Source: Candidatus Gastranaerophilales bacterium
GTDB taxonomy: Bacteria; Cyanobacteriota; Vampirovibrionia; Gastranaerophilales; Gastranaerophilaceae
DNA: 64,000 bases
NCBI GenBank assembly: GCA_944323045.1
Contig: CALUQX010000004.1
Span: forward strand, 1-64,000
Reading direction: 5' to 3'
In this document: positions 1-64,000 of the stretch, one piece after another
Layout: each line of letters begins with the position of its first letter
Position numbering within the stretch: the stretch's first letter is position 1
Program-made: the position numbers and the translations under genes
The notes under the pieces: generated by a model
Seen by the model: only the letters and a program-made list of their open reading frames with translations
Database searches by the model: none
Told to the model about the DNA's origin: nothing

Positions 1-51
1 CTTTATCTCTTAGATAATTTTGGATATCTCAATTTGTAAGTAAAAATAAAA

Positions 52-178
52 TTGCACTTTTTTGCACTTTATTGCACTGGGCTTATCTTTAAACACCTTG
101 CCGATTTTAGCCTAATGTGGTTTAAAAAAATTGCAAATGGAGTGCAAAAGAGTGCAAGAAAAGAGTACTTGAGTGCAA
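52..178. repeat. Phased TTGCACT / AGTGCAA box array
   Basis: Three direct TTGCACT boxes start at 52, 62 and 72, exactly 10 bp apart. Three inverted AGTGCAA boxes start at 141, 151 and 172. The whole has approximate dyad symmetry about position 110. No convincing gene lies between 1 and 398. A 64-codon reading frame (52-246) runs through the boxes but has no SD and no recognisable motif. One helical turn between boxes fits cooperative protein binding on one DNA face. Location beside a tRNA gene makes recombinase arm sites or an attachment-site scar possible; an operator is the alternative. Confidence 0.55.
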
Positions 179-360
179 AAAATGTCCCATGCATCTCAAT
201 ACTAAAAAACAGCCTCAATCGTGCTGTCTGTTTGATTTTTTATTAAATTTTATCTGTCTCAATGTCCCAGAAACCTATTAGTGTAAATGTGGACTTCGTC
301 CACACGTCTGGAAATCCGCTCGAACCACAAAGGGTGCTTCTTGTCGTACTACAGCAAAAT

Positions 361-396
361 AAAAGAGAGGTAAAGGAAAACCTTACCTCTCTTTTA
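361..396 (-). terminator. Rho-independent terminator of tRNA-Ile
   Basis: A near-perfect inverted repeat (arms about 361-376 and 380-396) begins 3 nt after the 3' end of the minus-strand tRNA. Its outer minus-strand arm ends in a T run interrupted by one A, the layout of an intrinsic terminator. Confidence 0.85.
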
Positions 397-398
397 TC

Positions 399-472
<74 letters not shown>

Positions 473-714
473 TTATTTCCTTTTGTCAATTTTTGTTCGG
501 CAGGTATACTTTTGAAAGGCTCTCACATAAACTCTTCGTTATATTGTTTTGTCTGATGTGTGTCCTAACCTTCGTTAGTTACCCGCATGAACTAATTTAA
601 TATAAAAAAAAATTAAAATCAACCCTTTTATAAAAATCTCATCCTTTTTTTTAAAAACTTGCCTTATTCACTTTTATATGCTATAATTGTTTCATAAATA
701 TGAGGATAAATGTT

Positions 715-1587
715 ATGAAAAATATCGTTGTTTATACTGATAACAAGGTCTCTAACATAGCTGATACTTTAATGTCTATCGATGATGCTAATGTACGCAT
801 TGAAGACGCCGCCAACCTTAGAGACTACGAAACTCTTAATCCGGGATTGATTGTAATCGAAAATGTTCCAAACATCACTGATGTGCTTATGGTGACTAAA
901 TTTAAATCCCCTGTTTTGTTTATTAATAATGTATTTAATAACACAACCGTTAGAGCTGTCGCTTTTGACTTTATAAAAACGCCGATTGATAATGATGAAT
1001 TGTTGATTAGAGCTAAATGTCTTTTGAAAATTAAAGAACTAAGAGATAAAATTAAACTGGTCTCCACAACAGATGAACTCACAGGTTTGCACAATCGTAA
1101 ATATCTTCAAGAACGTCTGGAACAAGAAATTTCCAGAGCTAAACGTTATGGGACTAAACTCTCCTGTTTGTTATTCGATTTAGACTTTTTCAAAGTCGTA
1201 AATGATATCTATGGCTATGAATGGGGTGATGTGCTCCTTCGTTCTATTGCTGATAAATTAAAACAACTTATAAGAAAAGAAGATATTCTGACACGTTATG
1301 GCGATGAAGAATTCCTTCTTATTCTGCCTAACACTTCCGAAGACAATGCTTTTCTTTTCGCTGAAAGATTCAGACGCGACATTGAACGCATGGAATTCAT
1401 TCCGGCTGGCGAAGAAGAAAGACACCCGATTACAATCTCCGGCGGCATTTCTACTTTCCCTTGTCTGGAAAACACAGAAGAAGATGCCAACACTATTATC
1501 CGTTATGCAGAACACGCACTTTACAATGCAAAAAAACGTGGTAAAAATAAAATTGTTCAGTTCTCTAAGCTGAATCTTGGAGAATAA
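715..1587 (+). CDS. GGDEF-domain protein with degenerate receiver domain
   Basis: Predicted cytosolic two-domain signalling protein of 290 residues. Residues 1-105 resemble a CheY-like receiver but no Asp is found at the phospho-acceptor position (LIVIENVP, 45-52). Residues 115-285 are a GGDEF domain with the usual opening (DELTGLHNRKYL), the metal-binding FDLDFFK strand and an RxxD inhibitory I-site (RKED, 187-190). The signature reads GDEEF (196-200) instead of GGDEF/GGEEF, so the second glycine, which contacts GTP in active enzymes, is replaced by Asp. Activity is therefore uncertain; it could be a c-di-GMP effector. The ATG at 715 is chosen over 700 because GAGGA (702-706) is a good SD for it. 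A TGC-TATAAT promoter lies at 679-687. Confidence 0.88.
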   Translation: MKNIVVYTDNKVSNIADTLMSIDDANVRIEDAANLRDYETLNPGLIVIENVPNITDVLMVTKFKSPVLFINNVFNNTTVRAVAFDFIKTPIDNDELLIRAKCLLKIKELRDKIKLVSTTDELTGLHNRKYLQERLEQEISRAKRYGTKLSCLLFDLDFFKVVNDIYGYEWGDVLLRSIADKLKQLIRKEDILTRYGDEEFLLILPNTSEDNAFLFAERFRRDIERMEFIPAGEEERHPITISGGISTFPCLENTEEDANTIIRYAEHALYNAKKRGKNKIVQFSKLNLGE

Positions 1588-1604
1588 TTTCCTTTCTATG
1601 TATG

Positions 1605-1637
1605 CCGCGGCTTAACTCCTCAAGCCGCGGTTCTTTT
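1605..1637 (+). terminator. Intrinsic terminator after the GGDEF gene
   Basis: Nine-bp arms CCGCGGCTT / AAGCCGCGG (1605-1613, 1622-1630) are followed by a T-rich tract. Convergent gene 1642-2394 ends right behind it, so it may act on both transcripts. Confidence 0.85.
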
Positions 1638-1641
1638 ATAT

Positions 1642-2394
1642 TTATTTATTGTTCACCCCATAACCAAACATCGCAAAATCATATTTCGCAGGGTCATTAG
1701 AATCAAATCCTTTTAAATTCTCAGTTATTTCAACCACTGATTTAAAATCATTCGTCTTACGTGTCAAAAGCCCCATTTCTCTTGATATTCTTGCGACATG
1801 GACATCAAGAGGAATTAAAAGTTCTGATGCCGGCATGAAATTCCACAAACCTAAATCTACAGGTCCTTTACGTATCATCCAGCGCAAATACATACACATG
1901 CGCTTCATTGCCCCGCCTTTTTGCGGATTCGGAATCATAAAATAAAATCCCTGACCGGCATTTTCTCTAACCCGTGAATAAAAATAATCCGTTACCGGTA
2001 TAAACATGTTACCATTTTGAGGATTTTCATAACCATATTTAAATAATTCTTCTAAGCCGCCATCTTTTTCATACAGCCCGCGAAGAATTCTAAATATATC
2101 TGTAAAATCCTCTTCTGTACCAAAACGGTAATTAAATCCATTTAAAATTCCTGACTCAAAATTCATTATAAAATTATAAGGTTCATTCTCTGCTATATCT
2201 ATAAAAAGTTCATTCAGTTTTCTTATAAAAACTTTTCTATTTCCATAAGCGAGAAGTGATGCGATAAATCCGGCAATTTCACAATCCTCTTTTGTTTGGT
2301 TATATCTGTGACAAAACTGCACAGGGTCGTCTTTTATAAAGTCAGCAGTCTCATATTTTTTAACTAAATTATCAATTTCTGTTTTTGTAATCAT
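1642..2394 (-). CDS. TIGR02757 (DUF2400) family protein
   Basis: A 250-residue protein with the hallmarks of TIGR02757/DUF2400: the N-terminal DPVQFCHRYNQTKEDCEIAGF block with LASLLAYGNR-like continuation, and the C-terminal block MYLRWMIRKGPVDLGLW followed by IPLDVHVARISREMGLL and DPAKYDFAMFGYG. The fold is related to HhH-GPD DNA glycosylases, but no activity is established for the family. The ATG at 2394 is preferred to the GTG at 2412. There is no SD; a TACTAT -10-like box lies 5 nt upstream, so it may be another leaderless gene. It converges on the GGDEF gene. Confidence 0.85.
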   Translation of the reverse strand: MITKTEIDNLVKKYETADFIKDDPVQFCHRYNQTKEDCEIAGFIASLLAYGNRKVFIRKLNELFIDIAENEPYNFIMNFESGILNGFNYRFGTEEDFTDIFRILRGLYEKDGGLEELFKYGYENPQNGNMFIPVTDYFYSRVRENAGQGFYFMIPNPQKGGAMKRMCMYLRWMIRKGPVDLGLWNFMPASELLIPLDVHVARISREMGLLTRKTNDFKSVVEITENLKGFDSNDPAKYDFAMFGYGVNNK

Positions 2395-2451
2395 AATAAA
2401 TAGTAGTAACACAGACTATGTTTTAGCGCAACTAATTTGATTGAAAATAAA

Positions 2452-2483
2452 AAGTTACCTACTAGGGCAATAGTATTTAAATT
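2452..2483 (+). promoter_or_regulatory. Upstream element AAAAAGTTACC-N5-GGGC (copy 1)
   Basis: An AAAAAGTTACC-N5-GGGC block preceded by TTGAAAA occurs here 10-25 bp upstream of the kinase -10 box and again at 20139-20170 in front of the HTH-recA operon. It contains a short CCY/RGG dyad, so it is a candidate operator. No other copy was seen in the window. Confidence 0.35.
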
Positions 2484-2492
2484 ATTCTTTTA

Positions 2493-2504
2493 TACAATTA
2501 TGAT
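2493..2504 (+). promoter_or_regulatory. -10 box of leaderless kinase gene
   Basis: TACAAT (2493-2498) ends 6 nt before the ATG at 2505, so transcription should start at the A of the start codon. No SD is present. Confidence 0.55.
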
Positions 2505-3917
2505 ATGTACGAATTATCCAGCAGGATTGAAAACGATAATTTAATATTTGTTGAAAACGTTAAAAATCTTCAGGGCGTTGATTTGTCAAAAAAGTCTCTT
2601 TGTATTATTAAAACTGATTTTTCTGATACTGCTGCCATCCGAAAAATTTGTAAGGAGAATCCGGAGCTTGAGGTTTGGATTGCCTCCGGTGATATCTCCA
2701 GAAAAAATGTATTAACTGCAAATTCATGCGGGGTAAAAAATGTAATTTCATATCCGGTTGACGCAAGATTGGTTCAGGATTTCTTTAGAGATAAAAATAA
2801 AGCAGAAAAGTTTGGCGAAAATTTTTCTGCCAGTTTTTTAAAAGGGATGAAGGTAATGATTGTTGATGACAATCAGATGAATATTGACCTTCTGGTTGAA
2901 ACGCTTGCGCCAATGGGGTTGGATTTGCAAACCTTTATAAAACCCGTTGAGGCAAGCAAAATTGTTAACCTTGAAAAATTCGATTTGTTTTTACTTGATA
3001 TTATGATGCCGGAGATGTCCGGATTTGACCTTGCTAAAATTATTAAAGGAACTACTATAAATTGTAATGTGCCGATAATGTTTATTTCAGCACTTTCAGA
3101 TCCTGAAAATAAAATTCTTGGTTATAATCTTGGTTCATGCGCCTATATTGAAAAACCTTTTAATATAAATGTTGTGCGTTCCCAGATTTATAACACTTTG
3201 AAAACAAAATTACTACAGGATGCACTGCTTGATAGAAAAGAAACATTTCTTGCTATGGTTACACATGATTTAAAATCTCCGGTAAATGCAGAGATTTGCG
3301 CGTTAGAACTTTTGTTGAAAAACAAGACATCTTCACTTGACGGGGTTCAGCACGAAATAATAGGTGATATTCTTGGCGCGGCTAAATATATGAAAAATCT
3401 TGTTGAAAATATTTTGCAAAAATATAAGTGCGAAAACGGAAAACAGGTTATGCATAAAACGCTGTTTTCACTTGAAATGCTTACGATTCAATGTATTGAA
3501 GAGGTGAAATATCTGCTTGAAGATAAACAGCTTGAAATTAGTTTGAATTCTTCTATAAAAAATATTGAAACATATTTCGACTGCCTTGAAATAAAAAGAG
3601 TTATTCACAATTTGCTTATTAATGCTATAGAGTACAGTAATAAGAATTCTAACATTCAGATTAACCTGTTTGAGAAAGATAATAGCGTTGCATTTTCAAT
3701 AACAAACAGCGGTATAGGTATCAATTTTGAAACACAGGAACAGATTTTTGACAAGTTGGAAAGTTTTGCGCAAAAGAATAAGAGTTTGGGCACAGGACTC
3801 GGATTGTATATTTCAAAAAAGATTATAGATGCACATAATGGTGAGATTCACGTGGAAAGTGACGGCAATAATTACACGACATTTACCTTTACTTTGCCTG
3901 AAGATGCCCGCAAATAA
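2505..3917 (+). CDS. Response-regulator/histidine-kinase hybrid
   Basis: Cytosolic two-component sensor of 470 residues without membrane segments. Order: an N-terminal receiver-like fold without phosphorylation residues (about 1-95), a canonical receiver (115-235; acidic pair D121-D122, phospho-acceptor D165 in LLDIMMPEMSG, Lys217), a HisKA helix pair with H254 in MVTHDLKSPVN, and a HATPase domain with N box (HNLLINAIEYSN), G1 box NSGIGI in place of DxGxG, an F box and G2 box GTGLGL. The receiver in front of the kinase suggests it relays a signal from another kinase. Its 3' end overlaps convergent prmC by 29 bp. The partner regulator is not in the window. Confidence 0.92.
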   Translation: MYELSSRIENDNLIFVENVKNLQGVDLSKKSLCIIKTDFSDTAAIRKICKENPELEVWIASGDISRKNVLTANSCGVKNVISYPVDARLVQDFFRDKNKAEKFGENFSASFLKGMKVMIVDDNQMNIDLLVETLAPMGLDLQTFIKPVEASKIVNLEKFDLFLLDIMMPEMSGFDLAKIIKGTTINCNVPIMFISALSDPENKILGYNLGSCAYIEKPFNINVVRSQIYNTLKTKLLQDALLDRKETFLAMVTHDLKSPVNAEICALELLLKNKTSSLDGVQHEIIGDILGAAKYMKNLVENILQKYKCENGKQVMHKTLFSLEMLTIQCIEEVKYLLEDKQLEISLNSSIKNIETYFDCLEIKRVIHNLLINAIEYSNKNSNIQINLFEKDNSVAFSITNSGIGINFETQEQIFDKLESFAQKNKSLGTGLGLYISKKIIDAHNGEIHVESDGNNYTTFTFTLPEDARK

Positions 3918-4731
3918 CCCTGTCTATTCCTGCTAAATCTTTTATGATTTCAATATCTTTAAAGCAATTTGTAACCATAATTTTCTCAACATCTTGAGAT
4001 TGTCCGCATCCTGTTTCAAAGAGCAGATAGCCTCCAGAATTAAGTATTTCAGGAGCGCCTGCGGTAATTTTTTCGTAGAACTCAAGCCCTTTTTCATCAG
4101 TTGTGTAAAGAGCCTGATCTGGGTCAAAAGTAACTTCTTTTTGAATGCCGGCTTTTTCTGAAGGCGGGATGTACGGCGGATTTGAGATGATTATATCAAA
4201 TTTTTCGCGCGGTTTTACATTTGAAAAGATATCAGATTTTCTAAAAATCGCTTTGTTAAAAAGATTGAGGCACGAGGCGTTGTCAAGCGCAGTATTTAGG
4301 GCGTTATTAGAGATATCAAGCCCGATAATCTGACAGTCTGTGAGTTTTGCGACCATACAGGCAATACAGCCGGAGCCTGTTCCGACATCCAGCGCCATTT
4401 TGTAATTGTTTGCCTTAATAATATCAACAGCTTTTCTGACCAGAAATTCTGTTTCATCGCGTGGAATAAGAACATCTGGATTTACGATGAATTTTTCGCC
4501 CATAAAATCGGCATATCCTATAATATGCTGTATTGGCTGACGTGTTTTTGCGCGCAATTCGGCTTTTTCTTTAACAATTTTCAGCATGTCTTCTGTTAAT
4601 TTTCTGCCTAAAAGAATATCTGTGCGCGTGTAGCCGCAAAAATGTTCAATAAGCAGTTTAACTTCTACATTTGCTTCATTCGGCTCAATGCCGGCATCTA
4701 TTAAGATTTTCAAAATTTCCTGTATGCTCAT
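3889..4731 (-). CDS. prmC: Peptide chain release factor N5-glutamine methyltransferase
   Basis: PrmC/HemK methylates the Gln of the GGQ motif in release factors RF1 and RF2 using S-adenosylmethionine. The 280-residue protein shows the N-terminal helical domain with PIQHIIG (67-73), IPRDETE (89-95), the SAM-binding LDVGTGSGCIA (114-124) and the catalytic NPPY (184-187). The ATG at 4731 is chosen because AAGGA sits 7 nt ahead; an ATG at 4749 would overlap the upstream gene. It is the last gene of the apparent pcrA-unknown-prmC operon and overlaps the convergent kinase gene at its 3' end. Confidence 0.96.
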   Translation of the reverse strand: MSIQEILKILIDAGIEPNEANVEVKLLIEHFCGYTRTDILLGRKLTEDMLKIVKEKAELRAKTRQPIQHIIGYADFMGEKFIVNPDVLIPRDETEFLVRKAVDIIKANNYKMALDVGTGSGCIACMVAKLTDCQIIGLDISNNALNTALDNASCLNLFNKAIFRKSDIFSNVKPREKFDIIISNPPYIPPSEKAGIQKEVTFDPDQALYTTDEKGLEFYEKITAGAPEILNSGGYLLFETGCGQSQDVEKIMVTNCFKDIEIIKDLAGIDRVICGHLQAK

Positions 4732-4738
4732 AATGTCC

Positions 4739-5242
4739 TTAATCTTCAAATTCTCTTACCTGCTGTTCATGCTCGGTGATAATTTTATCTATTTCATTGC
4801 GCGCGTCGAGTTTTGAGGTTAACTCTCTTTTTTCTAGACCGTATTTTTTGCAGAGTTTTTCATAATAGTAAAGCTGCTTTTTGGTGGGCGCGTCTTTACT
4901 CATCTTTACTTCCTGCAAAAATTTTCGTTTTTTCTTTTCAAACTCTTTTTGTGCCTGAATAATCGGCTCCTGCTTTTTCTTGTATTCGTAATATTTGATA
5001 CATTCTTTTATAAACAATTTTGTGTCATTAATGAATGTTTCATCATCAATTATATCTGCAAGAAATTCAAATCTTGAGTTGTTTATTTCAAGATAGTACT
5101 TTTCATCTTCGATAAATTTGTCAAAAATGGCGTCAACAGAGAGTTCAGGCGACTTTTTGACAAGTGCGCGCAAAAAATTGCACAGAGCAGATTTCTGATT
5201 TTTTGTAAAGTCTAAATAGATTTGTTTTTTTATTTCATACAT
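4739..5242 (-). CDS. Hypothetical helical protein between pcrA and prmC
   Basis: A 167-residue soluble, strongly charged, mostly helical protein that I do not recognise. The central part (about 85-112) is Lys/Glu/Gln-rich and likely coiled coil. The C-terminal segment (PTKKQLYYYEKLCKKYG ... LDARNEIDKII) resembles the small helical motif of the form PTxKQxxYxxxLxxKYG ... SKxEAxxxI found at the ends of various bacterial and phage DNA-associated proteins; that link is only suggestive. A GGAG SD lies upstream of the ATG. It sits 27 bp after pcrA and 8 bp before prmC, so it is cotranscribed with them. Confidence 0.8.
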   Translation of the reverse strand: MYEIKKQIYLDFTKNQKSALCNFLRALVKKSPELSVDAIFDKFIEDEKYYLEINNSRFEFLADIIDDETFINDTKLFIKECIKYYEYKKKQEPIIQAQKEFEKKKRKFLQEVKMSKDAPTKKQLYYYEKLCKKYGLEKRELTSKLDARNEIDKIITEHEQQVREFED

Positions 5243-5269
5243 TTTTATGCCGCTCCGGACACTATTTTA

Positions 5270-7804
5270 TCAGAATTTTTTTAATTTGGCATAAGCCGCA
5301 TCGAGTGCTTTTTTGCCCTGCTTGCCAAAATCTATTGTGTACATAGTGCTTTCACCGATATGAGAGACTTCTTCAATGTGCCCGACTCCGAGTTTGTCGT
5401 GGAACACTCTGTCGCCCACACTATAGACAAAATCCGCGACTTTTTGTTCGCTCATCTGACGTTCGCGTTCCTGCTCCGCAAGCATTTGTTCGCGTTCTTT
5501 CCGGCGTTTTTCTTCAAGCATGCGTTTTATTGCATTGTCTTTAAAAAATTCTTTAACCTTTTCATCGTCGCGTTTTTTGTTTGCCTCTGACTTGACGAGA
5601 ACTGTTCTTGAAGGCGTTCTGACAGGCTGCGCGTAACGCGTTGGATTACTTTTTTCCTGATGAGTTTTGTTTCCGCCGGATGCAAGCCCTCTGGTTGGCG
5701 CGACAAAACCTTTTCCAAAGCCGCTGGAAGGTTTTACATAACCGTAACTGTCAGCTTGTGCAGCAGAGTATGAATAATCGGATTTACCAGTTTTTGCCTT
5801 AGAAACAGCGTTTCGGAATGTAGAAGTGTCATTTCTGCTGCCTTCAAATGAAATCATATTCAATAGCTGGCGCGGAATTTCTTCTATAAACCGGCTTGGA
5901 TTGTAGTATTTGTATTCACCCCACATTTGACGGCGTTTGGCAGAAGTAAGATACAATTTTTCTTCTGCACGTGTTACCCCTACATACATAAGACGTCGTT
6001 CTTCTTCCAGTTCTGACGGCGAATTAAATGTTCTCTGGTGCGGGAAAACACCCTCATCACAGCCTACTAAAAATACCGTCGGAAATTCAAGTCCTTTTGC
6101 AGAGTGAAGGGTCATAAGCGTTACATTGTTGCTGATGTCATCCATACCGTCAATGTCTGAAACAAGTGCAACCTGCTGCAAAAATTCACCTAAAACATTG
6201 TCTTCCTCTTCCGGCTGGAATTCTCCGGCTACGTTTACGAGTTCCTGCAAGTTTTCAATATCCGCTTCGCTTTCAGGGGTATTTTGCGCCTGAAGTTCGG
6301 CTAAATAACCTGTTTTTTCTAAGACAAGTGTTACAAATTCCTGCAAATTATAGGATTTAACAGCATCTTTAAATTTCAGGATTAATTCCGCAAAATCTTT
6401 TAATTTTGCGCGAGTCCGCGGCGGGATATCAAGCGCATCATCTATGTGCTTGACGGCTTCAAACAAACTTATATCATTTTTATCCGCAAAATCCTGTAGA
6501 TTTTTGACAGTTGTATCACCGATAGCTCGTTTCGGCACATTGACAATTCTTCTGAAACTCTGGGAATCATCAGGATTGTAGATTAATTTAAGATAGGCAA
6601 TTATATCTTTAATTTCTTTTCTGTCATAGAATTTCAGACCGCCGTAAATTCTATATGGCAGACCGGCAGCCATACAGGCTTCTTCAAGCGCACGTGATTG
6701 TGAGTTTGTACGATAGAGAATCGCAAACTGATTGTAATTGCCGCCGCTGTCCTGTTTTATTTTGCTGGTAACAAAATTTGCCTCATCAGCCTCATCCTGC
6801 GCTTCAAAATAATCAATTAATTCCCCGTCGCCCTTTTGGGAATAGAGAACTTTGTCTACGCGTTCAGTATTGTTTTCAATAATAGCATTGGCAACATTCA
6901 AGATATTGGCTGTTGAACGGTAATTCTGTTCCAATTTAATTAATTTTGTGTTCTTAAAATCTTTTTGGAAGTTCATAATAATTGTGTAATCAGCCCCGCG
7001 CCAGCTATAAATTGACTGGTCAACATCACCTACTACACATAATGAGCGCTCCGGTGGAACTTCTGCCTGCAAGTTTGTATAAAGCATGTTAACAAGCTTG
7101 TATTGCGCAAGGTTTGTGTCTTGATACTCATCAACCAGTATGTGCTGGAATCTTTCGTAGTAATAGCTGCGAACTTCAGCATTTTGTTCAAGAAGTTTCA
7201 CTGTCAACAGGAGCATGTCATCAAAATCAATGGCATTATTGTTGTTTAGTGTGTTTTCATACTCTTCAAAAATCGCCGCGATTTTTTGGGATTTGAAATC
7301 TCTTGCAAATGTCGCAAATGTATACGCATCCTGCATTTTGTTTTTAGCGTTGGAAATGATTGATTTTACAAGTTTTGGCTGATATAGTTTTTCATCAAGG
7401 TTAAGTTTTTTAATCGCCTGTTTTATAACAGCATTTGTGTCGGAATCGTCATAAATTGTAAAATTTTTGTCAAGTTTTTTGCCTGATTGAAAACTGTACT
7501 GTTCAATATTCTCACGCAAAATTCTTCCGCAAATCCCGTGAAAAGTCCCGACCCACATATATTTTACGATATTCTCGCCAAGCATGCCCGCAAGTCGTTC
7601 CTTCATTTCTTTTGCGGCTTTGTTGGTAAATGTAACAGCCAGAATGTTACGCGCTTTGACTCCGTTTTGTATCAAATATGCAATACGTGAAGTCAAAACT
7701 TTTGTCTTTCCGCTGCCTGCACCGGCCAGTATTAACAGCGGTCCGGCAATAGTTTGCACCGCTTCTCTTTGCTCTTTGTTAAGATTATCTAATAAATTTT
7801 CCAT
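5270..7804 (-). CDS. pcrA: UvrD/PcrA-type DNA helicase
   Basis: Superfamily 1 3'-5' helicase (844 residues) for repair and replication restart. All motifs are visible: Q-motif region LNKEQREAV, Walker A AGAGSGKT (27-34), DEYQDTN, GDVDQSIYSWRGAD, EQNYRST, TLHSAKGLEFPTVFLVG and EERRLMYVGVTRAEEKLYLT. After a low-complexity, Gly/Ser/Lys-rich linker comes a C-terminal Tudor-like module (VGDRVFHDKLGVGHIEEV ...), known in PcrA to bind RNA polymerase. The ATG at 7804 is chosen over 7846 as the latter falls in the promoter region. It heads the operon with the unknown gene and prmC and is divergent from the SLOG gene. Confidence 0.95.
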   Translation of the reverse strand: MENLLDNLNKEQREAVQTIAGPLLILAGAGSGKTKVLTSRIAYLIQNGVKARNILAVTFTNKAAKEMKERLAGMLGENIVKYMWVGTFHGICGRILRENIEQYSFQSGKKLDKNFTIYDDSDTNAVIKQAIKKLNLDEKLYQPKLVKSIISNAKNKMQDAYTFATFARDFKSQKIAAIFEEYENTLNNNNAIDFDDMLLLTVKLLEQNAEVRSYYYERFQHILVDEYQDTNLAQYKLVNMLYTNLQAEVPPERSLCVVGDVDQSIYSWRGADYTIIMNFQKDFKNTKLIKLEQNYRSTANILNVANAIIENNTERVDKVLYSQKGDGELIDYFEAQDEADEANFVTSKIKQDSGGNYNQFAILYRTNSQSRALEEACMAAGLPYRIYGGLKFYDRKEIKDIIAYLKLIYNPDDSQSFRRIVNVPKRAIGDTTVKNLQDFADKNDISLFEAVKHIDDALDIPPRTRAKLKDFAELILKFKDAVKSYNLQEFVTLVLEKTGYLAELQAQNTPESEADIENLQELVNVAGEFQPEEEDNVLGEFLQQVALVSDIDGMDDISNNVTLMTLHSAKGLEFPTVFLVGCDEGVFPHQRTFNSPSELEEERRLMYVGVTRAEEKLYLTSAKRRQMWGEYKYYNPSRFIEEIPRQLLNMISFEGSRNDTSTFRNAVSKAKTGKSDYSYSAAQADSYGYVKPSSGFGKGFVAPTRGLASGGNKTHQEKSNPTRYAQPVRTPSRTVLVKSEANKKRDDEKVKEFFKDNAIKRMLEEKRRKEREQMLAEQERERQMSEQKVADFVYSVGDRVFHDKLGVGHIEEVSHIGESTMYTIDFGKQGKKALDAAYAKLKKF

Positions 7805-7830
7805 ATCCCTATTCCCAAAATTGTTTTTTT

Positions 7831-7840
7831 GTGATATAAT
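7831..7840 (+). promoter_or_regulatory. Promoter of the SLOG/DprA-like gene
   Basis: A TATAAT box at 7835-7840 predicts a 40-nt leader ahead of the ATG at 7887. The same 80-bp gap must hold the divergent pcrA promoter. Confidence 0.5.
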
Positions 7841-7886
7841 CAGCATAATCGAAAAACATAATTATTGCAATTAGAAAGTGAGAAAA

Positions 7887-8477
7887 ATGACAGACATGAA
7901 TATTTTTATGAATTCCGAAGATGAAGGAAAGAACAATCAACCATCAATTGTAGTACCTATTGACGATATGGACAAAGTATCATCGGATTCGCCGGACACT
8001 GTAGATGAACTGGCAATGGAATTAGCAACAATTCAACAGTCTGCAAAACGAATTGCAATTATTGGAAGCCGCAATCTGCCGATTACGCATCAGCAAATGA
8101 TTGAAACACTTACAACCGCACTTGTTATGCAGGGGAATATCATTATTACCTCCGGTGGTTCTTCTGGTACAAACGCCGCTGCTATCCGTGGAGCTATGAA
8201 GGCTAATCCGGATAAATTAAAAGTTATTCTCCCGCAAACTATCGGACAGCAGCCAAGTGATGTGCAAAACCAGCTTATCGGTGTACCAAATATTGTCGAA
8301 CACTCTGACAGAGCAATGATGACTCTGGCTGACGCATCCAGAGTTTGTAACAGAGAAATTATTGACGATTGTAATCAACTTATTTGCTTTTTGTCTCACA
8401 CAAGTAAAACTCTTCACAATGCAGTACAATACGCTGAAGAAGGGCATAAAGTTATTACTGTATTCTATTTAGATTAG
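7887..8477 (+). CDS. DprA/SLOG-like protein of the cyanobacterial type
   Basis: A 196-residue single-domain Rossmann-like protein. The block RIAIIGSRNLPITHQQMIE, then NIIITSGGSSGTNAAAIRGAM, VILPQTIGQQPSDVQNQL, SRVCNREIIDDCNQLICF and VITVFYLD matches what I know of the cyanobacterial family annotated as DNA recombination-mediator protein A, which belongs to the SLOG/DprA superfamily. It lacks the N-terminal SAM and C-terminal winged-helix domains of true DprA and begins with an acidic tail of about 45 residues. Its role is unproven; nucleotide or ligand sensing is as likely as DNA binding. The ATG at 7887 is preferred to the GTG at 7878. Confidence 0.85.
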   Translation: MTDMNIFMNSEDEGKNNQPSIVVPIDDMDKVSSDSPDTVDELAMELATIQQSAKRIAIIGSRNLPITHQQMIETLTTALVMQGNIIITSGGSSGTNAAAIRGAMKANPDKLKVILPQTIGQQPSDVQNQLIGVPNIVEHSDRAMMTLADASRVCNREIIDDCNQLICFLSHTSKTLHNAVQYAEEGHKVITVFYLD

Positions 8478-8496
8478 TTTTTAAAAAAGTATTTGT

Positions 8497-8524
8497 TTGA
8501 ACTATGCCGCATTTAAGGTATAAT
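8497..8524 (+). promoter_or_regulatory. Promoter of the HEAT-repeat gene
   Basis: TTGAAC (8497-8502), a 16-bp spacer and TATAAT (8519-8524) predict a leader of about 44 nt before the ATG at 8575. Confidence 0.6.
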
Positions 8525-8574
8525 GTAAATTGCGGTACTTTTGGACACCTTAAAAATACAAAAAGAAAGATTAT

Positions 8575-9747
8575 ATGCAAGATGATTTGATAAAAAAATT
8601 AACCGGTAAAAACAAGGCTGATTATGAGCAGGCTGCGGCACACCTTGTAAACACTCCTGATGTTGAAATGTTTAAAGAACTCGTTGCAAAAGACGATTTT
8701 TTGTTTGAGTTCGTAAAGCAAAATGTCAATGAACGGCTTTCTAACGCAGTTAATCCGGCTAATTACAAAAATCTTTTTGCATTGATGAAAGTTTATTCCC
8801 CCTCTTATGAAGATTTTATAATAAATTCTTTTGTTAAATATGCGAATGAAGACCTGACTGACGAAATGCTTAATCTGCTTGAAAATGGCAGTGATGACGA
8901 AAAGATATATTGCGCAAAGTATTTTTCTAAAGTGCAAGACCCTCTGGCAATAGATGCCCTGCGTAAAAATGCGTTTTCTGATAATGAATCGCTAAATTAC
9001 AATTGTGCACTTGCATTAGGCATTTTTAAAGACCAACAATCGTATGTCAGTGCGCTTGAGATGCTTAAGAGTGAGGACGAATTTGTAAAACTTAATGGGG
9101 TTAAGTTTTTGTCAGCATATGGTGATATCTCCGCAATACCATTTATTATAGAAACAATGCAATCGTCATCAATGAGTGAAAATATTGCGGGTGAAATACC
9201 GTATTTACAAAATATTTTTTCGCTTTTAGACAGCGATTATACCGGCGCTTTGCTTGTAATCAACAATATTATTAACGGTCTGGGTGAAATTATCCCGCTT
9301 TCGTGTGTTTTTGATTATGAACTGTTTGAAGTTTTTGAGCGTCTGATTTACAGGGATGAAGACAGTAAAGCCGCTGTCGTGCTTTTAAACGCCCGGGAAA
9401 AATTTAATACTTTGACAGAGAATGACGAATATCTTTATGATGAAGATAAGGATACAAAAAACGAAATTCTGGATATCAAAAAACTTCTTTATGATATAGA
9501 CACAAAGAACTTGGAACAACTAATTAAAGCAGAATTGAGTGAAAACAGCCCATTTGTCTATACAGCACTGGATTTTACGGAGGATATTTATGCAGTACGG
9601 GAGTTGTTGAAGGCAAATAATCAGACACTAATATTAAAAACAGCCGAAATATTGAAAAAATTGGGCAGTCTGGATGAAAATACAAAAACAGTTGCGCTTT
9701 TGAAGGTTACTGATACAAATATTAAATCAATCATACGGGCATTGTAA
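8575..9747 (+). CDS. HEAT-like repeat protein
   Basis: A 390-residue acidic, all-helical cytosolic protein with no signal peptide. Residues about 95-215 hold successive helix pairs of HEAT type (DDEKIYCAKYFSKVQDPLAIDALRK; ESLNYNCALALGIF; DEFVKLNGVKFLSAYGDISAIPFIIE). The rest is helical but divergent. Such proteins are generally scaffolds; nothing here indicates a partner. SD-like AAAGA lies 8 nt before the ATG. It is a single gene, and the composite repeat island starts at its stop codon. Confidence 0.8.
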   Translation: MQDDLIKKLTGKNKADYEQAAAHLVNTPDVEMFKELVAKDDFLFEFVKQNVNERLSNAVNPANYKNLFALMKVYSPSYEDFIINSFVKYANEDLTDEMLNLLENGSDDEKIYCAKYFSKVQDPLAIDALRKNAFSDNESLNYNCALALGIFKDQQSYVSALEMLKSEDEFVKLNGVKFLSAYGDISAIPFIIETMQSSSMSENIAGEIPYLQNIFSLLDSDYTGALLVINNIINGLGEIIPLSCVFDYELFEVFERLIYRDEDSKAAVVLLNAREKFNTLTENDEYLYDEDKDTKNEILDIKKLLYDIDTKNLEQLIKAELSENSPFVYTALDFTEDIYAVRELLKANNQTLILKTAEILKKLGSLDENTKTVALLKVTDTNIKSIIRAL

Positions 9748-10450
9748 ACAGTGAACAGTGAACCGTGAACCGTGAACGGGCGGACAAGTCTGCTTTTATA
9801 CATTGGGCGCAGTTAACTGTTAACAGTGACCTGTGAACTGTTGTTACATGAATCAGGCAACGCCCTCATGTCATCGCGCGCTCGTTGCGCGATCTCAGAA
9901 AAGTAGGGTGCCGTCGTTTCGACGAACCGGTACTCTGTGAACAGTGAACGGTTGTTACAAAAGTAATTAAGTGATTAAGTGATTAAGAGTTTACATTTTA
10001 TCAGCGAATGTGATATGCAGGCGTAGCCAGATTTAGAAATGGACTTATCGTCTTAGCGGATTTGCGGACGGACGGAGCGCGAACCGGCAGAGGGCGAAAC
10101 GGCGACGCGTAGGCGGCGGCGTTGCAGACCCGTTTAACGCCGGCGAGTAAAACAGCAAAACGAGTCCGGATAGCGAACGGAATGAGCCGGCTTGTGCGTA
10201 AGCACAATAGGCGAAACTCCGTGAGTATGGAGAGCGAGTGAGCGAAGAGTTAAAGCGTAAGCGTACTCGTTATTCGCGAACGATGCGCCAGGCAAATCCA
10301 AGACGCGTCTTAGCGTCCTAACGTCTTTTAAAAAACAACAGTTCACGGTTCACCGGTCGCAGAGAACTGGTGCGTCGAAACGACGGCACCCTACTTTTCT
10401 GCGCCCTACAAATAAATCCAAGCTGTATGAGCAGCGGACTTGTCCGCCTA
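9748..10450. repeat. Composite intergenic repeat island 1
   Basis: No gene lies in these 730 bp. The island holds heptad repeats (GTGAACA/C units at 9750-9777 and again near 9830 and 9940), GGCGGACAAGTC at 9779-9790 with its inverted copy at 10437-10448, a block 9843-9915 shared in reverse orientation with island 3, ATTAAGTG octads at 9966-9990, a long inverted repeat (9899-9957 against 10334-10398) and a GC-rich element at 10041-10318. Its base composition differs sharply from the AT-rich flanks. Confidence 0.85.
10041..10318. mobile_element. MITE-like element, long copy
   Basis: A GC-rich 278-bp unit starting GGACTTATCGTC...GGATTTGCGG and ending CAAATCC...GTCC, so its ends are imperfect inverted repeats. 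A 132-bp relative occurs at 29468-29599; both share GGACGGAGC, a GAGTCCGG-TAGCGAAC block, GGCGAAACTC and the terminal AAATCCAAGAC...CGTCCTAACGTCTTTT. No transposase is encoded, so if mobile it is non-autonomous. A structured RNA is the alternative. Confidence 0.5.
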
Positions 10451-10463
10451 TCATTTCCATATT

Positions 10464-10482
10464 TCTGTGTTACAATAATATT
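10464..10482 (+). promoter_or_regulatory. Extended -10 promoter of leaderless ribE
   Basis: TGT-TACAAT (10468-10476) ends 6 nt before the ribE ATG. No SD and no FMN riboswitch can be seen between the repeat island and the gene. Confidence 0.6.
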
Positions 10483-11124
10483 ATGTTCACAGGGATTATT
10501 GAAGAAAAAGGATTTATAAAAGAATTTATTCAGTATGCCGGTAGTGCAAAGATTGTTGTCACATGCAGCAAAATTCTTGAGGATATTAAAATCGGCGACA
10601 GTATCGCTATTAACGGCTGTTGCCAGACAGTTGTTGATTTTAACCAGAATTCTTTCTCTGCACAGGTCAGCAAAGAAACTCTTAACATCACTACCTTCAA
10701 GCATTTTAAGCCTGACATGCCGGTTAACCTTGAACGCGCACTCACCCCCTCTTCCCGAATGGGTGGACATATTGTTCAGGGACACATAGATTGTGTCGGC
10801 AAATTTATAAAAAAAGTTTCACTAAACGATTTTTATGAACTGTATTTTGAAATTCCAGAACATGAAAACAAATACATCGTTCACAAAGGCTCCATAGCTG
10901 TTGACGGGGTAAGCCTTACTGTTGCAGAGATTACAGGGAATATATTTAAGGTCGCAATTATCCCGCATACTTTTCAAAACACTACACTTGCCAATCTGAG
11001 TACAGGTGATTTTGTAAACATTGAAACTGATATTTTAGGCAGGTATGTTGAAAAATTCTTGTCCCCGAATAATAATATAAGTAATATTACAAAAAACTTT
11101 TTACAAGAGAATGGATTTATATAA
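10483..11124 (+). CDS. ribE: Riboflavin synthase alpha subunit
   Basis: Catalyses the last step of riboflavin synthesis, dismutation of two 6,7-dimethyl-8-ribityllumazine molecules. The 213-residue length is normal. The two lumazine-binding repeats are clear: MFTGIIEEKG at the N-terminus, INGCCQTVVDF, SKETLNITTF, NLERALTPSSRMGGHIVQGHIDCVG, then the second repeat GSIAVDGVSLTVAEI, IPHTFQNTTL and VNIETDILGRYVEKF. Its stop overlaps the ribBA start by one base. ribD and ribH are not in the window. The -10 box 6 nt upstream predicts a leaderless message. Confidence 0.97.
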   Translation: MFTGIIEEKGFIKEFIQYAGSAKIVVTCSKILEDIKIGDSIAINGCCQTVVDFNQNSFSAQVSKETLNITTFKHFKPDMPVNLERALTPSSRMGGHIVQGHIDCVGKFIKKVSLNDFYELYFEIPEHENKYIVHKGSIAVDGVSLTVAEITGNIFKVAIIPHTFQNTTLANLSTGDFVNIETDILGRYVEKFLSPNNNISNITKNFLQENGFI

Positions 11125-12332
11125 TGGAATGCAAATTTAATACTATTGAAGAAGCGTTGGAAGATTTTAAAGCCGGAAAACCTGTTATCGTTGCAGATGA
11201 TGAAGACCGCGAAAATGAAGGTGATTTAATCTGCTCCGGACAAATGGTTACGCCTGACATAATTAATTTTATGGCAAGTGAATGCAAAGGCTTGATTTGT
11301 CTGGCTATTTCTCATGAAATTGCTGAGAAATTGGAACTACCGCAAATGGTTGAACAGAATAATGAAAGCATGAAAACAGCATTTACAATAAGCATAGATG
11401 CTGCTGAAAAATACGGGGTAACAACCGGAATTTCTGCATATGACCGCGCAAAAACAATAGAAGTTGCACTTGCGCCGGATGCAAGACCTTCTGATTTGCG
11501 TCGTCCGGGGCATCTGTTCCCCTGTGTGGCAAGAAAAGGCGGCGTTTTACAGCGTACCGGACATACAGAAGCTGTTGTTGATCTGGCGCGGCTTGCAGGG
11601 CATACGGCTGCCGGTCCTATGTGCGAAATTATGGGTGAAGACGGGCACATGGCAAAACGCGAAGAACTCTTTAAATTCGCTCAAAAACATAATATAAAAT
11701 TTATAACCGTTGCTGATTTAATCGCTTACCGTCTGCGCTATGAAAGAACTGTTGTGCGTGAAGCAGAAGCGCATTTGCCGACTCAATTCGGCGATTTTAT
11801 GATTTACGGCTACAGAAACACTATTACAAATCAGGAACATGTTGCGCTTGTGAAAGATGACGGATCTGATAAAATTCCGCTAATCCGCGTTCACAGTGAA
11901 TGCCTTACCGGAGATATTTTCCACAGTCTGAAATGCGACTGCAATGCGCAATTGCACAGTGCTCTTCAGATGATAAATGAACACGGTAAAGGAGCTTTAA
12001 TCTATCTTCGCGGGCATGAAGGACGCGGTATCGGATTAATTAACAAGATTAAAGCCTATCATCTGCAAGAATGCGGGCAAGATACCGTTGAGGCAAATGT
12101 TTCTTTAGGATTTAAGCCTGATTTAAGGGATTACGGCAGCGGCGCTCAAATAATTCTGGATTTAGGGTTTAATAACTTTAATCTTATTACTAACAATCCG
12201 AAAAAAATCATCGGTTTAAAGGGTTACGGATTAAAAATTCATGATATAGTTAAAATACCGCCTTTTATAAATAAGTACAATGAGCGGTATATGAATACTA
12301 AAAAAGAAAAAATGCACCATGTATTTAATTAG
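11124..12332 (+). CDS. ribBA: Bifunctional DHBP synthase / GTP cyclohydrolase II
   Basis: Supplies both precursors of riboflavin: 3,4-dihydroxy-2-butanone 4-phosphate from ribulose 5-phosphate and the pyrimidine from GTP. The N-terminal half (1-200) is RibB with DDEDRENEGDL, LRRPGHLFP and RTGHTEAVVDL. The C-terminal half is RibA with the zinc site ECLTGDIFHSLKCDC, YLRGHEGRGIGL and DLRDYGSGAQIILDLG. The 402-residue length fits the fusion. Translation is coupled to ribE through the overlapping stop and start codons. An AGAGAA SD lies inside the end of ribE. Confidence 0.97.
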   Translation: MECKFNTIEEALEDFKAGKPVIVADDEDRENEGDLICSGQMVTPDIINFMASECKGLICLAISHEIAEKLELPQMVEQNNESMKTAFTISIDAAEKYGVTTGISAYDRAKTIEVALAPDARPSDLRRPGHLFPCVARKGGVLQRTGHTEAVVDLARLAGHTAAGPMCEIMGEDGHMAKREELFKFAQKHNIKFITVADLIAYRLRYERTVVREAEAHLPTQFGDFMIYGYRNTITNQEHVALVKDDGSDKIPLIRVHSECLTGDIFHSLKCDCNAQLHSALQMINEHGKGALIYLRGHEGRGIGLINKIKAYHLQECGQDTVEANVSLGFKPDLRDYGSGAQIILDLGFNNFNLITNNPKKIIGLKGYGLKIHDIVKIPPFINKYNERYMNTKKEKMHHVFN

Positions 12333-12358
12333 TGCGAAGAAGTTAAGGATTTTAAACA

Positions 12359-13348
12359 ATGGCTGAAAATGATATTGTAGTGAAAAAGCTTGAACCAAAA
12401 GATTATGTAAGTTTTGAAACTGTTTATGATGATTTTGTAAACCGTGCTGTGCCAGAATACAAGTTTGAACTTGCCCCGTTGGAATTCAATGATTTTATCG
12501 AATCTTATGAAAAAGGATTGATAAATTGTCTTGTGATGTATGAAAATTCAATAGCAGTGGCATTTTGCGTTTATACAACAGCAATTTCCGAAGCATTGGA
12601 ATTAAATATCATTCACAGCCTTAATATGGAAAACTTGCTGGAACGCAGCAGATATCTTGTTCAGGAGTTTCTGGAACAAACAAAACAGGAACGTGAAAGC
12701 AAAATCGTATGCTACCCGATGTTAGGCGCGCAAAAATCTATTATAGGCGAACTTGCCAGATACGGGTTTAGATTTGTAGGTATTGCGGTATTAAGATTCT
12801 TTATGCATGGAACTAATTCCCGCGATATACTCAGCCTCTCAAGACTAAGCGAAATGAATAGTTGTTACAAAATTGTTGAATGGTCTGATGAGTATTTTGA
12901 GGAAGCTGTTCAAATAGTTGAAGAAGCGTTTGAAGACAGTGCTGATGCGCTTTTTGACCCGCGTTTCAAGTCACTGGAAGGAACTCATGATATTTTGACT
13001 AAAATTGTAAGAAATATTTATGCAGAATTTTTACCGGAAGCAACAAGTGTACTTTTATGTAATAACATTCCGGTGGGATTTTGTTTTATGAACTTAACCG
13101 GCGGGAAAATAGTTAATATCCCTATTGTTGCGATTAAAAAAGACCATCAGGGCAGAGGACTTTCAAAACATATGCTGAAAAATTCTATGCAAAAGATATT
13201 ACAGCTTGTGGATTTTGAAAACAGACCTATAACCGAGGTTAATACTTGCACTGAAACAAATAATTTTCAGGCGCTCAAAATGTACAGACATTTAGGATTC
13301 AAAGAAGATTATAATTATCCGCAGTCATATTTGCCTACGCGAAATTAA
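12359..13348 (+). CDS. GNAT-family N-acetyltransferase
   Basis: A 329-residue cytosolic protein with a C-terminal GNAT domain. Motif A is VAIKKDHQGRGLSKHML (acetyl-CoA pyrophosphate loop Q-x-x-G-R-G-L), followed by NTCTETNNFQALKMYRHLGFKED, the usual motif B. The N-terminal half (about 1-150) resembles a second, degenerate acetyltransferase fold without the loop. The substrate cannot be predicted. It lies 26 bp after ribBA and is probably transcribed with it; an AAGGA SD is present. Confidence 0.82.
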   Translation: MAENDIVVKKLEPKDYVSFETVYDDFVNRAVPEYKFELAPLEFNDFIESYEKGLINCLVMYENSIAVAFCVYTTAISEALELNIIHSLNMENLLERSRYLVQEFLEQTKQERESKIVCYPMLGAQKSIIGELARYGFRFVGIAVLRFFMHGTNSRDILSLSRLSEMNSCYKIVEWSDEYFEEAVQIVEEAFEDSADALFDPRFKSLEGTHDILTKIVRNIYAEFLPEATSVLLCNNIPVGFCFMNLTGGKIVNIPIVAIKKDHQGRGLSKHMLKNSMQKILQLVDFENRPITEVNTCTETNNFQALKMYRHLGFKEDYNYPQSYLPTRN

Positions 13349-13352
13349 CCGC

Positions 13353-13389
13353 TGGACATTTGTAAAAAAATCGTTATAATAATCATGAT
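13353..13389 (+). promoter_or_regulatory. Promoter TGGACA-16-TATAAT
   Basis: TGGACA (13353-13358) and TATAAT (13375-13380) are spaced 16 bp. The predicted start, about 13387, leaves a leader of only some 3 nt before the ATG at 13390; there is no SD. Confidence 0.65.
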
Positions 13390-14514
13390 ATGAGCGATTT
13401 TAACTTAGGGCATTTAATATCCAAATACGTAAATTATCAGGCTTTGAATGTAAAAAAAGCCGTCCAGAATAATGCTGCCTCGCAAACGCAATTTAATAAT
13501 GCTGCCCCTCAAAATGCTGCACAGACTGCATCCACTGCCGCGCAGAGTACTTCGTCTTCTGCCGCACAAATGGGGAACCTTGCAGGTACAGATCGCTCTG
13601 CTTATGTAAAAGATTTGATGAAACTGCCTAGAAATTTTAATGAATTTATTTTTGTAATCCAGCAAAATATGTCACAAGCCCAGTTTAATCAGCGTTTTAA
13701 CCAGCTTGCCGCTCATAGAAATTTCTTGTCACAGACTCAGGCACAAATTCTTGCACAACTACAGGGACTGTCACTTGCGGGCAGTTCCGGTACGCAGATT
13801 AATAATGCAATGTTAAATCAGTTATCTACTACTTTAAAGGATTTACCTATACTTGCAAACGGGATGATAAATCTAGCAGATATTTCGGCGTTGATTCAGG
13901 CAAATGGCAAAGATGCCGTTACAAAGCTTATTATGGCAATGGCAAGTTCTGCCAAACAGGGCGTTTCTGATTTGACCCAGCTTAAAGATACTGCAAAACT
14001 TATCAATGCCAGTATTGCGCTTGCCGCACAGGGGGATAATGCACAGACACTTAAGACACTGCTACTTTTGTACTTGCCGTGGCTGCCTTTGCAGGAAGGG
14101 GTGGGGTTTGATCTGGATATAGAAGCCGGTGCGGACAATGATGCGGATGACAGTATCCTTACAATCACAATCAGTACGATTAACTATGGTATTGTGACGG
14201 CTGTTTTGATACTTGAAAGTAAAAATTCTGTACATGTAAATATTGAATGTTCTAAAGATTTTCCTAAAGATGAACTGTTGCTGCGTATTGAAGGCGATGA
14301 AAAACATTACTCAATGCAGTCTGTGGTATCATTTTCAACAGTCGTTGAAAAGAAAGGGGATTCTGCTAAACCACAGGCAAAAATTAATATGTCTAATACC
14401 AATGAAATTAATCCGTTTTTGCTTTTAATGGCGCATACAATTATACGTCATACCATTGAAATTGATAAAAATAAATCAATAGGCGTGACTTCACACAGCG
14501 ATGAGATTGTTTAA
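13390..14514 (+). CDS. Hypothetical protein with Gln/Ala/Ser-rich N-terminus
   Basis: Not confidently recognised. The 374 residues divide into a low-complexity Ala/Gln/Asn/Ser-rich part (about 20-65), a helical middle with LMKLPRNFNEFIFVIQQN, and a beta-rich C-terminal region (about 225-320: LLYLPWLPLQEGVGFDLDIE, ILTITISTINYGIVTAVLILE, VHVNIECSKDFPKDELLLRIEG). This order, disorder then helices then a beta domain, recalls hook-length control (FliK-like) proteins of flagellar or type III systems, but I see no diagnostic residues and no flagellar neighbours. There is no signal peptide. Expression is predicted from its own promoter with an almost absent leader. Confidence 0.75.
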   Translation: MSDFNLGHLISKYVNYQALNVKKAVQNNAASQTQFNNAAPQNAAQTASTAAQSTSSSAAQMGNLAGTDRSAYVKDLMKLPRNFNEFIFVIQQNMSQAQFNQRFNQLAAHRNFLSQTQAQILAQLQGLSLAGSSGTQINNAMLNQLSTTLKDLPILANGMINLADISALIQANGKDAVTKLIMAMASSAKQGVSDLTQLKDTAKLINASIALAAQGDNAQTLKTLLLLYLPWLPLQEGVGFDLDIEAGADNDADDSILTITISTINYGIVTAVLILESKNSVHVNIECSKDFPKDELLLRIEGDEKHYSMQSVVSFSTVVEKKGDSAKPQAKINMSNTNEINPFLLLMAHTIIRHTIEIDKNKSIGVTSHSDEIV

Positions 14515-14702
14515 TTGCCTTCCGGCATGGACATTTCTGAAGTTTGTTAAGAAATATTAATATCGTATATACTATTTTACAAAAAATCCTTTGTGCCAAT
14601 ATAATATAAATAGTTTGGAGTTTTTTTAAAAAAGGGTAGCAAAAAAATTTTTTAGAGGACTTATATGTGTGTATATGTATGTAAATTAATCGGAGATATC
14701 TT

Positions 14703-15773
14703 ATGAACATTAAGCCTTTAAGCCAAATTTCACTTAATAAAGTACAGTTTTCAGGTACAAAGAAAAAACAAACACAAAAATCAGAACATATTCAACATTC
14801 TTCATCAATGCACAAAGCTGTGCCTCTGGCAGTGCTTATTGCAATGAGTCCTCTGACAACCCCGAACACAATGGCGCAGGATAAATTACCTCAAAAACCT
14901 GATGAAATACTCGCTGAAAAACGGCAAAAAGAGCAGCCAAAAACCAAAATACTTGATGTAAAAACATTTTTTAACGTAAATGGTGAAAATTATATAGTAA
15001 GAACAAAAAGTACAGACGGTGATAGTTCAAATTTTGAAAGCATAACCGTATCACAGGCAACTCCGAAATCCCGCGGGGCAAAATATGAAACTGAAGAAGT
15101 TTCAAAATATAACTTTGCACCATACACAGATGATATAGAAGCAAATAACGGATTCTTCACAGTTGACGGTGTAAAAGTAAAAGATGTAGATACACAACGA
15201 AAACTTATAGGTAACGAAGAGTTTATAAAATACTTTGAAAAACTTGCCAATTCACCGGCAAATAATGGTGCAATAAAAGTTGTTAATCATAACGAAAATT
15301 TAGTACCATTGCCTTCCGGCAGAGTGATTATATCTTACGAAGACGGCAATCTATGGCAGGATGCTGAACCGTATACCCCGAAAGGTGAATATATGGGACA
15401 CAGAATTCTTGAAGGCGATAACGGTATCTATGACATAGCAATTTACAATTCTGACGACCAGACGCTTACTGCAGAAGAGTTTACACTTAAAAAAGAAGGC
15501 TGTCCTGAATTAAGAATTGATAAAATGTTTAAGGTTAAATCGAATTTTGTAAGCGACCACAACGAACCTATAAGTTATGAAACATATCAGTTTAACCTGA
15601 CAGATGATGACGGGGTTACAACCGTAATCTATGACAAAACTCTAGGCGAATATATGGAAAGAGTCTGCAAATCTCCTTTATACGAAAAGGATAATGTACC
15701 TTTTGATAAAGCAGATTTAGAAAAGGATTACAAAATTTCTGCAAGTACAAATAAAATTTATAATGTTAAATAA
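14703..15773 (+). CDS. Secreted paralog A with V-x-F-x-G N-terminal cap
   Basis: Unrecognised 356-residue protein, probably exported. The N-terminus has VQFSG at 14-18, then a polar Lys/Gln/Ser linker, then the hydrophobic segment KAVPLAVLIAMSP (38-50) and a small-residue stretch like a signal-peptidase site. A Met at 36 directly precedes that segment but has no SD, whereas the ATG at 14703 has GGAGAT. The mature part is beta-rich with EGDNGIYDIAIYN and KKEGCPELRIDKMF shared with the next gene. The pair is tandem, separated by 20 bp, and ends in a terminator, so it forms a two-gene operon. Confidence 0.82.
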   Translation: MNIKPLSQISLNKVQFSGTKKKQTQKSEHIQHSSSMHKAVPLAVLIAMSPLTTPNTMAQDKLPQKPDEILAEKRQKEQPKTKILDVKTFFNVNGENYIVRTKSTDGDSSNFESITVSQATPKSRGAKYETEEVSKYNFAPYTDDIEANNGFFTVDGVKVKDVDTQRKLIGNEEFIKYFEKLANSPANNGAIKVVNHNENLVPLPSGRVIISYEDGNLWQDAEPYTPKGEYMGHRILEGDNGIYDIAIYNSDDQTLTAEEFTLKKEGCPELRIDKMFKVKSNFVSDHNEPISYETYQFNLTDDDGVTTVIYDKTLGEYMERVCKSPLYEKDNVPFDKADLEKDYKISASTNKIYNVK

Positions 15774-15793
15774 AACAATCAGGAGAATGAATT

Positions 15794-16867
15794 ATGGCAA
15801 TAAGACCGATAACACAAATAATGCCAAAACAGAACAACATAGTTCAATTTGAAGGGAAAAAGAAAAACAGCAATCAACCTAAAACAAGTACCACACCAAT
15901 GGTGAAAGCAGTACCTCTTGCTGTGCTTATTGCAATGAGCCCTATGACAACTACTGCAAGCAATAGCCAAAGGCTTGAAGTACAAAATGATATAGAAATG
16001 GTTGAGTCCCCTGTAGTTAATGATATTGAACAGGCAAGGGTTATTTCACAAAAACGTTTTAATCAAATAGAACCCGGAATTGACTTAGGGGTTGACCTTT
16101 TAAATGTTAATGGTAAAAAACAGGTTAAATTTACGTATATTGAAAATGGTAAAAATATTGACGAAACAACTGATAATAGATTTGTGAAATATAATTTTAC
16201 AATAGTTTCAGACGACGGAACTAAAAAATCGTTTAAATTGAAAAGTGTACATTCCTTTATAAAAGATCCGTACCAATCAGCACTAATTACGCCTAAACCT
16301 GTAATTATAAAGAAAAAAGCAGTTGTCAACTATATGGAAAATTTGAACAAACAGTATCCTCAAGATATTAAAAAAGTTGAATACAACCGTATATTAGCTC
16401 CTACTACCGGCGGAACTCTGCAAAATAATGCCAAAGGTGATATAATGAAAGATGCACTGCCTATGGAAAATTATGGAAAATATGTGGGTAGTCAGGATTT
16501 TGAAGGCGATAATGGTACTTATACGGTAAGATACTATTCTACAGATGAAAATGATAACAATGCAGAAAATGTAACTATACAAAGAGAAGGTTATCCTGAA
16601 TTAAAAGTTGGACTTCTGGTGTTCCATAACGATTATTTTAATAAAGGTACTGATAATCCTACTAAAATAAGTTACGGACAAATTACCTTAAATGGTGCAA
16701 ATAATTCAAGATATAATATTGTAGATAATAAACTCGCTTTAACATTAAATCAGGTAAAAGATATTTTAACAAAAGAACAAAATGCATTTAATAATGCTTT
16801 TGCTGCTGTATCTATCTCAAATGATTATGGTACTACAGAAAAAGGTGCCGTTTACAATATTGATTAA
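15794..16867 (+). CDS. Secreted paralog B with V-x-F-x-G N-terminal cap
   Basis: Paralog of the preceding gene (357 residues). VQFEG lies at 17-21, and KAVPLAVLIAMSP falls at exactly the same residues (38-50) as in paralog A, again right after a Met (36). Shared blocks in the mature part are EGDNGTYTVRYY and REGYPELKVG, and both carry a VNG(E/K) strand near residue 95. Identity is otherwise low, so the duplication is old. GGAGAA is the SD. No enzymatic motif or transmembrane segment beyond the N-terminal one is visible. Surface or periplasmic location is inferred. Confidence 0.82.
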   Translation: MAIRPITQIMPKQNNIVQFEGKKKNSNQPKTSTTPMVKAVPLAVLIAMSPMTTTASNSQRLEVQNDIEMVESPVVNDIEQARVISQKRFNQIEPGIDLGVDLLNVNGKKQVKFTYIENGKNIDETTDNRFVKYNFTIVSDDGTKKSFKLKSVHSFIKDPYQSALITPKPVIIKKKAVVNYMENLNKQYPQDIKKVEYNRILAPTTGGTLQNNAKGDIMKDALPMENYGKYVGSQDFEGDNGTYTVRYYSTDENDNNAENVTIQREGYPELKVGLLVFHNDYFNKGTDNPTKISYGQITLNGANNSRYNIVDNKLALTLNQVKDILTKEQNAFNNAFAAVSISNDYGTTEKGAVYNID

Positions 16868-16894
16868 ATTGTAAATTTTTGTAAACATGTTAAA

Positions 16895-16930
16895 ACATGC
16901 TGAAATTATGCGTTTCAGCATGTTTTTATA
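16895..16930 (+). terminator. Intrinsic terminator of the paralog A-B operon
   Basis: Perfect 11-bp arms ACATGCTGAAA / TTTCAGCATGT (16895-16905, 16913-16923) with a 7-nt loop and a following T run. Confidence 0.9.
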
Positions 16931-16960
16931 TATTTACGAGTATAAAATTAAGAGAGTATT

Positions 16961-19738
16961 ATGACGCTTAATATTGATATAAATAAAATAAAATTACAAC
17001 AGGAGATTGCTAATGCTAGTATAGTTGACGCTAAAGCATCAACCATACCACAGCAGGAAATTCCTATTGGTAAAAGTGAACCAGCAAATGATACTCCTTA
17101 TAGTAAATTAGGTATTACTCAAGAAGAATATTTGAAACTCTGTAACGAAAACCCTGAATTTGCAAAGTTAAGTTTTGATGAACAATTAAAATATATACAA
17201 AAACAGAATGCACAGCCTGTTAATACACCGGCAGAAAAACCGGTACAAACTGTTACTGCCGGAGCTGCAGAAGCACCACAGACTACAACAACCGCACAGC
17301 CGGTCAATGTAACTGTAGCAGAAACAGCAGACACCACAGTTGCGCAGACACCGGTTCAGGACGCAGGTAATGTTGCAAATACATCATCAGCATCATCCCG
17401 CCCTGAAGACCTTGATACTCTGTGGAATTCTTTTAACCAGAATGATTTTAGTAAGCTTTCTGTAGAAGAACAGTTCAATGTTTATACGCAGGAACTGGCA
17501 AAAAATAAATTTGTATATTCAGGAGAACAGATAAGAGCAGTTGCTGAATGGGATGCTTTATCCAAAGAAGAACAGGATAAATATATTGCTGACGCTAAGA
17601 CTCATCTTTTAGAAACTGAAGGAATTGATAGTTTAAAAACAGGTAAAAAAGATGACTTAAAACTACTATTCAGCAACATGATGACAGATTTGCAAAGTGC
17701 AAATTTTTACGGGATGTCACTTGATGAGTTTATGAGTGCTCCTAATGCTCAAAAGTTAGAAAGAAATAATGACTATTTAATGGCGATTGATCCTGAGCAG
17801 TGGTCTGTTGCAAATAAAGCATTTATTGAAAATGAAGCTTTATTGAATAAAGCGCTTAATTATGCGTTGAAAAAGGTTGATCCTTCACATCAGGATTTTA
17901 ATTATTGTCCTGCTGAACTCAGAGAAATAATAGAAAAGCAAAAACCGCCTATAACAACAATTGAATTAAAATATCAGTATTTAAAGGAACAATTTGAAAA
18001 CGATCCTTCTGTATTAAGTGAAAAAGAACAGTTAGAATTTAAAGCACTTGACAAAATAGCAAATTCTGTAAGTGGTAAAAAATTCCTTGAAAGATTAAAA
18101 CACTGTTCTGAAAATCCATGGGATGTTAATATGGATTTTAACGCTGAGATTGAAAAATCTCCGTTTGGTAAACTATATACCAACACACAATCAGGCAGTA
18201 AGGAACGAGCATTTGTTATTAAGCGTTACATGGAGTCATTAAAGGATGATCCGGAAAAACTTAGGACGGCTTATGATCATTATATTGCCTCATTAACTGC
18301 TGATGAAGCAGAAGAAGCAACATATGTCGCAAGTTATGTAATAAGTGAATTTGACGCTAAGGATTTGGAAGCTATATTAGGCGGCAAAGATGTTGACGGG
18401 CAGCGTTTAATACGTACTAAAGCCGGTGAAATGGATGCTGACCAATTGCAAAAAGTTGCTCAGAAGGATAAAGCCTTAGAAAAATCAAATCCTGCGGTGG
18501 CTGAAGAGTTCCAGATGACAGTTTTAGATGTGATGGACCCTGCTAAAGAAGAATCAACAATTTATACAGAAACGACTTCTGGAGCAAAATCACAAAAAGT
18601 TCAGGAAAAAACTGTTGATTTTCGTAATAAAGTTGAAGATGTCGAAATTTTTGAAAAGATTGATAATCAGATAAAAGAAAACAGCAGTATTAAAACCCGT
18701 GTTAAGGCAATTGAAACTTTAAAACATACTAAGGTTGATGATAATGTAAGATTGGATTCGTTAGATCGTCAATTAGAAGACGGACAACCAGAGCTTGTTA
18801 AAGCAGGTGCAGGTATCGTTGCTGATACATTTGGTGAAGAGGCAGAACAGCCAGCAGCTAAAATTGTTTTTGAAGCATCTAAAAAATTAGAGAAAAAAGA
18901 TGCAATAGAAGCACAAACCATATTGGCTGACCAAATTGAATTGTGCGATGCATCAAATCAGGCTGCAATTCACAAAATGATTTCACAGTCCCAGTACGAA
19001 GAAGTCGTTCAGCATGCGGCTGAAAACATCTACAAATACGCTGAATCTGCGCAAAAAGATGCGATGAAGTATACTTTTGAAACTGGCAACCAGAAAGCCA
19101 TTGAGGCTGCTGTTTCAAATATTGACAGATGCGAAGGGCTTGCTAATGAAACGGCATCTGTTCCGTCTAACAGCAAAAGCTATGACAGTCAGCTTTCTTC
19201 TGATATCAAAACTTATACAGCTCAGGTTGAACAAAAATACATACAACAAGCCGCCGTTCAATATGCTGAATATATGGTTGAACAGGACATTAGAACAGGG
19301 TTAATTTCTGTAGATGAAAAACAGGAAGCTATTCAAAAATACATTGAAAAATTTAAAGACCCTTCTACTAACAAATTCGCACTGTTAGGTCAATTAGAAC
19401 CGAGTCAGAGAAAAGAAGCATTAAAAGTTATTGTTAAATACGCGCCAAACTTGATTAATTCATTCATTGACCTTGGCTATGGTCCGCAAATCCTTAAAAT
19501 CATCGGCGAAACATCCGATTTGGCAGTAAAAATAGTTGAATTAATGGATTTTAAAGGACAATCAGAAGCTAAAGCTATTGTTCAAAAATATCCTGATCAT
19601 TTTGAAGAATTATATATCAAGTATTTTGCTAAGGACAGAAACGATGTCTCTGCTAACAATTATTTCACAGCGCCTATGCCGTCATATAATCTTATGCAGC
19701 AGGCAAACCGTCAGGGCAAATTATTCCTTAGAGGTTAA
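16961..19738 (+). CDS. Large unrecognised helical protein
   Basis: A 925-residue protein with no signal peptide or membrane segment. Residues about 85-140 are low complexity (Thr/Pro/Ala/Val), preceded by a module PYSKLGITQEEYLKLCNENPEFAKLSFDEQLKYI that recurs loosely as NQNDFSKLSVEEQFNVYTQEL (about 155-175). The second half is Ala/Glu/Lys-rich and helical, with HEAT-like stretches (KTRVKAIETLKHTKVDDNVRLDSLDRQL; QKAIEAAVSNIDRCE). The family is unknown to me. An AAGAGAG SD precedes the ATG. It is a single gene bounded by terminators on both sides. Confidence 0.82.
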   Translation: MTLNIDINKIKLQQEIANASIVDAKASTIPQQEIPIGKSEPANDTPYSKLGITQEEYLKLCNENPEFAKLSFDEQLKYIQKQNAQPVNTPAEKPVQTVTAGAAEAPQTTTTAQPVNVTVAETADTTVAQTPVQDAGNVANTSSASSRPEDLDTLWNSFNQNDFSKLSVEEQFNVYTQELAKNKFVYSGEQIRAVAEWDALSKEEQDKYIADAKTHLLETEGIDSLKTGKKDDLKLLFSNMMTDLQSANFYGMSLDEFMSAPNAQKLERNNDYLMAIDPEQWSVANKAFIENEALLNKALNYALKKVDPSHQDFNYCPAELREIIEKQKPPITTIELKYQYLKEQFENDPSVLSEKEQLEFKALDKIANSVSGKKFLERLKHCSENPWDVNMDFNAEIEKSPFGKLYTNTQSGSKERAFVIKRYMESLKDDPEKLRTAYDHYIASLTADEAEEATYVASYVISEFDAKDLEAILGGKDVDGQRLIRTKAGEMDADQLQKVAQKDKALEKSNPAVAEEFQMTVLDVMDPAKEESTIYTETTSGAKSQKVQEKTVDFRNKVEDVEIFEKIDNQIKENSSIKTRVKAIETLKHTKVDDNVRLDSLDRQLEDGQPELVKAGAGIVADTFGEEAEQPAAKIVFEASKKLEKKDAIEAQTILADQIELCDASNQAAIHKMISQSQYEEVVQHAAENIYKYAESAQKDAMKYTFETGNQKAIEAAVSNIDRCEGLANETASVPSNSKSYDSQLSSDIKTYTAQVEQKYIQQAAVQYAEYMVEQDIRTGLISVDEKQEAIQKYIEKFKDPSTNKFALLGQLEPSQRKEALKVIVKYAPNLINSFIDLGYGPQILKIIGETSDLAVKIVELMDFKGQSEAKAIVQKYPDHFEELYIKYFAKDRNDVSANNYFTAPMPSYNLMQQANRQGKLFLRG

Positions 19739-19766
19739 TAATTCGAGTTCGTAGGTGTAAAAGGAG

Positions 19767-19797
19767 GCGGCGGATTTTTGAAAAAAATCCGCCGCTA
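19767..19797. terminator. Bidirectional hairpin between convergent genes
   Basis: Thirteen-bp arms GCGGCGGATTTTT / AAAAATCCGCCGC (19767-19779, 19783-19795) with a 3-nt loop between the 925-residue gene and rpmB. The stem is strong, the T runs moderate. Confidence 0.7.
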
Positions 19798-19839
19798 CTT
19801 AATAAAAACATCTTTGCGGCACTGCCGCACTTGTAAAAC

Positions 19840-20028
19840 TTAAGCCTTAGTAACTTTGCCTGCTCTTAAACAAGAAGTACAAACTCTGATTTTTTTAGTT
19901 TGACCGTTAACAACAGCTTTAACTTCTTGCAAGTTTGGCTGCTGATGTTTAACAATTTGTTTATGAGAGAAAGTCAATTTTGCTGCTTTAAGTTTTTCTT
20001 TTCCGCATATTTCACATTTTTTTGCCAT
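19840..20028 (-). CDS. rpmB: 50S ribosomal protein L28
   Basis: The 62-residue sequence fits bL28: MAKKCEICGK start, SHKQIVKHQQPNLQEVK core and the C-terminal KIRVCTSCLRAGKV. Both CxxC pairs (5/8 and 50/53) are kept, so this is the zinc-binding form. AAGGAA precedes the ATG. It is monocistronic, facing the 925-residue gene. Confidence 0.97.
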   Translation of the reverse strand: MAKKCEICGKEKLKAAKLTFSHKQIVKHQQPNLQEVKAVVNGQTKKIRVCTSCLRAGKVTKA

Positions 20029-20138
20029 AGTAAATTCCTTTTCTAGCTAGTTGTGTAAGAATATAATAATATTAAAAATATAAATTTTCAAGTGCAGTGT
20101 TAATTTTGGTTAAGCAAATTGAAAAATTTTTATAAAAA

Positions 20139-20170
20139 AGTTACCCGATTGGGCTATTTATTATTAAGTC
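20139..20170 (+). promoter_or_regulatory. Upstream element AAAAAGTTACC-N5-GGGC (copy 2)
   Basis: Second copy of the element at 2452, here about 85-115 bp ahead of the HTH gene that precedes recA. It includes CCC-gatt-GGG, and TTGAAAA again lies upstream. No LexA-type box (GAAC-N4-GTTC) is visible in this 227-bp gap, so SOS control of recA is not evident. Confidence 0.35.
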
Positions 20171-20255
20171 ATGTTACAACAATGGTTAAATTATTTGTTT
20201 TTTTCTTTTTAATCAAATAAAATATAAGTGGGGAAATTTTAGAGGGTATAGACAA

Positions 20256-20735
20256 ATGCTAGAACAAAATCTTAAAGAAAGAACATTAACACCGCAAGAA
20301 GTGAGAAATATTTTAAAAGCAGATAACAGAGAAATTCTGGAACTTTGCAAACGAGCGTCTATTGCACCGAAAAAGAACGAAAAAGGGCAGACTTATTTTT
20401 CATACGAGGAAGTTAAAAATCTGAGAAAAGTTCAGGCTTTAAAATACCCTGCAGCACCAGAAAAATATCCATCTGCAGTCAAAAATATTCTCAATTCTTT
20501 GAAGGAAATGGAAGAACATTTAAGCGATAGAATTTCTAAAGTTATTGACGAAAAACTTGAAGGCATGGATGAGGTTGTAGTGGAACTTATTCGTTGCAAA
20601 ACGGATAATGAAACTTTAAGACAAAAAGTTATTGATTTGAATAAAGAAATTTATCAACTCAAAAACAGTCTGAATTGCTACAAACCTGTAGGCTTGGGAT
20701 TATATAGAAAAAAAGAAAAACATATGTGGGAATAG
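20256..20735 (+). CDS. MerR-like HTH plus coiled-coil protein upstream of recA
   Basis: A 159-residue protein with an N-terminal MerR-like winged helix (about 8-58: LTPQEVRNILKADNREILELCKRASIAPKKNEKGQTYFSYEEVKNLRKV) followed by a long coiled coil (about 75-145). This resembles small DNA-binding proteins that dimerise through the coil. It lacks any effector domain. It lies 38 bp before recA with no terminator between, so the two are probably cotranscribed. It may regulate the operon or act in chromosome organisation; both are guesses. Confidence 0.82.
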   Translation: MLEQNLKERTLTPQEVRNILKADNREILELCKRASIAPKKNEKGQTYFSYEEVKNLRKVQALKYPAAPEKYPSAVKNILNSLKEMEEHLSDRISKVIDEKLEGMDEVVVELIRCKTDNETLRQKVIDLNKEIYQLKNSLNCYKPVGLGLYRKKEKHMWE

Positions 20736-20773
20736 ATTTATTGCCGCATGGAAATATAATGAGGAATTAAATA

Positions 20774-21796
20774 ATGGCTGTGAAAGAAACAGAAACAACA
20801 CCTTCTGCTCAAGATGAGAGAAGTAAAGCATTAAAACTTGCTATAGAAAAGATTGAAAAGGACTTTGGTAAAGGTTCGATAATGAAACTCGGCGATAAGG
20901 CATCAGTGAATGTTGAAGCTATCCCGACGGGTTCTCTGGCGCTTGATGTAGCTCTTGGTATCGGCGGAGTGCCGCGCGGACGTATTATAGAAATTTATGG
21001 ACCTGAAAGTTCCGGTAAAACTACACTTGCTCAGCATATTGTTGCAGAATGCCAGAAACGCGGCGGTATTGCGGCATTTGTGGATGCAGAACACGCACTT
21101 GACCCTGAATATGCAAGAAATTTAGGGGTTAAGGTAGATGACCTTTTAATTTCGCAACCGGATACCGGTGAACAGGCACTGGATATTACAGAAGAACTTG
21201 TTCGTTCAGGCGCCGTTGATGTTGTGGTTGTTGACTCTGTTGCCGCACTTGTTCCGAAGGCAGAAATTGAAGGCTCAATGGAAGACCAGCAAATGGGGCT
21301 GCAAGCGCGTTTGATGAGTAAGGCGTTGAGAAAATTGACCGGTATTATCGGAAAAACTAATACAACAGTAATTTTTATCAACCAGTTGAGAATGAAAATC
21401 GGGGTTATGTACGGAAACCCTGAAACAACAACCGGTGGTAATGCTTTGAAATATTATGCATCTGTTCGTATGGAAATTAAACGTACAGACGGTGTTAAAG
21501 GTGACGACGGAGATGTCGGCAACCACGTAAGAGTGAGAGTTGTGAAAAACAAGGTGGCTCCGCCATTCAGAACTGCCGAATTTGACATTATCTTTGGTAA
21601 AGGTATCTGCAAAATCGGTAATATCCTTGATGTTGCAGTAAATCTTGATATTGTTAAGAAAGCAGGTTCATGGTTCAGCTTTAATGACGAAAAATTAGGT
21701 CAGGGACGTGACAAAGCGCGTGATTTCTTGAGCGAAAATCCTGATATTCTTAATCAGGTGGAAACACTTGTCAGAGAGAAATTGGCAGAAAAATAA
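20774..21796 (+). CDS. recA: Recombinase RecA
   Basis: Strand-exchange and SOS-activating ATPase. The 340-residue sequence carries Walker A GPESSGKT (76-83), the EAL-DP block [55 protein letters not shown], the loop segment [32 protein letters not shown] and [15 protein letters not shown]. The acidic C-terminal tail typical of proteobacterial RecA is short here. GAGGAA is the SD. A terminator follows immediately. Confidence 0.99.
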
Positions 21797-21815
21797 AGAG
21801 GATATTAAAAGAGAG

Positions 21816-21856
21816 AAACGGGTATTGCTTTTGACAGCGATACCCGTTTTCTATTT
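21816..21856. terminator. Intrinsic terminator of recA
   Basis: A 14-bp stem (one G-T pair) with arms at 21816-21829 and 21836-21849, then TTTTCTATTTT. It separates recA from a convergent gene that ends at 21861. Confidence 0.9.
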
Positions 21857-21860
21857 TACC

Positions 21861-22328
21861 TTATTTTTTCAGTGTAATATGTACCGTAAAACACTTATCT
21901 GTTGTACGAGCATCTGCCCCAATACTAAAATGAATATCCTCAAAATCTTCATAACCAAGGTATATAGAGAATTTCATATAATCCAGATTCATACCGTCTC
22001 TAAAAGGCAGAGGTTTCACAGACATAATTATTTCTTTTACTTTTTGGTCAAAGTAATCATTCTGGTATACAGAAACTCGCATATCTTTTATTTCACCATC
22101 ACGTGTTATAGTCAAATAATAAGACGTACCCCAGTGGCAGAGTGCAAACATTTTTTTATTTTCAAATGCTTTACGCAACTCCTTGGCATAATCCTCCATA
22201 TACCCGAAATATATAGGATGTGTCTCTTTGGTCGCTGTTTTACCTGAACCAAACGGATATAACTCCTCACATTTTGAACTAAGAGGATTCAAAAAGAAAA
22301 TCAGCAATAATATTAATATTTTTTTCAT
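21861..22328 (-). CDS. Exported TonB-C-like protein, paralog 1
   Basis: A 155-residue protein with a signal peptide (MKKILILLLIFFLNPLSSKC, possible lipobox-like or normal cleavage near Cys20) and a small alpha/beta domain. YAKELRKAFENKK, LTITRDGEIKDMRV and DQKVKEIIMSVKPLPFRDGM match the pattern of TonB/TolA C-terminal domains (helix, strand with DG turn, helix ending in LP). There is no proline-rich spanning arm, so it is not an energy transducer. It is nearly identical to the gene at 23325. The ATG at 22328 is used: TATAAT lies 6 nt upstream, predicting a leaderless message started inside the end of the lipase gene. Confidence 0.82.
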   Translation of the reverse strand: MKKILILLLIFFLNPLSSKCEELYPFGSGKTATKETHPIYFGYMEDYAKELRKAFENKKMFALCHWGTSYYLTITRDGEIKDMRVSVYQNDYFDQKVKEIIMSVKPLPFRDGMNLDYMKFSIYLGYEDFEDIHFSIGADARTTDKCFTVHITLKK

Positions 22329-22334
22329 ACATAA

Positions 22335-22340
22335 ATTATA
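22335..22340 (-). promoter_or_regulatory. -10 box of leaderless TonB-C-like gene 1
   Basis: A perfect TATAAT on the minus strand, 6 nt before the ATG at 22328. No good -35 is visible. Confidence 0.55.
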
Positions 22341-22342
22341 CC

Positions 22343-23236
22343 TCAAACATTTCTTTGCGGATAACGTCTGTAATATCCCTCAACATGTGTTCCGTCATCG
22401 CGTGTATAGGCTGACACTTTTACGCGTCCGGCTCTTATATCTATTTCATGAAAAATTTCGCCCTTAGATAGTGATTCCATTATTATAGGGTCATATAAAT
22501 CAAATAGTCCTTCTTTTGCGATTTCATCTATATTTTCACCGGTGATAGTTGCATCTGTAAGGTGGTCAAGAAACCATGGATGCTCTTTCCGGTAATCTTC
22601 AACGGGCATAGCGCCAACACAACTAGGCATATTTACAACACCATGAGCATCTAAAGTGCCAAACGGTGTACGTGCATCAGCCTGTGTTTGTCTTAATATA
22701 TATGTCGTTCCTATATTACCTTTGAGTTTTGAGACAGGATCATTTTTGTCTCTAAAATTAAAGACCCAGTTAGAATAGTCAACGTCAGAATCCAGATATT
22801 TTTTGGAAATGCCAAATGCATTATAGGTAAAAGTTTGAAACCCATATTCAAGCCCGACATGTGTTGCTTCTGTGCCGCCTTCTGAATGCCCGATTGAAAC
22901 TGTATTTTGATAGTTTAGATGATGTCTTTTAATTAAATCTTTTGTAAATTCTTTCGCGATTTTAATCTGCTTGCTGGAGCCTGTAATTGCCATTTTTAAA
23001 TTAGCGCCCCAATCTTTACGTTTTTGTTTATTGTCAGTTCCGACAAAGCAGACGGCATACTGTTCTCCTTTTTGATATAATACCACTTTGCAGTTGCTGC
23101 GTCTGTCATACTTGTGGTCAACTTTTACCCAGCCATTACCTGCATCTGCACCTTGAGGTACACTGTCCTTACACATGTCATTAGCCACGGCACACAATTC
23201 TTTGTATTCGTCGGCTTTAATGAAAAAATCGTACAT
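22343..23236 (-). CDS. Lipase-like alpha/beta-hydrolase
   Basis: A 297-residue predicted serine hydrolase without signal peptide. The nucleophile elbow GHSEGG (Ser118) is preceded by FVGTDNKQKRKDWGANLK, typical of class 3 lipase/Mbeg1-like enzymes (oxyanion and DW-N block), and followed by FTYNAFG; D and H of a triad are available downstream (NDPVS; DAHGVV). The C-terminus VSAYTRDDGTHVEGYYRR is a motif I associate with large secreted or toxin-like proteins. ATG 23236 is chosen for AAGGA; upstream codons translate a palindrome. It lies between two near-identical exported TonB-C-like genes. A phospholipase effector with periplasmic immunity proteins is conceivable but unproven. Confidence 0.8.
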   Translation of the reverse strand: MYDFFIKADEYKELCAVANDMCKDSVPQGADAGNGWVKVDHKYDRRSNCKVVLYQKGEQYAVCFVGTDNKQKRKDWGANLKMAITGSSKQIKIAKEFTKDLIKRHHLNYQNTVSIGHSEGGTEATHVGLEYGFQTFTYNAFGISKKYLDSDVDYSNWVFNFRDKNDPVSKLKGNIGTTYILRQTQADARTPFGTLDAHGVVNMPSCVGAMPVEDYRKEHPWFLDHLTDATITGENIDEIAKEGLFDLYDPIIMESLSKGEIFHEIDIRAGRVKVSAYTRDDGTHVEGYYRRYPQRNV

Positions 23237-23261
23237 TTTTTTTATTCCTTTTGAGTTTGTA

Positions 23262-23299
23262 TTGCAAAATAACTGCTTTTTTAAGCAGTTATTTTGCAA
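23262..23299. repeat. Perfect 17-bp palindrome
   Basis: Arms TTGCAAAATAACTGCTT / AAGCAGTTATTTTGCAA (23262-23278, 23283-23299) with a TTTT loop, between the TonB-C-like gene 2 stop and the lipase SD. No T run follows on either strand, so it is not a standard terminator; an operator, mRNA stability or readthrough-control hairpin is possible. Confidence 0.85.
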
Positions 23300-23324
23300 G
23301 AAATCTACAGGTTAAGACTTCAAG

Positions 23325-23792
23325 CTATTTTTTCAGGGTAACATTTATCGAGAAACAATAATCAGGCGGGTTGGGTATACCTCCTATACTAAAATGTATA
23401 TCTTCATAATTTTCGTATCCAAGATATATAGAAAAACGCATATAATCCAGATTCATACCTTCTCTAAATGGCAATGGTTTCACAGACATGATTATTTCTT
23501 TAACTTTTTCATTGTAGTAATCATTTTGCATAGTAGAAATTTTCATATCTTTAATTTCACCGTCGCGAGTGATTATAAGATTATATGATGCTCCCCAATG
23601 GCAGAGCGCGAACATCTTTTTATTTTCAAAAGCTTTACGCAACTCTTTTGCATAATCCTCCATATACCCGAAATAGATTGGATGTGTTTCTTTTGTTTCA
23701 CTTTTACCAGAACCGAACGGGTATAGCTCCTCACATTTTGAACTAAGAGGTGTCAAAAAGAAAATCAGCAATAATATTAATATTTTCTTCAT
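23325..23792 (-). CDS. Exported TonB-C-like protein, paralog 2
   Basis: Recent duplicate of the gene at 21861, also 155 residues, with the same signal peptide and the same domain; differences cluster in the DG-turn region (KISTMQNDYYNEK against RVSVYQNDYFDQK) and the last 25 residues (GGIPNPPDYCFSINVTLKK). It precedes the lipase-like gene in the same direction with 88 bp between, including a large palindrome. The ATG at 23792 has TATAAT 6 nt ahead and no SD. Duplicates flanking one enzyme gene suggest a shared job, such as binding or inhibiting its product. Confidence 0.82.
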   Translation of the reverse strand: MKKILILLLIFFLTPLSSKCEELYPFGSGKSETKETHPIYFGYMEDYAKELRKAFENKKMFALCHWGASYNLIITRDGEIKDMKISTMQNDYYNEKVKEIIMSVKPLPFREGMNLDYMRFSIYLGYENYEDIHFSIGGIPNPPDYCFSINVTLKK

Positions 23793-23798
23793 ACAAAT

Positions 23799-23804
23799 AT
23801 TATA
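23799..23804 (-). promoter_or_regulatory. -10 box of leaderless TonB-C-like gene 2
   Basis: A perfect TATAAT on the minus strand with 6 nt to the ATG at 23792, as in paralog 1. Confidence 0.55.
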
Positions 23805-23810
23805 TACCAA

Positions 23811-23862
23811 AAATTCCGGAGGATTATGAAGATACCTGAAATTGTTTCAAGATACAGTATCT
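23811..23862 (+). other. Possible 13-codon leader ORF with strong SD
   Basis: GGAGG 4 nt before an ATG (23826) opens the frame MKIPEIVSRYSIS, ending at 23867. AGATAC-a-GTATCT and TATCTCC can fold back on the SD. A GGCGGG...CCCGC hairpin with an internal T run follows at about 23902-23922. No protein-coding gene follows for 400 bp, so a leader peptide or structured RNA is speculative. Confidence 0.25.
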
Positions 23863-23867
23863 CCTGA

Positions 23868-24296
23868 AAACCGGTAAGCAAACAACTTTACCATCAACAA
23901 GGCGGGTTTTTATTCCCGCGGGCTTGAGTCTTAACTTACATATTCAGTGTAACGTATATTTTCAAAAATAAAAGTCCACGAAAACATCTAAACAATAATA
24001 TATAGACGAAAACATGTAGGTGTTTTCATGGATATCAGGTTCGTGTTTTCCTTGTAGATTCAGGGGGTTGGCGATTTATTTTTTTAAGGGCTTTATAAGG
24101 CAAGATTTTCGCCAGAATTATGTATAGCATGCATATTGTTAACTTTTGTAAATATGAATTTATAGTCTGAAAGCCTTATATAGCAATACTTTCACTTTTT
24201 TATAGAAAAACAATCAGAAAAAACAGGCAATAGTTTTTTGTCAGGAAACTTACATGCAATACATAACGTGAAAGTGTAGAAACATTGGAGGTTTTC
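23868..24296. other. Non-coding gap with CGAAAACA inverted repeats
   Basis: About 430 bp with no convincing ORF. ACGAAAACAT(C/G)TA is repeated at 23978 and 24006, and its inverted form TGTTTTC occurs at 24021 and 24044; the second and third form a hairpin. A second hairpin pairs TGGCGA (near 24073) with TCGCCA (near 24111). These look like operator or leader structures for the gene at 24297. Confidence 0.4.
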
Positions 24297-25451
24297 ATGA
24301 TAGAAAAATTAAATGGCGTACAGTTTACAGGAAAAGTACAGAATAGTAAATCTGTATCCAAACCCGAAAAAGAAAATAAACAGGAACAACCTAAACAGGT
24401 TGTAGTTGTGTCTAAAGACGGTGCCCGTGCATTACGCAACTATGCAATGGGTATTTTAGCTGCATTAGGAACAACAATAGCTGCACCTACATTAACAAGT
24501 TGCGATGATGACTTTGCTCCAGATATAGATATTAATCATAAAGACAGCACCGTCGTAAATGTAGATTTTCATCCAGTGCCGCAAAAACCGGATACATTTA
24601 TTATAAAGGTTCCGGAAATTGTAACAGATACAATTTATAAAACTGACACAATTTATCAAGACAAACCGATTTACCTGCCGGGAGATACGATTTATCATAC
24701 AGATACAATTTATCAAGATAAACCAATCTATCTGCCAGGCGATACAATCTATCAAACAGATACAATTTATCAAAAAGTTCCGGAAATTGTAAGAGATACT
24801 ATCTTCCAGAAAGATACAGTTTATCAGGAAGTTCCTATTTATCTCCCTGGTGACACAATCCATGATACTATCAGAGTAGAAATTCCTGGCGAAACAGTCT
24901 ATATCAAACCTGATTACGAATCAGAAGTTGCAGACTCATTAATTGCCCACGCTAAAAATCTCGGATTAGATGTAGATAACGGCGGCAAAATTCCTACACG
25001 TATCCACGCATTTGACCAGTGGAATTCAACAGACCACGATTTAGTATTTGACGGTCGTTCTTCTTCTGAAGAAACAATGACATTCATTGACAGAAAACGT
25101 GATTACAGATTTGATGCTTACAACCCAACTTTAGGCTACAGCAAATGCGAATTCTCAGTAGACTACGGCAAAGGTGTAACATTCGATCATTACAACTCAC
25201 GTTATGAAGGTGTAAAACCTGACAGCAAAAATGATTGGATTCACACAGGCAGAGTTTGTCTGACAAACTTAAACAACGGATTCATCAAACGCTCACAATA
25301 TGATGAAAACGGCGGACTTATAGAAGAAGGTTCTTACGAAAAAGGTGCTCCGGAAGTAAGTTTCTACGAAAACATCATAAGTCCTAGCGGTTATACTGAT
25401 TCTTACTCCTGGACAGAAGGAAAAATGTATACAAGCAATCCTAAAAAATAA
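24297..25451 (+). CDS. Lipoprotein-like secreted protein with 19-residue repeats
   Basis: Unrecognised 384-residue protein. The V-x-F-x-G cap is VQFTG (8-12), followed by a polar linker and then VSKDGARALRNYAMGILAALGTTIAAPTLTSC, which is like a lipoprotein signal ending at Cys69 and followed by DDD. Residues 112-205 are four to five repeats of TIYxTDTIYQDKPIYLPGD. The C-terminal domain (HAFDQWNSTDHDLVFDG, TFIDRKRDY, VSFYENIISPSGYTDSY) is shared with the gene at 25646. GGAGG precedes the ATG at 24297. Acidic residues after the lipobox recall the surface-export signal of Bacteroidetes lipoproteins. Surface display is inferred. Confidence 0.82.
   Translation: MIEKLNGVQFTGKVQNSKSVSKPEKENKQEQPKQVVVVSKDGARALRNYAMGILAALGTTIAAPTLTSCDDDFAPDIDINHKDSTVVNVDFHPVPQKPDTFIIKVPEIVTDTIYKTDTIYQDKPIYLPGDTIYHTDTIYQDKPIYLPGDTIYQTDTIYQKVPEIVRDTIFQKDTVYQEVPIYLPGDTIHDTIRVEIPGETVYIKPDYESEVADSLIAHAKNLGLDVDNGGKIPTRIHAFDQWNSTDHDLVFDGRSSSEETMTFIDRKRDYRFDAYNPTLGYSKCEFSVDYGKGVTFDHYNSRYEGVKPDSKNDWIHTGRVCLTNLNNGFIKRSQYDENGGLIEEGSYEKGAPEVSFYENIISPSGYTDSYSWTEGKMYTSNPKK
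24630..24854 (+). repeat. 57-bp tandem repeats coding 19-residue units
   Basis: Units start at 24630, 24687, 24744 (54 bp, diverged) and 24798. They code TIYKTDTIYQDKPIYLPGD and variants. The first two differ mainly at synonymous sites, so the protein repeat appears selected. The paralog at 25646 has only a single diverged unit. Confidence 0.85.
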
Positions 25452-25477
25452 TTTCTACACAAATATTACACTATGCA

Positions 25478-25524
25478 AAAATGCCTTTACAAATGATATT
25501 AAATTTTGTAAAGGCATTTTTATG
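25478..25524 (+). terminator. Intrinsic terminator
   Basis: Perfect 16-bp arms (25478-25493 and 25505-25520) with an 11-nt loop; the descending arm ends in TTTT and TATG follows. Confidence 0.88.
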
Positions 25525-25645
25525 TTTAAAAGCCGCTAATATCAAGCTTTTTAGATTTTTATGCTATGATTTGCATGTAAAAATAGCAAAATTATAAATT
25601 TAGGGATTTTAAATTGCATACACAAAAAATTGGAGGTTCATATAA

Positions 25646-26584
25646 ATGATTGGAAAAGTAAACAATGTTAAAGTGACAAACTTTGCAGGCAATACACAAA
25701 AAACTAAAAAAGAAAATTCTGTGTCCAAACCGCAAAATACCCCTGCTAAACAACAAAATGTAGTTATGTCAAAAGATGCAGCAAAAGCAATGCGCAATAT
25801 GGCACTGGGTATTCTTGCAGCATTAAGTGCCGGCTCTATGGCAGTAAGCTGTGATGATGACCCGAATTTTAGCTACAATAACGAATCTTATACTGAAGTT
25901 AATGTAAATCTTCATCCGCATCCTGTTAAACCTGATACCATAACTATTGAAAAACCAGTTCCGGGTGATACAGTTAGGGATACAATAACAATAGTTCTTC
26001 CGGGTGACACAGCATTTCTTAAACCGAATTACAAATCTCAGGTTGCAGATTCATTAGTTGCGCACGGCAAAAACTTAGGATTTGACTTTGAAGGCGAAGG
26101 CAATATTCCTGTAAGAATTCACGCATTTGACCAGTGGAATTCTACAGACCATGATTTAGTATTTGACGGCAAAGCATCTTCCGAAGAAAAAATGGTATTT
26201 ATTGATAGAGCACAGGATTATTCAGAAGACCCTAACAACCCTCAGGTTAAATACAATCGTATTGAATACTCAGTAGATGAAGGTCGCGGTGTTGCAGGTG
26301 AAATATCAAAAGCTCCTGTTGTAGGTATAAAACCAAGCAGTGCAATTGAATGGATAGGAGTTGCAAAAGTTTGCGGCACCAACAATAATGACGGCACAAT
26401 TTCATTAGCAGAATATGATGACAATAGAAACTTAACTCCAATCGGCTATCTTGAAAAAGAAGATGACGAATATAAAGACCAGACAGGTGTAAGTTTCTAT
26501 GAAAACTTGTTCTCACCAAGCGGATATGAAGATTCATACGGCTGGTCTGAGGCAAAAATGGTATTAGCAAACCCTGAAAAATAA
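25646..26584 (+). CDS. Lipoprotein-like paralog without repeat expansion
   Basis: A 312-residue paralog of the preceding gene. The cap is VTNFAG (10-15). MSKDAAKAMRNMALGILAALSAGSMAVSC (41-69) reads as a complete lipoprotein signal peptide with its own Met; Cys69 is followed by DDD, at the same residue as in the paralog. The linker between Cys and the shared C-terminal domain has one repeat-like unit (PGDTVRDTITIVLPGD). The domain keeps HAFDQWNSTDHDLVFDG and VSFYENLFSPSGYEDSYGWSEAKM. SD is GGAGG. An extended -10 TGC-TATGAT lies near 25561-25569. Confidence 0.82.
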   Translation: MIGKVNNVKVTNFAGNTQKTKKENSVSKPQNTPAKQQNVVMSKDAAKAMRNMALGILAALSAGSMAVSCDDDPNFSYNNESYTEVNVNLHPHPVKPDTITIEKPVPGDTVRDTITIVLPGDTAFLKPNYKSQVADSLVAHGKNLGFDFEGEGNIPVRIHAFDQWNSTDHDLVFDGKASSEEKMVFIDRAQDYSEDPNNPQVKYNRIEYSVDEGRGVAGEISKAPVVGIKPSSAIEWIGVAKVCGTNNNDGTISLAEYDDNRNLTPIGYLEKEDDEYKDQTGVSFYENLFSPSGYEDSYGWSEAKMVLANPEK

Positions 26585-26605
26585 ATACGAGATATAAATA
26601 AAAAA

Positions 26606-26632
26606 AGTCCTCTTGAATAAAGAGGGCTTTTT
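26606..26632 (+). terminator. Terminator overlapping the next promoter
   Basis: AGTCCTCTT / AAGAGGGCT arms with loop gaata/gaat and a TTTTT tract. Its loop-stem sequence also provides TTGAAT, the -35 of the next gene. Confidence 0.85.
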
Positions 26633-26648
26633 GCTATATAATATATTT
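26613..26648 (+). promoter_or_regulatory. Promoter TTGAAT-18-TATAAT, leaderless
   Basis: TTGAAT (26613-26618) and TATAAT (26637-26642) with 6 nt to the ATG at 26649. The promoter is embedded in the upstream gene's terminator, so terminator folding and initiation share the same bases. Confidence 0.7.
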
Positions 26649-27050
26649 ATGGAAACATTAGCACAATTTGTACAAAAACGAAGAGATAAATTAGGGCTGT
26701 CACCATCAGGGCTTGCCAAATGCTGTAATCTTGATTTAAATACAATAGAAGAAATAGAAGCGGGCAAAGAATTGTTTCTTGCAGTTACTGTACGCCAAAA
26801 TTTAGCAAAAGGATTGCGCTGTCATCCGGAAGAAATAAGAGTTTATGAAAAGGATATAAGCACAGATCTTGTATCGCCGCAGATAATAGAAAGCTTGAAA
26901 GAATTGATATTAAAGGGCTCCGGCGGCTTAAAATGCCCGAAATGCGGAGCGCCGCTTGTTACAAAAATTGTGCAGATGTATGATTTAGAGGATAATCTGG
27001 TTGTTGAACCCAAAGCGCATTGTTCCAAATGTGTATTCCAAATACATTAG
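26649..27050 (+). CDS. XRE-like HTH / zinc-ribbon protein
   Basis: A 133-residue predicted regulator. Residues 1-60 form an XRE-like helix-turn-helix (LAQFVQKRRDKLGLSPSGLAKCCNLDLNTIEEIEAGKE), somewhat degenerate. Residues 93-130 are a zinc ribbon with CPKC (96-99) and CSKC (125-128). The combination suggests a small transcription factor or an RNA polymerase/ribosome-associated protein. No regulated target is evident; the tmRNA gene follows 110 bp downstream with its own promoter. The ATG at 26649, not the upstream codon at 26613, is used because the latter lies in the promoter. Confidence 0.8.
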   Translation: METLAQFVQKRRDKLGLSPSGLAKCCNLDLNTIEEIEAGKELFLAVTVRQNLAKGLRCHPEEIRVYEKDISTDLVSPQIIESLKELILKGSGGLKCPKCGAPLVTKIVQMYDLEDNLVVEPKAHCSKCVFQIH

Positions 27051-27086
27051 AGTGTAAGAATTTTTTGTGTTTTATTGGTTTAGGGG

Positions 27087-27115
27087 TTGAAATTCTTAAA
27101 ATAATGAGTTATAAT
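27087..27115 (+). promoter_or_regulatory. tmRNA promoter TTGAAA-17-TATAAT
   Basis: TTGAAA (27087-27092), a 17-bp spacer and TATAAT (27110-27115). Transcription from about 27122 gives a pre-tmRNA with a 39-nt leader for RNase P removal. Confidence 0.85.
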
Positions 27116-27160
27116 AGAGATAAGCACATTGAAAATTGAGACCTGTTATCTCAATATCAT

Positions 27161-27563
27161 GGGGACGTTTTGGATTTGACAGGACGTTCGGTTGAGATAG
27201 ATTGCGAGTGCGGGCGCTGTTCCCGCTTATCAACGAGCAAAACAAATTAAATGCTAAAAACAATGTAATCGAAGCAGACTTCTCTAGAGCATACGCTTTA
27301 GCTGCGTAAGTCTTTCCGATGAATAGCTACTCATAGAGCCCAGCTTGCCGGTTTTATGGGTCCATTATGCAAGCGGCAGTGCATTGACGACGGTAGATGC
27401 ATCAAGATAACCGTTAAGGGTTAGTGTTTCCTTGAAAAAACACTCTGGATTGTGTAAAAGGTTCTGATATTCCCTGCATAATCCGAGAGAATTAATATCT
27501 ACACTCGTAGAAGTTTATCAAGATCCGTTTTGGACAGGGGTTCAACTCCCCTCGTCTCCACCA
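27161..27563 (+). ncRNA. ssrA: tmRNA (one-piece)
   Basis: Rescues stalled ribosomes by trans-translation. The 5' end GGGGACGTTTTGGATTTGACAGG and 3' end GGGTTCAACTCCCCTCGTCTCCACCA pair as the tRNA-like acceptor; CCA is encoded. The tag frame at 27253-27309 reads A-KNNVIEADFSRAYALAA then TAA, ending in the usual ALAA degradation signal. The 403-nt length and an uninterrupted order show the one-piece form, not the permuted two-piece form of some cyanobacteria. Consensus promoter and terminator flank it. Confidence 0.97.
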
Positions 27564-27572
27564 TTAAAATTC

Positions 27573-27598
27573 AGAGGCTTTTTATAGCCTCTTTTTTA
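27573..27598 (+). terminator. tmRNA terminator
   Basis: AGAGGCT / AGCCTCT arms (27573-27579, 27586-27592) and six T. Confidence 0.92.
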
Positions 27599-27739
27599 AT
27601 GCCAATTTTCTCGCGCCACGCGGGTTTATGCTTTCGATGATTATTTTACTCTAAACATTGTAACAACCTGATAAAAGTGGCTTATATACACTTGAAAAAT
27701 TATTTTTTATGAGCGATATTAATGTAAAAGGAGTAAGAT

Positions 27740-29044
27740 ATGCAGGAAATAAAATGTCCAAAATGTGGCGAAGTTTTTCAGGTTGATGAATCGGGTTATG
27801 CCGCAATTGTTAAGCAGGTAAGAGATAAAGAGTTTTCAAAAGAAATTCAGTCAAGAGAATTACAGTTTGAAACGGAAAAAGAAAGCGCTGTTCAGCTTGC
27901 AAAACTTGAGGTGGAAAAAGATTTTAACGAAAAATTGAACAAAAAAGAAGCTGAAATAGCAAAACTTAAATCCGAAATTGAAACAGAACAACTTACGAAA
28001 AAATCTGCAGTCAACGAAACCGCTGCCGAAAAAGACAAAGAAATTACTGAACTTAAAAACAAACTCGACTCCTTTAACAAAGATAAAGAACTTGAAATTA
28101 ACAAACTCCTCACAAAAATGAACACCGAACTCGCTGAAAAAGACAACAAAATAACAAAACTCAGCGGCGAAAAGGATTTGACAGAAAAAGAATTCCAACT
28201 GAAAGAACAATCCCTGAAAGAAAAATACGAAACAGAAATAAGATTTAAAGAAGAAGAAATTGAGCGTCTTAAAGATTACAAACTGAAACTTTCAACCAAA
28301 ATGGTCGGTGAAAGCCTTGAACAACACTGTGAAACAGAATTTAACCGACTGCGTGCAACCGGATTTCAGAAGGCTTACTTTGAAAAAGACAATGATGCAA
28401 AATCCGGCAGTAAAGGGGATTATATATATAGAGATTACGACCTGGACGGCGGAGAATTTATCTCGATTATGTTTGAGATGAAAAACGAATCGGATTCAAC
28501 ATCCACAAAGAAGAAAAATACGGATTTCTTGAAAGAACTCGACAAAGACCGCAGAGAAAAGAGTTGTGAATACGCGGTTCTGGTATCTTTGCTTGAGCCT
28601 GAAAATGAATTATATAATACAGGGATTGTGGATATGTCGCATCATTTTGAAAAAATGTACGTTATCCGCCCGCAGTTTTTCATTCCGATAATAACGCTAC
28701 TTAGAAATGCCGCACTTAATTCACTGGAATACAGAAACGAACTTGCGATGATAAAAGCCCAAAATATAGATATTTCAAACTTCGAGGCGGAAATGAATGA
28801 TTTTAAGGACAAATTTTCAAGAAACTTCCGGCTTGCAAGCGAAAAATTCCATAAGGCAATTGAAGAAATAGACAAAACAATCGAGCACCTGCAAAAAACA
28901 AAAGATGCATTGCTGTCGTCTGAGAACAATTTAAGACTTGCAAATAATAAAGCGGAAGATTTGAGTATAAAGCGCCTGACAAAAAATAACCCTACAATGC
29001 AGGCGAAATTTGACGCCCTGAAATTGAAAGATAATAGGGAGTAA
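27740..29044 (+). CDS. DUF2130 coiled-coil protein
   Basis: A 434-residue cytosolic protein of the DUF2130 family. It opens with a zinc-ribbon knuckle ([29 protein letters not shown]), continues with a long coiled coil (about 35-195, Glu/Lys-rich heptads) and ends in the DUF2130 domain: [71 protein letters not shown], and [15 protein letters not shown]. The domain has a restriction-endonuclease-like flavour, but no function is established. SD is AAGGAG. It is a single gene following the tmRNA; repeat island 2 begins right after its stop. Confidence 0.9.
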
Positions 29045-29663
29045 GTTTCAAACATATGTCGGGCTTTAGCCCGACATAATAAATGCTTTACAAAAGTGAG
29101 TGTAGTGAGTGAAGTGAGTATTGTGAGGTGGTGATTAATTAATTAGTCAAAATGAAATGCCACATTGACTGATTTATTGTAAATACTTTACTCACCTTAG
29201 TCACCCCACTCACTTCACTCACTTTCCCCAAAAAGGACTTGCAAAATTTAGCAAGATATGTAATAATGAATATAAGAATGGCAAAAACCGAGGAGTTAGG
29301 ATGACATTAAGATTGAAAGAAAACATAGAGCAAAAAAATTTCTTAATCACTCAATCACCTAGTCACCTAATCACTTTAAAAAATGTAGTTTTGGTTTTCC
29401 ACCCCAACAAAAATAATATATTAAATAAAGCCCTATTGGAATCATCACGTAGCCTGCATACAGATATGGACTCAGCGGATTTGCGTACGGACGGAGCAAA
29501 GCGAGTCCGGGTAGCGAACAGATTGAGCCGACTAAGCCGCAAGGCTTTTAGGCGAAACTCTGTGAGCGTGGAGCAAATCCAAGACACGTCTTATCGTCCT
29601 AACGTCTTTTTGTCATCGCGCAATAAATGCGCGATGACATGGGGTGTTGCCTGATTCCCATTT
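29045..29663. repeat. Composite intergenic repeat island 2
   Basis: No credible gene; a 117-codon frame (29301-29654) is only repeat sequence. It holds a palindrome ATGTCGGGCT/AGCCCGACAT (29056-29077), GTGAGT-type tandem units at 29095-29135 with their inverted counterpart at 29193-29226, AATCACTC octads at 29343-29380, the short copy of the inverted-repeat element (29468-29599) and GCGCGATGACATG...GTTGCCTGATTC (29629-29657), which is shared with islands 1 and 3. It separates two convergent genes. Confidence 0.85.
29468..29599. mobile_element. MITE-like element, short copy
   Basis: A 132-bp version of the element at 10041-10318 in the same orientation, with ends GGACtcagcGGATTTGCG and CAAATCC...GTCC. 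It lacks the inner GC-rich segment of the long copy. Flanks contain no obvious target duplication. Confidence 0.5.
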
Positions 29664-29740
29664 TAAGTTACCGATTTTACACAACACAAAAACCGGCTTG
29701 CGTTGGCAGTCGGTTTCGATGCTGTTATTTTGTTTTACTC

Positions 29741-29902
29741 CTATATCAGACCAAGTACTTTTTTGTACCAGCTGAATGTTTCAAGTTCAACACCGTTAAA
29801 TGTTGTTTTAAGGCATTGATTTTTTAGATAGTTTTCAAATTCGTCGTTGAATTTGGATTTGATTTTCGGCATTTTTACCGTTTCATTAACTAAAGTAGAC
29901 AT
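29741..29902 (-). CDS. Small hypothetical protein (53 aa)
   Basis: A 53-residue basic protein (MSTLVNETVKMPKIKSK ... FNDEFENYLKNQCLK ... VELETFSWYKKVLGLI) with a very strong SD (AGGAGAAGG, 6 nt before the ATG at 29902) and a minus-strand TATAAT near 29970-29975, which together make it credible despite its size. It has no membrane segment or known motif. The start at 29902 is chosen over 29968 because of the SD. Confidence 0.7.
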   Translation of the reverse strand: MSTLVNETVKMPKIKSKFNDEFENYLKNQCLKTTFNGVELETFSWYKKVLGLI

Positions 29903-30061
29903 TAGACCTTCTCCTTTTTTGTTTCTTTGATGCATCATTATATAAAAATCGCGAGAATAGATATACATATTATAACATACTTATTAGAAAATTTCTAGTG
30001 GCAATTTTTTGAATTTTTCTGAAACCGCCTGAGGACGGGAAAAATTCCCTGTAAATTTTTA

Positions 30062-30730
30062 TTAAGCCGTTACGACAAAATTTGGTTCGCCGTTTTTGAT
30101 TGCTGTTGCAAAATTTGATGCAGGATGTTTGGCGTCTCCGGCTGCCAGATGACCGTATGATTTTCTTACTTTTGTAATCAAATCTGTCAAATCTTTGTTA
30201 AAATACATTGATGAATACAAATTCACACCGTTTTGTAAAATACTTGCATCACTCGTTTCAAAAATCCCAGGATCTTTTGCATTAAGAGACCTGTGTGCCA
30301 TAGAATTCAATGAAAGACAATTTACTTCTTCCTGAATAGAACTGTCGCCGTCTAAATCTTTAGCATGCCCTGTTTCGTGCAAAATAGATTCTGATATTGC
30401 AAGAACTACCGCTTTACTTTTGGTATCTTTGTATTTTTCGTTAATTTTTATTGTTTTATTCTGCACATCCCACTGCGCATGTATATCCTCAGAAGGCAGT
30501 TTCATAAACTTGACTTGAATGTCATTGTTGCGGATAAAATCGTATGCCTGATGTCCGTTTTTGAAAGGCGGTTTTGCTCCTAACTTTTTGACGTATCTTA
30601 CATCATCATTATTAAATTTAATTTTCTTTAATTCTTCCATTGCAGCATTAATCACCGGATCTTGCTGATCTTGAGTTTGATTTTTGCCGGCAAAATATAC
30701 CCTGCAATTTATTGCGTTAACCCTAACCAT
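30062..30730 (-). CDS. Zincin metallopeptidase-like protein with V-x-F-x-G cap
   Basis: A 222-residue protein with HETGH (118-122) in the helix AISESILHETGHAKDLDGD, the HExxH zinc site of zincins; E134 or E135 in IQEEVN is a candidate third ligand. The segment before it (WDVQNKTIKINEKYKD) matches the edge strand seen in small metallopeptidases. The N-terminus MVRVNAINCRVYFAGKNQ has the VYFAG form of the cap at 11-15 but no following hydrophobic segment. Substrate unknown. It is divergently transcribed from the AcsE-like gene with only 58 bp between the start codons, and is predicted leaderless. Confidence 0.78.
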   Translation of the reverse strand: MVRVNAINCRVYFAGKNQTQDQQDPVINAAMEELKKIKFNNDDVRYVKKLGAKPPFKNGHQAYDFIRNNDIQVKFMKLPSEDIHAQWDVQNKTIKINEKYKDTKSKAVVLAISESILHETGHAKDLDGDSSIQEEVNCLSLNSMAHRSLNAKDPGIFETSDASILQNGVNLYSSMYFNKDLTDLITKVRKSYGHLAAGDAKHPASNFATAIKNGEPNFVVTA

Positions 30731-30788
30731 ATTTTAATATTATCATATTTTATTGAAAATGTGAAATATTTTGTGATAAAATTTTTGT
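30731..30788. promoter_or_regulatory. Divergent, interlocked leaderless promoters
   Basis: On the plus strand TTGAAA (30753-30758), 18 bp, TGA-TAAAAT (30777-30782), 6 nt to the ATG at 30789. On the minus strand TTCACA (30765-30760), 17 bp, TGA-TAATAT (30742-30737), 6 nt to the ATG at 30730. The two -35 boxes lie next to each other within 13 bp, so RNA polymerase should not occupy both at once. Confidence 0.7.
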
Positions 30789-31709
30789 ATGAAATTAATA
30801 GGCGAGAATATCCATATAATATCAAAGGTTGTGCGCAATGCTCTGGTTAACAGAGATGAAACATTTGTTAACAATTTGATAAATATACAGAAAAATTTAG
30901 ATTGTGTTGATTTGAATGTCGGTCCTGCCAAAGGTGAACTTGTTAATATTTTGCCATGGCTTTGTGAACTCGTTGAGACAAAGTCCTATTTAAATATTAG
31001 TTTTGATACCACTAATGTTGATGAAATGCGGCGCGGTCTTTCAATATGTCAAAACACAAGGGATGCTTTTATCAACAGTACATCTGCTGATGAACCGAGA
31101 TTTTCTGCAATGGCAGAACTTGCAGGGACTTATGAGTGTAATCTTATTGCTTTGACTATGGGGAAAGAAGAAGGAATACCAAAGTCCGCTGACGGGCGGC
31201 TGGAAATAGCTTTTGAAATTTATGAAAACAGCATGGAAAAAGGACTGGATAGTGAAAAATTGTATTTTGACCCGCTGATTCTGCCGGTAACTGTAGAACA
31301 ATCTCAGGCTCGCGAAGCATTACATACAATCCAGATGATAAAAGAAAGCTTTGACCCGCCGGTAAAAACTGTTATAGGTTTGTCAAATGTTTCTAACGGC
31401 GCCCCTGTAGAACTTAGACCGCTTATCAATCAGGTTTATGCGGTAATGGCTTTTGGTGCAGGATTGGATGCGGCTATTATTGATGCTAAAGATTGTGAAC
31501 TTGTGAAAATCTTAAGAATGCTTGAAAATAATTCCCCGCAAAATGAAATTGATAAACTTTACATAAATCTTTCACAAATGATTGCAAATTTTGGCGAACT
31601 TGAAGACGTCGAATTTGACGTGAATTCTGCTGAACAGCAAAAAATTATTAAAACTGCCGCTGTACTATTAAATAAGAAAATTTACTCTCACAGCTTTACA
31701 CAAATTTAG
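30789..31709 (+). CDS. Pterin-binding (AcsE/MetH-like) methyltransferase
   Basis: A 306-residue TIM-barrel of the pterin-binding family, closest in layout to the methyltetrahydrofolate:corrinoid/iron-sulfur protein methyltransferase AcsE and the pterin module of MetH. Visible blocks: IGENIHIISKVVRNAL, DLNVGPAKG, LNISFDTTN, DAFINSTSAD, LIALTMGKEEGIP, LYFDPLILPV, TVIGLSNVSNGAP and AGLDAAIIDAKD. Expected role: transfer of the N5-methyl group of methyl-tetrahydrofolate to a corrinoid protein. No corrinoid protein or other Wood-Ljungdahl gene is in the window. Predicted leaderless, divergent from the zincin gene. Confidence 0.85.
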   Translation: MKLIGENIHIISKVVRNALVNRDETFVNNLINIQKNLDCVDLNVGPAKGELVNILPWLCELVETKSYLNISFDTTNVDEMRRGLSICQNTRDAFINSTSADEPRFSAMAELAGTYECNLIALTMGKEEGIPKSADGRLEIAFEIYENSMEKGLDSEKLYFDPLILPVTVEQSQAREALHTIQMIKESFDPPVKTVIGLSNVSNGAPVELRPLINQVYAVMAFGAGLDAAIIDAKDCELVKILRMLENNSPQNEIDKLYINLSQMIANFGELEDVEFDVNSAEQQKIIKTAAVLLNKKIYSHSFTQI

Positions 31710-31746
31710 TTTTTTGCTATTATATTATTGTGTATATTTTATTAAA

Positions 31747-33816
31747 TTGAGGGTTGGAAAAATTAAAAAGCAGTTATTAACATCGGTTATTCTTTCAATG
31801 ATGCTTGGCTCTGTTCCGGCACATGCATATATGTCACCAGAAGCAAATTCACTCTATCAACAGGCTTGTACCTATGAATACAAACAGGATTTTAAAGCTG
31901 CCGCAGCAGCATTAGAAAAAGCTATTGCAATATCAGGCAACGAACCGCAGCTTTATACAAAACTTGCCGGTGCATATTCAGAACTCGGTGAATATGACAA
32001 AGCTCTCGCTGCTTATAAAAAAGTTTCTGAATTAAGACCTACTGATGCCTTTATCTATATCAGTATGGGCAGTATTTATGAAAATAAAAGCGATTACAAA
32101 TCCGCGCTGGATGCGTATAGCAAAGCTATGGCATTGTTTCCGGAATACAAGTTTAACTATCTGAACATTGCTAATGCACAATTTCAATTAAAGGATTACA
32201 AAAACGCGACTAATTCTTTCAACAAATTTCTTACGATTTATCCGCAGCATAAAGAAGCCCGCGAAAATCTTGCCGCATCTTATCTTGTAACAGGTGATGC
32301 GCAAAAAGCGGTTGCAGAATACGACAAACTTTATAATGCTGACCCAAATGGATTTAAAGAACTTGATAAATACGGCTATGCACTATTTTGTACAAAAGAT
32401 TACGAACGTGCAGCTACAATTTTGTCAAAATATATTGAGCAAAAACCGGCAGATTTGAATTCTCGCTCAATCCTTGCGCTTGCATATCAGGAGCTTGAAA
32501 AAAATGAACTGGCTTATGCGCAATATCAAGAAATATTTAAACAAAAACCTGATTTGCATGCAGTAAGACTTGATTATGCCAATCTCCTTGCCGACATGGG
32601 GAAAACTCCTGAAGCGATTCAGCAGTATACCCTGTATATTCAGCACTTTCCTGACAATGCTATTGCCTACAAAAACCTCGGGATAGTTTACAAACGCCAG
32701 AATAATATTGATAAGGCAATAGAAAATTATGAACTTGCACTTGCAAAGCACTGCCGCGACTTTGATTTAAAGGAAGATCTGGCTCAGTGTTATCATCTTA
32801 AAAAAGACTATGCAAATGCTATTAAATATTACGATGAACTTTTATTAGTCAAAAAAGATGATTATGATATTAAATTAAACAAAGCGCTTGCATTACACGC
32901 AATGCAGAAATATCCTGCAGCAATTTCTATATATGAAGACCTTCTTCAAACAAAACAGGACAAAGAAGTTAAGAAAAATCTCATAACTGCATTGATTGCA
33001 CAGGGACAGGTAAGTTATGATGCACAGGATTACACAACTGCCGCCACTTACCTTGAACAGGCAGTTGCAAAAGGCAGTGAAACAGGTTACGGGTATTATC
33101 TTCTGGCAAAAACTTACCGCAAATGTAATATGGATGATAAAGCTGCAGAAATGTACGAAAAAGCAATTGCATTTGAACCGGCAAGGGCAGAATACAGCAA
33201 TGAATATGCTGAATTTATAGCCTCCAGATTCAATGATACCACAGCACCTCTGCAAACAGACGATGCGGAACTTGCCGCAACCGGCGGTGAACTTCCTGCA
33301 GTAAGTGTGGGACAGGACGGGTTAAAAGTAAACGGCAATTCAGAACTTGATTCTGAACGTCACAAAGACTTGATCGAACTGGGAGATGAAAATCTCAAAA
33401 ATAAAAAATACGATGAATGTATTGTAAATTATCAGGAGGCTCTGAAAATTCGCCCGAGTGATGAACAAACGCTGTTTAAACTTGGTTATGTATATAAACT
33501 TAAAAATGACAATGCAAATGCAATAAATTTTTATAAAAAAGCCATTTTTGTAAATCCTGATTACCGCGACGGCTGGTTTAACCTAGGACTTATTTATGCA
33601 GACGAAAATAACCTTTCAGGAGCAATAGATGCTTTCAAACGGGTTGTATTGCTGGATGCTGATTACAGCTATGCATATTACGCACTGGCACTTGCTTATG
33701 AAAACGAAAAAGATTATCTTAATGCGATAAAAAATTACAAATTGTTTTTAGAACACAGTGACGATGATGTAACTAAAAAAGCCGTTAAAGAAAAAATTAA
33801 AACGCTGGAAAAATAA
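31747..33816 (+). CDS. Exported TPR-repeat protein
   Basis: About 689 residues with an N-terminal signal peptide (IKKQLLTSVILSMMLGSVPAHA) and some 15 tetratricopeptide repeats in two blocks (for example ALEKAIAISGNEPQLYTKLAGAYSELGEYDKALAAYKK and NLGLIYADENNLSGAIDAFKR) split by a linker near residue 505 (DTTAPLQTDDAELAATGGEL). Such proteins are assembly scaffolds in the periplasm. The start is uncertain: the frame has no ATG before the signal peptide; TTG at 31747 is taken, with a -10-like TATATT at 31733-31738; an ATT nearer the GAGG box is possible. It is coupled to the next gene (1 nt gap). Confidence 0.8.
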   Translation: MRVGKIKKQLLTSVILSMMLGSVPAHAYMSPEANSLYQQACTYEYKQDFKAAAAALEKAIAISGNEPQLYTKLAGAYSELGEYDKALAAYKKVSELRPTDAFIYISMGSIYENKSDYKSALDAYSKAMALFPEYKFNYLNIANAQFQLKDYKNATNSFNKFLTIYPQHKEARENLAASYLVTGDAQKAVAEYDKLYNADPNGFKELDKYGYALFCTKDYERAATILSKYIEQKPADLNSRSILALAYQELEKNELAYAQYQEIFKQKPDLHAVRLDYANLLADMGKTPEAIQQYTLYIQHFPDNAIAYKNLGIVYKRQNNIDKAIENYELALAKHCRDFDLKEDLAQCYHLKKDYANAIKYYDELLLVKKDDYDIKLNKALALHAMQKYPAAISIYEDLLQTKQDKEVKKNLITALIAQGQVSYDAQDYTTAATYLEQAVAKGSETGYGYYLLAKTYRKCNMDDKAAEMYEKAIAFEPARAEYSNEYAEFIASRFNDTTAPLQTDDAELAATGGELPAVSVGQDGLKVNGNSELDSERHKDLIELGDENLKNKKYDECIVNYQEALKIRPSDEQTLFKLGYVYKLKNDNANAINFYKKAIFVNPDYRDGWFNLGLIYADENNLSGAIDAFKRVVLLDADYSYAYYALALAYENEKDYLNAIKNYKLFLEHSDDDVTKKAVKEKIKTLEK

Positions 33817-33817
33817 G

Positions 33818-34225
33818 ATGAAAAAATTTTTAATATTATTGTTTGCCTGTGTAGTTATAATTGTTACAAGTGCCTGCGACAGGGTTAAGCCTTCTATTTT
33901 GTTTAATAACACACCGATTACAGCAGAAAACATTGGGAATTTAACAAATGTATTTTCTCCGGGTATGAGAATATATTACCTTGTAATTATTCCAAAACCA
34001 ATACAATCCAGATATGCCTATATACAAATAATTAAAAAAGAAGGGGCAAATGAAAGACTCGGTTATAAAATGTATTATGGTAATACCGTCAGACTAAAAG
34101 ACGAACAGATGTATTATTATGACGACTATATAGTCATACATGAACCTGGAACATATGTAATGAAAATTTATTCCAAAGACAACCCGACAAAAATTCTGAC
34201 TATGGCACAGTTCTGGGTAAAATGA
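33818..34225 (+). CDS. Small lipoprotein
   Basis: A 135-residue predicted lipoprotein: MKKFLILLFACVVIIVTSAC with lipobox TSAC (Cys20), then a beta-rich domain (YYLVIIPKPIQSRYAYIQIIKKE, VIHEPGTYVMKIYS) resembling immunoglobulin-like folds. I do not recognise the family. One base separates it from the TPR gene stop, so the two are translationally coupled and probably act together in the envelope. Confidence 0.82.
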   Translation: MKKFLILLFACVVIIVTSACDRVKPSILFNNTPITAENIGNLTNVFSPGMRIYYLVIIPKPIQSRYAYIQIIKKEGANERLGYKMYYGNTVRLKDEQMYYYDDYIVIHEPGTYVMKIYSKDNPTKILTMAQFWVK

Positions 34226-34352
34226 GTGTTTTGAGGCTGCGCAGTCCCTGACTTTATTAACAATTTTAACAATCTTTTTCTACTTAGTGAGAAAAATTTA
34301 TCTTTATGCTATTATTTCAACATTGAAGAGAGTCAAATAAGGAGATTTATAT

Positions 34353-35078
34353 ATGTCTGAAAAATTAGCATTAGTTACAGGCGCATCACGTGGTATTGGT
34401 AAAGCTTGTGCGCTTGAACTTGCAAAAGCAGGTTATGATATCATTGTAAATTATGCGGGCAACGCAGAAGCTGCAGAAAAAACCGTTCAGGAAATTAAAG
34501 CTCTTGGAGTTGATGCTGCTGCTTACAAATTCGATGTTTCTAACAAAGAGGAAGTTGACAAAAGTGTTGCCGAAATTATTGAAAAATATGGCAGAATTGA
34601 TGTTCTTGTAAACAACGCAGGTATCACACGCGACGGCTTGTTCATGAGAATGTCAGCCGAAAACTGGAACGCTGTCATTAACACAAACCTTTCAAGTGCA
34701 TTTTTTGTTTCTCAACCGGTTGTTAAAGTTATGATGAAACAAAGAAACGGCGCAATTGTTAATATGGCAAGCGTTGTAGGTGTTTCAGGAAACGCCGGTC
34801 AGGCAAACTATTCTGCCGCTAAAGCAGGGCTGATCGGGTTGACTAAAACTCTGGCAAAAGAATTAGGCTCACGCGGTATCAGAGTTAATGCAGTTGCTCC
34901 GGGATTTATTAATACTGATATGACAAAAGATCTTGATACTTCTAAATTCACCGATTTCATTCCGCTCAAACGTCTCGGTGAACCTGAAGATATTGCTAAA
35001 GCCGTTAAATTTTTGGCAGTCGATGCAGATTATGTTACCGGTCAGGTGTTGGAAGTCGACGGCGGATTAATAATATAA
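34353..35078 (+). CDS. fabG: 3-oxoacyl-ACP reductase
   Basis: NADPH-dependent reductase of the fatty-acid elongation cycle. The 241-residue short-chain dehydrogenase has TGASRGIGKA (cofactor loop), NNAG, the catalytic Ser-Tyr-Lys (MASVVGVSGNAGQANYSAAKAG) and VAPGFINTDMT. SD is AAGGAG. An extended -10 TGC-TATTAT lies near 34307-34315. It is followed by acpP and fabF in the same direction, but acpP has its own promoter. Confidence 0.95.
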   Translation: MSEKLALVTGASRGIGKACALELAKAGYDIIVNYAGNAEAAEKTVQEIKALGVDAAAYKFDVSNKEEVDKSVAEIIEKYGRIDVLVNNAGITRDGLFMRMSAENWNAVINTNLSSAFFVSQPVVKVMMKQRNGAIVNMASVVGVSGNAGQANYSAAKAGLIGLTKTLAKELGSRGIRVNAVAPGFINTDMTKDLDTSKFTDFIPLKRLGEPEDIAKAVKFLAVDADYVTGQVLEVDGGLII

Positions 35079-35120
35079 AGTAAAGATTTTTAACAATATA
35101 TTTAAGTATTTGTAAATTTC

Positions 35121-35149
35121 TTGCAAAAAAACTTTGACCCATTTATAAT
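35121..35149 (+). promoter_or_regulatory. acpP promoter TTGCAA-17-TATAAT
   Basis: TTGCAA (35121-35126) and TATAAT (35144-35149), giving a leader of about 39 nt with GAGGA ahead of the acpP ATG. It lets the abundant carrier protein be made independently of fabG. Confidence 0.75.
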
Positions 35150-35194
35150 ATTTTTGAAATAGTGTAGTAATACAATAATTATGAGGAAAAAAAG

Positions 35195-35425
35195 ATGAGT
35201 ACATTAGAAAAAGTTAAAAAAGTAGTTGTAGACCAATTAAGCGTAGATGAATCTCTGGTTACTCCGGAAGCAAGTTTTACTGCTGATTTGGGCGCTGACT
35301 CATTAGATACAGTAGAATTAGTTATGGCTTTTGAAGAAGAATTCGGCTGCGAAATTCCTGATGAAGAAGCTGAAAAAATTCAAACTGTTCAAGATGCAGT
35401 TGACTACATTGATTCTCACAAGTAG
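35195..35425 (+). CDS. acpP: Acyl carrier protein
   Basis: The 76-residue carrier protein holds growing acyl chains on a phosphopantetheine arm attached at Ser36 in [30 protein letters not shown]. Length and acidic composition are typical. It lies between fabG and fabF. Confidence 0.98.
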
Positions 35426-35506
35426 TTTATATTTGCCGCCTTTACCGGACTATAATCCGGCATGGTTAGCGCAACAAACTGTTTAATGAATCTTTTATAA
35501 ATGTTG

Positions 35507-35543
35507 CGAGGGTGAAAATTGAATAGCATTTTCTCCCTCGTAA
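35507..35543 (+). other. Hairpin between acpP and fabF
   Basis: CGAGGG-TGAAAAT and ATTTTC-TCCCTCG arms form a stem with a small internal mismatch. No T run follows, so it may be a processing or stability element between the abundant acpP message and fabF rather than a terminator. Confidence 0.5.
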
Positions 35544-35574
35544 ATTTATCACAGTGGTATAAAAAGGTATAAAA

Positions 35575-36825
35575 ATGACAAAAAGAAGAGTAGTAATCAC
35601 AGGCATGGGGGCAGTTACACCGTTTGGTGTCGGTGTTGACAAATTTTGGTCCTCGCTTGTGGAAGGAAAAAGCGGGATTAGCACATCTGAATTAATTGAT
35701 ATAGACAAACATGTTGTTAAAATCTCCGGCGAAGTTAAGAATTTTAATCCTGAAGATTATATTGATCCTAAAGAAGCCAAAAAAACTGACAGATTTGTTC
35801 AGTTTGCGCTTGTGGCTGCCGATGAAGCTGTCAAGGATGCTAAACTCGAAGATTTAAAAGATATTGATCCTTACAGAGTCGGTGTAATCGTAAGTTCTGC
35901 TGCAGGCGGGTTTATTACATTTGAAGAAAATCATAAAAGAATTCTTGAAAAAGGTCCTAATAAATGTTCACCGTTTACAATTCCAATGATGATTGTAAAC
36001 ATGCCGTCAGGCAGAATATCTATTAAATATGGATTTAAAGGTTTAAATAAAGTTGTAGTTTCAGCCTGCGCAACAGGTACGCATTCAGTAGGAGATGCGT
36101 TCAGATCAATACAATACGGCGATGCTGATATTGTTGTTGCAGGTGGTGCTGAAGCAACTATCTGTGATGTCGGTATCGGTGCGTTTTCAAGTGCACGTAC
36201 ACTTTCTAAACGTAACGATGAGCCGCAAAAAGCCTCACGTCCTTACGACAAAGACAGAGACGGATTTGTAATGTCTGAAGGGGCTGCTGTTCTTGTTCTG
36301 GAAGAATATGAACATGCTAAAAAACGCGGTGCAAAAATTTATGCAGAAATCGTTGGTTACGGTCAATCTGCAGATGCATATGACGTTGTTGCTCCATGTC
36401 CGGAAGGTAAAGGCGCAACAAAATCTATGGAACTCGCACTTAAAGATGCTGGCATGAAACCTGAAGATATTCAATATATTAATTCCCACGGTACAAGTAC
36501 AGGATTGGGCGATATTGCTGAATCAAAAGCTATTGAAGGTATCTTTGGCAATAAACAGAAAAATCCTCACCTGTTAGTTTCTTCAACTAAATCAATGCAC
36601 GGACACATGCTCGGTGCAACAGGGGCTGTTGAAGCTATTGCTTGTATCAAGACAATTAATGAAAAAATTGTACCTCCAACTATAAATCTTGATAATCAGG
36701 ATGAGGCAGTTGCTGATCTGGATTATGTACCTCACAAAGCACGAAAAGCTGATGTACATGTCGCTTTATCTAATTCATTTGGATTTGGCGGTCAGAACGC
36801 TACTATCGTGATTAAAGAGATTTAG
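35575..36825 (+). CDS. fabF: 3-oxoacyl-ACP synthase II
   Basis: Condensing enzyme elongating acyl-ACP with malonyl-ACP. The 416-residue thiolase-fold protein has the nucleophile Cys165 in VSACATGTHSVGDAF, the histidines in NSHGTSTGLGD and STKSMHGHMLGATGAVEA, and the closing NSFGFGGQNATIV. Length is typical. AAGG is a weak SD 9 nt upstream. A terminator follows. Confidence 0.97.
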   Translation: MTKRRVVITGMGAVTPFGVGVDKFWSSLVEGKSGISTSELIDIDKHVVKISGEVKNFNPEDYIDPKEAKKTDRFVQFALVAADEAVKDAKLEDLKDIDPYRVGVIVSSAAGGFITFEENHKRILEKGPNKCSPFTIPMMIVNMPSGRISIKYGFKGLNKVVVSACATGTHSVGDAFRSIQYGDADIVVAGGAEATICDVGIGAFSSARTLSKRNDEPQKASRPYDKDRDGFVMSEGAAVLVLEEYEHAKKRGAKIYAEIVGYGQSADAYDVVAPCPEGKGATKSMELALKDAGMKPEDIQYINSHGTSTGLGDIAESKAIEGIFGNKQKNPHLLVSSTKSMHGHMLGATGAVEAIACIKTINEKIVPPTINLDNQDEAVADLDYVPHKARKADVHVALSNSFGFGGQNATIVIKEI

Positions 36826-36853
36826 GGTTAATTTTTTATGTGATATACTCTGC

Positions 36854-36880
36854 GCTCTCCGTAAAAGGAGAGCTTTTTTA
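36854..36880. terminator. fabF terminator
   Basis: GCTCTCC / GGAGAGC arms (36854-36860, 36867-36873) and six T; it also lies at the end of convergent rsmG. Confidence 0.9.
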
Positions 36881-36882
36881 TA

Positions 36883-37473
36883 TTATTTTTGTATTATTAT
36901 TAAATTTCTGGTGTGTTCTTCTTCAAGCGGCAGCTTGTATTCAATAATATTTACTATTTTAGCCTGATATTTATTTAAGATTTTTTTTGCGTCGTGAATT
37001 TCTTCATTTGTTTTACGGGATTTGTAAGCAATGAAATATCCTCCTTTTTTCAGCAGAGGCAGTGCATAACCGGCGATTATATTCAGTGATGCGACGGCAC
37101 GTGAGGTTATCAGGTCAAATTTATCGGTGAGCTTTTCTGCACGTTCACAAATTGTATGCAAATTTTTCAAATCTAATTCAGCTTTTATATTTTCTATTGC
37201 ATTTATTTTTTTGCGGATGCTGTCTAGTGCAAAGACCTCTAACTGCGGGTAAGTTATTGCAAGAGGTACGGAAGGAAAACCGCCGCCTGTACCTATATCT
37301 AGGAGTTTTTTGCCTTCAAGGTTAATTGTGTTAAAAAATTTTTCTATCGCCAGACTGTCATATATGTGTTTTTCCCACAAAAATTTTTCATCATTTTTGG
37401 AAATTAGATTCAGTTTGGAATTTTGATTAAGGAACACGTCCATATATTTTTGATAAAATTCTTTATTTTCCAT
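36883..37473 (-). CDS. rsmG: 16S rRNA (guanine-N7) methyltransferase
   Basis: RsmG methylates G527 of 16S rRNA. The roughly 196-residue protein has the SAM loop LLDIGTGGGFPSVPLAI, the acidic loop LEVFALDSIRKKINAIE, ICERAEKL and SRAVASLNIIAGYALPLLKKGG. The ATG at 37473 matches the usual N-terminal length; it overlaps the stop of the upstream ATPase gene by 11 bp, so translation is coupled. Earlier in-frame starts exist (37485, 37533). Confidence 0.93.
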   Translation of the reverse strand: MENKEFYQKYMDVFLNQNSKLNLISKNDEKFLWEKHIYDSLAIEKFFNTINLEGKKLLDIGTGGGFPSVPLAITYPQLEVFALDSIRKKINAIENIKAELDLKNLHTICERAEKLTDKFDLITSRAVASLNIIAGYALPLLKKGGYFIAYKSRKTNEEIHDAKKILNKYQAKIVNIIEYKLPLEEEHTRNLIIIQK

Positions 37474-39895
37474 TGATATACTCATTTTCAAGTTTTTTAA
37501 ATTCTTCATCACCGATTCTGGCTTTAATATCATTTATGCGCTGTTTAATTTTTTCCAGATTGTCGCTGCTAAAATTACTTTTTGCAATATTGTATGCATT
37601 CAAATAGCTTTTTAGTGACAGTTCGTTTTCTTTGCGGTTGTAATAAAAGTCCCCCATAGCGATGTCGCAGGATGCTATATAAAATGGTTCATTTAGTTCA
37701 AAGGCGCAAAGTTTAGCTTTTTTGAAGTAACTCAGTGCTTTTTCTTCATTTTTGCTCAGATTAAGTTCTGCAAGCTTCATAGATGATACGTAAATCCCGT
37801 TGTAATTTTTAGTTTTTTCATCAATATTCAAACTTTCAAGACAGTATTTTTCGGCAAGTTCTGTGTTGTTGTTTTCGTCATAAATTGTTGCCAGATTTGA
37901 GAGCGCAGAGGACAAATAGGTATTAATCAGCGGGTTAGAATCAATATCTATGCATTTTTTGTAACCGCGTATGGCGAGATTTGTTTCGCCGCGTTCATCC
38001 AATGCAAGCGCAAATTTGAAAAACAGTTCTGATTGGACGGATTTTTCAATGGTGTTGTCAGTAAATTCCATTGCTTTTTTATAGTAGTTAAAGACAAGAT
38101 TCGGACTGTTGTCATAGAGGTTTGCGAGTAGAAGATATGATTTTACTTTCAGATTGGATGAAAGATTTTTCTGCTCAAGAATTTCGTTGAGAAGTTCTTT
38201 TGATTTGTCGCGTTTGAATGTTATGTAGTAAATTTCAGCGATATGCCATTTCATATCACTAATTCTTGCGTCATCGCCGGTTGAGTTGAAAAATTCAAGT
38301 GCTTGTTCATAGTATTTCAAAGCATTAAACCAGTCGGAAAGATTTTGATATGCTGAGGCAATTTTTGTATAGATAGTTGGCAGAAGTGTATAATAATCTT
38401 CGTCGTTTTCCCGTGTCAGAGCCGTTTGGTAAAGCAATGCAGCGCGTTTGAAATTGTAATTGACCTCTTCTTGTTTGGCTAGATTCATTATTTGTAAAAG
38501 CGGCATGTTTACTGCTTCTTTTAATTCTTCACTTTTTTTGATTTTGTTAGAAATATAGTTTTCAATGGAATCGGCGACATTGTTGAGGAAGTTATTTTCA
38601 GCCTCTTCAGATTCAAACATAAAAGACATTTGTTTAAGTTTGTCGTCAGTTTCTTTTTTAGAAACAGGCTGCGGCAAAGCCGGTTCTTCGATTTTTTTCT
38701 GTGCACGCGGAAATTCTGCAAACTCGGCACCCGAAACTTGTGCATGGCTGACTTCCGGTTTTTTAGGCAGAAACATGTTATGATATTCTATTTCTTTGCG
38801 CATTGTCTGACGGGAGATAAGTAAATCTCTGTCGAGCGGTTTTAGCGGCAGTTGCGTGTTATAGAGTTCAATACAGCCCTTGTGAAGTTTCTGGGCAATA
38901 TTTGATGTTATGGAATTTTCTGCAATAACTTTGTAGTAGTCCTGCAAATATATATAACTGCCGTCACGGTTTAATACAAGGTTGTCCAGAAAGAAATTGA
39001 TTCTTTCTTCATTGTATAAGTTCAGTGTCTGCAATAATTTAATACTGATAGGATGCCGCATTATTGTCAGAAATCTGAAAAGATGCCCGCTAACCGGATC
39101 AACTAATGCAAGTGCCTCGCGCAGGATAAAATCGTTGAAGGTTAAAAAACTTTTGTTGAATCCGGTTAGAAATTCTACAAGGGTTAAATTTCTGAGTTTA
39201 ATGATTTTCAGAGAAAGTGTTACATAAAAATAGTAGCCTCTTGTATATTTGTAGAGTTCATCTGACAGCGGTCCTATTTGTTTTACATCAGAGGCACGAA
39301 GATATTTTTCAAACACAGATTTGTCGAGCGCAATAACAGAAACTTTTTCATATTTGATTTTGTCAGCAAAGTCACTACTGTCAAATACTCTTGAAATAAG
39401 AATAACTTTTATTTTTTCATAATTTGCCAGATGAAAGATAAAATCAAGAATTTCTTGTTTATTCTCTTTTAAAATTTCTTCAAATGAATTCAAAACAATA
39501 ATAACCGGTTTTTCTATTGAGTCAAAATAAGCCGTTATTTTTTGTGTAAAGTTTTCAAATTTAGCTTTTGGCGAATGTATAATTCCCTGTGCAGTTAACT
39601 TTCTGAATTCATCAAAAAACGAAAGCAAAATGTCATCAAGAATAGTTGTTTCAAAACAGTTGTAATATAAAAGAATTGTTTCAGGATTTTTAAAATTCAG
39701 AGTGTGCGCAACAACCTGTTCTTTTCCTGTGCCTAAAAATCCGTTAACCAGCAAAAGAGGAGTTTCTGACTCAAGAAAATTATAAATTTTGTTTACCTGA
39801 TTAGTATTATTTTCAAGCAGAAACGGATTTATGTCAGCGCTGCTTTTTGACAAATCTTTTTTATCACTTAAACCTTTAGTAAAACAATATTCCAT
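37463..39895 (-). CDS. STAND-like ATPase with TPR repeats
   Basis: An 810-residue protein. Residues 20-330 resemble a STAND/NACHT-type NTPase: a loop VNGFLGTGKEQV (50-61) where the Ser/Thr after GK is Glu, and a Walker B-like PVIIVLNSFEE with Asn in place of the first Asp, so nucleotide hydrolysis is doubtful. A winged-helix-like part follows, then a charged linker (about 385-430) and at least eight TPR repeats (about 465-790; for example ALKYYEQALEFFNSTGDDARISDMKWHIAEIYY). This is the architecture of signal-responsive scaffolds or regulators. Coupled to rsmG. The promoter is TTGCAA-17-TAATAT with 6 nt to the ATG. Confidence 0.82.
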   Translation of the reverse strand: MEYCFTKGLSDKKDLSKSSADINPFLLENNTNQVNKIYNFLESETPLLLVNGFLGTGKEQVVAHTLNFKNPETILLYYNCFETTILDDILLSFFDEFRKLTAQGIIHSPKAKFENFTQKITAYFDSIEKPVIIVLNSFEEILKENKQEILDFIFHLANYEKIKVILISRVFDSSDFADKIKYEKVSVIALDKSVFEKYLRASDVKQIGPLSDELYKYTRGYYFYVTLSLKIIKLRNLTLVEFLTGFNKSFLTFNDFILREALALVDPVSGHLFRFLTIMRHPISIKLLQTLNLYNEERINFFLDNLVLNRDGSYIYLQDYYKVIAENSITSNIAQKLHKGCIELYNTQLPLKPLDRDLLISRQTMRKEIEYHNMFLPKKPEVSHAQVSGAEFAEFPRAQKKIEEPALPQPVSKKETDDKLKQMSFMFESEEAENNFLNNVADSIENYISNKIKKSEELKEAVNMPLLQIMNLAKQEEVNYNFKRAALLYQTALTRENDEDYYTLLPTIYTKIASAYQNLSDWFNALKYYEQALEFFNSTGDDARISDMKWHIAEIYYITFKRDKSKELLNEILEQKNLSSNLKVKSYLLLANLYDNSPNLVFNYYKKAMEFTDNTIEKSVQSELFFKFALALDERGETNLAIRGYKKCIDIDSNPLINTYLSSALSNLATIYDENNNTELAEKYCLESLNIDEKTKNYNGIYVSSMKLAELNLSKNEEKALSYFKKAKLCAFELNEPFYIASCDIAMGDFYYNRKENELSLKSYLNAYNIAKSNFSSDNLEKIKQRINDIKARIGDEEFKKLENEYINGK

Positions 39896-39930
39896 AAAGC
39901 TATATTAATTGATTTTAAAAAAAATTGCAA
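39896..39930 (-). promoter_or_regulatory. Leaderless promoter TTGCAA-17-TAATAT
   Basis: Minus strand: TTGCAA (39930-39925), 17-bp spacer, TAATAT (39907-39902), then 6 nt to the ATG at 39895. No SD. Confidence 0.7.
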
Positions 39931-40008
39931 ATTCTTTTAAAATAATTGCACTTTGTTTTTTTTAATAGTAATATGTTATTAACGTAATAGACAGAAACGG
40001 GGGAACTT

Positions 40009-40113
40009 ATGGAATTTTTCAGAAAACATCAAAAGTTTATTGTAGGATTAATAGCGGTAACGTTCATTGCGTGGACAGTCGGACTGATGATGTTACCTTT
40101 AATGGTGAGATAG
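40009..40113 (+). CDS. 34-residue single-span membrane protein
   Basis: A short reading frame MEFFRKHQKFIVGLIAVTFIAW... ending LPLMVR, preceded by a strong purine-rich SD (GGGGGAA). It has a basic N-terminus and one hydrophobic segment (about 11-31), like the N-terminal anchor of SurA/PpiD-type chaperones but with nothing after it. It lies 7 nt before the peptidase gene, so it is probably coupled to it. A remnant of an anchor domain or a genuine small membrane protein are both possible. Confidence 0.6.
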   Translation: MEFFRKHQKFIVGLIAVTFIAWTVGLMMLPLMVR

Positions 40114-40120
40114 GGTTAGT

Positions 40121-41254
40121 GTGAAGAATATAGCAGTCAATATAAAAAAAATATTCATAATCATGCTTGCGGCAGTAATAACCTTTATTACTGCAACTCC
40201 TGCTGTTTTTGCGGCGAATAAAGCTGCTATTGATCAGAAACGTCGCGCCACTAATGCCAAAATTAAAAAATTAAAAATATTAGAAGGACTTGAAAAAAAT
40301 AAATTATATAAAAACCAGCAGAAATTGGAGAGTGCAACCAATAATCTTCGCGCCTCCCAGAATCAGTACAATACTTTAGAACGCAAGCTTGCACAAATGG
40401 AACGTGATTACACGGTATCGCTTGCCGATTACAACAACCAGAGTGCAAGAATGAAAGATCATATCCGAAAAGTTTATAAAAACCAGCGCCGCGGCATGTT
40501 TGAATTGCTGTTTATGGCACAGGATATGAATGAACTTTTGGATGTAATATATTTTGAAAAAATTATTCTTAAAAAAGATTATGCCCGTATGATGGCAATC
40601 AAAACCAAATCTGAAAATTTGATGAAAATGAAGGCTGAAATTGAAAATCAAAAACGCGTGCTTGCGCAGTCTATTCAGTCTATAAATTCACAGCAAAAAA
40701 CAATAAAAAGCGCTATTGCCCAGAATCAGAACATGATTTATAAACTCAAGACAGACAGAGCAGCATATGAACGCGCTGAACGTGAATTGGCGCGTCAGTC
40801 AGCAAGTCTTGAAACTATGATTAGCAGAAACACGCATACCGGAACAGTGGCAGCGTCTTCTGCCGGATTTTTGAAACCAATTGCAGGCAGAATAACATCA
40901 CCTTTTGGCTGGCGCACACATCCTATCTTCAACAGCAGAACTTTCCACTCAGGCGTTGATATAGGCGGACCAAATTATGGTAATATCGTCGCATCAAATT
41001 CCGGCAAGGTTATTTATTCAGGCTGGTACGGCGGTTATGGCAAGGTTGTCATTCTGGATCACGGTACAGTAAACGGCAAACCTACCACAACACTGTATGC
41101 TCATATGTCTTCAATACTTGTCAGCAACGGTCAAAGAGTTAACAAAGGACAGGTAATAGGAAAAGAAGGTACAACCGGATACAGCACCGGTCCTCACTGC
41201 CACTTTGAAGTGAGAATTAACGGAAAACCAAATAACCCGTTGAATTACATTTAA
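40121..41254 (+). CDS. M23 (LytM) murein endopeptidase with coiled coil
   Basis: A 377-residue envelope protein of the EnvC/NlpD type: signal peptide (to about AFA at residue 30), coiled coil (about 35-235) and a C-terminal LytM domain. The zinc ligands are in FHSGVDIGG and HCHFEVRING, with LYAHMS between; all are kept, so it should hydrolyse peptidoglycan cross-links rather than act only as an activator. The start is GTG with SD TAGGG. It is followed within 18 bp by the LptD-like gene. Confidence 0.92.
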   Translation: MKNIAVNIKKIFIIMLAAVITFITATPAVFAANKAAIDQKRRATNAKIKKLKILEGLEKNKLYKNQQKLESATNNLRASQNQYNTLERKLAQMERDYTVSLADYNNQSARMKDHIRKVYKNQRRGMFELLFMAQDMNELLDVIYFEKIILKKDYARMMAIKTKSENLMKMKAEIENQKRVLAQSIQSINSQQKTIKSAIAQNQNMIYKLKTDRAAYERAERELARQSASLETMISRNTHTGTVAASSAGFLKPIAGRITSPFGWRTHPIFNSRTFHSGVDIGGPNYGNIVASNSGKVIYSGWYGGYGKVVILDHGTVNGKPTTTLYAHMSSILVSNGQRVNKGQVIGKEGTTGYSTGPHCHFEVRINGKPNNPLNYI

Positions 41255-41272
41255 AAAATAAAGGTAATCGAA

Positions 41273-43507
41273 TTGAAAAAGATAAATAAAATAGTTACAG
41301 CATTATTAATAATACTATCAGCAGGAAGTGTCTTTGCCGCAGAAGATACATATACTCCTTATGATATGGATACTATGTATGATGTTTATTATGAGGCACC
41401 TGTAATCATGCCGCTGCCGGAAACTGAAGATGAGAGAAAAATCATCAACATGACATCAGAACCTAAAGTAAATCCGATGTTCAAACAGATGCGTATTAAG
41501 ATTACGAACTTTTTCCGCGCGAAAGAAAACGCTGAAAAAGAAAAAGAAATGAAAGAATTACAGGAAGAACTTCTGGATGATGAGGAAGCGCTTATTGATA
41601 CTGAACCAAACATAAAAGAAATAAGCGACACAAAGTCTGTAAAAGCTAAAATTAGCACTGATGAAGATAGCGCAGAACAGGATACGGCTAATGTTCAGGA
41701 GGGTGAAAATTCAGAACAAACAATAGAATTGACCGGTCAGGTTCAGGAACAAAAAGCAGAAAATGATGTTATATTAGACTGTGATAATGTTGTATATGAT
41801 GAGGTTAAAGATGAACTGGAGGCTATAGGTTCGCCTGTTTTGAGTTTTCCGCCGCAAAAAGTCTCTTTGAAAGCTGATAAAATGACTTACAGCCAGTCTT
41901 CAAATATTTTGAAAGCTTATGGAAATGTTGAATTAACTAAAGAAAATTCCAAAATATACGGGGATTACGTCCAGATTAACATGAATGAAGAAAATGCATT
42001 CATGGATAATGTTAAATTTAAACAGGGAAATTTTGTCGTAAATACCAGAAAAGCCACTGCAGAAAGTGATAAAATCGTGCTTGATGAAGGCAATATGACA
42101 TCAGAAGAATCCTACAAACTTGATTTGAGAACAAGAATGATAGGCGGTCAGGATTTTTCAAGAATGTTAATTGAAGAGGATGAACGCTCCCACCTGAGTG
42201 ATACAATAGGTGAAGTTCCGTTCAGGGTTAAGGCGGAAGAAGTTACGGTTGAAGGCAAAAAAGACCATGATACAATTACTTTGAAAAAAGGAACTGTATA
42301 CTATGGTGATAAAAAACTTTTTAGATTTAAACGGTTTACCGCTCATACTGACAAAGACCAGAGTTACTTTGAGGCAAGCTATCCTGAATTAGGTTCACGC
42401 TCAAGATTGGGTATGTTCGCAGGTCCAGGGTTTATGTTTGACCTGCCGAATGGTGCTGTTGTCAAGGCAATTCCGTTCTTGAACTATAAAAATGATCTGG
42501 GTGTCGGCGGTGCATTAAAATACAGAAGTGCAAACAACGTAACTGATTTTGCATACGGGTCTGCAGAAGATATCTTTGTATTAAAAGGTCGCCAGAGATT
42601 AGATGACAAATTGTACTTGCAATACGGTATAAATTCCTATATGGAAGACGGATTTATGGGACGTAATATGGCAAAGTATGCGGCAGAAATTTATTATAAA
42701 GATGAAACTGTGGTAAAAGATACTATTGCAGATAATTTAGACTTGAGATTCCGTCAAAAAGCCGGTATCGGTTATATGCATAACACTGATTACAACAAAT
42801 ATTTTGGTAATATTCCGAATAAAGATATCGGTACTACCCGTTTCAAATATATTGCAGAAGCCGAACAATCTTTGTTCAAATATGAAAATAAAGAAAAACT
42901 TCAATTATTTGATTTGGGACTTGTATTACAGGGCAGCGCTGCTGTATATGGTACAGGCGACACACAATTCGTCGGCAGAATAGGTCCGAGAATTCACTCA
43001 CAATACAAACGCTGGATGCAGGATATCGGATATTTTCAGGCAGCTTACGAAGACAACACGCCGCTTGCCAGATTTGATACTTACAGATACGGGCGTTCCA
43101 GTGTGTATATTAGAGAAGCACTGAGAATTAATAAATATTTAGCAGTCGGCTGGTCAGGAAATATTAACCTTTCTGATGACTCTCCTAACGGCAAAATGTT
43201 TCAGGAAAATGCTTTTATAGTTTCTCTGGGACCGGATGATTTCAAGGTAAACCTCGGTTATGATTTTATCCGTCAGCAAACTTACTTTTCATTTGCCATT
43301 GCAATGGATATGAAAGGATCTTCACTTGATTACAAACGTATGGAGATAAAAAATCCTGACAGAATTGCAAACAGCGATACCAAAAATGAAAAGCTGATAC
43401 CGACTTTTGAAGAAGCGCAGGCGGCTAAAATGAAAAAGTCTGCAAAACCTGTATTACAGTATGCAGAAGTAGTAGATATTCAGGATCCTGATAGAGAGCA
43501 GTTATAA
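41273..43507 (+). CDS. LptD-like outer membrane LPS-assembly protein
   Basis: A 744-residue outer membrane beta-barrel candidate. After a signal peptide (INKIVTALLIILSAGSVFA) and an acidic linker (about 70-165) comes an OstA/LptA-like jelly-roll segment (VILDCDNVVYDEVKDELEAIG ... LKAYGNVELTKENSKIYGDYVQIN), then alternating strands of a barrel (SRLGMFAGPGFMFDLPNGAVVKAIPFLNY ... LGYDFIRQQTYFSFAIAMD). It fits the divergent cyanobacterial LptD branch (DUF3769-like). It would insert lipopolysaccharide into the outer leaflet. The start is TTG with AAAGG 8 nt upstream. lpxI and lpxB follow. Confidence 0.85.
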   Translation: MKKINKIVTALLIILSAGSVFAAEDTYTPYDMDTMYDVYYEAPVIMPLPETEDERKIINMTSEPKVNPMFKQMRIKITNFFRAKENAEKEKEMKELQEELLDDEEALIDTEPNIKEISDTKSVKAKISTDEDSAEQDTANVQEGENSEQTIELTGQVQEQKAENDVILDCDNVVYDEVKDELEAIGSPVLSFPPQKVSLKADKMTYSQSSNILKAYGNVELTKENSKIYGDYVQINMNEENAFMDNVKFKQGNFVVNTRKATAESDKIVLDEGNMTSEESYKLDLRTRMIGGQDFSRMLIEEDERSHLSDTIGEVPFRVKAEEVTVEGKKDHDTITLKKGTVYYGDKKLFRFKRFTAHTDKDQSYFEASYPELGSRSRLGMFAGPGFMFDLPNGAVVKAIPFLNYKNDLGVGGALKYRSANNVTDFAYGSAEDIFVLKGRQRLDDKLYLQYGINSYMEDGFMGRNMAKYAAEIYYKDETVVKDTIADNLDLRFRQKAGIGYMHNTDYNKYFGNIPNKDIGTTRFKYIAEAEQSLFKYENKEKLQLFDLGLVLQGSAAVYGTGDTQFVGRIGPRIHSQYKRWMQDIGYFQAAYEDNTPLARFDTYRYGRSSVYIREALRINKYLAVGWSGNINLSDDSPNGKMFQENAFIVSLGPDDFKVNLGYDFIRQQTYFSFAIAMDMKGSSLDYKRMEIKNPDRIANSDTKNEKLIPTFEEAQAAKMKKSAKPVLQYAEVVDIQDPDREQL

Positions 43508-44130
43508 TGAATGATTTGGAAAATTTAAAACAGGAATTAATTGATTACGGAAAAATAATGGGAGAAAAAAATTATACTCCCGGAGTTTCCGGCAACCTTT
43601 CAGCACGTTATGGCGAAAATGTGCTGGTCACAATATCCGGCAGTGCAAACGGTTATTTGAACAAAGATGATTTTGCCCTTGTAGATATGCAAAACAATCT
43701 TCTGTCAGGTAAAAAGCAGTCAAGCGAAACCAAATTACATCTGGAATTTTATAAACTCCGCAAAGATATAAATTATATAATCCATGTACACTCTCCATAT
43801 CTTAGTTCATTCGCGTCCTGCGGAATTGCGCTGGATGAACCTATTATGGCAGAGAATGTTTTTTATTTCGGGCAAATCCCTCTGGCAGAATACGGATTGC
43901 CTTCATCTGATGATTTGGTTATAAAAACAGCAAAATATTTTAAAGATTATACGGCTGTTTTGATGGCGAATCACGGGTTTATTGTCGGCGGAACAACTAT
44001 GAAAGAGGCTTATTTGAAACTGGAGCTTGCCGAATCTTATGCGCAGGTCGTGTTTAATACAAAAATGCTCGGCGGTGCAAAGGTACTTTCTGTAGAACAG
44101 ACAAAAGAAATATTTGCCCTTCGCAACTAA
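43507..44130 (+). CDS. Class II aldolase/adducin family protein
   Basis: A 207-residue zinc-dependent aldolase/epimerase-fold protein (FucA/AraD/MtnB family). Visible: N-GNLSAR-like SGNLSARYG, the zinc pair in VHVHSPYLSSFA, active-site Glu in SETKLHLEFYK, and LMANHGFIVGG with the third histidine. The substrate is likely a phosphorylated sugar. The ATG overlaps the LptD stop (TAATG), so it is translationally coupled to an LPS export gene; a role in making a sugar of the cell surface is a reasonable inference. Confidence 0.88.
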   Translation: MNDLENLKQELIDYGKIMGEKNYTPGVSGNLSARYGENVLVTISGSANGYLNKDDFALVDMQNNLLSGKKQSSETKLHLEFYKLRKDINYIIHVHSPYLSSFASCGIALDEPIMAENVFYFGQIPLAEYGLPSSDDLVIKTAKYFKDYTAVLMANHGFIVGGTTMKEAYLKLELAESYAQVVFNTKMLGGAKVLSVEQTKEIFALRN

Positions 44131-44179
44131 ATTTGCTTGTGTTATAATAAAAGAAAAAGAATAGTCGAGGAATTTAACA

Positions 44180-44995
44180 GTGTCTATAATGTTAGAACAT
44201 AAACAGGGATTAATAGCAGGAGACGGCAGTCTTCCAGTAAAGATGGCGCAGTATGCAAAAGAAAACGGGTTTGAAGTCATATGTATTTCACTCGCTAATG
44301 ACAACGTTAATCAGTTAAAAAAATACTGCTCAAAAGTATACTCCTGCCACCCGGGGGAAATAAACAGAATTGAATCTATACTTAAAGAAGAAGAAATAAA
44401 ACAGGCAACATTTTTAGGCAAAGTTCATAAAAGAGTTCTGCTGCAACTGCATAAATTTGATAAACGCGCTATAGAACTTTTAAAATCAATGGAACGCTTA
44501 AATGATGATGAAGTTATGCTTTTGATAGTAAGAGAATTTGAAAAATCCGGCATAACAGTACTGGATCAGACGATTTTTATAAAAAATTTGATGGTGCCGT
44601 CAGGTGTCCTCGGAAAAGTTAAACCGACTGAAGCGCAAATGGAAGATGTAAATTACGGGTTCTGGCTGGCTAAAGAAATGGGTAAAGTTGATGTCGGGCA
44701 ATCGGTTGTAATCAAAGATAAAATGGTAATGGCTGTTGAGGCAATTGAAGGTACAGATGTTTGTATCAAACGCGGTGCCAAACTTGCAAAGAAAAATGCC
44801 GTTGTCGTCAAGGTCGCAAAACCCGCACAGGACAAACGTTTTGATATACCGGCAGTCGGACTCAGAACACTTAAAACAATGAAAAAATACAAAGCAAATC
44901 TGCTTGCAATAGAAGCTAATGAAACTATTATTGTGGAGCAGGAAAAAGTTGTTAAATTTGCTGATGACAATAATATTGTAATAATGGCAGTATAG
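44180..44995 (+). CDS. lpxI: UDP-2,3-diacylglucosamine pyrophosphatase
   Basis: LpxI hydrolyses UDP-2,3-diacylglucosamine to lipid X in lipid A synthesis, replacing LpxH. The 271-residue protein has GLIAGDGSLPVKMAQYAKENG at the start, TFLGKVHKR, DDEVMLLIVREFE, LGKVKPTEAQ, DVGQSVVIKDKMVMAVEAIEGTD and RFDIPAVGLRTLKTM, all typical of LpxI (DUF1009). GTG is the start, 8 nt after GAGGAA. A TGT-TATAAT box lies near 44137-44145, so it can be made independently of the aldolase. Confidence 0.95.
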   Translation: MSIMLEHKQGLIAGDGSLPVKMAQYAKENGFEVICISLANDNVNQLKKYCSKVYSCHPGEINRIESILKEEEIKQATFLGKVHKRVLLQLHKFDKRAIELLKSMERLNDDEVMLLIVREFEKSGITVLDQTIFIKNLMVPSGVLGKVKPTEAQMEDVNYGFWLAKEMGKVDVGQSVVIKDKMVMAVEAIEGTDVCIKRGAKLAKKNAVVVKVAKPAQDKRFDIPAVGLRTLKTMKKYKANLLAIEANETIIVEQEKVVKFADDNNIVIMAV

Positions 44996-44996
44996 T

Positions 44997-46121
44997 ATGA
45001 AAAAGATTTTTATTATAACAGGAGACTATTCAGGTGATATTCACGCCTCAAATGTGGCAAAAGCCTTAAAAAATACTTATCCGGATGTGATAATAGAAGG
45101 CGTTGGCGGTGAAAATCTTAAAGCACAGGGGGTTAAACTGCTTTCTGACCAGAAAAAAATGGGGGCTGTCGGAATTTCGCCTAAAATTGTTATCGACCAT
45201 TATATTCTTGGCAGAAAAATAATTAAATACCTGAAAAATGAATTTAAACCTGACCTTGTACTGCTGATTGATTACGGGGCATTTAACCTGAGTATATCAA
45301 AATTTTTAAAGAATACAGGTATAAAAGTCTATTACTATATTCCGCCGCAGGTGTGGGCAAGCCGCAAATGGAGAATAAATACAATAAAGAAAAATATTGA
45401 TGAAGTTCTATGTATATTCCCGTTTGAAAAAACAATGTATGAAAGTTACGGCATAAAAACACATTATGTAGGGCATCCGCTTGTTACACAACTGCCGGCA
45501 AAAGCCGACAGAAAAGAATTCTTTTTGAAACACGGACTGGATCCAGATAAAAAATTAGTTTCTGTATTCCCGGGCTCAAGAACATTTGAGCTTTACCAGT
45601 TAATGCATGTGTTTTTAAATACAGTAAAAGACTTGCAAAAGAAACACCCTGACTTACAGTTCTGTATTTCTCAGGCACCGAATTTTTCTGATAAAGTTTA
45701 TAAAAAGTACTTAAAATCATCTGATATTAAAGTTATAAAAGGTGAAAATCAAGCATTACTAAGTGTTTCAGATGCACTGATACTTGCATCCGGTACAGTT
45801 GCTCTTGAGGCAGCCTTATATCAAACACCTATGATTATCGCTTATCGCGGACCATGGCTGTTTTATTTGATATATCTTCTGGTCAGATGTATCAAACGCG
45901 TATCGCTGCCAAATATTATTGCGGATAAAGAAATAGTACCTGAGATTATTCAAGGCGGGGTAAATGTACGGAATATCTCCTATGAGATTGAAAAAATTCT
46001 GTATGATAAAAATTACCGCGATAACTACATAAAACAACTCGGTGAAGTAAAAACATTAATGTCAGATAAAAATTCAGCAAAAGAAGTCGCAAAAGAAATA
46101 GCCTCAGCACTGAATTTATAA
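44997..46121 (+). CDS. lpxB: Lipid-A-disaccharide synthase
   Basis: LpxB joins lipid X and UDP-diacylglucosamine into the lipid A disaccharide. The 374 residues contain the N-terminal loop (TGDYSGDIHAS; most homologues have GExSGD), GVGGENLKAQG, YYIPPQVWASRKWRI, VGHPL, FPGSRTFE, ALILASGTVALEAALYQTPMI and LPNIIADKEIVPEIIQ. It follows lpxI by one base, so the two successive enzymes are coupled. Confidence 0.96.
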   Translation: MKKIFIITGDYSGDIHASNVAKALKNTYPDVIIEGVGGENLKAQGVKLLSDQKKMGAVGISPKIVIDHYILGRKIIKYLKNEFKPDLVLLIDYGAFNLSISKFLKNTGIKVYYYIPPQVWASRKWRINTIKKNIDEVLCIFPFEKTMYESYGIKTHYVGHPLVTQLPAKADRKEFFLKHGLDPDKKLVSVFPGSRTFELYQLMHVFLNTVKDLQKKHPDLQFCISQAPNFSDKVYKKYLKSSDIKVIKGENQALLSVSDALILASGTVALEAALYQTPMIIAYRGPWLFYLIYLLVRCIKRVSLPNIIADKEIVPEIIQGGVNVRNISYEIEKILYDKNYRDNYIKQLGEVKTLMSDKNSAKEVAKEIASALNL

Positions 46122-46191
46122 TTTGTAACAAAAACTGATTTAAACGCGCAATAAATAGCATTTCTGTGTTTTTATATAAACAGGTAGTTTT

Positions 46192-47568
46192 ATGATAAAT
46201 CAGGTTAGTGCAAATTATAATACATATAATACGGAAATGCCGCGTTCTTTTAGTGATTTTAGTGCTTTACGCGGTAATTATTACTTTAGCGCGCCTGTTC
46301 AGACTGATGAGGATAAAAAACATAGAAGCGCAAAATTAGGGGCAACAATAGCGACTTCTGCAATTGTTCTCGGATTCGGTGTCCTTGCACTTATGAAAGG
46401 ACTGCCAAAAGGTTTTACACGTAAAATAGAAAATTTGCGCACTGTTTTGGAAGAAAAAGTTGCGAAACTGTCTGATGAAGCAAAATCTTCAAGAATGGCA
46501 GGATTTTATAAATATTCTTTGAATAAGGCTGAAAAAGCATCCGAATACTTAAACAGTGTAAATAACGCCTCAACTTTTAAGGATATTTTATTCGGAAGAC
46601 TAATGCGTAAAACTAAACCGACCCGTAAAATTGCCGAAAAAATAACCGCCGTGTTTGAACGTTTTAGCCGCAAAACTGTTGTCGGCGGTTATAATAATGC
46701 CTATAACCGATTCAATAGAATGTATGAAGTCTTTGGCGCTGCAGATAACAAAATTATCTTAGAAAATGCTGACAAAGTCGTTACAATTAACGGTAAAACT
46801 CTTACTGCCAAAGAATGGCTGAAAGTAATCAGCGGGAAAAAATTGGATATGTCTCAGGCATTCAATTCTTACTTTGGCAAAGATGCCGTGAACATGCGCT
46901 ATCAAACTACCAAAAAATCAATGTCCGGTTTAGAGAAAAAAGTTTGGGAGTTAAGTTTTGGAGATGTGAAAAATAATTATAAAAACAAAGAGATTTATGA
47001 TACATTCCTGCCTGAGGCAATTTTGGAAGGTTCAAAAAGTTCGCTGAAAAAACAGGTCAACTGGTATAGAGATATAATTGCCGGAAATTCAGATAAACCG
47101 GGACACCTGGATGAAATAATGGAAATTTACAGACATCTATTGCCGCCGGCTGAATTCCAAAAACTCCAGCGCGCCTCTGACAGCGCTGTGAAAAAACTTG
47201 ATAGAGCTGTTTTATTAGAAACAGATAAATTCTTTGATAAACTGCGCGATCTGGAACTTGGTTCTGCCCCTACCGACTTTTTATCAATGGTAACCGGTCT
47301 GGTCACAGTTGGTGCCGGCTTGACCAAAGCCGAAGATAATGACGAACGTATTTCTGTCTCATTAAAATACGGAATACCAGCACTGAGTGCAATTGCCACA
47401 TCGCTTTATTTAGGCGCAACACTTGTATCAGGCGGCAGTGCACTTGTATTGAGTACAATATCAGGCTTGTTAATGAATAAAGTTGGTACAAAAGTTGATG
47501 AATACCGCCAAAAACAATTGCTTGCAAAACAGTCGCCGCAAACGGAATCTACTGCAAAAGCCGTATAG
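46192..47568 (+). CDS. Hypothetical membrane protein with cap-like N-terminus
   Basis: A 458-residue unrecognised protein. A polar N-terminus of 46 residues contains YYFSAP (30-35), a weaker match to the cap motif, before a membrane segment (about 48-70: LGATIATSAIVLGFGVLALMKG). A long helical, basic region follows (EKVAKLSDEAKSS, RKIAEKITAVFERFSRK). Near the C-terminus there are two hydrophobic segments (about 365-380 and 395-430), then a Gln/Lys tail. No enzymatic motif is seen. AGGT is the SD. It stands alone between lpxB and the dGTPase. Confidence 0.78.
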   Translation: MINQVSANYNTYNTEMPRSFSDFSALRGNYYFSAPVQTDEDKKHRSAKLGATIATSAIVLGFGVLALMKGLPKGFTRKIENLRTVLEEKVAKLSDEAKSSRMAGFYKYSLNKAEKASEYLNSVNNASTFKDILFGRLMRKTKPTRKIAEKITAVFERFSRKTVVGGYNNAYNRFNRMYEVFGAADNKIILENADKVVTINGKTLTAKEWLKVISGKKLDMSQAFNSYFGKDAVNMRYQTTKKSMSGLEKKVWELSFGDVKNNYKNKEIYDTFLPEAILEGSKSSLKKQVNWYRDIIAGNSDKPGHLDEIMEIYRHLLPPAEFQKLQRASDSAVKKLDRAVLLETDKFFDKLRDLELGSAPTDFLSMVTGLVTVGAGLTKAEDNDERISVSLKYGIPALSAIATSLYLGATLVSGGSALVLSTISGLLMNKVGTKVDEYRQKQLLAKQSPQTESTAKAV

Positions 47569-47612
47569 AAACTGTTAGTTTTTCTGCTATAATCCTTTTG
47601 AAAGGATTTATT

Positions 47613-48656
47613 ATGTCAAAAACTGATGAAAAAAATAAGATAAGAGAATTTTTGGAACAAAAGGAATTAGAGACTTTAAGTGATTTTGCTACCAAAAGCA
47701 TTAATACACTCGGCAGAGAAACCCCTGAGGAAGAATGCAATTTAAGAACATGTTTTCAGCGCGACAGGGACAGAATTTTGCATTCCAAAGCCTTCCGCCG
47801 CCTTAAACACAAAACACAGGTGTTTTTATCACCATTTGACGACCATTTCAGAACACGTTTGACACATACTCTTGAAGTATCACAAATAGCGCGGACAATT
47901 GCCCGTTCCCTGCGGCTTAATGAAGATTTAACCGAAGCAATTGCACTCGGACACGATTTAGGACATACTCCGTTCGGGCATTGCGGCGAAGGTGTTTTGA
48001 ATGAACTTGTAAAAGGCGGGTTTCATCACAATTTGCAGAGTGTAAGGGTTGTAAAAGTACTTGAGAATTTGAATCTTTGCAAGGAAACAATAGATGGAAT
48101 TTTAACGCATACATGGGGTTATGTTCCGAAAACTCCTGAGGCGCAGGTAGTTCAGCTTGCGGATAAAATTGCATATATAAATCATGACATAGAGGATTCT
48201 ATCCGCGCCGGAATTATTTCGGAAGACGATTTGCCCAAGGATTGTATAGAATATTTTTCCTCAGTGCAAAGCAAAAGATTGGATAGAATGATTAATGAAG
48301 TTGTATTTAATTCGTTGAATATGCCGAAAGTCGCAATGAGTGAAGAAGGCTGGTATTACACAACGAAATTGCGTCAGTGGATGTTTGATAATGTTTATAT
48401 AGATTCACCTGCAAAACAGGAAGAGAAGAAGGCAAGACGCGTAATAAAAGAACTTTTCGGTATATACGTGGAAATGCTGAAACCTTGTTGTGAAGAGAGT
48501 CGTATTGAACGTGTTGTAACGGATTATATTTCCGGCATGACAGACAGATATGCCGTTGAGAAGTTTAAGGAATATTTTATCCCTCGCGGCTTGCAGCTAA
48601 ATTCAAAAGATGATTACTTGTTTAAACTAGCAAATGCATCGGAATTCAGTGAATAG
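47613..48656 (+). CDS. dGTPase-like HD-domain protein
   Basis: A 347-residue deoxyguanosinetriphosphate triphosphohydrolase-like protein. RTCFQRDRDRILHSKAFRRLKHKTQVFLSP, the metal His in HFRTRLTHTLEVSQIARTIAR, and the HD pair in ALGHDLGHTPFGHCGE identify the family. HHNLQSVRVVKVLE and DKIAYINHDIEDSIRAG supply further metal and substrate residues. It would clear dNTPs. ATG 47613 follows AAAGGA; an extended -10 TGC-TATAAT (47585-47593) gives a leader of about 13 nt. Repeat island 3 begins at its stop codon. Confidence 0.93.
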   Translation: MSKTDEKNKIREFLEQKELETLSDFATKSINTLGRETPEEECNLRTCFQRDRDRILHSKAFRRLKHKTQVFLSPFDDHFRTRLTHTLEVSQIARTIARSLRLNEDLTEAIALGHDLGHTPFGHCGEGVLNELVKGGFHHNLQSVRVVKVLENLNLCKETIDGILTHTWGYVPKTPEAQVVQLADKIAYINHDIEDSIRAGIISEDDLPKDCIEYFSSVQSKRLDRMINEVVFNSLNMPKVAMSEEGWYYTTKLRQWMFDNVYIDSPAKQEEKKARRVIKELFGIYVEMLKPCCEESRIERVVTDYISGMTDRYAVEKFKEYFIPRGLQLNSKDDYLFKLANASEFSE

Positions 48657-48882
48657 TGAACAGGCGGACAAGTCGTAGGGTGCGTCGAAACGACGGCACC
48701 CTACTTTTCTGAGATCGCGCAATATCTACGACTTGCTAGAATTGCGACGATGCCGCTGCGCGATGACATGGTGGCGTTGCCTGATTCATGTAACCCGCTT
48801 AATCACTTAATCACCCAGTCACTTAATCACTTCAAGTAACAACAGTTCACAGGTCACCGTTCACTGGTCACCATTCACAGTC
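48657..48882. repeat. Composite intergenic repeat island 3
   Basis: Fills the whole gap between two convergent stop codons. Order: GGCGGACAAGTC (48663-48674), a palindrome GTAGGGTGC...GCACCCTAC (48675-48704) followed by TTTTCT that may serve as a terminator, GAGATCGCGCAA...GCGCGATGACATG...GTTGCCTGATTCATGTAAC (to about 48800; reverse copy in island 1), TAATCACT octads (48806-48832), and GTTCACAGGTCACC heptads (48844-48880). Confidence 0.88.
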
Positions 48883-49290
48883 TTACATCTTACTAAGCAG
48901 TTTTATGATTGAGCGTTTGAAATCTTTTTTTATCGGTTTTACGTAATTTAGAACAATACTTTCTGTATTAATCAGGAGTTTGCGTGCCTTGCCGGTTTTA
49001 GGATACATAAATGAAAACTTTGTTCTAAAAATATCATAGGCATCTCTTACCGGAGTTAATTTATAAATATCATTCAAATTTCTCCTGAAGAATTCGGGAT
49101 AATTATTGCTGCGGGCTTTCTTACGTGCGAGAAGTGCCACTGTCGGATTTGTTGTGCAATCGTCAAGATGATTTATTGCATCTTCCACACAATTGGAATC
49201 TATTTTTAACCGTGTGTCCAAATGCATGTTGTTATATTGCGCATTGCGTCTTATTGACTCATAACGGCAGCCGCCTTCTTGTATTTCCAT
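48883..49290 (-). CDS. Hypothetical basic protein
   Basis: A 135-residue, strongly basic, soluble protein (YESIRRNAQYNNMHLDTRLK ... ARKKARSNNYPEFFRRNLNDIYK ... YVKPIKKDFKRSIIKLLSKM) with no motif I recognise. The SD AGGAG 9 nt before the ATG is excellent. Its stop codon lies exactly at the edge of repeat island 3, so the last codons could have been altered by the island's insertion. Confidence 0.72.
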   Translation of the reverse strand: MEIQEGGCRYESIRRNAQYNNMHLDTRLKIDSNCVEDAINHLDDCTTNPTVALLARKKARSNNYPEFFRRNLNDIYKLTPVRDAYDIFRTKFSFMYPKTGKARKLLINTESIVLNYVKPIKKDFKRSIIKLLSKM

Positions 49291-49413
49291 AGTAGAACTC
49301 CTTTTTAATTCTTAAAACAACAATACAAAATTTTTTGCTACTTTTTATCTAAAATAATAATTTTTTTAACACAAATATTATACAATCAGGCAATATAATT
49401 TGGGTTTTTATTA

Positions 49414-50148
49414 ATGCATTATATTTGTATGAAAAATTTACTGATTATTTTAACATTTTTATTAATGGCATCACAGGCAATGGCAGATACTTGTGAAGAA
49501 GTTATTGCTCATGAACATATGTTTAAGGAAAAACAGGCTACCAGCAATCAGGTTATTATTACCAACATGAGGAATATCATTTGTGCAGGTAATGCTTTTA
49601 AAATACTTTTTGAATGCAAATTCCATTCAGAATGCATGAAAGCCGGAGACAGAGTGAATTTTGATGTACCGGAAGCAATTTACACACAGGAAGGTACTCT
49701 GCTTATTCCGGCATGTTCCAAAATTGTTGCAACTGTAATAAAAATAGAAAAACAACGGGTGCCGAATAAAAATGCAAGAGTGTATTTAAATTTTGAATGT
49801 TTGCTTTTGCCTGACGGCACAACAGTTGCAATGGCTGCCAGAACAGCGACAAAAGACGGAGCGCTGAAAGAAGGTCCGTGGATGACTGCCGGCAAACTTT
49901 TTGCTTATACTCTGGGATTGGGAATTGTCGGTGCAGGCGCCGGTACAGGTTTTGCGTTTATTCCAAATCCTGCAAAACTCGGAGTCGGTTATGCAATAGG
50001 TATTCCTGTCGGTACAACCGTCGGCTTAATTACAGGTCTCATTACTCCGGGGCTGAAATACCATGCAAAAGCAGGTGAAGCTGTTACGATTATCCTGTGC
50101 GAAAATCTTGGATTGTCAAAGCAAAACACCTGCCCTTGCAATGAGTAA
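49414..50148 (+). CDS. Exported hypothetical protein with glycine-rich hydrophobic segment
   Basis: A 244-residue protein with a signal peptide (MKNLLIILTFLLMASQAMA after a short MHYIC extension), eight or more cysteines suggesting disulfides, and a beta-rich centre (GDRVNFDVPEAIYTQEGTLLIPACSKIVATVIKIEK ... YLNFECLLLPDGTTVAMAAR) with a loose likeness to TrbI/VirB10-type beta domains. A Gly-rich hydrophobic stretch (about 160-210) follows. No function is assigned. TATAAT at 49394-49399 predicts a short leader without SD; start at 49414 or 49429. Confidence 0.75.
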   Translation: MHYICMKNLLIILTFLLMASQAMADTCEEVIAHEHMFKEKQATSNQVIITNMRNIICAGNAFKILFECKFHSECMKAGDRVNFDVPEAIYTQEGTLLIPACSKIVATVIKIEKQRVPNKNARVYLNFECLLLPDGTTVAMAARTATKDGALKEGPWMTAGKLFAYTLGLGIVGAGAGTGFAFIPNPAKLGVGYAIGIPVGTTVGLITGLITPGLKYHAKAGEAVTIILCENLGLSKQNTCPCNE

Positions 50149-50151
50149 TTT

Positions 50152-50457
50152 TTATATTTTAATCAGCAAAAATTTACTGTCTTTTAAGGCAACAACTTTA
50201 TGTTCTTTATCGCGTTTAAACATAAGTATTTCGCCTTTGCCGACTTTAAATTTTTCCGCATCAAAATGAAGTTCCACCTCGCCTTCCAATACATATACAG
50301 CAGCATCACAAATTGAAGTATGAGTATCGATAATTTCATCCTTCTTAATAGCTATTATGCTGAGACTGCTGTCGTTGTCCTCCATCAAGACTTCCCGCGC
50401 AAATTTTTCTTCATCAAGATTAACTATTTTTTTGGCTTCTAAAACATTGTAATACAT
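50152..50457 (-). CDS. Cupin-domain protein
   Basis: A 101-residue single cupin barrel: AAVYVLEGEVELHFDAEKFKVGKGEILMFKRDKEHKV corresponds to the second cupin half. The first motif lacks the usual HxH (DTHTSICDAA), so metal binding is uncertain. SD AGGAGA is strong. It converges on the preceding exported protein with 3 bp between the stops. Substrate unknown; sensing or small-molecule binding are typical for such stand-alone cupins. Confidence 0.85.
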   Translation of the reverse strand: MYYNVLEAKKIVNLDEEKFAREVLMEDNDSSLSIIAIKKDEIIDTHTSICDAAVYVLEGEVELHFDAEKFKVGKGEILMFKRDKEHKVVALKDSKFLLIKI

Positions 50458-50612
50458 AATATAATCTCCTATTTTTATATACTTTAATATTAAATCCGCC
50501 AGAAATGTAAGTTACAATATCCAAAAAGACAGCATAATCGATTATTCTTAAGAATATGAAGTATTGATAAACCACTCCTCTTCCTTTATACAAGCAGTTT
50601 ACAAGTGTTTCA

Positions 50613-50641
50613 TTGACACGGATTAAAAAATGCTCTAATAT
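50613..50641 (+). promoter_or_regulatory. Efflux-operon promoter TTGACA-17-TAATAT
   Basis: A consensus -35 (50613-50618), 17-bp spacer and TAATAT (50636-50641), giving a leader of about 34 nt with a GGAGAGAAG SD before the first gene. No regulator gene sits beside it. Confidence 0.85.
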
Positions 50642-50681
50642 AAAACTATTAAATACTATTTTTTTAAAGACGGAGAGAAGT

Positions 50682-51854
50682 ATGAAATTAAAAATAAAAA
50701 TGACAAGAAAAAAAGCCGCAATAGTAATTTTACTGATTATTATTGTTCCGATAATTTATAACAAGACAGCGGGATATATAGCAGGCTTAATCCAAAAACA
50801 GGCAATGATGATGCCAAAAGAAGTTGTCGTAGACAATCCGCATAAAGAAAGTACTTATATCTCCGCCGAGGCAACCGGACGTGTTGAGGCAAAGTATTCT
50901 GTTGATGTGGTTGCGAGAGTTCCGGGATTTTTGATAAAAAAATATTTTAAAGAAGGGGATTTTGTTAAAAAAGGACAGTTGATTTTTCAGATAGATCCCA
51001 GAGAATACCAGATAGAAGTCAACAACGCAGCAGCATCAGTTAACCAGTACAGCGCACTGTTAAAAAACGCACAGCAGGAATTAAACCGCGCAAATGCACT
51101 GGTAAAAGAAGATTTGATAAGCAGATCCGATGTAGATCAGAGTTTTGCAACCAGAAACCAGAACAAAGCGCTTTTAGATGCGGCGGTTCAACAGCTTGAA
51201 CTTGCAAAGGTTAATCTGAGTTATACCTCTATAAAATCACCGATTGACGGACGTATCGGAAAGGTTAATATTACAGAAGGCAACTATGTTACAGCAACTT
51301 CCGGCTCACTGGTTAATATTTCCAGCACAAACCCTGTTTATGTTTCTTTTAGCTTAAAGGGCGACGATTTTGTCAGACTTTTGAGATCCAGCAACCGGTT
51401 GAAAGATGTAAAAGTTCAGTTAGAAATAGAAGACGGGCAGTGGTATGACAAAACAGGTAAGGTAGATTTTGTAGATAATAAAATTGATAAAGATTCTGGT
51501 TCAATAAATCTTCGTGCTGTATTTGACAACGATAGAGGCTGGCTGGTTCCGGGTGATTACATGAAAGTAAAACTTGTAGCCCCGCAAATGGTTGATTTTA
51601 TGACAGTGCCGCAGGCTTGCACTAAAGGTGATCCGATGAGCGGATATTATGTATGGACAGTTGTTGATAATAAAGCTGTAAGAAAAAATATTGAAGTATC
51701 CGACAGTATTAACAATAACTGGGTAGTGGAAAGCGGACTGAATAATGATGATGTTGTTGTAGTATCCGGCATTCAGAATATTAATGCAGAAGGTCAGAAA
51801 TTAAAGATTATTGACAACGAAGAATATATTAAACATTTAAATGCAGGTAAATAA
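50682..51854 (+). CDS. RND efflux periplasmic adaptor
   Basis: Membrane fusion protein of a tripartite pump, 390 residues. One N-terminal membrane segment ([28 protein letters not shown]) anchors it; then come the lipoyl/barrel-sandwich halves ([46 protein letters not shown] and [23 protein letters not shown]), the coiled-coil hairpin between ([29 protein letters not shown] ...) and a beta-barrel end ([12 protein letters not shown]). ATG 50682 is chosen for its SD. Stop and start of the next gene overlap (TAATG). Confidence 0.95.
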
Positions 51855-54800
51855 TGAAAAAGATTTTTGATAAAGATAAACTGTACTTTTTTATAAGAAA
51901 ACCGAGATTTGCGCTTGTAATTTCTATATGTATAGTGATTATGGGGCTTATTTCAATGATGTCATTAAAGCAGGAAAACTATCCTGATGTAACACCTCCA
52001 CAGGTGAGAGTTTCAGCCTCTTATACCGGTGCTAACGCGGAAGTTATTGAATCTTCTATCGCGACAGTTCTGGAAAATAAGTTGAATGGGGTTGAAAATC
52101 TTTCTTATATGACATCAACTTCATATGACGGTTCATATTCGCTGACTCTGTATTTTAAAGTTGGTACTGATAAGAACGTTAACCTGATGAATGTGCAAAA
52201 CAGAATTCAGCAGGTACTTTCACAACTGCCAGAAGAAGTGCAGAGAACAGGTGTAACCGCTTTGAGCAGAACATCCGGTTCCGGCGCTATTATTCTTAAT
52301 ATCGAGGCAGAAGAAGGCGACTGGTCACAACTGGATTTGACAAACTACGGGTCTATTTATATTAAAGATGAATTGAAACGTGTTGAAGGGGTTGCAGATA
52401 TTGATGTTTACGGTTCCGGCGATTATTCAATGAGAATTTGGCTTAATCCTGAAAAAATGGCAGGGTTGAATATTTCTACAACAGAAGTAAAAAACGCTAT
52501 TGTTGCGCAGAATACACAGGTTACCGCGGGTTCACTCGGTGCATTGCCGACAGATGATGAACAGGCTTTGCAGCTCACTCTCAAAACTAAAGGGCGTTTG
52601 TCTGATGTAAAAGAGTTTGAAGATATTATATTGCGTTCCAATATGGATGGAAGCAAAGTCAGACTTAAGGATGTTGCGCGTGTAGAATTAGGCGCTGCAA
52701 CTTATACTCAGTTAGGTCGAATAAATAATAAACCGGCGGCTTTGATAATGGTGTCACAGCTTTCTGATGCAAACATTTTGAATTTGTCTAAAGCTGTTAA
52801 AAAGAAGGTTGCTGAATTAAATTCACAGTTCGACAACGGGTTGAAGGTTCAGTTTATCAAAGATGATTCAGATTATATTCACGAATCAATGAAAGAAGTT
52901 GAATTTACGATTTTACTCACAGGTCTAATCGTTGTAATAATCATATTTTTATTTTTGGGCGATGCAATGGCAACACTTGTTCCTTGTGTAACCATTCCGG
53001 TATCATTAATCGGTACATTTGTTGCCCTAAAAGCATTAAATATGAGTATAAACCTGTTATCACTTTTTGCCCTTGTACTTGCAGTAGGGGTTGTAGTAGA
53101 TGATGCGATTGTTGTTATTGAAAACGTAAAACGGCACTTAGAAGAAGGCAAATCTGCTGTTATAGCAACCCAGTTGACTATGGAAGAGGTAGGGTCTTCA
53201 CTTGTTGCAATGGCATTAGTTTTGATGGCGGTATTTGTTCCGATTATATTTATGGGCGGAATGACAGGGGTTATGTACAAACAATTTGCTGTTTGTATTG
53301 CTGTTTCAATTGCTGTTTCTGCAATTTGCGCTCTTACGCTTTCTCCTGCAATGTGTTCACATTTTCTCGGTGAGAAAAAAGAAACTCAAAAAACTAAAGA
53401 AATTAAATCTCCTCTGTTTTTGCATCTTAAACACATCGCCAAAAGAATAGGCAGACGAACTGATATTATGGTAGAAAAATTTAATGCATTTTTTGCCAAA
53501 ACAGAAGATTTTTATATTGAATATGTAGAAAAATTTGTTCATAACAAGAAATTGACAATAATTTTCTATTTGTCAATAGTTGCGTTAACCCTGTTTTCTT
53601 TCAGAATAATCTCAACCGGATTTATTCCAGACGAAGATCAGGGGGTATTGCTGGCAAGTATTACGCTTCCTGACGGTGCATCACTTTCCAGAACAGAAGA
53701 TGTTGCCTCAAGGCTTGTCACGCAGATAAGAGATATTGAAGGTGTTGATGAAAACAGATTAATTGTATTTGGCGGCAACGGAGCTTCAAACAGCGCCACT
53801 GCAATTATAAAACTGGATGACTATGCAGACAGAAAAGTTTCGCCGTTTGCCTGGGTAAAAAGAAAATTTCAGGGACGTCCGACAAACCTCTCCCACACAG
53901 CAATTTTGAACAGAATAAGAGCAATTGCCTCAAATACAAAAGAAGCATCAATCGTTGTCTTTTCACCGCCTGCTATAAGCGGTATGAGTATGATGGGCGG
54001 GTTTGAATTCCAGATGCTGGCAAGAGGCGAATACACTCCGCAAGAACTTGAAAGCTGGGCGAATAAACTGATTGAGGCCGCAAATCAAGATCCGTCATTA
54101 TCAAGTGTTTATACAACATTTCAGGCAAATGTGCCACAATATACTTTAGAGATTGATTATGAAAAAGCACTTGCGCAAAGCGTTGATTTGCAGGAACTTT
54201 ATTCAACCTTAGCCTCAATGCTCGGTACTTATTATGTAAATGACTTTAACAAATACGACAGGGTATTTAAAGTTGAAATGCAGGCAGAAAGCCAGTACAG
54301 AAACACAGCAAATGATTTGTCCGGTATTTATGTAAAAAATACAAACGGGGTAATGGTTCCGATACTGTCAATGGTAAAACTTAAACAAACAATCGGTACA
54401 GCATCAATTTCAAGATACAACCTGTATCAGTCTGTACAAATACAGGGACAGCAGGCAGCAGGAAAAAGTTCCGGAGATGCGATGAATGCAATGGAAACAG
54501 TGGCAAGAAGAGTTCTGCCTTCTGATATAACATTTGACTGGTCAGGAACATCCGCTCAAGAACGCGAAGCCTCAGGACAAACAGTTATAATTGTCGCTAT
54601 GGCATTGATATTTGTATATTTGTTCCTTGTAGCTTTATACGAAAGTTATACAATTCCAATCGCTGTACTGTTGATTTCACCGGTTGCAGCACTTGGCGCT
54701 TTGATATTCCAGATGATGATTAATCAGTCATTTGATATTTATTCGCAGGTCGGGATGATAACCCTTATTGGTCTTGCGGCAAAACAGTCTATTTTGATTG

Positions 54801-55111
54801 TAGAATTTGCTAAAGAAGAACACGAAAAACACGGACTTTCCGTAAAGGATGCTGCTGTAAAAGCCGCAAAACTTCGTTTCCGTGCGATTATGATGACAGA
54901 AATAGCGTTTATTCTGGGCGTTTTACCAATGCTTTTTGCATCAGGCGCCGGTGCAAATTCAAGATTGTCTGTCGGCTCAACAGTATTCGGCGGTATGGTC
55001 GCGGCGGCAACTATCGGGGCTGTTTTGACACCGGCATTCTATGTAATTGTTCAGGAATTCGTTGATAAATTCCCTACTAAAAAAATTACGGATGAGGATT
55101 TGGAGTATTAG
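51854..55111 (+). CDS. RND (HAE1/AcrB-type) inner-membrane transporter
   Basis: Proton-driven pump of 1085 residues with 12 predicted membrane spans and two large periplasmic loops. The DD pair in the fourth span ([25 protein letters not shown]) and the Lys in the tenth ([20 protein letters not shown]), both needed for proton relay in AcrB, are present. Other signatures: [60 protein letters not shown] hydrophilic Lys-rich insert ([28 protein letters not shown]) precedes the seventh span. Substrates cannot be predicted. Confidence 0.97.
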
Positions 55112-55114
55112 TTT

Positions 55115-56641
55115 ATGAAAAAGATTTTTAGTTTACTTTTAATATCTTCACTTGTCACAGGTACTTTTAATATAGCTCTGGCAAAAGATGCACAGGACAA
55201 TAACAATATAAATATCGCCAAAAAACCTGAAAAAATCGAGATAGTTAAACCTGAAAAAGAAAAAAAAATAAACCTGAAACGGGAACGAAAAAAACATGCA
55301 CAAAATGTAAAATCTAAAGAAGAGTCTTCAAAAGAAGCAGAAGGCATGTATGAAACGAAATTCCCTGTTATAAACAGTAAAATCGAATATTCTGAGATGA
55401 ATGGCGAGGTTACACTGACAGACTGTATTAAACTCGCAATCACTCACAACCCTGCAATAATGTCAGCGATTAATAATGCAGATATTTATAAATCAAGAAT
55501 AGGACAGGCATGGTCAAATTATTTTCCTACTCTCGGCGCAGGGATAAGTTATTCAAGAAACGATTCTCTGATGACAATGACAGGCGGGCAGTTCTCCCGC
55601 ATGATGAATAGAAAATATGATTTGTACTATACGCCGACACTTTCTGCAAATATGCTGCTTTTTGACTTTGGCAAAACTAAAGCAAATGCTGATGTCGCCA
55701 AAAGAACGTATGAATCTTCAAGATATGATGCTGAAACAAGTATTGAACTTGTAATTTATAATGTGAAAGTTGCTTATTACAATCTTGTGTTTGCAGAAAT
55801 TCAAAAAGTTGTGTATGAAGATACGGTTAAAGATTACGAATTGCAGTTGAAACAGGCAAGTGCATACTATCACATCGGTAAAAAAGCCAAAATAGATGTC
55901 ACAACCGCTGAATACAACCTTGGCAACGCAAAAGTTAACTTGATTAAAGCAAAAAATACCCTTGAACTTGCCGCTGTAGAACTTGCAAACGCTGTAGGTA
56001 TTCCTGAGTTGGAAAATGTTGTTTTAAAAGACAAGTTAAATACAAAAGCTTATGATGTTGATTTTAAAGAATTAATTAAAATCGCAGAAGCCTCCCGTCC
56101 TTCGCTTTTATCTGCAAAGAAAAGAATGGATGCGGCAGAACTCAACATAAGAAGTGCCAAAAGGGCATTTACACCAGATTTAAGTGCATTCGGGTCTTAT
56201 AACCACGGCGGTCCGCGTGTAAATACTGATTATGGTTATCAGTTCGGAGTCCAGTTGAATTATACCGGTTTAAATTTAATGCTGTTGAAAAAACTGGTTG
56301 ATGAGGCAAATTCTACTTACAAAAAATGTGTTGCGGATTACGAAGCCGAACGCCAGAATGTTTATCTGGAAGTAAAAAGCGCATATATAAGCCTTTTAAA
56401 TTCGCACGACAGCCTTGAGGTTGCAAAACTTGCACTGCAACAGGCAAAAGAACAACAGTATCAGGCTTACAGAAGATATCAGGTCGGTTTAGGAAATGCT
56501 ATTGAATTCAAAGATGCCGAAAATACCTACCTGAATGCTCAATTAAGCTACTACTCAAATCTGCTGGATTACAATGTTAACGCAGCAGAACTTGAACGTG
56601 TAATCGGTGCTCCAATTAAAGAATCAGAAATTGATTTGTAA
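55115..56641 (+). CDS. TolC-family outer-membrane efflux protein
   Basis: A 508-residue outer membrane channel subunit completing the pump. After the signal peptide (MKKIFSLLLISSLVTGTFNIALA) there is an unusual Lys/Glu-rich charged stretch (about 25-75) before the two OEP repeats (LTDCIKLAITHNPAIMSAINNADIYKSRIGQAWSNYFPTLGAGISYSRN ... and KEQQYQAYRRYQVGLGNAIEFKDAENTYLNAQLSYYSNLLDYNVNAAELERVIG). Three bases separate it from the transporter gene. The three genes form one operon with a single strong promoter. Confidence 0.95.
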   Translation: MKKIFSLLLISSLVTGTFNIALAKDAQDNNNINIAKKPEKIEIVKPEKEKKINLKRERKKHAQNVKSKEESSKEAEGMYETKFPVINSKIEYSEMNGEVTLTDCIKLAITHNPAIMSAINNADIYKSRIGQAWSNYFPTLGAGISYSRNDSLMTMTGGQFSRMMNRKYDLYYTPTLSANMLLFDFGKTKANADVAKRTYESSRYDAETSIELVIYNVKVAYYNLVFAEIQKVVYEDTVKDYELQLKQASAYYHIGKKAKIDVTTAEYNLGNAKVNLIKAKNTLELAAVELANAVGIPELENVVLKDKLNTKAYDVDFKELIKIAEASRPSLLSAKKRMDAAELNIRSAKRAFTPDLSAFGSYNHGGPRVNTDYGYQFGVQLNYTGLNLMLLKKLVDEANSTYKKCVADYEAERQNVYLEVKSAYISLLNSHDSLEVAKLALQQAKEQQYQAYRRYQVGLGNAIEFKDAENTYLNAQLSYYSNLLDYNVNAAELERVIGAPIKESEIDL

Positions 56642-56663
56642 AAAATTAAATTTATCTCTTGAC

Positions 56664-56692
56664 TGATAGTTGTTATCAAGTTGTATTATAAT
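56664..56692 (+). promoter_or_regulatory. Promoter with TGATA-N5-TATCA dyad
   Basis: TATAAT at 56687-56692; the perfect dyad TGATA-gttgt-TATCA (56664-56678) covers the -35 region, as expected for a repressor site. It precedes the Tat/redox operon. Confidence 0.5.
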
Positions 56693-56718
56693 TGAATAAA
56701 ATTATAAGGAGATTTTTT

Positions 56719-57945
56719 ATGAAAAGAAGAGATTTTATAATAAATTCAGCACTTGCAATAGGTGGCACAGCCCTGCTTGCAGGCTGCGGCAAAAAAGAAC
56801 TAATAATGTCAGAAAATCAGGTAGTCAGAAGAAAATATAAAGATATAGAAGTTCCGCTGCTGGGGCTTGGCTGCATGCGTCTGCCAATGAAGAATGACGA
56901 AATAGACATGCAGGAGTTAGAAAAAATGGTTGAATACTGTATGCAGCACGGCGCAAACTATTTTGACACTGCATATATGTATGTTGAAGGTAAATCTGAA
57001 AACGCCATAGGAAAAGTCCTGAAAAACTATAAACGAGAAGACTTTCTTCTCGCTGACAAAAGTCCTATTTACAAAATGCGGACGAGAGAAGATGTAAGAA
57101 AAGTATTCAATGAACAACTTGAAAAATGTCAGGTTGAGTATTTCGACTTTTATATGGCTCATAACATAAACAAAAACACATTTGATACCTATAAAAATGT
57201 GGAAATGTATGATGAACTTGTAAAACTTAAAAAAGAAGGCAAAATTAAATATATGGGATTTTCATTCCACGGAACTCCTGAAATTTTGAGAGAAGTTGTA
57301 AAAGATCGCAAATGGGATTTTGCGCAATTACAGATTAACTATCTTGACTGGGATGTTGTAAAAGCGCATGAACAGTATGATATAGTTCAGGCTCAAGGAA
57401 TTCCTGTAACAGTTATGGAACCGTTGCGAGGCGGCGGACTGGTTAATTTGAGCGACAAAGCACTTGCAAAGTTAAAAGAAAACTATCCGGATACAACTCC
57501 TGCAGCGTTCGGACTAAGATGGGCTGCCAGCAGAAATAATGTAGTGACTGTATTGAGCGGAATGAGTAATTTGCAGCAGGTTAAAGAAAATATCCAAACT
57601 TTCATTGATTTTAAACCAATGGATGAAAAAGAAAACGCACTTGCACTGGAAATAGCAAAAATTATTCAGTCGCAGGGAGAAATTAACTGTACTGCCTGCA
57701 AATACTGTACGGAAGTTTGTCCGCGCGGAATAAATATTCCGGCAATATTCTCGCTGTATAACCAGTATAAAGTAAGCAAGAATAAAATGCTGTTTACAAT
57801 CTATTATGAAACACTTGCTGATGAAGAAAAAGCTGACAAATGTATAAAATGTAATTTATGCAACAAAAATTGTCCGCAGAATTTGTCCATACCGGAATTG
57901 CTTGCAAAAATTGAAAAAGAGTATGAAGAGATAAAAGCAGGTTAA
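56719..57945 (+). CDS. Tat-exported aldo/keto reductase-like iron-sulfur lipoprotein
   Basis: A 408-residue oxidoreductase. The N-terminus MKRRDFIINSALAIGGTALLAGC has a twin-arginine motif and a lipobox (LAGC, Cys23), so a Tat-exported lipoprotein. Residues 45-320 are an aldo/keto reductase barrel (VPLLGLGCMRLP, DTAYMYVEGKSENAIG with Tyr, LLADKSP with Lys, FYMAHNIN with His). The C-terminal part has two 4Fe-4S motifs, CTACKYCTEVCP and CIKCNLCNKNCP. SD AAGGAG. It is followed directly by a membrane polyferredoxin and tatA-tatC, a coherent electron-transfer and export unit. Its substrate is unknown. Confidence 0.92.
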   Translation: MKRRDFIINSALAIGGTALLAGCGKKELIMSENQVVRRKYKDIEVPLLGLGCMRLPMKNDEIDMQELEKMVEYCMQHGANYFDTAYMYVEGKSENAIGKVLKNYKREDFLLADKSPIYKMRTREDVRKVFNEQLEKCQVEYFDFYMAHNINKNTFDTYKNVEMYDELVKLKKEGKIKYMGFSFHGTPEILREVVKDRKWDFAQLQINYLDWDVVKAHEQYDIVQAQGIPVTVMEPLRGGGLVNLSDKALAKLKENYPDTTPAAFGLRWAASRNNVVTVLSGMSNLQQVKENIQTFIDFKPMDEKENALALEIAKIIQSQGEINCTACKYCTEVCPRGINIPAIFSLYNQYKVSKNKMLFTIYYETLADEEKADKCIKCNLCNKNCPQNLSIPELLAKIEKEYEEIKAG

Positions 57946-57947
57946 GA

Positions 57948-59225
57948 ATGAAAAAAACAGCATATAAAATAAGACTAATTACCGCCGGAATTGCCGGTAT
58001 TTTGTCAATACTTGCAGTGTGCGGAGTATTTTATCCTGTAAGTTTTTTAGATATACAGTTTGTTCCACTTTTGCAAAGGACTCTCGCAGATTATTCATTG
58101 TCAGCAATGATATTGCTGGTAGTATTGCTGGCGGTTACGGCAGTTTTCGGACGTTTTTACTGCTCAACAATTTGTCCGTTCGGAATTTTACAGGAATTTG
58201 CAGCACTGATTTTTAGACGAAAAACAAAACAGCAGTGTAATGCCGGATTTAAGTATATTATTGCGGCATTGACTTTCGGAACACTGCTTGGCGGCAGCGC
58301 GCTGTTGATAAGATATATTGACCCGTATTCGGTCTTTGGTTCTGCAATAAGTCTGTCTTTGACCGGACTTGTTGTTTTATTTGTAGCTCTGGCACTGGTA
58401 TTTTTCAAAAACAGATTTTTCTGTACAAATATTTGTCCTGTGGGGGCAGTTCTCGGACTCATATCAAAATTCTCACTTAACAAAATATACATTGATAAAG
58501 ATAAATGTGTATCCTGCGGATTGTGCGTACATTCCTGTCCTTCAGGATGCATAAATAAAGACGAAAAAACAGTTGATAATGAAACTTGTGTTAAATGTCT
58601 TAAATGCATCGGAACATGCCGGCAAAATGCCATAAAATACGGGATTAAGCCAAAGGAAGAAGTGAAATTCAGTGTAAGCAGAAGAAAATTAATCTGGACC
58701 GGAGCAGCATTTGTTGTGCTGGCAGGCGCGGTTAAAGCCGGTCTTGAACTGGGTGAGAAAGCTGCAGAAAAAATTCGTAATATAATTCTCCCGCCGGGAG
58801 CAGTGAATGCAAACAGGATGTATAACAAATGCTTGAACTGCAACCTGTGTATTGAAAATTGCCCGAATAAAATTCTTGCAAAAGCAAACGATAAGTTTGG
58901 TGCCGTTCATATAGATTACGCAAAAGGCGAAGGATTTTGCAAATATGACTGCAATAAGTGTTCACAGGTCTGTCCTTCCGGCGCAATAAAGAAAATTACA
59001 AAAGAAGAAAAACAAAAAACAAGAATCGCTATGGCATCAATAAATCAGGAAAAGTGTACACAATGCGGCATATGCGTCTATGACTGTCCGGCTGGTGCTA
59101 TTTCAAAACAGGGTAAGAAAACAGTGATAGATGCCTCAAAATGCATTGGCTGCGGCAGATGTAAAAAATCATGCCGGTTTGATGCTATAGAAATTTTTGC
59201 AATAAATGAACAAACAGTGATATAA
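57948..59225 (+). CDS. NapH-like membrane polyferredoxin with internal RR segment
   Basis: A 425-residue inner-membrane iron-sulfur protein. Residues 1-175 have about five membrane spans with the NapH-type CPFGILQE (76-83) and CPVGAVLG (163-170). Two 4Fe-4S motifs follow (CVSCGLCVHSCP, CVKCLKCIGTC), then SRRKLIWTGAAFVVLAG (244-260), a twin-arginine-like segment inside the protein, then further cluster motifs (CLNCNLCIENCP, CNKCSQVCP, CTQCGICVYDCP, CIGCGRCKKSC). It probably passes electrons from the quinone pool or cytoplasmic ferredoxins to the Tat-exported reductase encoded 2 bp upstream. Confidence 0.9.
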   Translation: MKKTAYKIRLITAGIAGILSILAVCGVFYPVSFLDIQFVPLLQRTLADYSLSAMILLVVLLAVTAVFGRFYCSTICPFGILQEFAALIFRRKTKQQCNAGFKYIIAALTFGTLLGGSALLIRYIDPYSVFGSAISLSLTGLVVLFVALALVFFKNRFFCTNICPVGAVLGLISKFSLNKIYIDKDKCVSCGLCVHSCPSGCINKDEKTVDNETCVKCLKCIGTCRQNAIKYGIKPKEEVKFSVSRRKLIWTGAAFVVLAGAVKAGLELGEKAAEKIRNIILPPGAVNANRMYNKCLNCNLCIENCPNKILAKANDKFGAVHIDYAKGEGFCKYDCNKCSQVCPSGAIKKITKEEKQKTRIAMASINQEKCTQCGICVYDCPAGAISKQGKKTVIDASKCIGCGRCKKSCRFDAIEIFAINEQTVI

Positions 59226-59251
59226 TAAAATAAAAAAAGAAGGAGAAATAA

Positions 59252-59485
59252 ATGTCACTAGGAATAACAGAAATTACACTAATATTAGTTGTTATATTGC
59301 TTTTATTCGGCGGGAAAAGAATACCGGAACTTGCAAGAGCACTTGGCAGAGCGTCTTATGAGTACAAAAAAGCTAAAGATATTATAAAAAAAGAGGCAAA
59401 CGGCTTGCGTGAATCTCTGGAAGAGCAGTCTGAAAAACCTCAAGAATATCAGTTAAAAGATGATGTAAAAAATCCGGAAGTCTAA
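59252..59485 (+). CDS. tatA: Sec-independent translocase subunit TatA
   Basis: A 77-residue protein with the TatA plan: short N-terminus, one membrane helix ([15 protein letters not shown]), the [14 protein letters not shown] hinge and amphipathic helix, and a charged tail. TatA forms the variable-size pore. No tatB is present, as in many bacteria with minimal Tat systems. SD is AGGAGA. Confidence 0.95.
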
Positions 59486-59487
59486 AA

Positions 59488-60252
59488 ATGCCCGAACAAA
59501 ATGACGATAATGAGAGTCTGATTTATCATCTGGAAGCTTTACGCAGCACTTTGATAAGATGTTTTGTCTCAGTGGCTGTTGTGCTGCCGTTTACTTTTTT
59601 TGCTGCCCCGAAAGCTTTGAATTATCTGATAAAAATACTTATCGGCAATAACAAAATAACACTCAATTATTTTTCGCCTGCAGAGGTCTTTCTTTTACAG
59701 ATAAAAATTGCACTGGTGATAGATTTAATAATTTGTTTTCCGTATATTGTAAAAAATATATGGGATTTTATTCTGCCGGCACTTTATGAGCATGAAAAGA
59801 AATTTATTAAATCAATAGTTCTGGTATCCAGTACACTTTTTATAGCCGGCGTGTTGTTCTGTATTTTTATACTTTTGCCGCTAATTATAAATTTCGGCGT
59901 AAGCTTTGCTACTCCTGATATTCAGGCTGTTTTTGGCATTTCAAATGTAATAAATCTTTCACTCTGGCTTGCAGTAATTTTCGGGCTGACGTTTCAGGTG
60001 CCGCTGATAACATATTACCTGATAAAGTGGGATATTATATCATACGAATCAGTAAGCAGCAAAAGATCTTATATAATCGTTATTCTTTTGATTATTGCGG
60101 CGATACTTACACCGCCGGATGTAGTTAGCCAGATTACACTTTTTATACCTACTTATCTGCTGTTTGAACTCGGACTTTTATTCTCTAAAAAGAAAAAAAC
60201 AAAAAGCTTGACTTATAGCTGCTATCAAGTGTTAGGATTAAATTATGGATGA
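59488..60252 (+). CDS. tatC: Sec-independent translocase subunit TatC
   Basis: A 254-residue protein with six membrane spans; TatC recognises the twin-arginine signal. Its N-terminal signature (NDDNESLIYHLEALRSTLIRC) has the conserved HLxxLR element, and the F-SPAEVFLLQIKIAL loop and FQVPLITYYLIKWDII follow. Two bases separate it from tatA and it overlaps larB by 8 bp. Clustering with a Tat substrate suggests a dedicated export unit. Confidence 0.95.
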   Translation: MPEQNDDNESLIYHLEALRSTLIRCFVSVAVVLPFTFFAAPKALNYLIKILIGNNKITLNYFSPAEVFLLQIKIALVIDLIICFPYIVKNIWDFILPALYEHEKKFIKSIVLVSSTLFIAGVLFCIFILLPLIINFGVSFATPDIQAVFGISNVINLSLWLAVIFGLTFQVPLITYYLIKWDIISYESVSSKRSYIIVILLIIAAILTPPDVVSQITLFIPTYLLFELGLLFSKKKKTKSLTYSCYQVLGLNYG

Positions 60253-60922
60253 AAAATATATAGATTTAAATTTTGCAAAATTAGATATAGAGAGAGTTAA
60301 GCGCAGGAAATACTCAGAGGCTGTTTATTGTGAATGCAAATCAAATGACCAGCTTGCAGAGATTTTTAAAACATTCAGTCAAAACGGTCAAAATGTAATA
60401 GGTACACGAGCCTCAAAAAAACAATATGAAGCTGTAAAATCCATTTTACCGGCGGTTGAATACAATGAAAAAGCAAGAGTTTTAACCCTTGTGACAAACA
60501 AGATTGAAAAAGTTGGTGAAATTGCAATTTGTACAGGCGGCACAGGCGATATTCCCGTTGCAGAAGAGGCAGCCGCAACAGCAGAATTCTATGGCAGCAA
60601 TGTGAAAAAATACTACGATATCGGTGTTGCCGGAATTCACAGACTCTTTGACAAAATTGATGAAATAAAACAGGCAAATGTAATTATTGCAGTTGCCGGC
60701 ATGGAAGGTGCGTTAGGCGGAATTATTGCAGGCATGGCAGATGTTCCTGTTATTGCGGTGCCTACATCTGTGGGGTATGGAACATCTTTTAAAGGGCTTT
60801 CTGCGCTTTTAACAATGCTTAACTCCTGTGCAGAAGGCATGACTGTTGTAAATATTGACAATGGATTTAATGCGGGTTACAGCGCAAATCAGATTAACAG
60901 AAAAATATGCGGAGGGAAATAA
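60245..60922 (+). CDS. larB: Pyridinium-3,5-biscarboxylate mononucleotide synthase
   Basis: LarB carboxylates and hydrolyses nicotinic acid adenine dinucleotide, the first step of the nickel-pincer nucleotide cofactor. The 225 residues show the PurE-like core: GEIAICTGGTGDIPVAEEAAATAEFYG, YDIGVAGIHRLFDKI, IAVAGMEGALGGIIAGMADVPVIAVPTSVGYGTSFKGLSALLTMLNSCAEG and NIDNGFNAGYSA. It overlaps the end of tatC by 8 bp and abuts larC directly, so the operon continues without a break. Confidence 0.95.
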   Translation: MDEKYIDLNFAKLDIERVKRRKYSEAVYCECKSNDQLAEIFKTFSQNGQNVIGTRASKKQYEAVKSILPAVEYNEKARVLTLVTNKIEKVGEIAICTGGTGDIPVAEEAAATAEFYGSNVKKYYDIGVAGIHRLFDKIDEIKQANVIIAVAGMEGALGGIIAGMADVPVIAVPTSVGYGTSFKGLSALLTMLNSCAEGMTVVNIDNGFNAGYSANQINRKICGGK

Positions 60923-61693
60923 ATGAAATTATATTTTGATTGCAGTTCAGGAATTTCGGGAGATATGTCAGTTGCCGCACTTTTGGATTTGGGCGCTGAT
61001 AGAAAAAAACTTGATAAAGCATTATCTTCTCTTAATCTTAATAAGGAATTTGAATATAAAGTCTCTGATGTATTCATAAATTCTATTAAAGCAACTGACT
61101 TTGATGTTATTTTGCTGAATGAAGAACATACACATCATCATGAACACGAACATCATCACGATAGCGGGCATGAACATCATCATGCACATAGAAATTTAGA
61201 GGATGTGAATGCGATTATAGACAGAGCTGATATAACAGAAAACGCCCAAAATCTTGCTAAAAAAATCTTTGAAATTGTTGCGCAGGCTGAGGCAAAAGTC
61301 CATGGCAAAGATATAAAAGATGTTCATTTCCATGAAGTCGGTGCAATAGATTCTATTGCCGATATTGTGAGTTTTGCAGTGCTTTTTGATGATTTGAGCC
61401 CTGAAAAAGTATATTTTTCAACCATTACAGAAGGCAAAGGTTTTGTAACCTGCCAGCACGGAAAACTATCTGTGCCTGTTCCTGCAGTGTGTGAAATAGC
61501 ATCAGAATACAAACTGCCGCTTAGAATCACAGATAATGACGGAGAAATGGTTACACCAACCGGTGCTGCAATAGCCGCTGCATTGTATAACGGTGAAAAA
61601 CTGCCAGATGAGATTATTATGGAAAAAGTCGGTTATGGCGCAGGTAAAAGAAAATATGAAAACCCGATTTTAAGAGTTATGATGTTACAATAA
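60923..61693 (+). CDS. larC: Nickel insertion protein, LarC1 part only
   Basis: LarC inserts nickel into the pincer cofactor in a CTP-dependent reaction. This frame (256 residues) covers the LarC1 region: MKLYFDCSSGISGDMSVAALLDLGA, a His-rich metal-binding stretch at 69-89, VHFHEVGAIDSIADIVSFA, TPTGAAIAAAL and the end GAGKRKYENPILRVMM. The C-terminal LarC2 region, which in Lactiplantibacillus is reached by a programmed frameshift, is absent: the next 16 bases are an SD and the following gene. Either LarC2 is encoded elsewhere, or this short form suffices. Confidence 0.9.
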   Translation: MKLYFDCSSGISGDMSVAALLDLGADRKKLDKALSSLNLNKEFEYKVSDVFINSIKATDFDVILLNEEHTHHHEHEHHHDSGHEHHHAHRNLEDVNAIIDRADITENAQNLAKKIFEIVAQAEAKVHGKDIKDVHFHEVGAIDSIADIVSFAVLFDDLSPEKVYFSTITEGKGFVTCQHGKLSVPVPAVCEIASEYKLPLRITDNDGEMVTPTGAAIAAALYNGEKLPDEIIMEKVGYGAGKRKYENPILRVMMLQ

Positions 61694-61709
61694 TAAAGGA
61701 GAAAGAAAT

Positions 61710-62621
61710 ATGCATTTAGGAAATTCTATTATTTGTCCGGTGACAGGAATACCAATGATTATTGCAGCAGGAGCTGCTGCGGTGTGGGCATTTAAAAAAG
61801 CCAGAAAAGATTTTAAAAAAGAAAGTGTATTACCGGCAGTTGCAGTGACTTCACTTGTTTTTGCACTTCAGATGATTAATTTTTCAATCCCGACAACTGC
61901 ATCAAGCGGACATATTGTTGGCGGGATTTTGCTTGCCGCAATATTAGGACCGTATGCGGCATTTCTTGCAATGTGTGCAATATTACTTGTACAGGCAGTT
62001 TTCTTTGCAGACGGCGGGCTGCTGGCACTCGGATGCAACATATTTAACATGGGATTTTTAGCATGTTTTGTTGCGTATCCGCTTATTTATAAGCCGCTTG
62101 CTCAAAACAATAAATCTGTTTTAGGCGCAATAATTGCCTCTGTTGCGGCTTTACAACTCGGCTCAATTGCTGTTGTTGCAGAATCAGCACTTTCAGGTTC
62201 AACTTCCGCTAACATCGGATTATTTGCCGGCTTGATGCAGAGTATTCATCTGGCTATAGGTGTAATTGAAGGTGTTGTGACAGCAGGAATTGTTTATGCC
62301 GCGCAAAAAACAAATATCTCAAAAAATTTCTCATATGTAACAGGACTAATTTCACTTGTTTTAGCGGGCGGAATTTCTCAGTTTGCCTCTTCTAAACCCG
62401 ACGGACTTGAATGGTCTTTGTTAAATATGTCAGAATCCTTTGTCGCACAAACTAACGGACATATCTATACAGTATCAGAAAGTATTCAGGCAAAAACAGC
62501 AATACTTGCCAGTCTGCCGTCTGTACCGGCTAACATTCTCGGGCTTGCCGCTGCTGCAATACTGATGTTTGTATGTGTTTACTTCCTGATTGACAGAAAA
62601 GCTAAAGTTTATGAAAAATAA
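61710..62621 (+). CDS. Nickel/cobalt ECF-type permease, NikM-PDGLE fusion
   Basis: A 303-residue substrate-binding membrane component of an energy-coupling-factor transporter. M1-H2, needed for nickel coordination in NikM/CbiM, is kept. QMINFSIPTTASSGHIVGGILLAAILGPYAAFLAM, QAVFFADGGLLALGCNIFNMG are the family core with seven or so spans. The C-terminus holds SSKPDGLEWSLLNM (228-241), the PDGLE domain of NikN/CbiN, so the two components are fused. The ATPase and Q-type permease are not in the window. Located among lar genes, nickel is the likely substrate. SD is AAGGAGA. Confidence 0.93.
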   Translation: MHLGNSIICPVTGIPMIIAAGAAAVWAFKKARKDFKKESVLPAVAVTSLVFALQMINFSIPTTASSGHIVGGILLAAILGPYAAFLAMCAILLVQAVFFADGGLLALGCNIFNMGFLACFVAYPLIYKPLAQNNKSVLGAIIASVAALQLGSIAVVAESALSGSTSANIGLFAGLMQSIHLAIGVIEGVVTAGIVYAAQKTNISKNFSYVTGLISLVLAGGISQFASSKPDGLEWSLLNMSESFVAQTNGHIYTVSESIQAKTAILASLPSVPANILGLAAAAILMFVCVYFLIDRKAKVYEK

Positions 62622-63417
62622 ATTTGAACAATTAAAATTTAATCTCCAAAATCTGGAAAAGCAGGGCTTATGCCTTGCTTTTTCCGGTGGAATTGACAGT
62701 GCCCTGCTGCTTTTTACCTGTAAAGATATGAATATAACGGCTGTTACTTTACATTCTGTCTTTCAAACAGATGAAGAACTTTATTTTACAAAAGACTTTT
62801 GCAACAGACTCGGTGTCCGGCATGATGTTGTAACATTTAACCCGCTTGAAGACGACATTCTTGTCAATAACCCTGTTGATAGGTGCTACCATTGCAAAAA
62901 GATATTTTTTACAAAAATAAAGGATTTTGCACAAAACAACAATCTGAAATATATTCTTGATGGCACAAATTATGACGACTTACGCGTCTATCGACCGGGC
63001 TTAAAGGCACTTAAAGAATTAGACATCATTTCACCATTTGCAAAATTTCAGATAACAAAACAAGAAATTAGAGAGTATGCAAAGCTTTGCGGGCTGACAA
63101 TTTATAACAAGCCTTCAGCGCCCTGCATTGCAACAAGATTTCCTTACAACACAAGACTTGATAAAAACAGCATTGAAAAAATTAAATCTGCCGAAAAAAT
63201 ACTTAAAACTATCGGGTTTGAAAACAACCGCGTCCGCCTTCATAACGATATTGCACGTATTGAGATTCCTCCAGATGAGTTTAATTCCTTTACAGAAAAA
63301 CGTGTTCAGATTATAAATGAACTGAAAAAACTTGATATCCAATATTTAACCCTTGATATTGAAGGAATAAGAAGTGGCAGCATGGACATAGAATTGCCGC
63401 AAAACTACGTCAAATAA
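62611..63417 (+). CDS. larE: Pyridinium-3,5-bisthiocarboxylate synthase
   Basis: LarE adds sulfur to the pincer nucleotide after AMP activation. The 268-residue protein has the PP-loop SGGIDS (25-30), the CYHCKKIFF block (92-100), DGTNYDDLRVYRPGLKAL, and Cys172 in KPSAPCIATRFPYN, aligned with the sacrificial sulfur-donor cysteine of Lactiplantibacillus LarE. It overlaps the permease gene by 11 bp. The ATG at 62611 is chosen because the earlier codon at 62590 lies deep in that gene. The lactate racemase LarA itself is not in the window. Confidence 0.94.
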   Translation: MKNKFEQLKFNLQNLEKQGLCLAFSGGIDSALLLFTCKDMNITAVTLHSVFQTDEELYFTKDFCNRLGVRHDVVTFNPLEDDILVNNPVDRCYHCKKIFFTKIKDFAQNNNLKYILDGTNYDDLRVYRPGLKALKELDIISPFAKFQITKQEIREYAKLCGLTIYNKPSAPCIATRFPYNTRLDKNSIEKIKSAEKILKTIGFENNRVRLHNDIARIEIPPDEFNSFTEKRVQIINELKKLDIQYLTLDIEGIRSGSMDIELPQNYVK

Positions 63418-63421
63418 AGCA

Positions 63422-63455
63422 TTACAAAACATCCATACTGATTTATAATATTTTT
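63422..63455 (+). promoter_or_regulatory. Leaderless promoter of the recombinase gene
   Basis: TTACAA (63422-63427), 16-bp spacer, TATAAT (63444-63449) and 6 nt to the ATG at 63456. No SD is present. Confidence 0.7.
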
Positions 63456-64000
63456 ATGAGTATGCAGATTCTGGCGGAATATCTGGAATATTTGGATGTT
63501 GAAAAGGGGCTTTCTGAAAACACAAGGGAAGCCTACAGAAGAGATTTAGGCGAATTTTTAAATTTCTGCGGCTGTAAAGTTCAGGATGTCAAACGCTCAA
63601 ATCTTAATTCTTTTATCCTGAAACTCCGCGACGACAAATATTCTCCGACAAGCGTTGCCAGAAAAATTGCCTCCCTGCGTGGTTTTTTCAAATGGCTCTG
63701 TGCAAATGAGATTTGTAAATCCAATCCGGCACTTACACTTGAACAGCCAAAGCTGCCGCAAAAACTCCCTAAAGTTATGACTATAGAAGAAATAGAAACT
63801 ATTCTAAAACAAAACCTAACCCCCGAACAAAAGGTTATTGTAGAACTTTTATATGGCTGCGGACTGCGCGTTTCAGAACTCGTGAATCTTAATTTTAATG
63901 ACATTGATATTAACGCAAAATACCTGCAATGTATGGGAAAAGGGTCAAAAGAGAGAATTGTGCCGATTGGTAAAAAAGCAATTAAAGCAATAAAAAATTT
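63456..64000 (+). CDS. XerC/XerD-type tyrosine recombinase (partial, cut by window end)
   Basis: The first 181 codons of a tyrosine recombinase. The N-terminal SAM-like core-binding domain (LAEYLEYLDVEKGLSENTREAYRRDLGEFLNFC ... SPTSVARKIASLRGFFKWL) and the start of the catalytic domain (LLYGCGLRVSELVNLNFNDID with catalytic Arg; MGKGSKERIVPIGKKA with the catalytic Lys) are typical of XerC/D, which resolve chromosome dimers. The HxxR, H/W and Tyr residues lie beyond the window. XerC versus XerD cannot be decided. An integrase of a mobile element is less likely because length and spacing follow Xer. Confidence 0.92.
   Translation, partial: MSMQILAEYLEYLDVEKGLSENTREAYRRDLGEFLNFCGCKVQDVKRSNLNSFILKLRDDKYSPTSVARKIASLRGFFKWLCANEICKSNPALTLEQPKLPQKLPKVMTIEEIETILKQNLTPEQKVIVELLYGCGLRVSELVNLNFNDIDINAKYLQCMGKGSKERIVPIGKKAIKAIKN

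Follow-up and report, generated by a model that had tools for sequence, protein, structure and literature searches.

The six TTGCACT boxes lying beside a tRNA-Ile gene in a genome of Candidatus Gastranaerophilales are very probably part of the terminal region of a transposon that targets the region downstream of tRNA and tmRNA genes and directs its transposase end toward the tRNA, likely with the aid of three of its own proteins: C (choice of target), B (bridge) and A (insertion). The computational evidence comprises the gene cassette, its orientation, the ends of the element, the geometry of the boxes, one perfect target duplication and a dependence of C on the target. The window, i.e. the whole stretch of DNA analysed, covers bases 1-64,000 of contig C4. 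Window base 1 is the contig end, and therefore no leftward reading is possible in this assembly. The features of the window are as follows (coordinates, strand, description):

1-280, plus strand: tRNA-proximal terminal region of the transposon, recurring in relatives beside tRNA-Ile; the remainder would lie to the left, past the contig end
26-35, plus strand: conserved inner site ATCTCAATTT, within a stretch left of box 1 that is conserved in 55 distinct arrays
52-78, plus strand: direct TTGCACT triplet, boxes at 52, 62 and 72 (spacing 10 and 10 bp)
79-140, no strand: central spacer, poorly conserved in sequence and almost constant in length
141-178, minus strand: inverted triplet, boxes at 141, 151 and 172 (spacing 10 and 21 bp)
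193-214, plus strand: conserved outer site ATCTCAATACTAAAAAACAGCC, within a stretch right of box 6 that is conserved in 55 distinct arrays
263-280, plus strand: terminal 18-mer TGTCCCAGAAACCTATTA; the element ends at 280/281 and sequences diverge beyond
about 361-395: terminator-like hairpin between the element end and tRNA-Ile
399-472, minus strand: tRNA-Ile(GAT), the inferred target, its 3' end facing the array

All six boxes described in a sequence-only reading of this DNA were verified in the window sequence. The exact 10-bp phase ascribed to them there applies to five of the six and fails at the 21-bp step from 151 to 172. Dinucleotide shuffles predict 13.2 box matches per 64 kb, equivalent to approximately 0.026 per 127 bp, where six are seen. 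The genome-wide scan for the phased motif that the same reading had proposed gave three matches to TTGCACTNNNTTGCACT in the own genome, every one of them at the window array, and none to a reversed control pattern.

The element end at position 280 is separated from the 3' end of tRNA-Ile by 118 bp. Within this interval, positions 281-325 hold a short sequence with copies of 87-90% identity on contigs C2, C18, C19 and C32 of the own genome, which looks like a dispersed small repeat. On the other side of the tRNA, a gene at 700-1587, GGDEF-like by appearance, adjoins tRNA-Ile in 5 of 6 genomes of the genus (the own genome included), which marks the right flank as ancestral host sequence.

The extent of the terminal region was deduced by comparison of window positions 1-800 with 59 genomes, the own genome among them. 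Matches begin at window position 1, 5 or 8 and stop near 280, which delimits a unit separate from the tRNA flank. This unit of about 280 bp adjoins tRNA-Ile(GAT) in several genera, and some of its copies lie beside a gene for a protein of about 619 aa. Its terminus, with the consensus TGTCCYRNNAAMNTATWA at tRNA-proximal ends, occurs on a single strand in each locus listed, and TGTCCCAGAAACCTATTA or a variant of it points to the tRNA wherever the stretch contains one. Several loci hold fragments of earlier ends between the present end and the tRNA, as if elements had landed repeatedly at one place.

In the relatives, the cassette consists of four genes in the order A (about 619 aa), B (AAA/TniB ATPase), C (about 186 aa) and D (helix-turn-helix protein of about 132 aa). 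Protein A is a DDE transposase of the Mu/TnsB type (Pfam Mu-transpos_C, 3.6e-13; PHROG transposase), whose residues D207, D274 and E320 are invariant in 12/12 aligned proteins of relatives. Its PDB matches include TnsB and the transposase 4fcy, which we take to be MuA, and its identity with phage transposases was 21-29% among the 20 of 159 matches listed. The PDB matches of B are headed by clamp-loader subunits, followed by TnsC and MuB-type ‘target DNA activator B’. Among the 58 clade loci with at least 2.2 kb of downstream sequence, B was present in 58, C in 57 and D in 57; only 1 of 20 distant loci encodes D. The D protein of locus L054 shows a weak match to small-terminase-type helix-turn-helix models, and in genome G011 an endolysin-like gene adjoins the array.

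Ten cargo proteins scanned from the G067 and G046 loci included several type I restriction-modification subunits, together with single matches to AbiJ-like and QatA-like models; the G046 locus also holds a McrBC-type protein. No CRISPR genes were found among the proteins scanned, which cover a selection of the cargo. Proteins of 179-187 aa resembling tyrosine recombinases by appearance are encoded in the cargo of three loci (L044:5446-5985, L105:10445-11008 and L252:17273-17812), where, judging again by appearance, they sit near hipBA-like genes.

A scan of named genomes gave 502 relatives, the best 80 of which were analysed, although these loci are not independent of one another. The records are mostly Candidatus Gastranaerophilales, Melainabacteria and gut or rumen MAGs, while four of the 80 are labelled, by record title alone, Clostridia, Fusobacterium, Clostridiaceae and Acinetobacter. 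The first relatives had arrays or transposases beside tRNA-Ile, Leu, Lys, Met, Ser, Asp, Arg and Gly. Across the 80 loci a target was identified in 59, and it belongs to 20 kinds. The 3' end of a tRNA or tmRNA gene faces the transposase in 53 of the 66 loci with at least 3.4 kb of upstream sequence, and the opposite direction was found once; no downstream tRNA or tmRNA was present in the 57 loci with at least 3.4 kb of downstream sequence. The terminus was located in 30 of 35 hand-picked short ends, 40-204 bp (median 75) past the tRNA or tmRNA 3' end. Of the 20 distant relatives (51-58% identity), 9 have a tRNA in the same orientation within the stretch fetched. In an empty-site comparison for G046, the match to the one other genome of its genus was limited to 85 bases at the tRNA.

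Protein C may explain this variety of targets. The short C of the clade carries an integrase core-binding domain (L102, 2.1e-11; marginal in L054, with Pfam 0.017 and PHROG integrase 4.6e-6), and the four aligned C proteins of the window's clade have no catalytic domain. Several distant relatives encode a longer C that has the catalytic domain too, where the arginine of TG[LIM]R, the tyrosine-integrase motif used for this comparison, is replaced in 6 of 7 aligned long C proteins and kept in L143. The PDB match of C is XerA. The predicted structure of the L102 protein combines a winged helix with a core-binding bundle (mean pLDDT 78.7), and Foldseek aligned this model with integrase domains (best E 9.9e-4). 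As judged by sequence only, C thus has the makings of a tyrosine-recombinase-derived protein devoid of recombinase activity.

The relationship between C and the target was analysed in the 47 loci that have all of A-D and an identified target, using pairs with less than 90% identity in A. The identity of C was 0.627 in same-target pairs versus 0.479 in different-target pairs, and after regression on A the residual of C was +0.139, a value reached in 0/2000 permutations. The same permutation test revealed no link with the target for B (p=0.81) or D (p=0.37). The link with C persists in 33 dereplicated loci (0/2000) and when tRNA-Ile is left out (p=0.002), and the nearest neighbour shares the target in 19/32 cases for C versus 2 for A, 0 for B and 2 for D. 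No excess for C was observed with tRNA-Leu(GAG) and tRNA-Met (2 pairs each), and the C protein that G046 encodes at tRNA-Leu hardly differs from the one in the tRNA-Ile element of G018. As C, corrected for A, follows the target tRNA, and B and D do not, C is likely the target selector.

The other distant C proteins (L139-L158) differ widely in their C-terminal half, e.g. in L147, L148, L155 and L158; that of L155 has no family match, and L149 and L153 each have two C-type genes in tandem. The differing C-terminal halves and tandem genes suggest an exchange of selector modules. We think it likely that C would bind the tRNA locus and recruit B, that B would form the bridge, and that A would then insert the element about 40-200 bp beyond the 3' end of the tRNA, which would create a 5-bp duplication.

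Target duplications were sought at 10 proximal ends from 9 genomes, with G061 left out because its terminus was not located. One of the 10 was resolved. The insertion in G067, bounded by TAATAGG... and ...TTTATA, has CTTGC on both sides, i.e. a perfect 5-bp duplication, and an older array which it interrupted continues on both sides. The inserted segment is 24.9 kb long and holds at least one later nested insertion as well as a truncated second transposase, so it is not one simple element. In G001, CCCAG is common to both ends, which lie on two contigs. Strict duplication matches were also obtained for G059, G062, G065 and G066, where the interrupted target does not continue, and none for G060, G063, G068 and G046.

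The proximal termini are of the form TATA, TAATA or TTATA, and the distal ones of the TTTATA type. Elements of the MuA/TnsB kind are expected to end in TG...CA, which was found neither at the proximal nor at the distal ends. The distal ends share the motif AATCTT...TTTATA; searched at 3 mismatches it is not specific, because the reversed control also matches in at least 14 of 59 genomes. None of the five distal ends examined has a box array (TTGCAC 0 or 1 and GTGCAA 0 per 626 bp). A symmetrical element bearing the same end twice is not supported: no inverted proximal terminus was detected at fewer than 8 mismatches in 24 loci, and the 18-mer gave no inverted copy at up to 1 mismatch, in addition to the lack of the array at the five distal ends.

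The six-box architecture, with mismatches allowed, was found in 57 of the 80 clade loci; 23 are without the full architecture under the rule used, and some of these have short upstream sequence. With the same tolerance for mismatches, the direct triplet was found in 0 of 240 mononucleotide-shuffled upstream regions. Irrespective of the tRNA, 76 of the 80 loci have two or more exact boxes in the 2.5 kb upstream, so the boxes are a property of the element rather than of the target. The distance from box 1 to box 4, searched for between 55 and 259 bp, is 87-89 bp in 55 of the 57 loci (89 in the window; 79 and 180 in the others), and that from box 5 to box 6, for which only 19-21 bp was allowed, is either 20 bp (42 loci) or 21 bp (15 loci; also 21 in the window). 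The array was not found in the 20 distant loci.

Conservation was assessed in 55 distinct arrays with 85-91 bp between boxes 1 and 4, i.e. 55 loci plus the window minus one duplicate. The hexamer TTGCAC is almost invariant in most boxes, and the 33 positions that follow box 3 have a mean information of 0.61 bits, versus 1.1-1.4 around the boxes. A spacer constant in length and free in sequence argues for a protein-DNA fold, and the cooperative protein binding envisaged in the sequence-only reading is fitted by such rigid phasing across relatives. Repeat-like inserts, richer in GC, occur within or between triplets or in their flanks (L048 near 2965-3027, L057 near 8720-8810 and the G067 composite at 24545-24640).

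The direct triplet TTGCACTNNNTTGCACTNNNTTGCACT was also encountered in 15 viral-contig stretches, and in seven of the viral contigs (L277, L280, L282, L283, L284, L286 and L287) it lies near a tRNA-Met/Arg/Leu cluster. A viral origin of the array was rejected, since the 15 stretches have neither a match to transposase A nor the six-box geometry; perhaps they represent an unrelated phage array. Given that they carry the direct triplet alone, this triplet has no diagnostic value on its own.

In the ends analysed, the array was seen at the transposase end alone, where it separates the terminus from gene A. We suggest that the boxes are probably the sites of a looped protein-DNA complex formed at this one end. 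Most likely A or D would bind them and fold the end into a loop, which would either assemble the transposition complex or shut off the transposase promoter. The chances seem about even that the boxes have a role in the transposition complex, possibly combined with autoregulation. A somewhat less probable but serious possibility is that they are merely an operator, at which D or another repressor turns off the transposase gene, and have no function in transposition as such. The position of the boxes ahead of gene A would suit an operator, as would their lack at the five distal ends and the parallel scarcity of D and of the array in the 20 distant loci; however, the association of D with the boxes holds only at the level of a single clade, and the fixed 87-89 bp between the triplets suits a transposition complex as well. 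It is very improbable that the complementary boxes act as an RNA hairpin in a transcript rather than as protein sites in DNA. TTGCACT and AGTGCAA are indeed complementary, and a terminator-like hairpin follows in Ile-type ends, but the array has no Rfam match at the gathering threshold, which only tRNA and tmRNA reached. Moreover, box 2 ends in A in 13 of the 55 arrays without a corresponding change in the first base of box 5, which stays A, and the spacings of the two triplets differ (10 and 10 versus 10 and 20-21 bp); such changes, unmatched between the triplets, argue against RNA pairing.

The sequence-only reading had raised the option that the boxes are recombinase arm sites of an integrated or lost element with its body to the left of the window. 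The integrated element with a leftward body is borne out by the relatives, where the array forms one end of a transposon of the DDE (MuA/TnsB) type. The arm sites are not, as this transposon has a 5-bp target duplication in the resolved case. We therefore regard it as highly unlikely that a tyrosine recombinase put the element into tRNA-Ile using the boxes as its arm sites. Phased repeats beside a tRNA would be compatible with such an event, and in G004 the array is separated from the intact tRNA by a tyrosine-integrase element, whose array side carries 42 nt copied from the tRNA 3' end; copies of 42-44 nt of the tRNA-Ile 3' end are also present in G018, G015, G014 and G026. The window array, however, has no adjoining copy of this kind on the side that the contig covers: the own-genome search with window 1-480 revealed no duplicated tRNA-Ile 3' end beside it, only weak partial matches elsewhere (76% over window 356-424, on C16, and 74% over 413-477, on C10). 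Furthermore, a DDE transposase accompanies the array, which occurs at a wide range of tRNAs, and the four aligned clade C proteins have no catalytic domain. The arrays at other tRNAs and the 5-bp duplication largely refute the arm-site interpretation. The G004 integrase element (L046:2108-13675), approximately 11.5 kb long and with its tRNA 3' copy on the far side from the intact tRNA-Ile, is distinct from the transposon to which the array belongs, therefore two unrelated types of element use the same tRNA.

As for the copy in the window, it is either an element cut off by the contig end or one reduced to a solo end. The own genome gave no match to the transposase, and none to the motif of the distal ends with as many as 3 mismatches allowed, a setting that is not specific. 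Both results would agree with a dead solo end left in this species, which we consider possible but doubtful. The contig breaks off where the array has its inner edge, and other MAGs contain elements with 98% identity over A, which may break assemblies; in G001, too, where the two ends of the element fall on different contigs, the transposase has no match.

The transposon inferred from the array shares features with several known systems. Phage Mu has operator/enhancer sites between its left end and gene A, the position that the boxes occupy here; A and B are relatives of MuA and MuB, and the 5-bp duplication of the one resolved case also recalls Mu. Unlike Mu, these elements are directed to tRNA genes, and their scanned cargo consists of restriction-modification, McrBC and similar genes. 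They share with tyrosine-integrase tRNA islands the genomic address and the core-binding domain of C, and differ from them in having a DDE transposase and a clade C without catalytic domain, and in that no tRNA duplication by the element itself was seen.

The closest parallel concerns the selector. Faure et al. (2023, PMC10293859) describe TnsF as an inactivated tyrosine-recombinase protein with zinc fingers and two core-binding domains, which targets comM together with TniQ. The elements studied here resemble the Tn6022-like Tn7 elements with TnsF, as presented there, in being transposons of the TnsB/TnsC kind with an inactivated, tyrosine-recombinase-derived target selector. C differs from TnsF so described in having a winged helix, one core-binding domain and, in the model, no N-terminal zinc fingers, and its targets are many tRNA and tmRNA genes, in contrast to comM. 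TniQ was not found among the cassette proteins scanned with Pfam, and a search for the TniQ family gave 0/12 genomes, with 14 control genomes also at 0, so that this search was uninformative. The differences in domains and targets set these elements apart from those with TnsF, as a variant. According to the same paper (PMC10293859), tRNA homing of Tn7-like elements and CASTs is selected by TnsD, and CyCAST inserts 30-33 nt downstream of the tRNA gene. Insertion just downstream of a tRNA gene is thus common to both, while an integrase-derived protein is implicated here in place of the TnsD of CyCAST. No description of such elements in Gastranaerophilales was found in the open-access literature, searched by titles and the beginnings of abstracts, a scope that most subscription journals fall outside.

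Taken as a whole, we consider it rather probable that Mu-related transposons of gut Gastranaerophilales switch their tRNA/tmRNA landing site by changing one small selector, derived from the DNA-binding half of a tyrosine integrase, without TniQ; that the helically phased six-box array at one of their ends is a length-rigid folding platform for transposition or its control; and that these transposons pile up beside one and the same tRNA, with defence genes as cargo. The borrowing of target selectors is a habit of Tn7-type elements. If our view is true, a stripped-down integrase would pick among about 20 tRNA/tmRNA targets, hence its code would be readable by comparing natural variants, and it might perhaps be re-aimed at new safe sites. 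Defence islands may accumulate beside tRNA genes without integrase chemistry, and what was an anonymous repeat array becomes a testable transposition site.
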